Source: Cloeon dipterum (taxonomy: Eukaryota; Arthropoda; Insecta; Ephemeroptera; Baetidae). Taken from it: a stretch of 64,000 bases of DNA. Under the pieces are notes generated by a model. It did no database searches. It saw nothing but the letters and a program-made list of their open reading frames with translations, and was not told the origin of the DNA. Location: positions 3,348,001 to 3,412,000 of the forward strand of contig NC_088789.1 of NCBI RefSeq assembly GCF_949628265.1, in the 5' to 3' direction. A program made the position numbers and the translations under genes. Positions 1-64,000 of this stretch are shown here, piece by piece. Numbering within the stretch: position 1 is the stretch's first letter; every line of letters starts with the position of its first letter.

Positions 1-720
1 ACGTTTAAAAGTCTTTCATAAATTGCGGAACTGCTGGAAATGTCGATGACTTAATTAATAATTCATAATTAAGATAGGTCCTTTACAAAACCCAAACCGT
101 AATCAACAAAACAACGCTTTTATCATTTCTAATCAGATCAAAAGAAAGCGGTAAAAGCGTGAAAAACAGTTTTCCTCATGTTTACATGCAACCTAATTTC
201 TGAAAATTTCATCCTTTCTTCTCGGAGGCAATGAGTCTAATTTAACAGCAATTAGTTCACTCTTGGCTCGGGCGTTTGACACGTTGGTTTGGCGATCTCG
301 CCACCCAGATTCCAGGGAGCAAATGTTTCCTGCCGACATAAACAAGGCGCGAGCGAGCTGGCCGCTCGGCTCCATCAGCAGGCAGACGGCTGGCTGGCAG
401 CAGATTTGGCACCACGAAGCGCCAAGCGAAAATAAACACTCGTGAGTCAACCCGTGGAGGCTTAGCGCGCGTTTTGGACGCGAAAATACCGGGAATCCAC
501 GCGGACTCTTCCTCCTCGCGGGTCCAATCCGACCTGGTGGCGTGCGTTATGGACTGCGCAGCGCCGCGGAGAAAAAAGAAAAAATAAAGAAAGCTGCCGC
601 CGGCGTGTGTGCGTAGTGTATTTTTACGATTTTGAGAAGCAAAGTGTCGCCAGTCGGGCAGGCGAACAGAAGGAGCGGCGGCGACGGCGGCGGCGGCGGC
701 AGATGAGAGGGAGGCTTGAC
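1..720. other. Upstream flank of the SARM gene, no gene seen
   Basis: AT-rich to about position 200, then increasingly GC-rich towards the promoter near 752, with a GGC-rich run near 676-700. Open frames here lack domains or splice logic. This is probably the 5' regulatory region of the downstream gene. Confidence 0.5.
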
Positions 721-751
721 CGCGGCCGATCGAGTGGGGGAATTTCGAATC

Positions 752-788
752 TATAAAAGCTCCGTCGGGCGCGCTCATTAGTTTCAGT
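752..788 (+). promoter_or_regulatory. Candidate TATA/initiator core promoter of the distal SARM first exon
   Basis: TATAAAAG lies at 752-759. Two arthropod initiator-like pentamers follow: TCATT at 775-779 and TCAGT at 784-788, placing the TATA box about 25 or 34 bases upstream of the start site. The first ATG of the exon is at 812, giving a very short leader. The motifs are read directly; use as a promoter is inferred. Confidence 0.6.
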
Positions 789-811
789 TTTAATATTTCG
801 CCACAGCCAGC

Positions 812-952
812 ATGAGGCTGGAGTCGCTTATCGCCGAGCACCCGCAATGGCCGCCCCCGTCGGCGGCCCCCGGACGCACCTTCATGGACAACGCGTTGAA
901 CGAACGCTTTCTCGCGAGCAGGGCTGCCTTCTTCGCCCAGCATCAACAACAG
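812..952 (+). CDS. SARM1: SARM alternative first exon A (47 codons)
   Basis: An ATG follows a TATA/initiator pair and opens a 47-codon exon starting [16 protein letters not shown] and ending AQHQQQ, with a GTCGGT donor in phase 0. It fits the phase-0 acceptor at 11428. The donor is non-consensus after +2, so the exact end is less sure than for internal exons. No mitochondrial signal is obvious. Confidence 0.65.
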
Positions 953-3900
953 GTCGGTGTCCTGCGCTCTAAAAATACTACCCTGGATCGAAATTATTTG
1001 ATTTGGAATTGTGCCATGTCTCCGCAGACCGTCTGAAATTAATATAGTTTCTTTAAAATGGGATGAGTAGCAAAATGTTTCAATTTAAAAACTTTAAAGA
1101 ATTAAATCATCTCAAACTAGACAATAGCTTGTTGAATATAATTAAAACCAGGCTTCATCCTCGTTGTCAAATTAAAGAGAAATTCGTCTTCTTTATTTCT
1201 CGACCAGACAATAGCTGTTTAGGGCCCCAATGCCTCATCAGACAATTTCGCCCGTGTTAGTTTTTTGGCTTCTCAAATTACTGTTTTCCTAATCAATCCT
1301 CTAAATTCATACGATTTTTAATTACTCCTCTTGTGAGGCTGGGACCTCTTCTTGTTTCGCTGTTGAGAATCGAAATGAGCGATCGGGTGGCGTCGTTCTC
1401 GGAATTTCTAAATTGGTGCGTAGCAAAATATGAAATGCAGCAGCAAGCGAGCGGGTCGTAAACGCGTGGAGCAACTTTGGCCGCCTGCATTTTAACGCGC
1501 AAACGGGGCTGGGTCAAATGTAGCTTGGTGCCAGGTCGTAAAATTATTCTCCGTGCGGACCGAAACGCTGTGGAGCGCAGGAAATGTAATATCCACTCGT
1601 ATAAATCATCCGCCTGCGAATGCCGACTGCATTGAGCGCATCGGTGCTGCGCCAGGATGCATAAGCTGCAGGCGCCGAGGCCGCAAACCTGTTGCTCTCA
1701 CCCGCAATTATTATTTCTCTTTTATTGCATTGCCCTCTGACACTCGAGCGATGTAATTGGGGTGCTTGGAGACAATGCAAGTGGCAATTTATTAGTACGC
1801 ACAATTATAGCAAAAGGCACACATGTAACTTGTCTTGTAGAATGCAGGCAAATGATGCTGCGTGGATTGTGATAAAATTGCATGCTTTGCATATTAGTAT
1901 GCGTAATTATATCGAGTGCTACAACACAATCATTGACAGTAAATATGTCATTATCCTTCTCTGGAATGATGAAACTGCAAGCTGCAGACTTTCAAACTCT
2001 ACTCACAATTAAAAATTAATAAACTATAACGGTCACTTGGTCAAGCAAACCAGAATAGCTACAAAGTGCGTTCTTTATTGTGGCATCGCGCCACACTTAT
2101 GGTTACCTAACAGCACAGCACACGTACAAACATGAACTTATCAAAGAGTGAAAGAGAAGAAAAATGGGTCTCACTTAAAAAGACGACGGTAAATAACGCG
2201 GCAGGCGTCAACGCTGTGTCATTGCCAAAGACCTTGCCGCTGGCAAAGGATTATTTTCGGGCAAGCCACCCTCCTCCCGCGCAAACCATCTCCTTGGCAC
2301 AGTAACCTGTTTCAAAAATCGGGAAAGAAACAGGCCTAGGCCGATGTCCGCGTGCAATTCCGACGGAGTGGTCAATTACCACGCCGCGTGGACCCACGCG
2401 AATCCTTCGCACGTCCCTCTAATACACCTGCTCGCTCGCAACACAAGCGAGTTATTTCGAGTGTATCATATACTCCTCTTCCGCTTTCTCTGAGGGGACA
2501 AGGCTGCAGAGCCTTGTGTGTGTGTGTGTGACTGACTGACAACGCTTGATTTTTGGTGCGCAGATGTCACGGACCGAAAAATTTATTATTCCAAGGAGAG
2601 TTATTTTGAAACTTTAAGAGCCCGCACATGTGAAGTTCCATTTCTTTCCCGGCGCTCTATTTATTTAATCTGCGTCTGAAATGTCTGAATGCTCTCCAAT
2701 AGCAGGCCAGATGGGGGGCCGTGATCAATTTGTCTTAATATTCATAAAAGTCTTAGTTTGAAGGATTTGAATAAAATTTATACGCTGCGTCGCCAGATGG
2801 CCTGGGACTAATTAGATTCAAAGGGGAACCACCGGAAAGTGTTACGATTCATTATCGCTCGGTCTACATTCAAATTAAGACCTTTAGAATTTAAGTCTTC
2901 CTTATCACCTCGCCGTTGTTGTTGTCGTAGAGTGCCAAAACGTCTCAAGGAGCCGCGCCAACGTCACGAGCTGCTATTTAGCGACAAATTTAGACCCACA
3001 CGCAAACGTCTCCTTCGTCGCGTATGTCAACCTGTGCACAGCTTTTCCTTGTTGAGCATTTTCCTAATTGCTCCAATCTTCTTCAGAAAATTCTGTGAGT
3101 CATCGTAGCGCCAGCTCCGCACAAGGCGACACGGCTTCTCTAATCAATTAGCGTCACTGCGCGCACGCTCTTGGCGTAATATCCGACCAAGTCGGTGGCA
3201 CCGGCTAATCCTTTTCGCGAGCAGCCGCGGTGATAATTTCGCTCGGATCTGCGAAATAAAAGCAAGGTGAAAAGTTGGTTCGTCAATAAATCCATAAATT
3301 TTCAACGCATATTCCAACCGGATGAGGTTTAGATCAATCCAGACGATATATTTGTTTTTCTCCAGTGTGATGACAGAGTCGTTAAATCATTTGGATATAT
3401 CCGGAATCTGCGTCAGACGGTGGCAAAAAAGTGCGAAAACTGAATCGGAGGTGCGAATTATCCCGCGACTCGAGTTGAGCCGCGGCCACTTTGGCAGCGG
3501 CGGCGGTGCTCCTCGCGTGTGAGCCATCCGAAGGTCACGGCATTGTGTTTTCATTGTAAAAACGGCAACAATGGGTGAGAGCGGCCCAGCGTGACTCGGT
3601 TGGTGCATAAATGCCGCGTGTTTGTGGTTCCTGTTTCGCTGCCGAGGCGTTCGTGGCCGCTGCTTGGCCGCCGAGTGGGCCGTCGGAGGCCGCCGACGGG
3701 CTCTGACGGGGTGCGAGTGCCCACGTCCGCCGATTTCGGACGTGTTTTGAGCCAAGGAGCACCTGGCAGACGCTGGCCAGGGCCACGCAGCTCGAAGGTA
3801 AGCCCCAAGCAGGAAAACGAGCACCTTTTTGCGCTGCCAAGTGCACGTAGTAAGCCGCTTTGCTAGGGCGGGCGTGCAATTTGATTGCTTAATTTCGGAT

Positions 3901-6900
3901 TTATGGTGGGCTTGCCGCAATTTCAGTTGAAATTTACAACTCTTTGCCTTTTCCACATTTTGACAGTGCCCGGAGGAAAAAGATTGGTTACCAATTTTGG
4001 CGGCGAGTAATTTATTGATTTTTTATTCACATATATGTCAGTCGGATTTATATATATGGAGTGGTTCTGTTTGCACACACTGAGAAAGACAGCGAGGATC
4101 TCAGGCATTTTTTAGATATATAAACGGTTTAAGAAATATAATAAGGCCTACAATATGCTGTTAAAAAATAAAAAAATTCTTAATGTAGCAAAAAAATCAA
4201 ATTTAAATCTTTTTTACCTTTTATAAAGCAGACAATGCACTGCTTCACGGCCCAAAGGGACTATTTTTAAACCAAATCTTGTTAAACATGTGCAGTTTTG
4301 GGTCAAGTTAATTATAATCAAAAAAGGCGAACGACAAAAACAAGGAAGCATGGTGCGCAGCATGTTTCGAGCGGTAAAACCGCTTCCAAAAAAGTAAAAA
4401 CCAAGAGAAACAAAACAATCAGTAGACCTCTCAGATCTCTGGGGCCGCCATTATCACGCATTCATACGCACACACGTGGAATTCGCTTATATGTCGGATC
4501 GTTATTATTGCCAACCATTATCGTCAACGCGTTCGCTTCCATAAATCTCGTGAGGTAATTTATGCAAATTCGTTATTTCCAAGTTGGAACTCGACGCGCG
4601 AGTGGCTGGAGATGCCTCGCTGTGCTTTTTAATTATCCACATTTGCATACCGCCAGCATAAATTACGGAAATATGCTTCGACCTTTCAGAACGCACACAC
4701 ATCCAACGCACTTAATTCAATATTAATAACAGGCTAAACGGCGCAGTTTTGCAGAGAAAATTGCAGGGTAGGAGTTATCAACGCTCTGTGTAGCAATTAT
4801 TGTATCGAATTAGATCCGCAAAGGTGCGAAAATTTAACCCTTAATTGAATTAAAACACTTGTTTGTCGAAGTGATTCATGCTGAAGACACCTACAAAATT
4901 TCAATGATCGCCTTGCGCAGCTATTTAACCTTTAGCCCTGGCAAAGTGAGATCACCATCCGACGCCGGGTTATTTCTGCTCGCAAGATTTTGATTATAAA
5001 TGAGCACCGTGAACGTGAGTGTGTGTATGTGTGTACATACATCGGCGGCAGGAAACAAAACAAAAAAGCCAGAGATTGGCATAGACACGCAGTTTTTCGC
5101 CTGGTAGTGAGTCACAATCGCTGCCTGCTTGCGCCTATAAAGATAGGTGGAGCTCTGCTGTCGCTTCTTATATGTGCGCTTCGTCGTTTTGTTTGGCGCT
5201 TTACGCATTCAGAGCGCGTACAGCAGTTCTTTTTGTGCCGATTATTAGAGACCCTGGTGGTTGGCTGCCCGTTCACAATGGAAGCTGGCGCCAATGACTG
5301 GCTAAATTGAAATTAAGTGCGTCGTGCACCGAGGGAGTTGGCTCGAAGGGCTCGCCACTTGTGTCCTTAACTCGCGAACTGCCACGTGTGAGGTCCACCA
5401 TTTACACAAGTTAAAAGCTGACCGCCTGTGCAAGAGCTGCATCGCTAATGCAAACTTTATCTTCACCCGCAACACATGGATTATCAAGGCTCTTAACGGC
5501 TCCTCCCTCGAATTGATTAATATTTTGAATTAAGAAAAAATAAAAGAATATAAATCACGCACAGGCATCAATTTAAAACATCTAAAAAAATAAAAAAAAT
5601 GCTTTATCCTGTGTTCTTTAAAACAGGATGGGCGTTTAAGGTAAAAGCTATCTCACACATACTTGTCTTGGACAGCAGCTGTTTCGGTTCTTAAAGTCTC
5701 ATCATCAATTTAAAATCCGCATTGCAGCAAATTTCAGTAGGTTTTGCCACGATGAATGTTAAAAATGAGTGAAACTTTGTTCCTGATTAAAAAATACCTT
5801 TTTTGTTCTCAAAGTTTGATTTGTCTCATAAATAATTAATTTGAAACAGTGTTTTCAACTATTCAAAAAAGGACAGAAATAGTTAGTTGCAGTAATTCAA
5901 CTCTCTAAGTGGGAATATGTGATCTTTTGTTATTTTCGACGTAAAATGTGGAGATGAAAGTCTTAATCAGCGAGTGTTGCATGTCGATATGTCTTCATTC
6001 GGAATATTCAAATTACCGTGAAGGTTGTGATGAAAGCTTTTCTCAATTCAATCAAAATTCATGACAGCCCAGATGAATTTAACAGAAATGTGGCATTAAT
6101 TAACTCGCGTGACAAATGATTTTCGGCGTTCAGTGCATTGCCTCGGGTTGTTTTTTTACTCGGCGCGCAACAAGCTTGTCAGTTCCTTGGCCCATCCGCA
6201 GAACAAATTAAACGTCGGTTTATAGACGCGGATCTCGCTCGGCCGGAGCCAATAATTTACTTAATCCCTCGCTCTGACTCATCTGCCCTCGAGCGATGCT
6301 CTCGATTCGAATTTGCATGCGCGGTCCACGGATCGATGATTCAAGCCAAAATTCGGAATGCCCCGCGGCGGGCAGTAAAAGAGTCGAAAACCGAAGAGGA
6401 AACAACCACTCACTTACCTGGCCGCTCTTTTTATTCTTTAATTGATTCAGTCAAAAATGTTGAGCGTGGTGAATCACCACCGCGAACAGGTATGCCGTGT
6501 GTGATAATAATTTTTTGTGTCAGGATGACTAACTCTGGCTGGCGCGCTATCAAGGTATGGAGTATTCACTCTGCCGCGCGTGATAAAGGCACTGTTCCGC
6601 CGTAGGAGGAAATATTTCTAGAATAAACATACGCACAATTCTTTTTCTCTCGCGCGCTTCTGCCTTACAAGGAAATGTGTCTCCCAAGACCTGCATTTGA
6701 GCCAAGACAGAGCACAATTAAAGTAGAAAAGAGTCACAGTTGACGCCATACCAAATTTAGTGACAATAAGATTGGCGCCGATTTTTTTGTGGAACAAGGA
6801 AAAGCGTGATTTTTCTCAATCTGCTCCATGTTTGGGAATCAGTGGATTTGATCCAGAATGGTGACGCCAGCTGCATATTAACTTAAATGGTTGTAAGTGC

Positions 6901-9900
6901 ACCTGATGAATTATTAATAAAACTTGCATTTTTACAATAATATATAAACGTTGGAATGTTGCTGCAAGCCACAGAAAAATTTACTTGAAACAAAAAGCAG
7001 TTGTTTAAAATTGCAAATCTAGGTAATAAAAAGAGGGAAAAGCAATAAAAATATTTCTCTTCTCCGTGAAAACGTCAATATTTGGCCAATGGCAGTGATA
7101 GTGTTGTTGTTAAGTTGCTCACGCCGCCGCTGCTGTGACGCAATTTATGCATGGGCACATAACAGTGAATGAAAGCTGAGTCACACACAACGCACAGGAG
7201 AGAGGGGCACTCGACTATGCTCTCTGGGCTTGGGGTGGGGTTGCTCCATCTGCGAGCAGGACTCTTTTGATCCGCCGGACCGGAACCCCAGTGTCCAGTC
7301 TGCCCGGTGCCGCGCTCGCGACTCGATCCAATTATGGACCACCCCGTGCCTTTCGATTAAGTTGGAAAATCGCACTTTTCGACCTCTCGCACCGTGATCA
7401 TGTCGTTCAAAATGAACTTCCCTCCGCACCATCAAATGCTGCATCAGGTAGGACCGACGTTTTGTGCCTTTGCAATATTTTCACTTCGAATCTGATTCAT
7501 TGCTTAATTTCTTGGTTATTTTTCTGCAATTTTAATTCTAAAAATGCGAGAAATTCCTAGCTTGGCAACAAGCCGGATTTTTCAAAGTGGTCGCGCGCCA
7601 ATTTGGCGTTGTATGCGAGAGAGTGTGATGCAAAACGGCGTGAACAGCCGAGCGTTTATTATAACAAGAAGAAGAAGGGCCCACGCACACGTGAGGCTCC
7701 GAATATAAACGCGCAAGCAGCTTTCACCTTCATCCACACCTCCGTTCGTCCTTGCACTCGCTCTCAGGGGCCGCCCTTTTCAATTGACTCGATAATCGGT
7801 GCTCGCCGGCGCGCGGAGAACCAACACACATCTCTCTCGGCCTTTTGGAAAAAAGTGCCCCGGTGCGTGAATTATGGCGGCTTGATTGCATCAAATTGAT
7901 GGCCCCTGTGGCAGCTTTTGTACTTTCGTGTGCTCGAGCTACTCTTACAAATCGCAGATCTGAAATTGATTTTCGCTCCTCGCGCCAGACGTTTACGTTT
8001 TGCAGACGTGCATGTTTCCCGTGAATTCCACGACTGCATGCGGCTATGCGCGCTTGCGTTATTGGCTCAACTCCCACGATTCGCTATGGAAATAAAATAT
8101 TTCCAATCTGCGTAGTCCATTGCCTTCAGATTTACGACGTTTTCGATAATTTAGTTGCAATTTTGTTCAATGCAACATAAAAATTTATTGCCTTCTCCAG
8201 CTACGCGGCTGCCAAATTGTGGCTTAAACTATTACAGCACTTACTTAGATGGCCGGGCACTCTGAACAATGCCTCTAATAAACAATAAGGATTTCACAAG
8301 CCAACGCTGCAAAAGAATCATTTCAATTTTTACAACAACTAACCATAAAAGGTTGGAACCTATTGACTGGAATTCGTATTCGCATTATTTTTTATGTTCG
8401 AACTACATTTATAATCAATTAAACAGTCGAATTAGGAGTAATACAGAGGCGGTGACAGTTTGTGATGGACACCGGCATGTTAACGCTTTTCAACGCAATC
8501 CTTTTGCTGACGTACAAGTCACCTGATTTTCAACGAGGCGTTCCATTCAGCAGCACTCCGACGGAAACATACATATTTCCCAATTCATTGACCGTTCGTT
8601 CGCTCGCACACCCGGCCACTCGCGCACACGATTCGCTGCTTTTCTGCGGTTCGAAATCGAGCACAACACTCGCCCGCGAGCCTGAATTTTCGAACGAACG
8701 AATTTTGAAGAATGGCCAGCAGCTGTCAATAAAAAGCGGCCGATTTATTTGTTTATTGCACTGCGAAAAGAGAAAAACGCCCCACCGTGGATTGAGTCGA
8801 ATTCGTTTTCTTCTCGGCCCACGATGCAGGCGAAAAACAAAAGGGAAGGTGTGCGAAACGCGTGCGACGCCCTGCCATTGAGAAATAAAATACAATTTTA
8901 CAGCCGCGATTATATAAAAAAACTCAATTATGTTTTTTCTGCTGCGCGCTTCGCATCAACGAGATAGCGATTTTCGGAAACGCTTTTTTATTGCAGCAGA
9001 GCTATGAAAATTCCAAGTAGATCGACCCTGAATTTTTTGACACAGCAGAGTCTGGTTCGATTAAGCTCCCGTCTAATTTTGGCAGCTTGCTCAGGTGTAG
9101 TCCCTTTTTGATAAGCATTTTGTAAGCGCTGTTTATTCAACTCTTCAACGTTAATCTCCATTCTCCTCCGCCTTGCGAACGAGATAAGAAAATTTGAGAA
9201 TCTTGTTTCCGCCTTTGCAAGTGATGCTGAACCTTGGCGGAGACGTTTTCCACTCTGCTCCGTGAGCAGCATGCATGATTAATGGATCGTTTCTGGCGGA
9301 GCGAGAAGCTCCCTTCTTCTGATGCAATCCACCTGCACTGCGCGCTGAGCAAATTAAGAACCGAGCTTTGATTAACTCGAGTTTCGACATTATTTGGTTC
9401 TAACTTCATGCTTTAAAAAGAAAACGGGTCACTTTTGATGCAATTTCGACCTCGAGCAGGAGCAGAGGCGTTTAATGGTTACGATCTTGTCTAAGTGATC
9501 GAAACACGCAATTTCCAATTCATTAAAATACTGCAAACGAAATTGCATTGTTGACTGTCGGCTGTAATTAATTTATTTTATACATTCGGGATCTAATTAA
9601 AAAAATAAGCATATCTTACATTGGAATATTTTTTAGAACCTACTTGTTAATGTCTCGGTGTACATCCATCATTTTCAAAGGCTGACGGCTTTTTTGAGCG
9701 CGGAGAAAAAGTGGTCCACCTGAATGCTCAATTTAGACAAAAGGCAGACGAGGGATCAATTAACCCGTTTCGCCAGACGGATGGATAGTTCATCTCTGAA
9801 TGATAATGAGACGCGATAGCTGCAGGTAATGAGACTTTGTGTGCGTGTGAGTTATAAAAGAGTCGTGGCGGCGGAAGGAGCATATCTGATGGCCGCGGCC

Positions 9901-12900
9901 TGACATGATGTGTGTATTTATTACACTCGCATTACCCATCAAACAAACGCCCATGTCCATTTCGGGCGAGCTGCTGGTGCGAAAAGCGCGCGTGGGTTTG
10001 CCGCATTCTAATTAAAAATCTGGTCGCGGAGACGCTTTTTGTGTGCGGCCGCGGCAAAAATAAAATTGTTCCACGGATCGAGTGTCAAGCGGAGCAACCT
10101 GTTGCTCGCCTTCGGCCGCGGCCCAGCTGCCTTTGCTTTGCTAACCAGCATCAATCACAATCTGCAATTTTGGCGAAATATGTTGGCGGACAAAACCCGT
10201 TTGCGCGCCGGCTGGACCGTTACGGCAGGTCGATCGAGGGTGAGTAACGAGAGCAGATGAGCGTGATTTATCCGAATTTTCGCAGAGGTGAAAAAAAAAC
10301 AAGCCGGATTCATTGTTGTACGAACGATCTGTTCGGACGGGAGAGAAATATGCGTGCTCGACGGAATTGCGAGTCATTTACCGAGCGGAAAAATGTATCA
10401 AGACCGTGTGCTGTTGAGGCACAAAACGAGTAAGATGTTGCCAAACACAGCTGGCACCCTTTGATGCACCGAGTGTCGGAATATTTTTGAAAGAGCGCGC
10501 TTGTTTCAAGTGGAAGAGCAAATAACACCGGAGCCGCGCGCATTTACATTAATACGAGAGCGAGAGGCGGGCGCGAAGCCTCGCTTTATCTCTCTTTCTC
10601 TCGGCTCAAAACAAACAGCGGCCAATCTAATTTTCGTCATCGTGCGCGAGCGGCGTTTCGGTGCCGCCGCCATTCGGCGCTGAGTGAGTGCATTTTATCA
10701 GCAGAGCATCAAAATAATCGCGCATTCCCCAAAGTGCTTACACGAGAGTGAGTTTCATTCACTCGTCAGTGGCCATATGGCGAGACATCCCTGACGCACC
10801 GCCATGAAGCACCACGCCAGCACCGAGGCGAGGAGGGCCTTTTTGCGACAGGTTCGTCCGCCCGGCGCACTTTCCGCACACCCACCCCCGTTCAGTTTGC
10901 ACGCGGCCGGCTCGCCGAACGGGCCTAGTGAGTGACACAGTTGCTCGCTGCTCGCACAACTGTTGCACCCTCGACGCTGTTCGCGACACGATGCGATAAG
11001 TATATTGCAAACATTCGATTCCTATCGCGAGAAAGATTTATTTGCTCTCTTTTGGTTGGGACATAATTAATCGCATTTTACGAGCGGAGGGAATTAAATC
11101 AATTACAATTTATGTATGCAAATTTTATTTTACTTTTTATTCTAAATATATAAATGTGAATTCCGCAACCCCGTCTAAAAATACCGTATTGACCGATTGC
11201 TCCGTCAGTTAGCTCGTTCGAGTCAGCGTGCGCGCTTATTTTCCTCCTCTGGCAGTCGCAGCGAGCATTTGTGCCGCCCACGATGTTGTAAAATAAATGC
11301 CGACGGACTCTCTTTTCTGTATTATGATGCGCACAGTGTGCGAGCCTGTACGCGTCCGCTCAAACTATCTTGTATCTGGATCTAAAAAACATACTCCAGC
11401 TCTTTATTGCCTCTCTGTCTGTTGCAGATGTCCGACTTCCCCTCGATCGAGGGAAGCAACGAGACCAACGACATCGCCGCCGCTTTTGAGAACATGAAGA
11501 AAAAGAACTCGCTCATCAGCGCCACGGGGCCCGGCGGCCTCGTCGGGAGGCCGCCGGTGGCCACCACGGTCGGCCTGAATCAGACCAACCAAAGCACCAC
11601 GGCCCAGTCCGCCGCTCAACAGGTTAATATCTCTTTTTCGTCTGATTCATTCAAGTGGCGTGACACATCGATTCAAAATTTTGTCGAGATAACTTTGAAT
11701 ATTGAATCCGGATGGCAGAAAGCTTCCGTCCTATCTTGGATTTCTTTGGATCAATTTTTTCTATGAAATTTAACGTTCTTATCTATTCTTTTGAAAGATT
11801 ACGAGCTACATACCAATTAAAGGAGGAAATATCTCACGATAAAGGTAGAATAATCTGGTCGCAAAGCGAATTTAGAGATTCGCCAGCAGTGACGTACGCG
11901 GGGATTTATTTGGCTGTAATCGAATTAGCACATTTAGCATCCGCATATTATTCACCTACATGAGACGTGTGGGCTTTTTGCGTGATATTCTAGAATAATC
12001 CTCTGAGAAATTTATTTCCAAGGAGAAATAGTGTGAGGTAGGCAACTACCTTGACAGATGCGACCTTCAGGTTGCATACCGCTTATCCAACCAGGCGTTG
12101 TGCTCGGCATACTAAACTAAAATATTTAGAGTTAAAATTTAGCAATAAATAGGTAGATTTTGAATATTACAATTACTTCTTTTTTTTTGTTAGGGAATAA
12201 TTGAGGATTTTATTTATTACATTATAATTTTACTCCCGCAAAATCAGTGTTATTTTCGGATTTTTCAATCAAGTCAGTTCAGTCAAGGCAAAATGTTTAG
12301 AGATGTTATTGCACTTAATTATTCATCAAAGTTTTACTATCAAGGAGGCTTTCTTTTCTTCGGTTGCTCCACATTGCCAAAACTTAGTTTGCGTCACTGC
12401 TAAATTCATGATCTAAAACGACGAGCAGCCGTTCTTCAACCTGTTGCCGCGACATGTGCCCTCGTCGGCGTGCAAACGACTCAATTTGTCGCAAAGCGCC
12501 CCAGCGTAATTACCAGCGGGGTGCGCGCGGCAGACAAAGATCTGCTCGTTTTCACGCCTCGCGGTCGCAACGTGTCCAATTAGCGTGCCTCCGCCGCCAC
12601 CGCATTTTCTGTTGCACCGGTGCCAAGCGATTGGCCAAGCGGGCGGCCGCGGAATGGAAAAACGGCCGACGTCACAAAAGCATTACTCACAGAATAATGT
12701 GTGTCGGACGGTCGTAAATCGCGCGCGCGGCTCGCACTGAAATAATGTGCGGCGTCTCGGTGGGTATTTTTAACCGGGTGGCGCACACGCGGGGTTAAAA
12801 AGCGCTCTTCTCATCTCTTTGAGCGGCAGAATGACAAAACAAAGCTAGTTTTCCCGAAGCGTCCGACGCGAGTGGCTGCTGCGTGGCCGGCACGCTTGTT

Positions 12901-15900
12901 CATTCATTCCCCCGCATCTCGGGATTACCAAAGGGTTCGCGATCGCGTGGGCTCTTTCCTTCTCACTTGCCGCAGGTTGAAAGGTCTGCTGACTCAAAGG
13001 AGGCGAGTGAATTCATGTCTTTATGACCGTCATTTGTAACCTGATGCTGTTCTTTTATTGCACGATATTTCACGGCAGGCCATTCGCTGCCTCAACCTGC
13101 TTTAAGCGATTTTGGGTTGTGAGCACTTGAACAGGTCTTTTATGGTTTCGTTTGTTGAAATTAAATTTTTTGTTGCAATTCGTGGGAGGGTCACGCGTGA
13201 GATTTTATAAATCGTAATATCCAGAAATCGCACGTCCCACGCCAGACATCTTTATGCAAAGCAAGTCTTTCACATTCAAGAACAGCGAACAGAATATTAT
13301 GTATTGGTTGTACAAACACGGACTCCGAACATGCAAATATTTGCAGAGCCATGCACGTTATACGCCAATGAGCATAAATAATCTAATCGTAGAAAACCAA
13401 AGTGGCCAGAACCGAAAAAGGCACAGGAGATGGAGGTGCTAACCAAAACTTAAACGTGTTTTCCCCCGCAGATCGTGCAGTCGAGCAGCGCGTCGTCGAC
13501 GAGTTCGCGAGTGGCCAAGCGAGTGCAGCACACGAGCAGCAGCAGCCACCTGAGCCACCAGGTGAGCGAACTGAAGGCGTCCTCAGTCAAGTCGGACCTG
13601 TCGGAGTTGCAGTCGAGCATTTCCGAGATGAAGAACCTGTCGAGCACCAGCAGTAGCAGCAGCAGCGTCACCACGCAGCAGAGCAGCAACTTCCGCACCG
13701 CCGCCACTGCCCTGTCGACGGCCGCCGGCGCCCTGAACGGCGTCTCCGACCTGCTGCGCAACTCCCTGGAGCAGCTGGACGCCGACGACAACGTCATGGG
13801 CGACGCCGAGGTCGGCAACGGCGAGCCCATCATCACCTTCCCCGAGCCGGACACGCCGACGACGCCGCCGGCCATCGGCGCCCTCACCTCGCCCAACCTG
13901 GTGGTCAACAGCATGGCCCTGGCGGGCACCAACAACAGCAGCGCCACCACCACCGCCTCCGAGATGAAGTTCGAGCAGAAGCGGGTCACGTCGGCCACCA
14001 AGACCAAGGTGGTCACCGACTCCTTCAGCACCGGGGAGGTCACCTTCCAGCAGCAGAGCGCGGCGGCCGCGGTCAGGTCGCGCCTCGAGATGGAAGGGGT
14101 CACCGCCGAGAAGAGCGCCGCCATCAAACAGGTAGGAATTTGCGTCTGACGCAATAATCGCCAGATTAGATAATGTGACTGGGTAATGACGTTGGAATTT
14201 TTCGAATCTGCATAACTGGGTGACTGCTTCATCATTCAGCCGGGATTTTGAGGAGGTTGGGGGGTCACGGTGTATGTTTGGTTAAAAAATTGCGAGTCAT
14301 TCAAGCGAGGCTAAAACTTTTGAAATAAATGAGCATAATAAACACTTAATTGCCTGTCAGAAAATTTCTCAACTCGATCCGCCTCCACTTTATTTATGAA
14401 CACGCGTAACATGCAGTAAAAACTAAACACAAATTGCGTCGTATGTTGCGTGCAGCAGTCCGCTGGCATGAATATTTAAAAGCCATTATGCATTTCTCAC
14501 TTTTCTGCCTCTCTCGGGGGCTGAGGAATCCAGTTTGCGAGCCAACACCAATAGTTGAATGTGTGGCGTGGCAGCGACACCGCCGATACCGTGAGTGTCA
14601 TCGGATCATAATTTAAATACACTCTCTCATTGCAAAGTGAATCACCGCCTTCCTCTGATTGTGACGAGGAAAAGATCAAGCAATTGAGAGAGTTAAATTG
14701 ATCGTGGTCTGGTGCCGGCTGGGTGGGCAGCCAGTGGGCTTTTGGCCGAGAGCCCACTTTGAGCGTGAGTGAGTCAACCGGTCGCGTCGAAAACGAGCAG
14801 GAAAGACCGAGAGAGACACACATGCAAAAATATTACCGCGGTTCAGAGAAGAGAAGCGGCAGAAAAACACGCGCTTCGAGAAAACGGCGCGAAAAGCCTC
14901 TGATTGGACGCTCGGTGGGACTTTAAGTTAGCGGATTGCGTCATGGGCGATTATTAGCATTGAAGAAGAGAGAGAGAGCAAAGAGGCAAAAGTCATCTCG
15001 CGGGGAGAGACACTCACACGCAGTCAGTCTGCGTTTGTGTGCTTGGACGGTGGGTGCTCGACGCGAGCTCCCTGATAGCGCACGGATTTAATCTGCCACC
15101 GCCGCACCTTCGACCAAAATGACGCTCAAGGTAGAGTGACGTCGCTTTGCTTGTTTTCCTGTCTCTTCTTATTTAATAGCCTTATCTAGAGACGCTTGTT
15201 AATTCATGTTTTTCACTTACTTGCATGTGCCAACCTCTCATAGCTCCAAGTTTCTTCCACGGGCAATTATTATAATTGATACATATATTTTCATTTAGGT
15301 TTAATTTTTTCTTGTCAGGTAGTAAATAATAATCTATTCTTCAATGAAAATTAAATTTGAACTTGGCTATGAAGCGATTAAATTGGACAACATTGATTCT
15401 TGTGTCGATGCCAAATCAATGAGGAAAATCTCGTCGAAAAATACTTGATGCCCTGCATTAAATTTAGACTGCTAATTGGAGAAGTTTGCGACATCACAAG
15501 TCGAGAATAGAGCCGTCCGAGTTGATGTGGCGACGAAACGGTCGCTTTGGCATTTCTGCCTGCGCGATTTAGCATCCGATCAATCAACTTGATACCACGG
15601 GAGCAGCGAAACACGTGCCATAATATTCTCTCAGATGGTGAGCCACCAGAAAATAATGCTGCTTTCCGTTTAGTTAACCGCTGCTATTTTGGCTTCGGTT
15701 ACTCACAGATATTTGTTGATATTAGAGGGCATGCTCGTGTGTTCATTATTAGACATACAAAGAGTTTGCGCTTAAATCGGATTGCGTGTTTATCGGTGAT
15801 AAATCTCACGTTCCGCAGCGTTCTTACACCATTTTGACTAAATTGAAAACGTGCGCTCCGATAAGGAGATGTCAGCCAATCCTTGAAACCGATCAAACGT

Positions 15901-18900
15901 GTTATCAGGTGTCGCCAACCTGTGAAATGAATAAAAATAGATTTTGCACACGCGGACGAAGATGGCAAGCAAGTTGAAACATTTTGTGAAATTATGGGGG
16001 TCAAAACTCACGCCGCCCATGTGCGTGACATTTGCCCCTGGATTTAAAGTAGCTATGCAACTGCTGCAACGGAAGTGCACAGTTACTGCCTAAATCTGAT
16101 TTTTTGCGTGAGATTGAGCCTACTTAACAATAGTGAAGAAAGGATGTTAAAAAAAACTTAAACGTCACCGTGTAAATATTCCTTTTTATCAATATATCAA
16201 CAAATGGCGTGAACCATAATTAAATATGCAACGAACTCGGTGATACAGAGCATAATCTCTGCGTAAAACAAATGAGAAGCTACGCGAGCGCAGCAGAAGT
16301 GTATTTAACGTGAACGTTGGTCGTTCGGCTGCGAATGCACGCTGCGTTTGCCTTGTGGCATACATATCGATTGAGGCGTGACGTCACTTTGCTTCCGAGG
16401 GTGGCCTAGAGAAGGGTGGGGTGGTCGGCCTGCGGATTCGGGGTCAGAGCCGCAACACCATGCGACTGGCCGCCTGTGCGGTGCTGGCCCTTGGAAACTG
16501 TGGCCGCCGTCTTGCCTTTCGGCCGCTGGCGGAACGCTTGTTAGCGCCCCAACGGAGGACACCCCCCGGCCTTGTGCTTTTTGTACGTAAGTCGGCGGCG
16601 TGTTTTGTTCTCTTTCCGGTCTGCACCTGCTTTTTGCCTCAACCCAAAATATTTACGTTTATTTTGGCCCCGCCGACACGAGGCCTCCCCTTGGTTTCCA
16701 TTAGCACTCCTGGGCCTTGAGGGCTCTTGACATTATTTTTTTACTTTCTATATTTAATCCTCGCGGCACTGAAAATAGCCTTTTGCTTATTCAAGGGGTG
16801 ACAAAAAAGTGCCAAGAATCGACTCCCTGGGGTGACACTTTGTAGGACACTTGAGTTTTTCTAGGTAAAATAAATAATTGCGCGATTGCCATGCGCTTAA
16901 TGTGTAGGAAATTCCGTTGGCACGTTCGGGATCTATTTGAGGAGTCATTGATTTGTGCCCTCGTTGCGAATCTAGTTTGCGTCTCCCAAACTCTTTGATA
17001 TGACATGAAAGGATCGCATAAAAAGCTCCAACGCGTGCCAAAATCGGTTTCGCACGCATTCGGGTCAGAAGAAGAGCAGCAAGTTCCAAAAACACTGATC
17101 GATAGGCGTCGCATGTTGTATGCATGACTTCTCAGCACAATTCTCCACGCTATCCGCTTCTTCGTCCTTTTAAGGTTGAATTTAATGAGAGGCAGCCTTG
17201 CGTCAAACGATCTAGCGTGAAATCTAAACTTGGGACCGCATGAAATAAAAAATATATTTTTTAAAAATTTTTATTACTTTAACACGCCGATTTGACGATA
17301 CAATAGTTTGGCAATCGATTCGATGGGCGGCTAAGGTGGATTTCGGGAGGCGCACGTCCACACGCGGCTAATTGGATAGGCTGGCCAAGTGCGAGAGCGC
17401 GGATGACGTCGGCCAGTTAGGCCAGAGTAAAATTAGAGCCCGCGCGTTCAAAATCTCGTTGCATTAGTCGAGATATGAGGCTGGTCCTGTCGCCATGTCG
17501 GCTCCCTGGCCCGTCCACAAGGGGCTGTACAAGCGGGTGCCGTGGATCTCGCAAGGGTCGCGGCAGGACAAACGCAGCAGTCACGTGACCGTCCGCCTGG
17601 TGAGTCTTGCGAAACACTTGCGTTCACTCGCGGTGCGCAGTACTTGCGCTCGCCGCGGCCGGGGCATGCCGCGTGTGTGTTTTTCGCCGAGAGCTTCGAA
17701 ATAACGTCCGTTGCGAAAGGCATTTTGAAGAATAGCATATTGAAATAAATAGCCTCTCGAGCTTTACTGCTGCAAAAGCGGCCGCGGCGTGACGTCAGGG
17801 GTGAATTCCTCGGCCGGGAAGCCTCATTTTACGTTGGAAAAACAAAGGTGTTTGTTTTTGCGAAAAAATGGCGTGCTCTACGGTACCTAGCTGCTTAACG
17901 CAATTTGCCTAATGGATTCCAGCGAAGGCGTGAATTTGCACAGTAAACACCACGCGACCGCCAGCACCAAACAGAACCGTGTCTTTTGAAAATAAACCTA
18001 GCGCCATAGCTGAATCCACACACGCATTTTCCAATCAAACTATTTATACTCCGTGCGTTGCTTTCGTTTGCAAATAAAATAGCGTGCAAATTTAGCAATC
18101 CAACCGTCTGGAATAAGTGAAGCAAATAATTGAATTTGATTACCATCTCTGCGCTGATGGTAATTGTAACAAGTTGCTTTGCATTGATTCGCCATTAGCA
18201 AGGTATTCCGGCTAATGACCCTGACGTTAATGGGAAAAGTTTTGGTAGATTGGTACGCGCAGGGTAAATACTTAGTTTTTCCACGTTTATTGCGCCCCAC
18301 CACGTGACCCCGCCGAACACAAATACAATTCCGAGTAAAGCACGAATTCAAGCTTTGCCCATTTCGTGTGTTGCAGGAGCAGCGATCCATCAAATCCAGT
18401 GAGGTGACGCAGCAGGAGAGCCAGAACATTGCCGCCTCCAGTGTCCGCCTCCAGACTGAAGCTTTTAGCACTGAAAAGGTAAAAGGCCTCCTCAACCCTT
18501 TCTGTGGGTCCGTCTAAAGAAAGCGTGCACAGGCCTTGGCGAGTTAAAAATACTTTCTTTCAGCACTATTGATTCATTGTGTAAACAAGTCTGCTCAAGC
18601 CAGCTCACGAGTTCGTTTCCTCCACCGCACGCTTTGAGCAAATATCCTGGTTTCCTGGCTAAAAAGTGCTAATTTAAATTTAATACAAGGCTTGCGTGAC
18701 GCGTCCCAATGTCAATGTGTTGACTGGCCTTTTCGTATAAATTAGACAAATTAAAATTCAATTTCAGTGAGGCCGTATTAATATTTTCAAATTAAACGTT
18801 AAACTTTTTATTCTATTATTTAATAGTTCAATAAAACAAGAAAATATTTGTTCATTTTGAATGTGGCCTAAAGTTAGCCGTCGAAATTTTTAATGCAGAT

Positions 18901-21900
18901 AAATATCTTTACACGATAGCATGAGTGGTGCACGGGTCAAATTTAAAACGTAATTAACTCTGATCTAATTCCCACTTGCAATCTGTCGTGCAGAAGGCTG
19001 TAAGTGCCCAACAGCAGAGACAAACCGTAACCTCGTCAGGCAGCATATTCAGCAGCAACCAGGAACACGTGTCAACGTCGTCACAGTCGAATTTCACCTC
19101 CATTGTCACAAAAGACGTGCACACAAAATCTTCTTCGGCGTCAGTCGTTTCGTCGGCGCAGGTAAACGATTTATTTCTTACTTGCTTTGACCCGCTTTGC
19201 GTGTGGTCTGTTAAATTCACCACTGCCTTTTGTAAGAGCAAAGACAATCAAATTTGGTTCAAGTCCAGCAATCAAAACAGATTTAAAATAAAAACCAATA
19301 TAAAATTCTGATTTTCCTGTTTCAGATGAGCTCTTTAGTGAACGGATCAAACATGTTGAGCGTTGAGGAAGACAATGGTGCGTTGGTTCTTGAAGACCTG
19401 GAGCGTCTGTCTCTGGTGTCGAGTCAGCAGGACGTGGAGCGGGCCATCCAGAAGTGCACCACCTATCTGAACAGCCAAATGCCCAAGCTGACGCAGCCGA
19501 CCGAAGCCATCCAGAGTCTGACGCGCGTCAACGATCTGGTGCGCAGGGCATGGGCCGTGCCGACCCACGGACACGAGCTCGGTTACTCGATCTGCAACTC
19601 GCTGCGCACCAGCGGCGCCCTCAACCTGCTCATCGAGAACTGCGTGCAGTCGGAGGCCAACCTCAGGTTCTCCAGCGCCCGTCTGCTCGAGCAGATCCTT
19701 ACCACTGAGAACAGGGCGCACGTGGTGCAGCATGGCCTGCAAAAGGTCGTCAGTGTCGCCTGCAACAGCACCAAAACCTTCAACACAGTCGAGCACTCCA
19801 GAGTCGGCACCGGCATCCTCGAGCACCTTTTCAAACACAGCGAAAGCACCTGCAGTGAGGTCAGTATTTACGGGACATTTTTAATATCAGCTTGAACGGC
19901 TTAAAAATTAAAATTCGTGTCATTTTATATCATTGGTCTAAATTATAAAAGTTAATACAAATTATTGATGCATGGAATTTTGTCTTAAAAATATTTGTTT
20001 ACATCATGAGCAATAAAAAACATTATATAAATTTATTTTCTGCTCAGGTGGTGCGATTGGGTGGACTGGACGCGGTCCTGTTTGAGTGCAGGAAAAACGA
20101 CGTGGAGACACTGCGGCACTGTGCCGGCGCCCTGGCCAACCTGTCGCTGTACGGCGGCGCTGACAACCAGGAGGCGATGATCAAGCGCAAGGTGCCGATG
20201 TGGCTGTTCCCTCTGGCGTTCCACGACGACGACAACATTAAGTACTACGCGTGCCTGGCCATCGCCGTGCTGGTCGCCAACAAGGAGATCGAGGCCGCCG
20301 TGCTCAGGTCGGGCACGCTGAACCTCGTCGAGCCTTTCGTCTGCTCACATAATCCGTCCGAGTTCGCAAAGTCGAATCTGGCGCACGCGCACGGCCAGAG
20401 CAAGAACTGGCTGCAGAGGCTGGTGCCTGTGCTCAGCTCAAAGCGCGAGGAGGCTAGGAACTTGGCCGCCTTCCACTTTTGCATGGAAGCCGGCATCAAG
20501 AAGCAACAAAACAACTCGGAGATCTTCAAGGAAATCGGTGCTATCGAGCCTCTCAAGAAGGTAACGATATTCTCTTAATTTTCCAGAACGTTTCTAAATG
20601 TTTAAAATTACGCAGGTTGCCAGTTGTCCAAACGCAGTGGCCTCAAAGTACGCCGCCCAAGCACTGCGCCTGATGGGTGAAGAGGTGCCGCACAAACTTA
20701 GCCAACAGGTGCCTCTGTGGTCGTCAGAAGACGTCAGAGAATGGGTTAAGCAGACCGGCTTTACGGAATACGCACAGAATTTTGTGGAATCAAGAGTGGA
20801 TGGAGACTTGCTGCTGCAGCTGACTGAAAATAATCTCTGTGATGACATTGGCATCACGAACGGAATTAGAAGAAGAAGGTATGAAGCTAAAAACACGGAG
20901 AAATTAGACAAGTCTAATTTATTTTTTCTAATTATAGGTTCACTAGGGAACTGCAAAATCTGAAGAAACTTGCCGACTACAGTAGCAAAGACGTTAGCAA
21001 CCTCAACTCCTTTTTGCAAAATATTGCCGTCGAATTCTCTATTTACACGTATTCCATGCTCAACGCTGGCGTTGACAGGGACTCAATTAGGTTTGTAGTG
21101 TGACGTGATGGCTTGAAAGACGTTGTTTCTAAATTAACCATTTCTCGCGCCCACAGAAGCTTGACTGAGAATCAACTAGCAAACGAGTGTGGAATTTCAA
21201 ACAGCATCCATCGACAAAGGATTCTCGAGTCGATCGGCGGCCTGGAGAGCGTCGTCAACTCGTCGCATGAAGATCTGGCCAAGCCTCTTGACGTCTTCGT
21301 CAGCTACAGGCGCTCCAATGGATCTCAACTCGCCAGGTACTGACAGCGAAATTTTTAAAACGCTTCACTAAGATATCAGCTAACAACTGTAGTTACAAAA
21401 ATTAATTTTTGTCGTTAACAGTTTGTTGAAAGTCCACTTGCAATTGCGGGGATTCTCGGTGTTCATTGATGTTGAGCGTCTGGAGGCTGGAAAATTCGAT
21501 AACAACCTGCTGCAAAGTATCCGAAATGCCAAACACTTCTTACTGGTTTTAACTCCTAACGCGCTGGACCGCTGCATCCAAGACGTCGAATGCAAAGACT
21601 GGGTTCACAGGGTAAGCATGCCAGATGCCAGATTTCTAATTTCCTTTTTTTATTCGCTGAATTTTCGATGACTCAACATGATTTTTTTTACAGGAGATTG
21701 TTGCTGCACTGCAGTCTCAGTGCAACATTGTCCCAATAATCGACAACTTCGCGTGGCCCGAGCCTGAAGAGTTGCCAGAGGACATGCGCGCCGTGTGCCA
21801 CTTCAACGGCGTCCGCTGGATCCACGACTACCAAGACGCTTGCGTGGACAAGCTGGAGCGATTCCTCAAGGGCGAGATGAATTTGCGCGGCGGAGGCGGC

Positions 21901-22071
21901 GGCACCACCACCAGCAGCCTCAAGGGCGAGAACACGCCCTCCACGCCAAGCAGCACCATCGGCAGGCATCCGCCCACCTTTCAGCGCACCCTGAGCAACG
22001 ACTCGGGCAAGGGCAATGACAACAAGGACATCAACGGCAACTCAGGGAGTGCCGGGATTCGGCGGGACTGA
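812..22071 (+). CDS. SARM1: SARM1/Ect4 orthologue: ARM-SAM-SAM-TIR NAD+ hydrolase
   Basis: SARM proteins cleave NAD+ through the TIR domain and drive programmed axon death; insect members are Ect4/dSarm. Exons read: 812-952 (one of several first exons), 11428-11622, 13472-14131, 18377-18478, 18994-19161, 19326-19859, 20048-20560, 20616-20878, 20938-21090, 21157-21336, 21422-21611, 21694-22071. All have GT-AG borders and phases agree throughout, giving about 1158 residues. Roughly: 1-420 Ser/Thr/Gln-rich; 423-800 ARM repeats, with the RAWAVPT and [10 protein letters not shown] blocks of the family; SAM1 about 804-870 ([13 protein letters not shown]); SAM2 about 872-945 ([12 protein letters not shown]); TIR about 955-1090 ([37 protein letters not shown]). 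The protein is longer than vertebrate SARM1 (about 724) mainly at the N terminus. The stop is TGA followed by CTAG; see the separate extension entry. Confidence 0.96.
953..7399 (+). other. Long first intron / promoter-rich stretch of SARM
   Basis: AT-rich intron with GC-rich islands near 3180-3860 and 6130-6600. A GTAAGC donor-like site at 3798 follows a GC-rich block, but I found no supported coding frame for it. There is a short TG repeat near 2516-2530. No RNA gene or transposon was recognised. Confidence 0.5.
7400..7447 (+). CDS. SARM1: SARM alternative first exon B (16 codons)
   Basis: ATG at 7400 in a GC-rich island opens [16 protein letters not shown] and ends at a good donor, CAG|GTAGGA, in phase 0. 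It could join the phase-0 acceptor at 11428. Identification rests on ATG, donor, phase and local GC rise only; no clear TATA box was seen. Confidence 0.5.
7448..10803 (+). other. SARM intronic stretch, no gene seen
   Basis: AT-rich sequence with GC-richer patches near 7680-7900, 8560-8900 and 9880-10260. Open frames occur on both strands but none shows a domain, codon bias or paired splice sites. Confidence 0.45.
10804..10851 (+). CDS. SARM1: SARM alternative first exon C (16 codons)
   Basis: ATG at 10804 in a GC-rich block opens [16 protein letters not shown] with a CAG|GTTCGT donor in phase 0, 576 bases before the 11428 acceptor. Initiator-like TCAGT occurs near 10766. It resembles exons A and B in being short, phase 0 and GC-rich. 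Not proven; the donor is mediocre. Confidence 0.45.
11623..13471 (+). other. SARM intron between coding exons 2 and 3
   Basis: Mostly AT-rich with a GC-rich patch near 12430-12980. The downstream acceptor is a clean polypyrimidine tract ending CCCCCGCAG at 13471. No additional feature was supported. Confidence 0.5.
13472..14131 (+). CDS. SARM1: SARM exon 3: 220-codon Ser/Thr-rich linker region
   Basis: A single phase-0 exon of exactly 220 codons, very rich in Ser, Thr and Ala, with strong G/C third positions. It contains serine runs, a stretch of TP pairs ([10 protein letters not shown]) that could be proline-directed phosphosites, and an acidic block ([16 protein letters not shown]). No globular domain is recognised. 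Because it is phase 0 at both ends it can be skipped without a frameshift, and transcripts from first exons D and E must lack it. Coding status is clear; function is unknown. Confidence 0.9.
15119..15130 (+). CDS. SARM1: SARM alternative first exon D (4 codons, MTLK)
   Basis: ATG in a good context (CCAAAATGA) is followed after four codons by AAG|GTAGAG in phase 0. An initiator-like TCAGT lies at 15024-15028, giving a leader of about 95 bases. It is downstream of exons 2 and 3, so it could only splice to 18377 onward, yielding a shorter SARM lacking the 220-codon linker. Confidence 0.4.
17495..17599 (+). CDS. SARM1: SARM alternative first exon E (35 codons)
   Basis: ATG at 17495 opens a 35-codon frame beginning [17 protein letters not shown], ending CTG|GTGAGT, a near-perfect donor in phase 0 that matches the 18377 acceptor. 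The exon is GC-rich in an AT-rich intron. The N terminus is basic. It would make a SARM without exons 2 and 3. Confidence 0.6.
21157..22071 (+). other. SARM1: SARM TIR domain coding exons with the catalytic glutamate at an exon start
   Basis: Three exons (21157-21336, 21422-21611, 21694-22071) encode the end of SAM2 and the TIR domain. The glutamate in WVHREIV matches human SARM1 Glu642, the catalytic residue. Its GAG codon is the first codon (21694-21696) of the last exon. The loop [12 protein letters not shown] and the [11 protein letters not shown] block match the vertebrate protein closely, so an active NAD+ hydrolase is expected. Confidence 0.93.
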
Positions 22072-22894
22072 CTAGACGGCCACGCCTCGGCAGCTAACCT
22101 TTCGAAGTGAGTGCTTGAAACATTTATCTTTTTCATTAACTGCAATTTTCTATTTTTCCTGAATCTCTTCTTGATGTAAAATTAAATTGAAGAAAGCACA
22201 CTTTTTGTATCACTAGAATTTTTGTAGGGTGTATTTTAATTTTAAATTAGCTCTCACCATGCATATGAATAACTAACACCTATATTTTCTGGCGTCAATT
22301 CTACCATAGCCTATTTTATAACCTGATTAATATACTAATTTTAATTGTCAAATCAATGTTAAAATAAGTCATCTGCTATTACATGCAAACATTTCAACCT
22401 TTACAAATTGTTTCAATCCAATTTGTAGCAATCCATTAGTAACTATAGCCTGTATTTGTTGTGTGTTCAGGTTGCGCAACCAGAAAGGTCGTCCGCCCGC
22501 GAGTCCACTACTCCGTCCACGCCGTGTCGCGCAGATCGCCGGACACAGCAGCCCACGACCACCAAAGATGCCGAGCAGGACACACAGCTTGGACAACATG
22601 CTGGACAGGGAGAGTTCGCAAGAGCCAATTGGGGACGAGGCCGCCGTGGTGAAGGCCTGCGAGAAGTACTTGAGCGCCACAGAACTGAACCAGCCGACCG
22701 CCCCGGAGCGGCCGGTGCGCGCCGCGCCGCCCCTCGCGCGCGGCCACAGCTGCGACGAGGCGGCCACCGCCGGCCAGCGAAGCTGCAACGACGGCGTCCG
22801 CTCCGAGTCGGTCTTTTCGCTTGATGAGCCCAAGCGCAAACGCAATTTCATGGACAAGTGCGTCAACAAGGTGCGCTCCTTCATAAAAAAGTAG
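22072..22894 (+). CDS. SARM1: Candidate stop-readthrough extension of SARM (about 152 codons)
   Basis: After TGA (22069-22071) the frame stays open for CTA GAC GGC and on to 22106, where AA|GTGAGT is a strong donor in phase 2. The acceptor TGTGTTCAG at 22470 resumes in the matching phase, and the frame stays open to TAG at 22892-22894. Exon 22471-22894 has G or C at most third positions in this frame, like the rest of the gene. It encodes a Pro/Arg/Ala-rich tail with a SLDNMLDRESSQE segment and a basic end, KRKRNFMDKCVNKVRSFIKK, that could act as a nuclear or membrane signal. The only GT between about 21850 and the TGA (22049) would splice out of frame, so skipping the stop by an ordinary donor is not possible. 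Alternatives: a 3'UTR exon, or separate translation from ATG 22567. Confidence 0.65.
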
Positions 22895-23843
22895 TGATTT
22901 TTGTACATTTATTGATGTCACACACAACAATACTTTCTCTTCTGTTACGCAGGGACCTTGATTAGTTGTCGGATCTAGAGATTTAGCGTGTAGCCGTAGG
23001 TTAACATTCTTTTCTCGAGCTAAAAGATGCATATATACTTATCAGGAGGTCTCCACTCAAAAACCACTACATTAATTAATAAAAGCAGCTTTAATTGCAC
23101 TGAATGGCCTTAACCATTGTCTTTGTATGCCTTATTTAATAAGTGTCGACATTCTCAAGGGCTGAGCTTTTTGAACCGACCGGTTCTAAATAACCGTTTT
23201 TTCCAATCAAAAACAACAAACAGGAACACCTTTTGAGTAATTTGTAGTATTTTCCACAACTCTTCTGTATTCCACTCATTAGTTGGTAAATAATCCAGGT
23301 TAATTAGAAAACTAATCAATTCTGAGCTAGATTATTAAAAAATACAGGAAATTGAGTTGTAAATATTTGGAATTCGGTGCAGAGAATTATTGACATTTGT
23401 GTTACTGATTACAGAAGCTAGTCCAATTCAATTTCTTACAAACAGAGGAAGGGGAAGTTGATTTATTTTGTCCGAGATACATGTGCGTAAGGAATATTTC
23501 CTGTCTGTTAAGTTAGGGTTAATTTTCAGCTTGTGAGCGTACCACAATTTCGTGTGTATAAACGACAATTTTAATTTTTAAGTAGACCTTGTGAGTCAAT
23601 TTTAGTTGGTTGTATATCATTCTCTCATACATATGACGACTTGTAAAGCTAGGCAGGCGATTAATATTATTTGTACATTTTTGTCGACTTCATGCCTTGG
23701 AAAGAATTTACTATCATTATTAACCGCAATTGGAGACACGCCAGCATTTTCAAGAATTTGCTTCCTCCTATGTATCTACTTTGATATTATTTATTAACAA
23801 ATCTTATAATAAACACACACACACACACGCACACACAAACACA
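22895..23843 (+). terminator. SARM 3'UTR with two polyadenylation signals
   Basis: AATAAA occurs at 23078-23083 and again at 23808-23813, after an AT-rich non-coding stretch. The second is followed at once by a CA repeat. Either could end SARM transcripts; the distal one would give a 3'UTR of about 0.9 kb. Confidence 0.55.
23813..23843. repeat. (CA)n microsatellite
   Basis: Imperfect CA/CG repeat of about 30 bases directly after an AATAAA signal. Confidence 0.85.
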
Positions 23844-25578
23844 TGAAACTTCTATATTTGGCGAACGTGCGCCAGGTTGGAAAAATAAAGAGCATTATTA
23901 GTTTTAATTAAACAGCTGTTTGCTTTGAACTTCAACCCGTCCAGAGTTATGCGATGCGCGCAACGTCCCGTTAAACGCGATCCGCAACATGCTAGGCAAG
24001 TATGCGAAGCCGGTTGCATAATTCGTGACTGGCAGGAATGCGCGAGAATCACGTTTATGATTTACTGTCAGAATACCAGTTTGCAGATTAGGGATAAAAA
24101 AAGCAGCCGAGCATTTTTCTCGCACGCCTCTCGCTAAATGCTTGAAGGTGGCCGAAACATCGAAGTTATTTCAAAATGTTTTTATTCAGTTTGAATTATT
24201 TTTACGTTATATTTGAGTTAAAAATTGTTTACAGATCAATCTAAAAATTAAAATTCACATTTTTAATTCATTGAATTTACCATCAGAAACAAATTTGTGG
24301 TTTAAGAACGTCTAATTAAGAAACTTAAGTGAAGTTGCATGATGCACTCTAGAAACAATTTACGATATAAGAGGATTGATGCGGTTGAGGCTTTATAGTT
24401 TCCTCCTTTATTATAAAAAATAAATGTTCTTGTTTGGAGAAGGGAAATCCGTTAATATTAAAATCAAGGGTGACTAACTAAATTGCTGCAGAAATTTCCC
24501 AACTTGAGAATTTCAGCTATCTCCGCACATAAGTGTTTCTAAGCTCTGATGGAAGCTAGTGACACATCTGTACAAATTTTAAAATTTTACTGAAATCAGT
24601 CAATTGGAAAAAACGATATAAATCTCCTGTTTTTCCAAAGTACTGACTTTCTTTCAAGCTGTAAAGATTTTGACTTGAAATTTATTTTCCACCTAACCCT
24701 GAAGAAGTTTTGAGCCTATGCATGACTCATTTTTTACTCTTCAAAGGGTTCATAACACTCAACAATTAAAAAGAGGCAACCTATATGATTAGAAAATTTC
24801 TTGTTGCAAGAAAAAATAATAACAAAATGTACTCTACCCATCTGAAACAAATTTTTAGAAGATATAACTGATATTTTCCATTGATAATAGCAATTACCAG
24901 CTAATTTTTTTCGTTGGCATTGTTTAATTCTATCTCAAACACTGGTGACATGGCCATAAATTGAAATTAATCGGCTCCAACCGTTTTTCCTGGGAAATTT
25001 AGTTTGCCACGATTTGCCGGGGTCAGGACTCAGGATCCCACAGTCGAAAGTCAAGACAAAAAAACAGTGATTGATGAGTTCCAAGTACCGAGTTGGCATT
25101 TTTTTTTCATTTTCATTTTCCTTCAATTACCAAATAAGTCTCCTCTCCCCTGGAGCTGATCTCTTGGTGATGATGAAAAATGGAAATGAGCAAAGTCCAT
25201 TTTAACAGTCGAAGAAAGGTGGCGGGCAATAAATTTGGGTAAGATAATCAGCATAAAATCGCAGTTTAGTGGCTGCCAAATTGATACTTAACTTTTCGCA
25301 CGCTCTCGCGGTGTCCGGAAATTCTTGGCGGCCGCGCGGCGTTTTGCATACCTGCGGCATTTTTACGACTGGCGCAGAGGAGATTATTGCCGCGCGCGTA
25401 ATTAGGAAATATATGCTAAGGTCGTCCCTCCCGGAGAGTGAGTGTTGTCCGTAGCTGTGTATTGGCAGCCGAAGCAGGCAGTCGGTTCTTCTGCTTTTTA
25501 TAATTGTGTTGCATGCGCGCTGCCGGTTCGGAACGAGGGGTTGCGTGTCTCCGGCTACTGTGGGAAATAACCGCGCAT

Positions 25579-25604
25579 GAGAGAGAGAGAGAGAGAGAGA
25601 GAGA
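25579..25604. repeat. (GA)n microsatellite
   Basis: Perfect GA repeat of about 13 units in a GC-rich island. Such GAGA runs often lie in arthropod promoters, but no transcript start is visible here. Confidence 0.85.
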
Positions 25605-26979
25605 TGCGATGCTGCCTGCTCTGCTGCTGCTGCCATTTTTTTCACTCGTCAGCATCGCGCAGTCATTTGGTGAAAAACAACACTAGTAGCCAATCGGCCC
25701 GCGGCGATGCAGCTCTTTTATTTCTTATTAATCGTGAAAAATGGAGCCGCCGCCGCCGCACTCTCGCGCACTGTGAGTGCTCTGCTCGGCCAGCAGCAGC
25801 AAGAAAAGCATTATGTAAATTTTATTAATAGGCCAACACAATGCCGGACCTAATATTTTATGGTCCATCAACGCGTCGCCGTGATATCACTTTTTTATTG
25901 CCTGTTCTCGCGGAGAATCGGCTGCTACTGTCATTAAGATTTCACAGCCTTCAGCAGGCACAATGATACTAACTCCTTGGGACCCACAGTTCATCAATTT
26001 CTAAAAATAACGAGATAATTCGCTAGAAAACTGTGAAAACAATCGATTAAAATTGTAGAAATTTGGCTCAAGTTACGCAGAACTATGAGAATATAAGCAA
26101 ATTATTTTATTTGGGTCAAATAAAACCTTTCGGCAGTTAATTTTTTACTATAAAAATTTATTATCTCTATCTGATAAACCGCTATAGCGTGTGAGTTTCA
26201 GAGCCTTAATATTTTCGTTCTGGATCAAAAAGATTAGGTTAAAAGACTAAACTAAATAAGACAAATAAAAAATGTTTTCATATTTATTCAAAAAAAATTG
26301 GCAAATAAGGGACAAAAAACAAACATCATTGCGGATTGACTGCTGCGCACTTAAAAAATTGAAAACTCATTATAAAGGTCTCCGAGCTTGCCCTAAAACA
26401 GGAAAAAATCTACATAAAATATTCAAAATATATATTTAACACAGTTTTTAATTTTTAGAGTACATATTTTGTAGACCAGTTTTGTAAGCACAGATATTCG
26501 CTGCAACTTTTAAAGTGCACTTTTCAAATGAGGACGTAGCTACAGAAAAATTCAGATTTCCCAAATTGCTTGCCATGTTTTTAAGCAATTTCAATATCAC
26601 TCATCGAAATTTAAACGACAGTCTTATTAGAGGGAAAGATATCATGAAATATTGAACTGTTTAAATTTTACAGACACATTTCAATAAAAATTGGGCTTTC
26701 CGAAAAAAAAGGATTTTTCTGGTGGCTCATCTCAGCATCATTTCTCTTAAAAAAATAAAAGGAATCCTTTTAAATGTTTTGTTGCAAATTTATTTATATA
26801 TAGAATCAATTTAGACAGTCCACGGAGGAACTTTACTGTTGAATTTTGCGGGGAAGGGTGCGCAAACCATAATAAAAAGGCAGCGACGTTGAGCAAGTGT
26901 GTGTAATGTCCGTGCACAACAGATGCATATTTGAATACACAATTTTGTTGCAGGAGCGGGGCGGTAATTATTTCATAGC

Positions 26980-26983
<4 letters not shown>

Positions 26984-27023
<40 letters not shown>
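26984..27023. repeat. (GA)n microsatellite
   Basis: Perfect GA repeat of about 20 units, with pyrimidine-rich CT blocks about 80-110 bases further on. Confidence 0.9.
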
Positions 27024-27024
<1 letters not shown>

Positions 27025-28310
27025 ACGTTAAGTATAATATCGGCCAGTGCTGGCCGACCATGACCCTGCCTGAATAAAATTAATACCTGCTTGGCAGGAT
27101 TCGAATCTCTCTCTGCTCTCCTCTCTCTGGCGCGCGTCCACTTTCTTGGTGCGTCTCGCCACCGTTCGGTCCGTGCGCTTTTCGATACCAATTTCGTATA
27201 ATACGTATACGCGAGTGAATTTAGGCCAACCACCTTTCATGCGAGATAAGCGTTTTCTGCTGCAGTAAAAAAATCAGATCGGATTCGCGGAATCGCGCGG
27301 GTGCGCTTGCTTCGTTTCGAATTCGACGTGCGCATGCAGGGCGCTGCTTAAATTAATCTGTTCCGTCGGTCGCGTTTTTTTCTCGTAACATTTCCGGCAC
27401 CACTCATTTATGCGCATTATTATCCGTTCGGGTGTCTGCGCTAATTGCACCTTTGTGTGCGCTCGCCAGGCAAGTGAAACAAAATAACGACAACCGTTTC
27501 CTCTCTGCACGCCGGGCAATAAACAATATTGCACACGCTGGTGAGCATCATCTTTTTATACGATATATTAATGACTTTTAGCATACAAGGCAGGTGGGTT
27601 GGAATCGCTAAAAAAATCTCAGTTCAGACAAAAATAAATTATTAAATTTTAAAAAAATTAACTTGGGATGTATTTTACGAAGGTCCGAGAATTAATCCTT
27701 GGACATGGTAATAATTGTGCTGTGTTTTCAACACTTCTTTTCCTTTAGAATTAGCTGTTAAAATATTTATGAAATTAAATTTTGTTGCAAAATTCCGTTT
27801 CAGTCTGTTGTGTTTCTAAATTGGTAGTTTCGCAACTCGAGTATGTGTAAATATCCCAATTTATCGGCAGACGAACCATTTTATGTAAAAAATATATTAT
27901 GTTTAGAACCAGAACAAATAAGTTTCGAGAAGTCATTAATGCCTCACAAAACGAAGAGGAAAAATTGGCACAGATTTAATTGCCAGAGTCAGGGAATCCC
28001 TTTTCGAGGAAGTCTATTAAGCAGAGCAGTTTTCCTGGAACGCGAGAATCGCGAGGTGACTGCTTTGCGTCGCCTGCTCTCCCCTTTGTTTGGACCGATT
28101 TGTGTGAAATTTGAGCGTAAATCGGGTACGCGTCGAACCCACATCATGCGACGGAGGGGATCGAAAGCAAGTCGCGAATGAATTCGTCTCTCGAGTGTGT
28201 GTGTGTATAAATATATAATATATGTATATTGATATAATATCCAGTTTTTAATTGGAGCTGCCGAGGCGAAAAGTGAGCAAAAGCGAGCCGAGGTGGGTGC
28301 ACCGGTGAAG

Positions 28311-28501
28311 TCAGTTTTCGAAGGAAGAGCAGGACTCGGTCGCTCTGCAAATCCAGTTGGCTTGTGGTCGTCTTGCGAGCGGCGTGTGCAGCCAGTGTGA
28401 CCGCAGCCTTTCCTGATTCTTCTGCCGGCTGCTCTTCGCGCGCACACCGCACCAGCAGTCCTCGGCTTCACACACTCGGCTCTGCATGCGACACACCTCA
28501 A
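28311..28501 (+). promoter_or_regulatory. Candidate initiator and 5' exon of the SH3 gene
   Basis: TCAGTT at 28311-28316 fits the arthropod initiator. The GC-rich segment after it ends with CTCAAG|GTAACT, a plausible donor at 28502. The frame that would join in phase to the acceptor at 36048 is open across the segment but has no ATG, so this is more likely a 5'UTR exon than coding. Inference from motifs only. Confidence 0.35.
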
Positions 28502-31500
28502 GGTAACTTGCTAACTGCCAGCCGCACAAAAGCTCTTCCCTCTAGCCCCCTGTTTCACTGCCCTATTTACACTGCTTTTATTCTTTTCCATAGTACAAAC
28601 CATATTTATGTTAAAATATTAAACACTTATTATTCATGTAATTAAAACGGTTTTTTATCGGTTTGTGTAAATTAGTGAATTAGTTTGCTATATTTAAAAA
28701 AATATTATAAAGTTTTTACAATTTTACAAGTTCTCGCGGTACGTTGTGGAATGAGAATTAAAAGTTAAAATCCTCCAAGTATCTATTTTTTTGTAACTTA
28801 TATTATAAAATTCAAATAAAAATAATCCAGTTTATCATTTGGTATATTCATAATTTACCAATTCTTATGTATTATATTAGGCAGTGTGAAATGTTCTAAA
28901 TTACAAAATACAATGGTTTATTGATAAAAATTGATTGCTATAAATTTAATACAAACATTTGTATAACATTATAGAGAATAAAAGAAATACATTCAGTCTA
29001 ATGAAAATTGGCATGAGCATTAAATTTTAACTGTTGAAGTAAGTGTACGATAAAGTTTTAACTGTAAAGACTACAAAACGAAGTTTATTAAATTACTCTA
29101 CATTCTAAAAAGCTTAACAGCATGTAGAGCAAACATAATTTTATAATAATTATTGCATGCTCTTGTTTGGTTATTTTACTAAGAGCAAAATTAAACACAT
29201 CCAAACTTTTCCGTGGAACAAAACGATTCATTGACTAAACCTATTTATAACCATTTTAAAATCCCCATTTGTCAAATTTTCTACTTGATTTTATAAAAAA
29301 ATCAACTTAAACAAATTATAATGATATCACAAATAACTTTTCTCTGCTTTTGAAGTGAAAATATTTTCTCTTGCCTGTCGGGCATCTTTTAACTGTAAAA
29401 AATGCGAGAGAAATTAGATCCGGATATTAAATATCAATTAAAGCAGCAAAATTCGAAGGCCATAAACAATTATTAAGCCCGTCCTGAAAAGCCAATGGAC
29501 CAGATATTCGAGCAAAATTATGATTCATTATACTAAGCGGCGGCGGGTTGCATGAAACATGTTGTGCGGAGAACGTCGTCGCGCGCGTCCTACTACAACA
29601 AGTATGCATACATGCTGTGAGCAAGCGAGGCGCGACCTGAAATTTCCAGCGCGCAGCCAGCGATGATGATGAAAAGTCATTATCCGCCATAAAACAATTC
29701 TTGCTCCTTCTGTCTCGGCTGTGTGTGCAGCAGCAATTTATTCCGCGTATGCAATTATAAAGTGCAGTTATCAGGCGGAAAACCGTCCATCCGACCGGCG
29801 GAGGCGCTTTTTAATATCAAAACACGGCCGCCTCCTCTGCTTTATTCTTTCCACTCGGTATTCACATAATTATGTCATCACCGTGCCGAAATAGCAGCCT
29901 GCGCGCAAGACGAGACCTTTTTCCCCTTTCGAACTCTACTATTTTGTTCGCGATGTCGTAAGTCTCAACACATACAAGGGTTTTGGTTTTTCGTTTCACT
30001 ACCTTGCGGTGTACAGTAACTATATTAATTGTGATAGACAGAATACGCGGGGCCATTTCTGCATTTCAACGAGAGCTATCGCTTTGTGGGCCTCGGTTAG
30101 TGAGAAGAAGTGAGAGTATCAGATTTCAGGTTGATCGCTTCATTCGATTTCTCTCCCAACTCTGACTGCGGGCGCGGTATGGAAATGGAACTTTTCTCGC
30201 CCTGACGCGACCTTGCATGTGGCGCGCGCAAATTGAGTTGTAAAAATTCACATTGCGACATCAGTACAAACGAGAGGAGTGTTCAAGTGGTAAAGTTTAT
30301 TTATAGAGATTTTCTGTTCAATTCTCTTTACAGTTTTCAAACCTAATACTATTGCTGACAATCAGCTCTGTTAATGAACACACAAATGATTGCATTCGCG
30401 TCTTCAAACCTATCAATTGTGAATTGTAACCAGAACCTTTAAAATAGTTGTTTATCTAAAGTCTTTAGCAGCGAGATTTAAGGCAGCCATATTTTAAACG
30501 TAAAGTTTGATAGTGCTTAACGGAAAACATTTTTTCTCGTGCACTTTTTAATTTTTGACCCTTTTTCACCGGCGGCTGGCGTGGCTGGCGCAGCTTAGCC
30601 AGATTAACGGCGACTGGTGGCTGCCTACGTGACCAAATATTTGCCAACTTTTACCCCTTCAGATATCAAAGTTTTATTTCTTTCCTTTAAATTTATTTTT
30701 TTACAACCTTCCTATGATTTTTTTAATGTGTGAAAAGATATATAGCTAAAAATGCAGGTTTCAATGTTAGCCTGACAGTGAGAAAAGTTTACTAGAGCGT
30801 AATAATGAAAATGAACATAAACAACAACTGTGAAAATATTAAATTGCTATAATTAATTAATCATCTGGTCCAAAAAATATACTTTTTAACCGAGGATAGC
30901 AGGTCAAATTTCCCATTTCATATCTAATAATTTCGAATGATTGATTTACCACAAATTTCGAATTTTGTATGGATTATTAATTTTTGTAACATGAGCAATA
31001 ATGGCAATATCGTGCCAAATTGCAAATCTTATTTCTCAAAAACGATTATGTTTTTAATTTCAAGATCTGCTTAGCGTATAAATTTAGTGTTTGAGTAGAA
31101 ATATAAGCTTTTAACATCTCTCTGTTCGAAGCTATGTTGTCAAATTTTGTCACAGATTATTGGGACACTGAGTGACTTTCGCTCGGATGGTGCTGCATCA
31201 AATTTAGACAAAAAATAGCAGGGCACAATTAATTGAAAGCAGTAAATAGCTCCTTGCAGTAAACCTATGCAGCAAAGGAAGTGATAAATAATCTTCCGTC
31301 CTTTCAGCAGCGATTAGCTAAACGTATGCTGGTTATCAGCACCATACAAAAAAATCTGGATATTACAGAAGGAGAAGGTCAAATTCAAATGTTAACAACA
31401 ACAGATATTAAACAAACATATAGCCAGGTACGAGTAAAAATTGAACGAAGTAGTATCTCAAGGAACATTATTTATCAGCATTCTTTCTGAGTGCAGCAAG

Positions 31501-32837
31501 GCCGATCGGTGCATCAGAATCGGTGTACCCATCGCGGTGTTATGATATTCACTGTGTGGAATTTGTGATCATCTCGACGAGATCGACTCACGTGCTGGGT
31601 GTTTTCTTTCAACGCGCACTCGATCGAGTGCTTTTATTGCGGCGTGAAATAAAGAGGGGCAAAAAGCTTTTACAATAAAATCCCAGCTCTCGCTCAGCAC
31701 TCGTTATAATTTTCAGTGTACGTCTGAGGAGGTGAAACAAGAAGTTGCGTAGCCTGCTGCTGCTTTTTCTTTCTCTCTTGCTCTCCGCCTTTTGATGTAT
31801 TCTCACAAATTGCCTTCTTGTGTAAAAGTACACGCGAAAAAGTGTTTTGTTGCGGCCGAGGTGATTAATCATTTTCGTCTCCACTGCTGATTTTCCACCG
31901 CTCATTTGGGGGCCGCTCATTTGAAAGCCGCACGCTTGTTCCTTCGTTATAATGTGGGAAGGACCGCTTTTCATAAATTTCATCCACTTGGCCGTGGTCG
32001 CGACAAGCAGAGAGTTCGCTCTTTTAATGGTCCTGTACTCTTTATGCCGGCTAATTTAGTGCAATATATATGCACCTCCAGATATAGCCGATTCGTTCAG
32101 TGAAGCAGAGAAGAGTTACTGAAATGCAGTGAAAAGGATTTGGCATACAATTTAGTTCAATTGCGAAGTTGGACTAATTAAAGAGGATTATTGTTACTGG
32201 TAAACCCTTGTTACCAATGCCTTGGGATTCAGTTGAAGCCAAAATTGACCTAAAGAACCGTAAATAGGTGAGAAAAGTGGCTGCAAAGTTTGCATACTTT
32301 TCAACTGGCGAGGACTGTCTCCTTACTTGAAATCCTATTTTATTTCACAACAAAGAGTTTCCCTAAGAGGTTTGTTACGCTTATAGGTTTCGACGAAAGG
32401 AATCGATATCTGCCAAGAAAATTTGGTCGAGCGCTGTAAATTTGGATAATTTTTAATATTGCAAATTGCAGAAACAGTTGTTTATCGATCAACTGTTTAT
32501 TGCATTCACTATTTAAAATATTTTTAATTGTCATCATGTATCGATCAACTTTAAAAAGGTCTTTTATTCTAGATAATTGGGTGCGGAATCAATGATTTCA
32601 AACATTTTCGACGTTTTTAACCATCGATTTTTCTGTGGCTGATGATTTTTCTGTGATTCTTAACCTTCTTCGCTTCTTTTTTTCACAAATAAATATACGA
32701 ACAATCATTGGATACACCCTTTTGAATTATTGCTATTTTAAAAAACTGATTTCTAACCCTTGGAAATCCTCTCCCTCTTGCCGAGTAGTAATTTTCCCAG
32801 CCAATAAAAGTGATCGACGGCCCAGAGTGACTACACG
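28502..32837 (+). other. AT-rich intron or spacer before the SH3 gene's ATG exon
   Basis: Very AT-rich around 28560-29400, with GC-richer islands near 29540-30240 and 31490-32050. It contains one diverged MITE copy (30465-30645). No exon was supported. Confidence 0.45.
30465..30645 (-). mobile_element. Diverged MITE copy (AGAGGTCTCA family)
   Basis: Shares AAGTTTGATAGTGCTTAA, an AATTTTTGACCC stretch and a CGGCTGGCG/CGCAGC core with the better preserved copies at 45692-45899 and 63236-63471, in the opposite orientation. Its terminal repeats are eroded, so the ends are approximate. Confidence 0.55.
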
Positions 32838-32873
32838 TATATAATTTAGTGCACCGTTTACGATCTGCTTTCA
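32838..32873 (+). promoter_or_regulatory. Candidate TATA/initiator promoter of the SH3 gene
   Basis: TATATAA at 32838-32844 is followed by an initiator-like TTTCAGAC with its A at 32873, and by the ATG at 32904. The TATA-to-start distance, about 35 bases, is slightly long. Motifs are seen; function is inferred. Confidence 0.45.
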
Positions 32874-32903
32874 GACCGACACTCTCGACGGCGCATCCCC
32901 AAG

Positions 32904-35900
32904 ATGTTGGCCCAGCTGTGCAACCCCCTGATGGCCCGCCGCTTCAAATTGGCCCCTTTCGCACAGGCAGCAGGTGGGTTCGTTGGTTGGTTGGCTGCTC
33001 GCGGATAGTCTTGCAAACAAATCGGCTTTTAATTTCTGCCCACTCACGTGGAATTATGCACGCCGCGCTCGTTTTCGGCTCTCACGGCGGACGGGCCTTT
33101 TTTATAATATGTGTACAGGCCTGTGAGACGGGCAGGTCGTAAAAGAAACAATGCAAACCGCTTTTATGGCTGATTGACTAGCATGTGAGCATAATTTTGG
33201 GCGAAGCCTATATAATATTGTTCGGCGGCTAATCGGCTGGCTCGGAAAGTAAAATCCGTTGGTTTTTCTGGTCGGGACGCGGAGGAAAATTCGCCGCGCG
33301 CACGTGTAGTAATTTAAAGGAATTTTACGATTCACCAAAATCCCTTTTATCGCACCCAGCAAATGTATAAAAATATAATTTATTGCCAATTTCGGTGAGA
33401 AATGAAGAGAAGGCGTTCCTGTGATGTCACGAAGTAGCCTGCCCAAGCCACTAATAATGAGCCGGGGTAGCCGAGGTCACTCGTGACTGACTGCGTGCAC
33501 TCGTCTTCTCTCATCCCAATACTCCTCGCAGACGCCGCCAGATCGTGTGTAATTTGTACGCGCTGTGGGCTGTTCGGAAACTTGCTTTACTTCTTCCTAC
33601 TGACATCTCTGTCCAAACACTGAACAACATTGCTTGCTGCTGCTGCTGATCAGTCCGTTTTATTTTTTGCTTTCGTGAATTTGTTCTCTCACTTCTCACT
33701 TACATCAAACTGACATGATCAGATGAAAAAACAAATGAATTTATCGTTTTCCTTTTTTAGGGTGTTCTCGATATTCTGTTTCAAAACGCAATTTAGGAAG
33801 ATTTTTATAAAGCTTAGACATTTTTTATTCAAGATTTCATCAAAAATTTAACAATTAAAATATTTTTGTTTATTCTTTAGTTATTAATGTTCAGATGGGT
33901 AAAGCTAGCGAAATACCAATAAATTATACCGAAATCATTGCAATCATTGAGATTTTTATTGTTTAAAAAGCTTTTTTTCAGTAAAATGAAACAGTGTCAA
34001 ATTTTCCCTTTTTGCTCATTTAAAAAATAAAATTTATGTTTGTATTTTCCAATCACTTTTCTGACATTTGATTTAAGTCAAATAATTCAGGAAGAACATT
34101 TTCACATACGAATACAATTTTTAGTTGAGGTTCAAAAAGGAAAATTATATTATTTGAAATAATTAATCCACATTGTTTTGGTTGGTGAGAATGAAGTTCC
34201 AAATTTTTAGATTGAAAATCAAATTTAATTGGTTGTTTCTATCAAAAGGTCTATATTTTTGGACGATTTCCTCTACAAAAAATTATTGGTCTTTGGTTTG
34301 GTCAAATTATAACAGCACAACGAGTAGTTTTAGATATAAAAGGGCAACAATTTTTGGAATTAAATAAATTTTAAAATAAAGTCGATAGACGTCAGTTACC
34401 AAGTGTACGGTTGAGTTAATTTTCGTGATTTAAAAGATAACTCCAAATAATTTTAATCATTTTCCTCGTGTAAACTGTTGTTATCTCGTTACTTCTGAGA
34501 AATTTATTTATTCTTGCTGGTTATCCATACACAATTCGCTAGCGCAAGCGTCAATTTGCAGAATTACAAGTGGAAGAGGAATGTAAATTGAAGTTTATCA
34601 GCGATTATTGCTTGCGTATGAGCACAACATGTAGATAGATAAGTCAGAGAAAGAACGCATGTATTGTGCGTGAGTGTATAATTAAAACGTCAAAAGGCAC
34701 ACGCGGGAATATTATTGTTGCAGGGCTGTTTGGAATTTTGATCAATCAGTGGAAACGTCGGATGACGATAATTACCGCCAATGCCGTATTAAATATAATC
34801 GCTTTCCGAAGAATCTGTATAGATCTACCTGCTGCGGAGTGTGAGAACGTGTGCTGTGCGCAGATGGGAGGTGAAGCCGCGCGGCCGGCGTGCATTTGTC
34901 CGATTTTGTTTTAGGAAAGATTGTGTGTGTGGGAGGGCCGCGAGACGAAAAAGAGAGAGAAACGCACGCGAGGGGAAGGGAAAAATTACCGACTCTGAGT
35001 TTAAAAGGTCACGGTCCGAGGTTATAAATGTTGGCATCAGCAGAGTACACACACATGGAGATTTCCAGCTCCTCGGCCAATAATTAGAGGTTTATAAAGA
35101 GCCGATCCGTACCTCCAGGTCGGCCGCGCGCGGTAAACCTTCCTCAGGTAGGCGCGCACGAGGAGGAGGAGGGTTTATATCTTTTCCAGAGCTCACGCCA
35201 CCACTATATGGCTGCTTTTGGTTCGCACGGTTCAAAAATAATGCTGGAATGTGGAAAAAAATAAGAGAGGAGCTCTCACTCCGTTCTCAACCCTTCCATT
35301 TAATTTCCTCCTGATCATTAAGCGTGTGTATAAGTTGGGTGGTAAGGTGCATCGGTGGTGGGGATCTGTCTGACCGAGAGCACAGAGCTGATTCAAAATC
35401 GGATAATTTGCTCAGTTTGCTTTGTGCGGGTGACCTGAACGGATATACCTCAACTCAACTGATTCTACTTGTACATAGCTCCAGCAGGTGCGTTCTGTTC
35501 CAAGTTTCGTTACTCAAAGAGATGTATCTCAGGCTAACATCAAATTTTCTAAAGAAGATAAGAAAATAATTTTTCAGCAAAACTACTTAAGTCTATTTTA
35601 TTTTGGCTATGAGCTCACCGCTGAACGGATAAAATTGGGCCCGAGTGGCCGCAGTGGAACTTTTGGGCCCAAAGTGGCCATTTTTTCGCCTCCCCGCACC
35701 GAGGTCTTTTATTGAAAAGCCAGAAATTTGTCCTCAAAGCCGCTGGAAAGGTGCGAAAACCAGCAAGTGGAAAGTCTAAGCAGCCCGTTGAGATATTTGA
35801 GAATTTCGAGAAACGAACTATAACCACATTTTGCCATCTCTGACATTGGGCAGCCAGTATTAGATCCGCGAACAGCTCAAATATCTCCAATTGCTTTGAC

Positions 35901-38900
35901 ACTGCTGAGAATACATTAAAAATGCGAGCCAAGAGGCTATGAAACAAGCGGAAAATTCTTTTTTTATATAAAAATTATTTCGTTTCCTCCTGAATTTACT
36001 TTATTTTTAATTTTATGAAATTGATTTAATTATTAAATGCTGTTCCAGACGACCAGAACAAATCAATCAGGAGGCACTCGTGGAGCAGCGTAAATGTGGA
36101 AAACAATCTTGAGGAAAGTGGGTTTTTAGAAAGAAGAAACCAAGAGGAATATGATTCAGCAGAGGATGAAGAAGAAAACAGACGCAGGGTAAGTTATCCC
36201 AAATTCCTCAACTTTTTTATTTTGCGGAGTAAAAATAAAAACCACCGAAAAACATTTGGCAAATATTTGCATTATTTAGATTTCCTTCATTTTGCTAGCA
36301 TATCTCAGAAATATAACGTTTTTACTTTTTATGTTCACATATATTTCCGCAATCGATTGATCATATAAATTACAGAGTAATTAAAATCACGTCAGACGCA
36401 ATTGCCATTTACAGCCTGCCGCAAGATCATGTTTGTTTTTCGCATATAAATCAATAAGGTAGTGCAAGAAAATTGAGCTCGTTAATTAATTTCCACGGTG
36501 CTTCATTTTCACCATTTCTGTCCACGTTGATTTATCGATTACGCTAAAACAAAGTCGAATGCGAATAAATCAAACGAAATTGGCATGGAATGCGATCAAG
36601 CGTAAGACCGGCGGCGCCTTGTCTCTTAATGGAGCTAATTAAATTGTTAAGGAGGGATCGATCAGGTACCCAAGGCGAAGCATTGCCGCTTATAAGGTGG
36701 CCGCGGCGAGCGAAAAAATAATTAAGATGGCACACGGCCTGCGTGCGCGCCGCTCATGTAGGCCAATCAGTGTCATTAACAAACACAATTAAAAGTTACA
36801 ACTTGCCATTCTAGTACTAATTAGCGGCATAATGCCGACAGGCTGCGAGGAAATGCGTGCAGCCGGCGACACAAGTGCGCCGGCTGGCTATAAAATCTTG
36901 CAACACTCATTTAGCCAGCCCCTTGCTTGATCTTAATTTGCAGCTAGAAAAAATTTCTTGAGTAATAAATATTTAAAAGGGCTTATTAAGAAAAGTGAGA
37001 AAATTAAATGGTTCGGTTTGATGCAGAGGAGCACTTAGTGGGTTGGGAAATGTGGATAGCATGTAGATAATCATGGTGACCATGATTAAAAGTATAAATA
37101 AAAAAAACAAGATTAAAAGCTTTCCATAATAATGCTAAAAGCTTCTATCTTTATTAAATATGTGGAAACATAATTGTATAAAGCGATTTCAATTTGTTCC
37201 ACACCTAGGAACACTTTTCAACACTTTTATTTCTTGTATCGCTTCAAACAATTTAAGTGTTTTTTTTAACTAAAAACCTTTGGTCAGGCTTTCGTGATTT
37301 TTATAAGATTAAAGCCATTTAAGTGCAAGTTTAAAATAATTAAAGCAATTTCAATAATGTAAGCGGTTCGTCACTTCATCTGTGATATAACACATTAACC
37401 CACATCCTAAAAAACAATAGTTTAATTATTAAAATAATGATAATTGCCAAGCGGGGTTAATTTAAATATTAATTAATTAATTAATAACAAAATCGTTTCC
37501 TAGTTTGGGTTAATTTACCAAATTTACATTAAAATAGAAATCAAATAAATGTATTAATTATTTTATTTAAAAGACAACTAAACCGGGAATTATTGGAGTA
37601 ACTTTTATTACACTGTTTAAATTCAGCTTTACTGTCCTAAGAGACCTATGTTAATATACCAACTAGAGTAAAAAATTTGTTTTAATAAAAGTTTTAATAA
37701 ATATTCTTATTCAATTCGAATTATTCATTTCTAGATAGATACTAGGCTGTCATAATTGTCAGAAGAATTAAATTCAGCGACCTCGGTGTGTAGCGACTAG
37801 CGAGCTGTTTGTTTTCCCATATTTATTGAGTAGGACTTCTGCGGAAATTTTGAAAAATGCCGAGGAAGCTACATTAAATTCTTCTGACAATCTAATTTTT
37901 CAGACTCGCTCAATTTACTTGTTTATTCTTGCTAATTTTCAATACAGTAAAATTAAATACATGTACTAAACTAAAATCATGGATTATTACAAATTACAGA
38001 AGTAATAAATTATAACCTCCAAAATGACTGTAAATAGTAGCAATGCGAAAGGGGATTTAATAAAAAGATCACGAATCACGACAAATAATAATAATAAATG
38101 AACGGTTGCAGGGTCCGGATCTTCTGCAGGAGTGCTGGGACGTGCGGCGAGACGACGACTGCGTGAGCGAGCCAGGCGTCAGCGAGCCTCTTTACGACTC
38201 GATCGCCAGCCTCGCAATGGGGCAACGCGCCTCGTCCACCTCGTCGCTGCACGACCCCCTGCACCGGGCGCGTGGCGGGCCCACCCTGCCTCCCAGCAAC
38301 AAGGTGTCCATGACGTGGGCCCTGCTGCGCAAGCCGTCGCACGACTTGCTGGAGACGACGCCAAAGAAGTTCGTCGAGCCCCTGATGATTCGCTCGCAGG
38401 CGGAGCTCCCCCGGCCACCCCAGCTGGCCACTCCCGCCGCCCAGAGGGTGATCAGACGCTCGAGGGCCTCCAGCCACAACGTCAGCCGCTCGCAGTCCTC
38501 CACTAACAGTTCCAGTTCAAGCCGAAATTTTGGATACGATATTAGTGATATCGACGAGTTTCTTTCAAAGGTCAGTTGTTGCTTTTATGATAATTATATA
38601 GATTAATTGTTAAAAACGAATGAAAAATTTAGAGCATGCACTTATTTCAACTTCAATGGTTTTTTTACTGAACCGTAGTTTTGGGCAATTTTTTGTCTGC
38701 CAGAGCATTTATAAAATTTCAAAGCAATGACAACAAAATTAATCATTTTTTGAATGATCATGTGGCATCCGAAACTTAAAAATTATATTAAATGTTTTAA
38801 GTTAGTCAACTTAATTCTTCGATTTTACTCTTTAAAAATTTCAGCCAGATAAATTTATTTTGTTTCAAATGTTTTAAACAATGAAGTTAATAAAAAATTA

Positions 38901-40338
38901 ATAGAGGTCTCAACCGCGTAATTTTGGGTGGCGGCTGCATGCCCGGCCTAAGCCTAATTTTGGCCCGGCGGCTGAGAATTTTTTCAGGCGGAAGAAATAT
39001 TAAAAGCAAAGTTTGATAGTAATTAGCAGCTCCAATGGCCAAAAATAAAATTTTTCGCCAGCAATTTTCAATTTTTGACTTTTTGGCTGGCACAGCTTTA
39101 CTAAAGTCAATTTTCCGCAACATTCTTTTTTGTTGTGTTTATTTATTTCTGGACAGCACCATTTAATTAGTGAAAATATTATTTTTCAGGCAACCCTGCA
39201 GAACCCAGCCAACATTCCTGTGGTGCTGGCTAGTCCGTGCGTGCTGTACCAACCAGGGACGCGTCGCAGCAAGTCCGGCCGCGACACGTGGCGGCAGAAC
39301 GAAAGCTCGCTGCCGCTGGGCATGGTGGTGAACGCCGTCTTCCGCAACCACAACTGGCTGTACGTGCACACTCCGCACGGCGAGGCTGGCTACGTGCGTT
39401 ACCGCTCATGCCTGCCGCTGGGCATCCTGCCGAGTCCGTGCGTCTCGGCGCCCGGGACGCCGGCCCCCGGCGCCTGGGACAGCCACTCGGACGCCTTCCC
39501 CCCGCCCCCGCCACCCACCGTGCCCAACAAGGTGCGCCGCGGGGCCGCCAGCGTGTGCGAGCGCCGCAACAACAAGACTGACAACGAGAAGCTGCGGGAC
39601 ACCGTGTCCGAGTGCGGCGGCAGCGGCGGCGGCGCCAGCAGGTCGAGACACCGCAGCAGACACCGGACGCAGCGACCCGAGGCCGCCGTGGACAGACTGT
39701 TCCTGGCCGCGCAGAGGTCCGAGTCGGAGAACACGAGGCACCGCAGGCCGAGGAGCAGCGTCGAGACGCTGCTCAAGGACGCCGAGCTCAGCTCGCGCCG
39801 CTTCCGCGCCGAGTCGGCAAACATCGACTCGGTCAGTGTGAAAGACTCAGTGTCCCAGGTGGGAGTGCGCTGTCCGAAACCAAAGTACCCGTCCTCACGC
39901 AAGATGGGCAAGCTGGAGAACTACCAGTACAGGATAGAGCAGAACCTGAGCCAGCTGAAGCCCAACCACAGGACCATCGCCCTGCAGACCGACTTCGACG
40001 AAGTGGACAGTCTGGTCAAGGACTGCGTGTCCGAGGTCGGTCGGACCAGGAGCAAGGAGATGGGCCGGTCGCGGGGCGCCATCTCCGAGTGCGGGGTGAA
40101 GGTGAAGAGCAGCAGGGCGCCGTCCAGTGCCGCCCTCAGTGAGGTGCAAATGAAAACCGAGACCCTGCTGCTGATCAGGTCGGACTACAACAGCCGCGGT
40201 CGCAACACTCTTTCCGTGTCCAAAGGTGACGTGGTCGTGCTCGTCAGTTCCAGACTCAAGGACTGGTTTTGGGTGCGCAGAACTGATGGCTGTGAGGGGT
40301 TCATTCCGGCCGTGGTTGCTGGACATGGATTTTTGTAG
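32904..40338 (+). CDS. Two-SH3-domain scaffold-like protein, family not recognised
   Basis: Exons: 32904-32973, 36049-36188, 38112-38570, 39190-40338, GT-AG borders with matching phases (1, 0, 0), giving about 605 residues. The first exon encodes MLAQLCNPLMARRFKLAPF; the second is acidic and Glu-rich. Exon 3 is Ser-rich. The last exon starts with an SH3-like fold (about 225-300; NWLYVHTPHGEAGYVRYRSC) and ends with a clearer SH3 domain (about 545-605; SDYNSRGRNTLSVSKGDVVV then DWFWVRR, EGFIPA), running to the C terminus. Between them is an Arg/Ser-rich disordered part with the recurring motif D-x-V-S-E-x-G. SH3 domains bind proline-rich ligands, so an adaptor role is inferred. The start could differ, since upstream 5' exons are possible. 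I do not recognise a named orthologue. Confidence 0.82.
32974..36048 (+). other. Intron of the SH3 gene
   Basis: AT-rich with a GC-rich patch near 34840-35170 that includes TTTATAAAG and a GA-rich run, possibly another promoter. A short repeat segment at 35699-35785 is shared with 55632-55726. Confidence 0.45.
35699..35785 (+). repeat. Short dispersed repeat shared with 55632-55726
   Basis: The blocks CCGAGGTCTTTTATTGAAA and GCTGGAAAGGTGC occur in the same order and similar spacing here and near 55632. Probably a degraded transposon fragment; type unknown. Confidence 0.45.
36189..38111 (+). other. Intron of the SH3 gene, very AT-rich
   Basis: Contains the inverted-repeat element at 37755-37891 and the palindromic run ATTAATTAATTAATTAAT near 37468-37486. 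Nothing else was recognised. Confidence 0.5.
37755..37891. mobile_element. 137-bp inverted-repeat element (MITE-like)
   Basis: The left arm begins ATTGTCAGAAGAATT and the right arm ends AATTCTTCTGACAAT. The inverted match continues imperfectly for about 30 bases, with CGACCTCGG facing CCGAGGAAGC. No certain target duplication was found. Only one copy is seen in the window. Confidence 0.6.
38902..39110 (-). mobile_element. Truncated MITE copy (AGAGGTCTCA family)
   Basis: Begins TAGAGGTCTCAACC, then has GGCGGCTG blocks, AAAGTTTGATAGT and AATTTTTGAC as in the other copies. It lies in the intron just before the SH3 exon at 39190. The far terminal repeat is lost. Internal similarity places it in reverse orientation to the 63236 copy. 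Confidence 0.6.
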
Positions 40339-40378
40339 TGCTCCCACATTTGTTATTTATTTCAGCTTGTATTTCTTC

Positions 40379-40384
40379 AAATAA
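40379..40384 (+). terminator. Polyadenylation signal of the SH3 gene
   Basis: AATAAA occurs 41 bases after the stop codon. Confidence 0.7.
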
Positions 40385-41262
40385 ACCTCATGTTGCCAAT
40401 TTATATTTTGGTAGTTTAAGTGGCATTAAATTAAGACGTATTTTATCAGGCCCCATAGAGATTTCGAGCTGCTGAAAATGATTTTTTTCGTGAATTATGA
40501 CAAGCTATGCCAGTTTTATGTGTGAATGACAAGTTATTACCATTCCTGTGCTTAAATCACGCAGCTGAAAGATAGAAGAGAGAGAGGAACCAAATATTAG
40601 TTGGAATGTATATTAAAATTTAAAAAAACGTTAAGAACATCTCGCAATAAAATTCTCAGGAAGGTAATTTTAAATAAAATTAGTGGTATTTGCGTTGCTT
40701 CTCTTTGGTGGCAAATACAGCTAAATCCTCAACTTGAAGACATATAAAAATAGCTGTGTGCACTTAAAACTGAAATCCCTGACAAAGCAAATGATACTCC
40801 ATCTTGTCTTTTCATTAAAATTATTTTTTAACGATAAATTATTTTAAAATTAACGTAATTCTCTTTAAAAAATATATTATTTTCATTTTATTAAGTTTTA
40901 CTTATCAACAATAAGTGTTAAAAACTTAAAAACGAAGAAGAGACCATTGTATTTCCACTACTCCATATATAAGACGCCTATGGTAAAAAAAAAATTGAAA
41001 AGAAAATCCACGGAATAAATGAAAAATGTCCAGAGATTTGCATGAGAGAGTTTTGGCACCCAGAATTTATTTAAATCGCTATGCATAATTTAAGGGGCTT
41101 GGAAAAATAATTCACTTGGATTAGTGTTAATACCAAAAGTTGTGGTACATGTTTTTTTCGGATTTTTGCAGCAAAATCTGTTTAATAGCGCTTTTTCTGC
41201 ACAAAAGCTACATTTTCGACAGAGCTGTGGTGGAAGCCTAGCTTTAATTTGGTGTTTGAGGC
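40385..41262. other. Spacer between the convergent SH3 gene and THOC6
   Basis: AT-rich, with no ORF of interest. On the minus strand AATAAA (plus-strand TTTATT at 41066-41071) lies about 190 bases after the THOC6 stop and may be its polyadenylation signal. Confidence 0.5.
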
Positions 41263-42482
41263 TCACTTGCCACAATTGAAAGACAGCACTTGATCTCGGT
41301 AGTTGAAGTTTGTACAAAAGTCGATCTTGTGGCTCGAACCTGCCATGCACATCACTTTTTGCGGAGACTCTTGGTACGCGAGAGAGTACAAGCACGTGGC
41401 CGAGAGGGGAACCTCGGCCAGGACGCCACCGGTGAGGCTCAGGTGGGTCAGGTGATGGGAAGCACCGCCGGCAAAAATTCTGTCTCCGTGCAAGTCGGCC
41501 ACGTAAATGCCTTGGTCGTCCATGCAGGTGAAGGTCTCGGCGAGGGTCATTGACCTCAGATGCCACAAAGAGAGGAAGGGGCCTCCCCCACACACCTGAA
41601 CAAATTATGAGATTAGGCACAAGCCTTGGTGGCGATTTTGATGCACATTACCAGCCAATCGTCGTTGAACGAGGCAGCTCCGAGCCATTTCCCGAGAGTA
41701 GGTCGAGCTAGAGAATCGCGCTTGTATGGTACAACAGTGTGAACTTCCTTTTTCCGCCTTGGGTCCCAAATTCTCGCAGAACCATCCTCGCTGGCTGACA
41801 AGATTTTGCCGCCGCTGGTCGAAATTTGTCATTCAACTTAGGAGTTACTCATGGGGAAAAAACTTCTTACAAATTGGAAACGCTGTGGACGTAATCGTCG
41901 TGGCCCTCAAAGGTTTGAACTAATTTTCCCTCTCCAAGATCAATTGTGTAGACATTGTTATCTCCACAGCCAACATAAACTGTTTCTTGATTTTCTTTCA
42001 GACTCAAACTATTCACGTCAGGTCTGTCAACATTGTCTCTGCAAACATTTAATGATCAAATACCCATAATGTAGAAATAAATTAATCACGACGTACTTCA
42101 ACGGAGGAATAGGAATGGACCACGCCATATCGGGCTTCTTCTGCTTCAGGATAGAGTCCCAATCATACCCAAGTATTTCTCCAACAGTTCCAATGATGAG
42201 AAAATCATCTGTGGTCGCTAAACTGCTGATTTGGTTGTCAGGACAGGGGCAGAAACGAAAGGTAGGCGTTCGATGGTTGCGATCCGTGGGCAATTCTGCT
42301 GGGGCAGTGATCTTCGGGATGCTACAAATATTCAGTGTTAAGACAAATTAAAAATAAAAAGATTTAAAACGAACTCACTTGAAAACTGCAATCTCTCCGT
42401 AGGTATTGGCCGCTAACAGGAAATTTCCGCATGGCGAAAATGTTTGAGCCAATATGGTTGTGTAAATATGCTTTTCTGTCAT
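41263..42482 (-). CDS. THOC6: THO complex subunit 6 (WD-repeat protein)
   Basis: THOC6 is a WD40-repeat member of the THO/TREX complex, which couples transcription to mRNA export in the nucleus. Exons in order of transcription: 42379-42482, 42097-42321, 41871-42038, 41652-41814, 41263-41595. All junctions are GT-AG with consistent phase, giving 330 residues; human THOC6 is about 341. The start is MTEKHIYTTILAQTFSP, followed by GNFLLAANTYGEIAVF. Later family blocks are VYVGCGDNNVYTIDL, GHDDYVHSV, LSASEDGSARIWD and DWLVCGGGPFLSLWHLRS. The ATG at 42482 gives the expected length. Identification is from remembered family similarity, and is strong. Confidence 0.93.
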
Positions 42483-44161
42483 TTTGCAGCTTGATTTCTT
42501 TCACGGTTTTGCGGAGAAAAATGCAGCGTGAGAGCCTTTGTTAGAACTTTTACTCTCCTTAGGCACAGGCAGCTTGAGTTTGTTTACCTTCAATGCCGGC
42601 GGCCGGTCTGATAGGGCGTGATGGAATCATCGTTTCTAATTGGCTATGGGAAATGCACAGCACACAGTGCCATCTACGGCGGGAAAGTAATGAGAAGAGA
42701 GGCAAAAGACAGGAATGCCATTGCCGCGCGTGACCCAAAAATTAAGATTATTAATAAAATTGGACTTTAATTTTTTGCTCGTACCGGCTCGTACCAATAT
42801 TTCTGTCTGACAACAATAAAATTTGATAAGTTAAAAGATTGCAACAAAAAAATGATACGAGTGAAGTGTTGCATACTCGATAAAATTGTTTTAATCGGCG
42901 CAAGGTAACGCAACTTGTTTACCGAAAGATATAATTTTGTACAACACACACGTTCCCAATCAGTTCCATAAATTCTGTATTTTCCCTTTTGACCGATGAA
43001 TTCTTCTTTTCAATCAAAGATAAAATGATCGATAAAATTGATAGATTATTCGGAATGATTATGTTCCTAACGCAGTATCGTAATATTTCACGTTTTCACT
43101 CTCTGTTCACTCATTAATAACCATTATCGCTTTGCACATTATTTCGTCACGTTTGCTAAAAAAACCTCCACCTCCACAATCATTTGAGTTATCTTGTGCT
43201 AAACCATGAAATGAATATAAATCATTTCATCATTTTTTTACCATAATCTTAAGACGGGAGAGTTTTTGCATGAATATAAAATTAAACTAAAAATAAGTTA
43301 TATTATGCACAACAGTAAATTTTATTACAAGCTAGACGTGTTAAAACTCCTATCCATTTTATCTCTCTACAAAAATCTAATTCCAAATATTCGTGGACAG
43401 ACATCAACAAGAGGATATAATATTGTACAGCGATATTTTTAATCCAGAAAAATACCATAAAATATTTACGAAACATAATAAATAGCAAGCTTTTATATTT
43501 AACATTTTAAAATATGAACACTATCCAAAAAGCATGCGGAAACGAACATAACAATATTGAGCGTCAAAAATCACTAAACACACACGAAGCTGTAGCGCCA
43601 CAAAAATGTTACACAGTTAAATTGTTTTTATTTGTGCTGCTGCGGTTTTTGGGTTTCAATCCCCGCCGTGTTAAATCTCTGCTCTACCGTGCTGACCGGC
43701 GCGTGCAACTACTGAACTGCCTGCAGACAGTATATCTTTCGAAACCAACCTCATGCACTCTTGCTCGTGCTTCGACCAGTGCTGATTCTAGAAATGAAGG
43801 TGTGAATGTGCGTGTCAGAAAAAGAGATTGGAAAGGAGAAATGAGAGGAGAAATTTTTCGCAGACAAAAAATAGATAAAAACACGGTTGCCCTTTGCATA
43901 ACGTTCGTGCCGCGGAAAAAAGTCCGATCTCCAACTTGTCACTTTAATTTGTAGCTAAAGTCTGCCCGAATTTTTCACCATCGGTAAAATTGTTCGAAAT
44001 CACAAAATGTTAAAAAGTGAGTTTGGACAATTTTTCCGTTGGAGAAACGGACTTTCGCTACAAAGTGAAAAGTTGGGGATCAGAATTTTTCCGCGGCACA
44101 AACGATATATAATAGTGCTCCAAAGAAGGAGTTTATTTGCAAATCAGAATTGTGCAAAAAA
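42483..44161. other. Spacer between THOC6 and the MYND gene
   Basis: Mostly AT-rich. A plus-strand frame of 146 codons (43514-43954) has no domain or splice support and is not called. Minus-strand AATAAA (plus TTTATT, 44132-44137) lies 25 bases past the MYND gene stop and is its likely polyadenylation signal. Confidence 0.5.
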
Positions 44162-47100
44162 CTAACTACTCAGGTACATGGCGTAGGCAGCACAGGCGCA
44201 CATTTCGTGTCCTGTGCCGTGGAAACTCATGTCGTTGCTGAAATGCTGGTGCAAACCTACCTGGCACTCGCGACTGCAGTAGGTGGCCGTCTTGCACGAC
44301 GAGCACACGAACCCTGACGCCCTCTGGCACTGCAGACAGTGCCCTGTCGAGTTGCTGTGCTTGCGCGGGAGTTGCTGCTGCTGTGATGGTTGTTGCTGTT
44401 GTTGCTGTTGATGTTGTTGTTGTTGCTGCTGCTGCTGCTGCTGTTGCTGCTGGATTTTGCTGATGACGTGCTCGTTCGTGTGGGGCGGCGGGGCCCGCTG
44501 CGGGGGCGGCTGTTGCTGTTGCTGCTGCTGAAGGGGCACTACGGTGATGGTCGCCTGGCTTGTGGGCCGGTGGTGTCCTGCGCCGCCTGAGTTCGCGAAT
44601 CGCAGACGCTCTGGAAGCATTCCTGAAATGACGATGATTAAAATTCAATAATTTTTGTGCGTCTAATACAAATGCATTACTAACATTGCTAAATTGCCAA
44701 TACCACAAAAACCTTAATTTTAAAAATAAAAAAAAAATTCAAACAATATTTACAAGTAGGGCTGTAAAATTTAGACGGCCCAAATATTTTTCTGAGCTTC
44801 CAATCGTTGTGGGAACATCAATTTGGAATTAGTAATAAAAATGAATACTTAGAACAAAATCAAAAAAGTTTTTCACCAAAATAAGTATGTTTTAAATTAA
44901 AAGGGAAAAAGATGGCTCGAAATTTAAACGTCTCGCGTCAGTTTTGCACCAAAATGAAAAATAGCAACGCTTAAATTAAAAATTTCAACTCCTTCAAAAC
45001 TGCTAAATCCGCGCAACTAAAAATGGGCCTGTTCATTTATATACAGATGTGGCACTTTAAAATAAACAGATTTGAAAGGGTTTTTTACCTTCTGGTACTA
45101 GTTCCCGGCGGTAGTGCGTGGGAATGACATTGCTCTGCTGCCGTTCGCCCCTGCCGTTCCTGCTCAGGTGCGGTGGCGATGATAGTGGTATACTATTTCT
45201 CCGCGCCCGCTCAACATTCACGGGCGGCGACACTCGTTCCACCGCGGGATTGTATCTGTGCAATGGAGGCCTGGCGCCGGTGACTTGCCGGTAGGTCCTG
45301 GCTTGATTCTCGTGATGACCTGAGAATAAATGCGATTAGCCGCCTCCACGATAGTAGTGAATTGAAATAACTACTTTGTTGATACGCCTGGAAAGCCCTC
45401 TGGGCGGGCTGGGTGCTCGAGTGGTGCGCCACCGTGGGCAAGAGCATCGGCGTCCTGCTTGTGAGGTCCATGGGCCCTTCCCTTCCGTGCGGAGGCACCC
45501 CCATGGTGACGAGCTGGTATTCAGTCGGAATCGATACCTGGCCATTACTGCTGGAGGAAATCGCCGTGGTCGGAGGGTGGCTCTTCAAGGACTCAGTTTG
45601 CTTGCGTTGACTAGAGGTTGAATCCACTTCCATTCGATTCAGAATCGTTGTTGGAACCATCGACGACTGAAACAATTAAGTTTAATTTATTTAGAGGTTT
45701 TTCAGCCAGCCGTGCTGCGCCGCGCCAGCCGGCAAATTTTGGGTCACGTGGGCAGCCGCCCGCCAGCCACCGGTGAAAAAGGTTTAAAAATTAAAAAGTG
45801 CACGAGAAAATAGTGTCTTTTGCACTTCACGTTTAAAATATTTCCAGCCGCGCCGGCCGCCAATAAAAAGGCCTTAAATCCCGCGGCTGAGACCTCTAGT
45901 TTAATTTTAAAATTCAAAATATTTAAAACTCTTCAAAGTACTATAAAATACAATTCGAAGTTTATTGTGACCCCGGAAAATGCTAAATTAAATCCTAGAT
46001 ATTGGATGAGCGCAAATAAACTTCTATGTTGTGCAGTTAAAATGGTATGCAACCCGCTAGTCACACTCGCTGAGCAGGTTGCATACGACTCTCGCGTCAG
46101 GCGTGCAGATAAGTAGCTATTTTAAAAATGATTACGATCAATCTTGTTTTAGGAAGGAATAGCCAATCCATAACTAGTACACCGCTACAGTAAAATAATT
46201 ATTATCGATCACGTGGAGGGGGCACGTGGGAAAATGACAGCTTTTAGATAATTATTATACAGAGGGCCGTCAATAATCTTCTTCCATGAAAAGGAAGGAT
46301 AGAAATTAAATTCCGCTGGCTCATGAATTTTTAAAAAACGTTGAGTGTCCCAGTGACGCTTACCTGTTGAATCCTGTACATCTGGTGTTCAGCGTGGGCG
46401 ATTTCAAACTCGTCGCGTACCGGGGAAACGACAGCCGTGCCATTGCTCCTTGGTAGGGTGGGTGGTTTTTGAATTGCGATCAACTGCTCCTGGGCTCTCC
46501 GGGTTTCTTTGATTGCCGCGGGCAATATGTTCTGGAGGTCCATTAATTGCTTAAGAACCTCGGTTACCATTCGGAGAGGAGAGCTTTTCGCCTGAAAGAA
46601 TGACATCTGGCTGAAGAAAACAATCCTTTTCGTTTCATTAAATTAAACATTAAAACTCTTATCGTAGAAAATTCCCCTATAAATAGGGAGAGATTAGATT
46701 TATATAGTGTGTTACTCAGGATAAAGCTCTGCCTCATATAACTGTGCTTGATAAATTCAACTTGAGTTTCCTGTACGCCTATCAATTCCAACAAAATAAA
46801 ATGTTTTGAAATTCATTTTACCAGCCCGATTTTATCAGTACACATTGCTTATGCACAGCTAACAATCTCGGGATATTATTAATAAAAAGTTATCCTTAAA
46901 CCAGATGTGTTTACAATTTTAACTAAACGTTCATGAAAAATTGGAATGAAAAGCAGAGAGTTATCTTAAAACAAACTAGTAGAATATTTTAATATTGCAC
47001 TATTTTTTATTTCTTGATTTTTGGTCATTTCCTTTTACTTTTGTATAGTAGAAAAGAGCCAAAAAGACCATCGAGGTGCATGAATTGCCTCTATATGATT

Positions 47101-49548
47101 TCAAACTAAAAGTGGATATTATAAAATTCAGTCCCTTTGATAAAATCAACTATACCATGAATAAATATGGGTGTGCATCTCAACATTTTCATCGAAAATT
47201 CCTTTTCCAGACAGAGAAATGCCTTTGTTAACATTTTTGCGTGGTTTTAATCTCGCCTCCAAAGCGTATCTCCTTTTTGGAGAACGACAATCCCTTGACT
47301 GTAAGGCTTTGAAGTGAGCATTGTATTCCTATATACGCGCCTCACGGTGCGGCTGTTTCTATTTTCGTATTTAAAACTTTCCTTGTCTGGGTAAAATCCC
47401 GAGCATTGCTAATTTTTAAGTGAAAACATGTCTATATTGCTCACTTTGGATTCGTCGTTGGAATCTGTGCCCGTGATGTCGATGACGTTGCTCTCGGGAG
47501 GCTGCATTTCGCCCCGCGGCGATTCCTGCTGTGACTGCGCCCTCTGGCCCGACGGCTGCAAGTACTGGTTGAGGCCGAGCTCGTTGATCGCGTGCTCGAC
47601 GCTGGACGAAGTAACGCGCGGTCGCTTGGCCGGCGACGGTTGGTGCAGCTGCAGGTTGGGCACGGCCACGATGGCGCTGGCCGGTGTGGTCGACCGCAGG
47701 TGCTGGAACTGCTGCGGGGCGCGCACCATGCCGTAGGCCTCCGTGGCCGCGGCCTCCCTTTGGCCGCCTGCTGATGGCTCGCGGCTAGAAATTGTATTTC
47801 GGTGTACACTAGAAATAATCACACGTGGCACTTTTTGGGGTATCAGAAAATTCGCAAAAAGGTTGACATCACTACAGACACCGCACGCATGCAAATATTT
47901 TGACAGCACAAATTTGCAAAAAGCGCATGCCACTCTCTGTCTCGAAAGCCCTCTAGTTTGCTGAAAGCGCCTTTAATTATCTTGTGTGTTTTTAGTTAAT
48001 TACAGAGGACAAGACTCTTCAATTAATATATATACTTACTGCAAAAACTCCTCTATGATCTCTGGTCGCCTGATGCGAAAATCCTCCAGAAGTGCTTCGA
48101 TTTCTTCTTTGCTCCCGCCTTCGTGGATTCTGTGCAATGCTGACGGCAAAGGCGAGCTAAATTTGGAAATAATTTGTTTTTTAATTAAATGATGCGTTCC
48201 AGAGATTTTTTGGCGCACTAACCGGTCAATCTCGCTTTTCAAATCCCGTGTTTGCGAACTCGGACTGAAATTATGTTATTTTAAATATTCTCAAGACATT
48301 CCTTTTAATAAGAGAACTCTCACCGTTTTCCGTAATTCGGCGATAATTGCTCAGCATGATTATTTTGTGGCGACTCTGGCGGCTGAATATCTTGCCTTCT
48401 GATATGGAACGTGGCCACAGGCTCTAAAGGAACCGAGGTTGGAGCGACCTGCGGTTGATGCAAGAGATTATATATTGCGTTCAATGTATAAAAATAGAAT
48501 TGATCCTACGTGTGCCGCTGCCCTTTGTCGGTCCTTTTTTATTCCTCCGTCGAAGAGGGCTGTGGCGTTGGCGTTCATGATGTTAGCCCTGTTCGTCCTG
48601 ACGCCCGTGATCTCGACGCCTTGCTGCGGACTCGAACTGACCCTGGGCAGCTGATTCGGTGGCCTCTGTCCCTTCGGATCTTGCCCGGCTGGGCTAGTTC
48701 TGTTGTCCTCCGCGGAGGGAGAAAAACTCCTCACCCTGCTATTCGGTCTGGCGGAGGGAGAATACGGCGGTTGCGACGCTCCGCTCTTATTGTTCAACGG
48801 CGGCTGGGCGAACTCGGGGGTCTTTCTCGGCATTTGCTTGGTTGGGGAGTGCGACCGACTGCGGCTCTCCTGAGGAGACACCGGGGCTCCTGGATGGGCA
48901 TTGGGACCCCTTGGGCGAGGCGATTCGGAACGAGGGTCTGCTCTCGCAGCGTCCCCGTTGGCGTTCCTCGGAGGTTGCCACTGTTGGGGCATGTGAACTG
49001 CCTCCGGATCGTCGTCCTGGCAAAGGTTTATTATTTTCACCTTTAATTTTTTGCGATTTGCTAATCTCTGGCGGGTAGATAATTTTTATATAAAGTATCT
49101 GTGGCAGGGATTGAGGTGTGATATGCCTTCCATTCTGAACCCACTTGTAATCTTATCTGGCCCAATTATATTAATAAATCTTTTATACTTTCTCGCCAGC
49201 TTTCTTGTAAGAACCGCAGCCATTTGTGTTGATAATTAAATAGTTTTGTAGCGCCCCTGGGTTTTAATTAAAACTCGTGCAGAGAAAGGATGCGCAAAAA
49301 AATGGAATGATTGCATTCCTCGTAATATCATTGCAAATAGAACAAGGGGAAAAATAGAAAATGAGCTATACTTGTCTGGGTGAATAGCGCATGGGTGGTG
49401 TATTGTGTCGAGAGTGAGGCATAGTAGGCGATGGGCTACTTATGGGCGACGGGGGTGGCAGCGATGAAGAGTTTTGAGTCACTTCAGCAGAGGCGGTTGA
49501 AGCATCGTCACTACTTCCACCCTGAGAGGAACCTTTAAAGATTTGCAT
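44162..49548 (-). CDS. MYND-like zinc-finger protein with polyglutamine, family not recognised
   Basis: Ten exons in order: 49372-49548, 48510-49016, 48324-48448, 48223-48264, 48040-48156, 47445-47808, 46364-46591, 45375-45666, 45089-45319, 44162-44622. Every junction is GT-AG with matching phase, giving about 847 residues. The N-terminal third is Ser/Pro-rich and disordered. A short helical region (KEEIEALLEDFRIRRPEIIEE) is followed by Gln-rich sequence and, near the C terminus, long polyglutamine. The last 58 residues hold CLQC, CSSC and YCSREC, the cysteine pattern of a MYND finger, with His/Cys further on spaced unlike a standard MYND end. MYND fingers bind proline-rich peptides, often in transcriptional corepressors; a regulatory role is inferred. 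The ATG at 49548 has an in-frame TGA six bases upstream. A leader exon further upstream is possible. Confidence 0.83.
44390..44455 (-). repeat. CAG-type trinucleotide repeat coding polyglutamine
   Basis: Plus-strand TTG/CTG triplets encode two glutamine runs (about 13 and 7) split by histidine in the MYND gene's last exon. CAG and CAA codons are mixed. Confidence 0.9.
45692..45899 (+). mobile_element. MITE copy with terminal inverted repeats (AGAGGTCTCA family)
   Basis: Starts TAGAGGT and ends TGAGACCTCTA. The interior has CTGCGCCGCGCCAGCC, AATTTTGGGTC and CCACCGGTGAAAAAGG, all matched by the 63236 copy. TA at both edges suggests a TA target site. Length about 208 bp. It sits in an intron of the MYND gene. 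Confidence 0.75.
47409..47808 (-). CDS. Alternative terminal exon of the MYND gene (retained intron)
   Basis: If the donor AAA|GTGAGC (exon end 47445) is not used, the frame reads on through VSNIDMFSLKN to a stop at 47409. This would give a protein of about 456 residues without the polyglutamine and MYND parts. Both readings are in phase with the upstream exon. No clear AATAAA is close by. Confidence 0.4.
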
Positions 49549-52117
49549 TTTTCTTCAAACGACGACGGGAAGGAAGCAGGAAGCGATAGTATTTATCAAA
49601 AAACTTGTTAAAGCTATCACAAGCGTGTCCTGTATTGCTGATATCAAGTGCGAGCTTTCATTTATTTATGCTAGTCCGGTTTTAGGAATTAATTTATATT
49701 TTATATATATGTACTTCTTATCAACAGGTTTCCTGGTGGAAATCCGTAGGCTTCAACAAAATTACCACATCCCGCCGTCATTTTTCTACCACATTTTCCA
49801 CTTCCCTTCTTATCAAAAATCCAGTTTATTTGCAACTTAAATATCTTCTATTTTAATTATATATTTTTAAATAATAAATAAAGCAACAAATAGACGGGAA
49901 TAATATTCCGCGTGTAGACTTGAAATTCAAAATTTTCAATTTTCAATTTTTCTTTATACACAGAGTACTCACGAAGATTGTTATCTTTGTTGTTTTCTGG
50001 AGAATCGTGCACCATATTTTCCTGGTGTTGACCGAGTGATTAGCTGATTTGGCGGACCATCAGATCCACACTTGCTGTCCTCGTCGATACGCTCTGGCGA
50101 CTAATAATTTTTATCACTCAGCCTCTACTACAGCGCGCGGACAGCATGCTGCGCGTGTGCATCTCGGCTCACCACACCGCGGGTGTCCCCTCTCCGCGTA
50201 TCCCTGTGCGACGCTTGTAGCTCTATCGTAATAATAAATTCTCGCTGGTCAATAATTTATTTATAATTCAAGACCCTCCAACCGATTGAGAGGCGAGTTT
50301 GTCCCATCTCATTAGGGCGATTTCCAATTAAACTGAGTGGCACCTCCTGAGGTATGCATTATTTACTCTGCGGAATTTAATACCAGGTATACTAAAATAG
50401 GAGTAAAAAGGACGAAAAATTGTCTGATTATAGTTTGTAGTATCGATTGCCTCCTTGATTTGAATTTTACCGGGGACGTTGCACTAGCTCGCTGTCTCCG
50501 GGACCGAGACGCTTTTAATTTCATAATTTTTTTAAAAATATTTTTTATTTCAAATATTCAGTGTCTAGAGTCACACAAATCGTGCGAGACAACAAAATCC
50601 TAATTTTTGCGTCTACCAAAATTAAATGAAAAAATGGCATTATGATCCGTGGGTTATCGCAAACTTATCAGCAAATGATCGTTGAACTTTGCTTCGAGCT
50701 TATCTGCCCGAAATGATTATATTTTCATCTTTAGAATCCTAGATAAATTAAGGAGTGTTTGCTGTCGGTGCGGGCAGTGTATAAATGTATAGTTGGAGCC
50801 ATTTTTATTGTCTTATCGAACGCGCGCGTTATCGAAGATTAGACCGTGCGCGCTCGAGAGAGCGCGGTGAGAGAGAGGTGATCATGACATGCAGCAGCAG
50901 GAATGATAAAAAGGAACGCGCGAGGTCCTTCGTCATTGGAGCGCCGAAAATCTTGAGATAACGCGCCAATATATTTTTATGATGTGTTATCAATTAATAA
51001 ACGTTTCATCATGCACCGGTCGTCAGAGATCGAACAACATGGAAAATACGAGTAAATATATAAAAAAGCTATTTTCAAGTAAGATAACCTGTTATCTCTT
51101 ATCGTCGTGTTGAACTTATGAAACACTCTTCAACACTCACTGCGCCACTATTAACAGATAACAAGATAAGATAGCGTGAATGGCACACAGAATGAACGCA
51201 CGGCCCTGTTGCTGCTCAGAATTTGTTTAATTTTATTAATAGGGTAAAGAGAGCGCGTAATAAAGATAAACGAACGGACGTTACGTAAATCAGCATGCAA
51301 ATATTCAAATTATGTATTTTCTTGGGTGCGTGTCAGTGTAATCCAGTCAAATTTGTTTCGATAGAGTAGCAGGATTTATTTAGCTAGAACGAAGCCAAGG
51401 TCATTTAGTCAATCAAATCATTTTTCATCCATGTGCAGGTTCCTTGTATTTTGAAGAAAAAAACTACAATGTAGACAAATGAGCGGCGAAGGTTTGAATC
51501 TGTTACACAATAACTAAATATATACGAAACTACACAAAGAGTCCTGTAGGTTGAATAATTGCTATGCTCCAAAGGGAAAGGGCTCAAAAACTGCAATTTA
51601 ATTCCAAATTATTTTCTAGTGAGAGCCAGCAGAATGCTGGCGCAAATGAATGAAGCCACATCAGTTAGAATTTAATCAGTACTCAGACGCGACAGAGTTT
51701 GCATCGATTATAGATCGCCAGGCAGCGATTCAACAAGATTTCTCGCAACAAAAATAACGCATCTGTGACGAGTACAAAATTGAATTCGATTATTCATCAA
51801 CAGTATAAACTCGATTATTTGACACTATCACTTAAAGGGTAATTAATATCTAATGGAATCAACACTGGATAAATGGAATCTTTTTGAAGGCATCATGCAT
51901 TTCAAACAAGGCAATAAGGATAGCAAACAACTCCATAGTTAGTTCACCTTTTATCTGTCTTTGATCGAGTTTTTACTGCTTTCTGTGACAAAATTACCAT
52001 TCCTCAAGTTTGATTTTGACCACAAAAAAAATATAGCATCGTAAATACAACTTTCTAAAAAATATGAAAAATATTGGGGAGTCAACTGGGGCTGCCAATG
52101 CTTAGTTTTACTGGGTT
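49549..52117. other. Spacer between the MYND gene and GGNBP2
   Basis: AT-rich. On the minus strand near 49980-50023 an ATG opens MVHDSPENNKDNNL and reaches a good GTGAGT donor in phase 1, but no phase-matching acceptor was found; it may be an upstream leader exon of the MYND gene. A GC/GA-rich block near 50820-50880 could be a promoter. Nothing else was recognised. Confidence 0.4.
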
Positions 52118-55100
52118 TCAACAAGGATTGTTGCACAGGATCTCGAAACGAGCTCTAAGGATTTCACGCAACTCTCTTCTCTTCTCTTTTACTTCCTCCA
52201 TTTGAGCTTCAAATGCTTTCACATCCTCTGCTGGAATGAAACTGCTCTCGCTGTCTTCCTCATCAAGTGTCGGCGTATCCTGGAATTAGATTTTAACTCA
52301 CTAAGTAACAAATTTGTTTCAGCCGAGTGTTTTGAAAGCAGCAATTTAAAAATTTAAAGATTTCAAATTCCGGTCCAAATTGATAACTTAAAGAAAAAAA
52401 ATGTCTTTTAAATAGTATTAATTTAATGAAAATCTAATTATTTCATAAAATAAATTTAATAATGAATAAAAATGACATCAATTAAAAATGGTATCCATCA
52501 AACCACTATGGACACTCAGGCAAGCAACAAGAAAAAATGTTGTTTTATAATTATATAAATCCTATGGGGCATATTGCATAATATGGATAAGGTTCCTCTA
52601 AAAATGACACCTACCTCTAACATCTGCAATAATGTTCTTGGGCCATTATCGACCAAAGACTTCTTTTGCCATAACAATTCTCTGAGGGTGTTGTTCTCTT
52701 TACTTGCCTCAGCACAATCTGTTGACACATTTTAGTTAAAGTCGTCTCTCATTCAAGGCTGACAAGCTTACCATCGTGGTTGCAGAAGCCATCCGAACAA
52801 GCGACTTCAGATCCCTCTGGTGAACTGGGCAGGCTGCATGAGCCAGAAATGGTTTCATTTCCCTCTGACGAGTATCCAAAGTCATGCGACTGCTGGCTGG
52901 AACACCTGGCTGACCACTTGTTGGCAGGATTTTTCTGAGCACTTTGACACGAGTCACAAGACGCGGCCGCCATGCCAACAGAACCGCCGCCGCCACTACA
53001 ATTCTGCTGAACCATGAGCTGCGGATGGTGTTTGGTGCCTTTTTTATTTGTCGCGCACGACAGTTTACGGCTCAACACGACCTTTTTCTTCTCATCAATG
53101 ATGTCTTTGCCGTCTTCGCTATCTTCACACAGGCAAGCCGGGTTTTTGCAGGGTTGCTCCTCACCACACTTAGAACAAAAGTTGTAAAAATCAAGTTAGT
53201 AATCTCAAAGCTAATTTTTCAAGTAGATTTTTGATCAGAGTAAAAATGGTTACAGTCAAAACAAAATTCAGGCAAGCTTGAGTGTCCGCTCACCTCACAG
53301 TTACTCTCTTTTTCTTCCGCCTTCTTTTCTTTCTTCTTCTTCCTTTTCTGCTTTTTGTTTTCCTTGCGGATCTCCTTTGCAAGTTCTTCCTTGGTGATTT
53401 CCTCGTAGAGTAGCATGAGTTTTGACATGCCCCTCTTTTCATCTACTGCCAACTAATTTGACAAGGAATACATATTAAAACAATTCTTACAATTATTTCA
53501 CGCGATAGCTTTCTCAAGGAATCTATCAAATATTTGAAAGACCCACCTGAAAGTTTCGGCCCAACGCTTGCGTGGCAGCTGCAGCCAGAACCTTGGCAGT
53601 TCTCTCTTCCTCTCTCAGCCTTTGCTGGATTCTGTGGAGCCGGTCATAGAGACAAAGCCCGATGCAAGTAAGGACTTCCTCTTGAGCCACCTCCAAAGTC
53701 TTGGCATGCCTCTCTCTACGACTGAGCAAAGTATTACATGTGTAAAATGAGGTTGAAAACTAAGGAGAATTGATCAATGTGGTTGCTTTTGGTCATTTCC
53801 CCCGCTGTTTTTTCAGTGTTTTGGTGTTCAATTAAACTGATAAAAAATAGTACTTGTCAAAATCAGGGTTCGCCAAAAACCCGTGTTTTCCGAAAAAACA
53901 CTGCAATGCAAAATACTTTTTGCGGGGTTTTATGCAATTTTGCGTACTTTCCCGAAACATGCATTTTGATTGAAAATTCTCGTGATGGATGATAAAAACT
54001 AGGGATGACCTTTTTTGACGCGAAATGTGACCTTTTCGAGGTTAAATTCGGTAAAATGCGGAAAACCCCAAAACTGGTGGGTTTTCCGGCTGTTCATAGC
54101 GCAAAAGACAGTAGTTCATTTTTGTGAATTGCAAAATTGGCGAACCCTGGTCAAAATATGATGCCTAATTTTTTTACCTATTACAAAAAAAAATGGGAGA
54201 GATTTTACGTCCAAACAAAAAATGAGTTTCTTTGTAGGATTTAGAAAAATCAATTAGAGATAAAATAATTGAATAGAAAAATAATGAGCCCAGGCAATCG
54301 ACAACAAATAAAAAATGAAAAGCCAATGGAATTAAATGCAAGAAGATTCTCAAATTACCTTCCGTTGAGCTCTGGCTCAGCTCTATTGATGAGCTGACTA
54401 ACAAAGTCGGTGCTGCACTTGATGTGCAAGTGCTTTTCATCAGAGCAGTACTCGATGCCATCATACAACGCCTTCTGGTAGCCTTTGAGCTCTTCAGCAG
54501 TGGGTTGTGCGACACCGTCAGGAGGCACAGGCGTGTCTCCGTCGGCGACCAGCAGAGAGTATGCCTGAAGCACTTTGTTGCGGCACTCTGTGCAGAAGCG
54601 GTGCTTGCGGAGGTACGCCTCCAGGGTCTGCAACAGTACAGAGGTTTCGACCAGCAGCGCCTCTTCTCTGCAAATCGGATACATCGCGTCCCAAACGTCC
54701 AGCCAGTTGCCGATGGCACCGCGGTGTCTCTGGGTTTCTAGGGTGTGCAGGGTGCAGCGGGGCCTTTTCTTAGACCGCTGAGGCCCGTCAGCTAGCGAGT
54801 TCAACCTGCTCCTAGAAGAGTAAGTTGGAACAGTAATTAGCAACTTTATTTATTGTTATGAACCAGTAGGGCAACTTTGCCCCATACATGCTCACTTCCA
54901 ACACCAAAATATTGCAAATTTTAACTGAACATTATAAAAGAGGTTTGTTCAGTAATGCGAAAACATTAGATCTTCAATTGTCCATATAAACGCACTGAAG
55001 TTCTCATTCATGCATATGTATTTAGCGACAGAATCGACTGAATATTCAAGTACCATGGTACTTACATTTTTGTCTATTTAACAATTACACAAAACAGCTC

Positions 55101-57866
55101 AATGTCCAGCGCGAGAACATGCCACGCATATTTGGCTTTTGCCACCTATTCAGGATATTTAAAGTTGGAAATAGCTATTTTTCAACTGTAGGATAAATAA
55201 CTTATGGAGGAAATTCCTGCGGTTTACCTGTTGCTATTTTGGTCTCTTCAAATAACAAAAAGTCAAAGAATCTATTTAAATTAAATTGAAAGGTTGGGTG
55301 GAAAATTTTACAATCATTCAGTAATTAAGTGTGCATGGAAGCAAAGAGAGCCTTTATTCAAAGAGAGTATAATATTGAATTTAGCCAAAGCTTTGGGAAC
55401 AGAAAATTAGGATTGCCAATTTTCAATCAAACATGCTTGAGATTTATTGGCCAGTGTGTAATAAATTAGAATTAGTAGAGGTGTTTTTTCATCAGTTCAC
55501 CTCTTTCTAGATGGGCAACTAGCGAAAACTCCGTGTCCCAATAACATCGCATTAAACAATATCATGGGCGCACGAGACTCATTGGAGTAAGCCCAGTCCA
55601 GATAAGGACCAGCTCGTGCTACTGCCCCAGGACCGAGGTCTTATATTGAAATGCTAGGCATTCCTCCCATGAAGTTCATTAATGTATGCTGGAAAGGTGC
55701 TTACCGGCAAGTTGCGAGTTGAAAAGCTTTCGCAATCCTCTTCGTCAATGTATGAGAGTCAAATATAGGTTCAACCCATCCCTAACGATATTAGACGCCT
55801 CTAATATCCTTACTTGACCTCAAACATAGCTCCTATTCTCGCATTGCAAGTAAACGCGTAAGAATGTGCTCATCAGTGCGAGCAAACGGCTTGATGTAAG
55901 TCACTTGAATAGGCGATCAAGTAAATCCAGCAGAAAGTTTGACTCTGCTGTCGTATGTTGAAAGAAAAGTCATGATTCCACTTTTCTAATAGCTTGGTTT
56001 CTTGAGTCTGCGCCAGCTTGAACACAGACACACAAAGCCACAAGGAAAACGGTGAAAGACACGCTCATCCCTCGCCTTACCTGTATTTGCCGAAACAAAA
56101 TATATTAACCTTACTGCTTGGCCTAACTTAGGAAAGTGCCAAGCTCTAAGTTTTCATTGCGGCTTTTGAGAATAATAATACATTTCACCAACATGTATTT
56201 CTCAGCCTAACAAACAGGGTTCGCAAAAACCCGAGTTTTCTTTCAAAAAATCCACTGCATTGCAAAAACCTTTTTGCGGGTTTTCCTGCAATTTTGCGCA
56301 TTTTTTCGGAACACGTGCATTTTTATTGAAAATAAAACATTCTCTTGATGGATGAGCAAAATATATTTTTACAGAAAAAAAACGCCACTGGTTTCACCTA
56401 GAGACCAACACTAATCGAAATTTTCCATAATTTACGACTTTTTGACGCGAACTGCTACCTTTTCTAGGCTAAATTCGGAAAAATGAAGAGAAACCCAAAA
56501 CTGGCGGGTTTTCCAGATGTATTTTCGGGCTAAAAATTAATGATACATTTTTGGCATTGCAAAATTGGCGAACCCAGCTAACAAAGTTTACCAAATAATT
56601 AAATTATGAAAGATAATAATTAAATCATAAAACTTGGGAAGTTTAAATTTCTACAAAATTTGAAAGTTAACTATATAGGAATTCAGTAGGGAATTAGGGT
56701 TGTGACTGCCCTGAGTACCTCGGATAAAAGCAATTCACAAGATTATAGGATGACAGCTGGTAGTAAGAGAATGTTTTCTGGGATTGGTTGCCATCAATAT
56801 TAATACGAGTGTTTTTTGCCTTTATGGCGCTTATCATGAAAGACAGGAGAGGCAGAGAATCTTAAGAATGCGAGATAGTGCAAGCACAAGTTTTTTCTCT
56901 CCTGGAAGGTTGGAAGTGATCGATAAAAGTTCAAACTGTTCTTACTCATGATCACGCAGCAGCGCACAAAGGGTTGGCGGATCTTCAAGGGCTGATTTGC
57001 TGACGATCAAGAATCCTTCCTTAGTAACCTCTATAGGATGAAAAGTAGGATGACCAAACTTCTTCAATGTGTAGAACATCTTTTCCACACTGAATAAAAT
57101 CAATTTTGGTTGCTGATTAGTTGGCATAATAGAGAGTTGCAGATCTACCTCCTTCGGCAGCCAACACAGGGAATTGTCTGGCTCAAGATGTCCAAGACAT
57201 CTTTGCAATTTACTCGGAATGCTTTATTGATGTCTTCAAACGAGAGCAAGCTGTAGAGTGACAGAAAGGTTTCGTAGTCTTTTCCCTTTGAGGTTGTGCC
57301 TTCGCCGATAATGTTGGAGTTGGTAAGATCCAGAATCATCTGCAATGAAAAGGAATAAAACCATTACAACTCGGAGCATACCGGAAAAATATATAGAAAC
57401 ATGTGTTTCCTGGCGTTTCGACAGGCCCAGCTGTTTAAAACATAATTGAGAGCCTGCCACTATGCACCGAGATCGAAATGTGTGACTCAGCTCATAAACC
57501 GTGGGCAACTAAAATTGGTCACCTCTCTTAAAGGTCATTGAAGGTTTTGATTATTTATGTCAGGTAAAAGGTATGTAGGTATACCACTCCTCATTTGCAT
57601 TGCAATCCAATATGGCGGACAGGATTGTGCTACTTGCAAAGGCAGGATTCTCTACAACGTGAAAAATGGCCACTTGACGGGAATGCGAGAAATGACTGAA
57701 CACGCAAAACGTGCAAGACTCCAGGATGATGTTGGCCCCGCAAGTTATCGGAAAGAGAATAGAAAATCATTCTCACGGATAAGTTTTCGTCGACATCGAG
57801 AGGAAGTTGCCTCTTTTTGATAGGGGTGTTTTCTTCCGTCACAAAGACGTCCACAAGCTTCGCCAT
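52118..57866 (-). CDS. GGNBP2: Gametogenetin-binding protein 2 orthologue
   Basis: GGNBP2 (ZNF403) is a conserved cysteine-rich protein of unclear biochemistry, linked in mammals to spermatogenesis and growth control. Exons in order: 57777-57866, 57149-57339, 56946-57089, 54359-54811, 53547-53721, 53294-53452, 52772-53168, 52615-52718, 52118-52279. All have GT-AG borders and consistent phases; 624 residues against about 697 in human. Family blocks seen: IPCVGCRRSVEKMF near residues 86-100, LDVWDAMYPICREEALLVE, LEAYLRKHRFCTECRNKVL, RRERHAKTLEVAQEEVLTC, a Lys-rich coiled segment (KKQKRKKKKEKK), the DFGYSSEGNET...ACSDGFCNHD region, and an acidic and then helical C terminus. Two introns carry hAT-like MITEs. 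Identification is strong. The start MAKLVDVFV matches the family N terminus. Confidence 0.95.
53864..54149. mobile_element. hAT-like MITE, copy 1 (286 bp)
   Basis: Terminal inverted repeats CAGGGTTCGCCAAAA and TTGGCGAACCCTG. An exact 8-bp target duplication GTCAAAAT flanks it at 53856-53863 and 54150-54157. The interior is AT-rich without coding capacity. It lies in a GGNBP2 intron. Confidence 0.9.
55632..55726 (+). repeat. Short dispersed repeat shared with 35699-35785
   Basis: The blocks ACCGAGGTCTTATATTGAAA and GCTGGAAAGGTGC appear in the order seen near 35699. The rest is diverged. It lies within a long GGNBP2 intron. Confidence 0.45.
56215..56577. mobile_element. hAT-like MITE, copy 2 (363 bp)
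   Basis: Same family as the 53864 element: starts CAGGGTTCGCAAAAACC and ends TTGGCGAACCCAG, with an exact 8-bp duplication CTAACAAA at 56207-56214 and 56578-56585. It carries about 75 bp more internal sequence than copy 1. It lies in a GGNBP2 intron. Confidence 0.9.
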
Positions 57867-57923
57867 CGCTCGCACGTTAATGAATATTCACTGCGATTAA
57901 CTCAAGCAAACTGAAATTATTGC

Positions 57924-58262
57924 GTGAGCAATAAAATCACCATAATGAGCACTTTTTCGCTAAAAGAAACGGCTACGCACAAAGCCGCTTTCCAGACCTC
58001 AAATGAGTGTGTGGTGGTGTGGGATAAGAAAACAAGAATCAAGCTGAATTATTTTGCTCAACTGACATACCAGAGCCATCGTACGAACAAACTCACTACT
58101 AGTATTAATGACCCTCCCCCTCCAATGAATGTAACCGGTAAGCTCTGCAGGCGGTCGGTCGTAGGCTCCACCAGTGAAGTGCACAATGGTTCCAGTGGTG
58201 GCTATTCAATAGCCCGCCTTTTGCTGGGTGTTCTTCTCATTTATCTTTTAACTTTTCCCTAG
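57924..58262 (+). CDS. Small ORF divergent from GGNBP2, uncertain
   Basis: A 112-codon frame begins only 58 bases from the GGNBP2 ATG, on the opposite strand. It ends with small residues (NGSSGG) and a hydrophobic tail, ARLLLGVLLIYLLTFP, resembling a tail anchor or GPI-addition signal, but there is no N-terminal signal peptide. GTAAGC at 58139 and CTCTGCAG at 58160 inside it could be splice sites. The tail could therefore be a last exon of something else, or the frame may be chance. I do not recognise the protein. Confidence 0.25.
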   Translation: MSNKITIMSTFSLKETATHKAAFQTSNECVVVWDKKTRIKLNYFAQLTYQSHRTNKLTTSINDPPPPMNVTGKLCRRSVVGSTSEVHNGSSGGYSIARLLLGVLLIYLLTFP

Positions 58263-59245
58263 CCCTAGTCCCTTTTCCCACCCACGGTGCAAACCTTTGC
58301 TATATTATTTACTCCCTAAATTCCCTAAGAAGGGTCGCTCTTATTCTTTGGTGTGTTGCAGTTTGTATTTTAAAATTAACTTTGCTCTTTGTTGGGCTTG
58401 TCCGATTTCTATTGTCACTTTTTGAGTAAGGATAACCAATAGTCAGGCCAGTGTGGAATTATAATAGAATGACAACAAACAATAATTTTGAAAATTTTTG
58501 TCAGGCACCTATCCTGTAACATGGTTTTAGAGAAATGAATGCGGAGAAAATTAAAGACTTACGCAAAATTATGCAACAATATATTTTTATCCTTTTTATG
58601 GAGAAATAAAATTAATAATATCATATAGGTGTGTTCAAACGGTTTTTTAAATTTAATCCACTTAATTGCATCACTCTAATTTACGTGTAAGAAGTTAATT
58701 AATATTAAATTATGTTAGAAAGTTATAATTTTCAATTTTTATTTATTATAACGAAATCAGCGCAATCTGTGAACTCGGAAAAGCATAATTTTTTCGACTT
58801 TAATTGGGCGAGACGCCAGCCAATGTCGGGCGTTTTCAGTTTTTGGGGACAATAGATTTTAAGAAAATGTGGCACCCTTTGTCCCATACAATATGTTAGC
58901 TCCACCAATCAAATAGCAGAACTAACTCTTTATTTGCCATCGAAGCCACCCCCACATCAAAAAATGACCAGCCCCCGTTGGCTCGCATTGTTACAGGCAT
59001 TGAAAGGAGTGTTAAAGCAGTGGGAGATACATAAGGGACATAATGCTAGGGTCACTGCCAGATATTATTCAGGGATCTATGGCTGCCCAATGTCAGGGAT
59101 GAAAAATGGTGGCTAAAAAGGTGAAATGGTCAATTCCGTTCATTATTAATGCTCCATTTTTCCAATACAGCAAAAAACAAATAATAAGGATCATAAAATT
59201 ATTATGATATATTTTAATATTACATTTTTATCATGCATTTTATTC
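58263..59245. other. AT-rich spacer between GGNBP2 and the LTR element
   Basis: No domain, splice structure or terminal repeats were recognised here. Confidence 0.5.
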
Positions 59246-59612
59246 TGTAGCGGTACAACAACGCGGTCCTGCTTTTTGTTGGAAGCCAACAATTGTCGGC
59301 GGTTTGAATTATTGTAATTTTGCATTATTGTTTAACAGCAGAAAGATGATTTTAAAATAAGAATTCAGTTTTCGTCCGTCAGCCACACGGTGCTGACGTG
59401 ATTCGTTTAATAGTGCAGAACCCGATTCAAAGGGGTGAGTCCAACCGTCAGTTAAACTAAAGAATTTGTAACTTATTATTGTAAACCATTTCAGTTCTGG
59501 TATTTTATTAAGCATCCGATCGGATTTCCAACTGTAACCACTAATACACCAACAAAATTCGTCAATCTGAATTCATCGGTCTTCATCATTTCAAACCCTC
59601 TTCATTCTCCCA
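59246..59612 (+). mobile_element. 5' LTR of a non-autonomous retroelement
   Basis: About 367 bp, starting TGTAGCGGTACAACAACGCG and ending CTCCCA, repeated directly at 60633. It is followed after AA by TTGGTGACCCCGACGTGAC, placed and shaped like a tRNA primer-binding site. Confidence 0.75.
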
Positions 59613-60632
59613 AATTGGTGACCCCGACGTGACAAGTAACGCAGCCAAACCACTTCAAGAATCACAGTCAAGCCATTTCAAGACGCGAATTCGCCGGACA
59701 CCAGCAAGCTCGGAAGCCCACTGGTTTCCTTAAACCCGGCGAACGCAAGCACCAACCATTTTTTATTGGAGACCGAAAACCGTTACACAAAGTGGACTCA
59801 CAAACTGCAAAATCGCAAGTTCAAGATTTTTTCGGGTACAACAATCCCAAAATTTAAATCCGCAACAATGCTGATGAGCAACATAATAAGTAAATCAACC
59901 GTTTGAACGCAAGAATTTTCAACTGAAGTCATCAGCATCAACCAACAATCAAGAGAAACAATCGACCATCGCACCAGCTTGAAGAATTTTCCAAGTTTAA
60001 TCCCCATTCGTGTCAGCGGTCGCGACAATATCGCCTAAGAGCCTCCTTGTCTGTGTGGAGTAAGGAAGTCTGGAGAACTTCCCTTGGCCGGCAAAATGAG
60101 AAGAAAAATGAAGAATTTTGATGCGAAGCAGTAACTGCGTCCGCGTAGGGCCCACGCGAAAGAACAAAAGACGCCTAGTTCTGCTCGACTAATCACAAAA
60201 AGGTTTGCCTCATTTGACACGGGTTTAATTCGGTCACGATTGAGTTTCCATAATTGCAATTCAAAGACAAAATGTGTCACACAAGAATTTTCCTTTCTGC
60301 TGATAAACAAACTCGTTTAAATTTCAGACCAAAATAATTTCAAACGCGCTGTCCTCGCTGTTGCATTTCTTAAAGTGGAATAGGAGTTCACGCTCCTTTT
60401 CATTTGCCCTTGTCTGAACAATGCGTTCGACAATTCCCGTGCAACAGAGTGTACAGTATGACAAAATATTAGATTTTTGGTAGTTGATGATTGCGGTTGG
60501 TCTGGAGCGCAAAGCTCGATCGACACCGCGCAGTGCAACACCAATGTGCTGGATTAATTACGGCGATTCAAAGTCGGTCCAGTTAAATTTTTCTTGGCTT
60601 TCCAAACTTCCAGTTTATGACCCCCGGACTAA
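59613..60632 (+). mobile_element. Internal region of the LTR element, no protein genes
   Basis: About 1.0 kb between the direct repeats. It begins with a primer-binding-like site. Short frames on both strands show no gag, protease, reverse transcriptase or integrase motifs. No clear polypurine tract precedes the 3' repeat. It resembles a small terminal-repeat retroelement in miniature, or an internally deleted copy. Confidence 0.6.
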
Positions 60633-60994
60633 TGTAGCGGTACAACAACGCGGTCCTGCTTTTTGTTGGAAGCCAACAATTGTCGGCGGTTTGAATTATT
60701 GTAATTTTGCATTATTGTTTAACAGCAGAAAGATGATTTTAAAATAAGAATTCAGTTTTCGTCCGTCAGCCACACGGTGCTGACGTGATTCGTTTAATAG
60801 TGCAGAACCCGATTCAAAGGGGTGAGTCCAACCGTCAGTTAAACTAAAGAATTTGTAACTTATTATTGTAAACCATTTCAGTTCTGGTATTTGATTAAGT
60901 ATCCGATCGGATTTGCAACTGTACCTAATACACCAACCAAATTTTTCATCTGAATTCATCGGTCTTCATCATTTCAACCCTCTTCATTCTCCCA
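60633..60994 (+). mobile_element. 3' LTR of the same retroelement
   Basis: About 362 bp. The first about 250 bases look identical to the 59246 copy; the last about 110 differ at roughly ten positions including small indels. The element's outer flanks (TATTC before, AATTC after) may be an imperfect target duplication. Confidence 0.75.
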
Positions 60995-61563
60995 AAATTC
61001 TATGAAACTTACTAGACTGAAGATCATCCCTTCAGTCTGCTCTCAGAATTTCTTATTTTTCCCGTAATTTTGTATTCTCTATGATATATCTATAGATAAA
61101 AATTAACAAAATTAATAAAAAAAATTCCTCTAAAAAGTTTTTCTTGCCGGTTGTGTCCCCATCGGAGTTACAACAATCGGTATCTTTTCATTTGCCATGA
61201 GTCTGATCAATGGGCGTGTCTCTGTTACTCGCAAGAACCAGACGGGCAGACGAAGTGCAAAGGCTATCCTTACTCCACCTTTTACGTTATGTTATTGTGT
61301 CTCTTGTCTGTCGTCTGTCGCTGGTGTTGATAGAAACAGTAGTGGTAGACTGTGAGTGCACGTTTAATTTTTTGATTATCTCTGTCTTAAGTGAAACTCT
61401 TTAAGACATTTTTTCAGGAATTCCTACTCAGGTTCCAGTCTTCTTGTTTAACGTTTCTCGTGATTGATTTCGTCACGTCTGGTCACGTCACAGAAAAAGT
61501 GCGCTTTGTTGTGGAACATTGCAGAGAAGACCTACAAGATCTCTTTCAGAAAATAACAATAAA
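60995..61563 (+). other. Upstream region of RIC8
   Basis: AT-rich to about 61140, then less so. It holds the presumed promoter and leader of RIC8, but no TATA box or strong initiator was recognised. Confidence 0.45.
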
Positions 61564-63929
61564 ATGGAGTTTGAACCGGTCGCTTTTATAGAAGTCCTTA
61601 AAAGTGGAGTCTTGCAAGATATCCATCCAGCCCTTGCATCGTTTTGCAAAATGGTACGATTTTGAACTTGATGTGGTGTTTGTAAGCAATATTATGTTTC
61701 TAGAATGCTCAAAGATTTTCATTTGATGACATCTTTAGTGTGGAAAAAAGAAGAATTTTGTGGGATGATATCATCAAGTTAATAAGAGAATGTTCTGATC
61801 CTTCTTTCAATCAACTTTCTCTGAGCAGTCTATTGATCTTAAGGTTTGTTTACATAAATTTAACACTATGTAGTAAAAATGAAGATGACGTTCATTTAGC
61901 CGGGACAAAATAATCGCTGAAAGCGTTGATGAGGACTGCATTGAATTTCTTCTAAGTTGTGCTGGTTTAGGAGAAGATCCAGCCCAAGGAGAAATCAACT
62001 ATGATGGTGAGATTAAATTGCCCTTCTTTCATGACATATTATTCACAAAATATTTTAGTTGTTCTTGCTGCGTTAAAATGCCTGAGCAATTTAACCTTCA
62101 ACAGTCCCATTGTGCAAGTTTACATTTCTAAATGCCATTGTACGGCTAGCATCATCAGAAGGCTAAAAGAAGTGAGCGATCCAAATATTCCACACTTGGT
62201 CAAGTTTTTTGACTTGAAACTCCTCTTCCTTATCACTGCCAAATGCCCAGAGATTGTGTAAGGTTCCAGTTAATATCATTAGGTATTTAACGAAGCGTAG
62301 AAAATATGGATTTCCAGGAATCGGGTGAAAAATGAGGAGCAAGCGATTGAAGTGTTAACAAGAGCTTTATCAGAGACCACTGGAGCCAGACAAAGTCCGG
62401 CTGCAAGTTCTGCATACTTTTTAACAGTAACCTAAATAAATTTAAAGTTTAAATGTGTCAAAATACTGTCTTTTAGGTAGAGCAAATTGATTTGGCCAGT
62501 GAAATTTTGAAAGTTCTTTTCAATATCATGGTCAAAAATGAAGAAAGCATTCCAGAAAATCAGGATATAGAACTCTTGGGTTTATTGCATGATCTGCTTC
62601 TCTTTGGTGCACCAGATGAGAAGAAATTAGATGACATTCGAAGGTATTTAAAAGCATTTCAGCTTTGATGCTAATAATTTCCCACCAAACATAAACAGCA
62701 ACTCAAATTTGATTATTTTGCTCTCGAACAGCCATTCCATAAATCTTCTGATGATCATTCCTTCCATCTTGTATGACATATTGACCCCACCGTTGGTTGG
62801 AGCCCAGGACAAACCACAATTTGAAGGCAAAAACATGGAGATATTGGTCGTTATGTCAGATTTTCTCTACAGACGCCTGGTGGTCAGCAGAACGGTAATA
62901 CAAAATATTGTTCTAAAAATTAGGATGCTTAACCTTTTTAAAGGACATTGCCCTGTCGGCCGTGGGAGTGAAAAATCTGATGGAGAACGTTTCGCCCATT
63001 CTAACAGTCTTGAGTAGAGGTTGTCTCGCGCAGCGCTCAATGCGAAAGTTTTTGCGAAATAAAATTCTCCCACCGCTCACCGACGAAGTCATGCAGCGAC
63101 CTGAAATGGGTGACACCAGCCGAAACTTGTTGTGCGCCCTGCTGACGACACCCATAACGCAAGTTCGAGATCTGGCTGCTGATTTCCTGTTTATCCTCTG
63201 CAAGGAAAAAGGTATTTTCACGTTTAGATATAATAAGAGGTCTCAACCTGCTGCGCCGCGCTAGCCAGAAAATTTTGGGTCTCGTAGGCAGCTGCTTGCC
63301 GCCATGAAGGCTAAGCTGCGCCAGCCACTGGTGTAAAAGGGTGTTATAAAATTAAACAGTGCAGAAGCACAAAATGTTTTCCGGCCCTTCGGACCATTAA
63401 GCACTGTCAAACTTAATGTAAAAAAATTCAAACACGAGCCTCCGCCTTAATTCTCGCGACTGAGACCTCTAGATATTAAATTTTGGAAACCCTTGGCTGA
63501 TCAAAACTTTTGTGAAATTTATTTGACTGTCTTGTAGCTTTGCTAATGCTAATGAGATTAAAATTATTAAGTCGGATTTCAAAAATCAAAATTTCAAATC
63601 ACCATCGTTCAATGAAATGTTTTTCTGTTAATTTAAAATTTTCTTATTCTAAATTACGTTGTATTCAGGTTAGATTTATAGAGACTTAATGAGACTTCAT
63701 AGTGTGCTCTAATCCTGGCTTTGAACTTGTTTTTTTTAACTTGAACATTTTTTTTCTAACAGTGGCTCGGTTTGTGAAGTATGTTGGCTATGGAAATGCT
63801 GCTGGCTTGCTAGCAAATCGAGGGCTAATGCTAGGCGGAAGAGGCAAAATGGGTCATTATTCATCAGACAGTGAGGACAGCGACACTGAGGAGTACAAAC
63901 AAATCAAGGACCAGTACGAAACATCCTAA
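61564..63929 (+). CDS. ric8a: RIC8 (synembryn), G-alpha chaperone/exchange factor
   Basis: RIC8 folds nascent G-alpha subunits and stimulates their nucleotide exchange in the cytosol; in flies it is needed for asymmetric division and G-protein localisation. Exons: 61564-61653, 61704-61843, 61900-62006, 62059-62257, 62318-62426, 62477-62643, 62732-62894, 62944-63211, 63763-63929. Phases agree throughout, giving 469 residues; human RIC8A is about 530. ARM/HEAT-like helices include [37 protein letters not shown] and [20 protein letters not shown]. The hallmark C-terminal block is [20 protein letters not shown] followed by [20 protein letters not shown], whose acidic serines match the CK2-site region of the family. 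The donors at 62427 (GTAACC) and acceptor before 62944 (TTTAAAG) are the weakest joins. The shorter length may reflect a short acidic loop. Confidence 0.95.
63236..63471 (+). mobile_element. MITE copy with terminal inverted repeats (AGAGGTCTCA family)
   Basis: Begins AAGAGGTCTCAACC and ends CTGAGACCTCTA, about 236 bp, in the last intron of RIC8. The interior shares CTGCGCCGCGCTAGCC, AATTTTGGGTC and TTAAGCACTGTCAAACTT with the other copies. No ORF. Confidence 0.8.
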
Positions 63930-63949
63930 ATACTATTTAAGAAAAGATA

Positions 63950-63959
63950 AATAAATAAA
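63950..63959 (+). terminator. Polyadenylation signals of RIC8
   Basis: Two overlapping AATAAA hexamers about 20 bases after the stop codon. Confidence 0.75.
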
Positions 63960-64000
63960 AAATCTTTCATATTAGAATTAATCCCATCATTGGGTGCTAT

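Follow-up and report, generated by a model that had tools for sequence, protein, structure and literature searches.

A candidate readthrough extension of SARM beyond a UGA-CUAG stop codon in Cloeon dipterum

The SARM gene

In axon degeneration, SARM acts as the central executioner. The window analyzed here (64,000 nucleotides of the Cloeon dipterum contig NC_088789.1, positions 3,348,001 to 3,412,000; coordinates below are those of the window) carries a gene that, judged by the homology of its ARM, SAM and TIR regions to SARM, is SARM, the ARM-SAM-SAM-TIR NADase. All its features lie on the forward strand. The exon of the ARM repeats (20048-20560, start read from the sequence) was recognized by phmmer and by Pfam Arm; it matched Drosophila SARM (PDB 7lcz) at E 3.7e-94 and, in phmmer, human SARM1 too. 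The SAM exon (20616-20878) contained Pfam SAM_2 (5.5e-14), and the exons at 20938-21090 and 21157-21336, the latter leading into the TIR, were placed by the open joined frame and GT-AG introns. Pfam TIR_2 scored 27.3 bits in the TIR exon (21422-21611), slightly below the 28-bit cutoff; when the TIR parts were joined, the match to human SARM1 reached E 4.1e-62. The last TIR exon (21694-22106), placed from the sequence and the alignment with human SARM1, holds the remainder of the TIR, a tail running to the TGA and 35 nt beyond it. WVHRE aligns with human WVHKE, pointing to a TIR catalytic glutamate that we take to be human E642. The tail between TIR and UGA would comprise about 60 residues. The five introns before the last TIR exon are 55-85 nt long, and the intron predicted after the TGA is 364 nt long. 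No relatives of the TIR exon were found in the viral contigs, genome contigs or plasmids collections.

The stop codon and its context

The first in-frame SARM stop is UGA (22069-22071), with CUAG immediately 3' of it (22072-22075), as an earlier note on this DNA had read it. CUAG followed only 13 of 9625 sampled TGA triplets (both strands, the SARM one included), showing that the combination is rare. By the motif evidence in the available text of PMC4132726, UGA-CUAG is a readthrough-promoting context: it drives readthrough in four human genes, with 12 nt of 3' sequence being enough, and among 23 human UGA stops with CUAG the four with positive PhyloCSF are the four proven by reporters. When the RNA around the SARM stop was folded, no stable structure beyond that of shuffles (z +1.07 and -0.93) and no strong stem-loop was observed. 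Since predicted conserved structures accompany only 9% of the readthrough candidates in the fly-mosquito comparison, as excerpted from PMC5100048, the missing structure at the SARM stop is not telling, though fly dfr (stop UAG) needs one: there, context alone was insufficient and a stem-loop was required (excerpt of PMC13170385).

The open frame past the stop

After the UGA, the same frame runs 35 nt to a donor at 22106|GTGAGT (phase 2) and is taken up in phase past the acceptor 22470. It closes at TAG 22892-22894, which an in-frame TGA at 22895 adjoins as a tandem stop. The donor, its phase, the acceptor, the open frame to 22894 and the basic tail that the earlier note had described were all recovered. 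The extension would comprise 152 sense codons, of which 12 residues (split codon included) precede 140 codons in 22472-22891. Donor 22106 matches 5 of 7 consensus positions, and the other five SARM donors match 4 or 5. The possible extension divides into part 1 (22072-22106, LDGHASAANLS plus 2 nt), which is open and has no coding signal; a predicted GT-AG intron of 364 nt (22107-22470, GC 0.283); part 2a (22471-22567), which is GC-rich and open with no codon-position signal; and part 2b (22568-22894), which runs from an in-frame ATG to the TAG with a strong coding signal. An AT-rich 3' UTR follows (22895-23889, GC 0.342 and 0.345, AATAAA at 23884). If the intron were retained, the readthrough frame would hit a UGA (22107-22110) and add only 12 residues. 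Splicing of the 364-nt intron would thus decide whether the extension is short or long.

A GC-rich block begins at the acceptor (22468; 22458-22487 within 2 lnL) and ends at 22837 (22805-22883 within 2 lnL), somewhat before the stop at 22894. It is flanked by the intron (GC 0.283) and by the UTR (GC 0.34).

Codon statistics of the extension

Codon scores were obtained with a model trained on the ORFs of 262 kb, SARM held out, and with two other training sets, high-GC3 ORFs (12 of 29) and the SARM exons. When scored as a whole, the extension was the best of six frames and none of 5000 shuffles equaled its score (z 4.3); with the other training sets z was 4.7 (high-GC3 ORFs) and 4.0 (SARM exons), with 0 of 2000 shuffles each. 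These whole-extension figures average over a signal-poor first part and a strong later part. In the second exon, 111 of 140 third positions were G or C versus 160 of 280 first and second positions (Fisher p 8e-6). The synonymous-only signal of the extension was weak (z 1.3 and 0.6). Its absolute codon score was about zero (-0.024), lower than that of the TIR exon (0.083) and of the ARM exon (0.238), while the tail before the TGA scored lower than the extension (-0.157). For the whole extension, the three models gave summed log-odds of -3.7, -11.5 and +3.3 bits.

When the extension was split at ATG 22568, the last 108 codons (22568-22891) gave z 5.2 with 0 of 2000 shuffles, and G or C occupied 63, 52 and 93 of the 108 first, second and third positions, respectively. 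By contrast, the 44 codons directly past the UGA gave z -0.1, a score reached by 1072 of 2000 shuffles (GC 32, 27 and 26 of 44), showing no coding signal. A z as low as this was seen in 0 of 47 overlapping SARM windows and, at equal window length, in 5 of 200 training windows, including 1 of the 37 GC-rich ones. The undisputed low-complexity tail just before the TGA gave z 3.8 (1 of 2000 shuffles). The best start of the signal was 22586 in two models (within 2 bits, 22565-22592 and 22583-22787) and 22787 in the third; coding signal thus begins near the in-frame ATG 22568. In this single-genome test, then, the coding signature directly past the stop was absent in the first 44 codons and strong in the last 108. 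The G/C-biased third positions claimed earlier for the second exon held for 22568-22891 (93 of 108) but not for 22472-22567 (18 of 32), nor for the 44 post-UGA codons (26 of 44).

The signal-poor segment 22472-22567 is nonetheless GC-rich (24, 21 and 18 of 32 by position; 63 of 96 in total), unlike the nearby noncoding sequence. A basic, proline-rich linker could have GC-high first and second positions with no third-position bias, and a GC-rich leader ahead of an internal AUG could give the same 44-codon composition. We regard 22568-22891 as very probably coding.

The predicted extension protein

The extension, 152 residues as predicted, is rich in A, S, R and P. Its 140 second-exon residues had no Pfam match and no PDB match to E 1, and gave one match in the genome of the species itself (190 Mb, 10 contigs); relatives of the extension were absent from the viral contigs and genome contigs collections. 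Single-sequence AlphaFold2 gave a poor model of the 140 residues as a whole (mean pLDDT 54.8), in which residues 56-71 and 120-139 form helices and the last blocks have values of 81 and 80. The terminal helix (22829-22888, PKRKRNFMDKCVNKVRSFIK) is predicted from the AlphaFold2 model (120-139) and the hydrophobic moment to be basic and amphipathic: the last 16 residues, a tail picked after inspection, have a moment of 0.677, which 61 of 20000 shuffles equaled or exceeded, and a net charge of +4. The extension also contains one KRKR and four R-x-x-S/T sites, and RTLS lies ahead of the TGA; as sequence motifs these suggest membrane or nuclear targeting and phosphorylation. From the terminal helix and the KRKR motif, we infer that the tail may retarget the NADase. 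ACEKYLSATELNQPTAPER is a candidate extension peptide for mass spectrometry.

Readthrough and its alternatives

Stop-codon readthrough, the reading put forward in the earlier note, accounts for UGA-CUAG and for the in-phase continuation better than any single rival, and the later part of the segment is coding-like, as that reading would have it. The stretch directly past the UGA, where coding signal was absent, does not bear it out, and bypass splicing from a GC donor or an internal start could serve in its place. Because the signal is missing from the first 44 codons, our estimate for readthrough was lowered from fairly probable to slightly more probable than not, and those for bypass splicing and an internal start were raised. 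Readthrough is the single likeliest route by which the downstream segment would be joined to SARM.

A rival reading, which we judge unlikely, is that splicing excises the TGA and thereby connects the downstream segment to SARM as coding sequence, with UGA-CUAG a coincidence. The donor would be a GC site of the TIR exon or the weak GT 22048, and the acceptor would be either 22470 or an AG further on, with which the signal-poor stretch would be skipped too. The earlier claim that no GT donor bypasses the stop in frame was upheld insofar as 22048|GTGCCG, the one GT donor past the TIR part, matches 1 of 7 consensus positions and does not share a frame with acceptor 22470; it is, however, in frame with the weak AGs 22439, 22448, 22487 and 22622. 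From 21690 to the TGA there are 11 GT sites in all; the other 10 sit within TIR-coding sequence, none of them beyond 21843, and the five in phase with acceptor 22470 (21713-21794) score -5.7 to -9.9. That claim had considered GT only, and several GC donors would, in theory, splice out the TGA and keep the frame. There is thus no good GT bypass, and a GC donor bypass is possible on paper. When in-frame donor-acceptor pairs were scanned, 30 were found (27 GC, 3 GT), and 129 in a widened scan (85 with GT inside the TIR, 4 with 22048, 40 with GC donors); both are raw counts. The GC donors 21871, 21925, 22006 and 22036 have 5 of 7 flanking matches, equal to the best real GT donors here, and 22006, 21871 and 21925 score 5.2, 4.4 and 4.4 versus 4.1 for 22106, by a donor table that takes no account of the C of GC. 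GC donors with at least 5 matches are somewhat more frequent here (4 in 219 nt) than in the ARM exon (0 in 511 nt) or the extension exon (2 in 420 nt). The rarity of GC donors in animals counts against bypass splicing. Most candidate acceptors have pyrimidine fractions of 0.29-0.53, and 0.65 is reached by 22428 and 22470 only; the real acceptor 20615 is nevertheless just as pyrimidine-poor (0.41). A junction at any acceptor up to 22487 would leave the greater part of the second exon's signal-poor stretch in place. Splicing round the stop also leaves CUAG unexplained, together with a donor 22106 that is in phase through the TGA (1 in 3). On the other side stands fly SARM, for which the literature gives eight isoforms (PMC9223315, PMC9788811) or nine (PMC9223396), some with C-terminal extensions absent from mammals (PMC9223315); the "exon 21/22" of PMC9223396 may be two forms of the last TIR exon.

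If the coding part instead starts at AUG 22568, through an internal promoter or reinitiation, it would encode a basic protein of 108 residues separate from SARM. The coding signal begins near 22568, the ATG has A at -3, and the GC-rich, signal-free 22471-22567 could serve as a 5' leader; this reading explains neither CUAG nor the in-phase junction, and we consider it quite unlikely. It is less probable still that no translation occurs past the UGA and that the GC-rich block is open by chance. That the frame is open says little, since of 5000 dinucleotide shuffles 249 were equally open and each of the second exon's six frames has 0 to 4 stops, and the lack of Pfam or PDB matches and of signal in the first 44 codons would fit chance openness. 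The z of 5.2 in the last 108 codons argues against it, as does a GC-rich block bounded by the acceptor and ending near the second stop. A UGA read as selenocysteine, edited to UGG, or arising as a recent nonsense allele or assembly error would each open the same frame, and we hold all of these together to be very improbable. No SECIS element was found among the Rfam matches to E 5 in 18000-26000. The A to be edited is preceded by G, a poor ADAR site, which counts against UGA-to-UGG editing. A chance change or error would not supply CUAG, and the segment had one match in the species' own genome.

By readthrough, most ribosomes would terminate SARM at a leaky, programmed UGA (22069-22071), and a minority would decode it by a near-cognate tRNA owing to the 3' CUAG. 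These ribosomes would cross the predicted exon junction 22106/22471 and translate about 44 codons of a basic, proline-rich linker with little codon bias, then the constrained 108-codon part ending in the basic amphipathic helix, and would terminate at UAG-UGA. The tail may, speculatively, change the location or partners of the NADase.

Comparison with known systems

The vertebrate UGA-CUAG genes (OPRL1, OPRK1, AQP4, MAPK10) resemble SARM in having UGA-CUAG, no strong 3' structure found and a frame that goes on. They were proven by reporters and conservation; the SARM case is a candidate. The lengths given for their extensions are 13 residues in MAPK10 and typically 28 in AQP4, versus 152 with a signal-poor first part in SARM. 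Readthrough genes of insects and crustaceans (the Jungreis, Dunn and FlyBase sets) share with it a UGA with C next and a long, partly disordered-looking extension; those sets rest on comparative or profiling proof and the SARM extension on a single genome. Most of the insects that were tested, and the one crustacean, show abundant readthrough, with T. castaneum and A. mellifera as exceptions (PMC5100048). Most annotated fly extensions are 8-300 aa long, UGA is the commonest stop and the long ones have disorder-like patches (excerpt of PMC4528330). Fly extensions can span splice junctions, as in 2 of 20 rows of Table 2 in the accessible part of PMC3840789; those of RhoBTB and RpL27A cross one, and the SARM extension may likewise.

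Drosophila dSarm/Ect4 is similar in that its TIR is followed by a short tail or by a longer one absent from mammals. Its tails are described as transcript isoforms, and the likeness to the SARM extension is by description. In the available excerpts, an Ect4 construct containing the TIR spans 829-1360 (PMC9937023), E893 is numbered on fly isoform E (PMC9223315), and the fly TIR exons are followed by an intron (PMC9223396). The construct and E893 suggest a fly tail of about 400 residues if the numbering is shared. The fly authors speculate that N- and C-terminal SARM extensions absent from human SARM1 hold extra activation mechanisms (available text of PMC9223315). When the literature was searched for SARM1/Ect4 stop codon readthrough, a C-terminal extension or tail peptides, nothing on this gene appeared among the matches listed, which does not establish its absence from print.

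We also offer a more doubtful proposal, in which the long tail at the C terminus of SARM would be an ancient module of pancrustaceans, its dose controlled by translation termination in this lineage and in flies by alternative splicing. Through readthrough, a small fraction of SARM molecules would then acquire a basic amphipathic tail, possibly directed to membrane or nucleus, which would tune the site of NAD+ destruction. If the leaky stop adds the tail to a minority of SARM, the short and long forms would be separable by altering the stop alone. The locus would then be an arthropod UGA-CUAG case with a long, spliced extension, a kind of system already known.

Other features of the window

A GC-AG stretch of 87 nt (22007-22093, CGG|GCAAGG to CGGCAG) would excise the TGA in frame. 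Its AG stands about 22 nt downstream of the CTGAC at the stop, a spacing that resembles that of a branch point. Upstream of SARM, 13450-14281 is GC-rich and holds long overlapping open frames on both strands; one of these (13454-14149, forward strand) is serine-rich, had no Pfam match above the cutoff and is perhaps an N-terminal SARM exon. Further downstream, an open frame of 419 codons (39079-40338) encodes an SH3 domain at its C-terminal end (Pfam SH3_2, E 2.2e-06).
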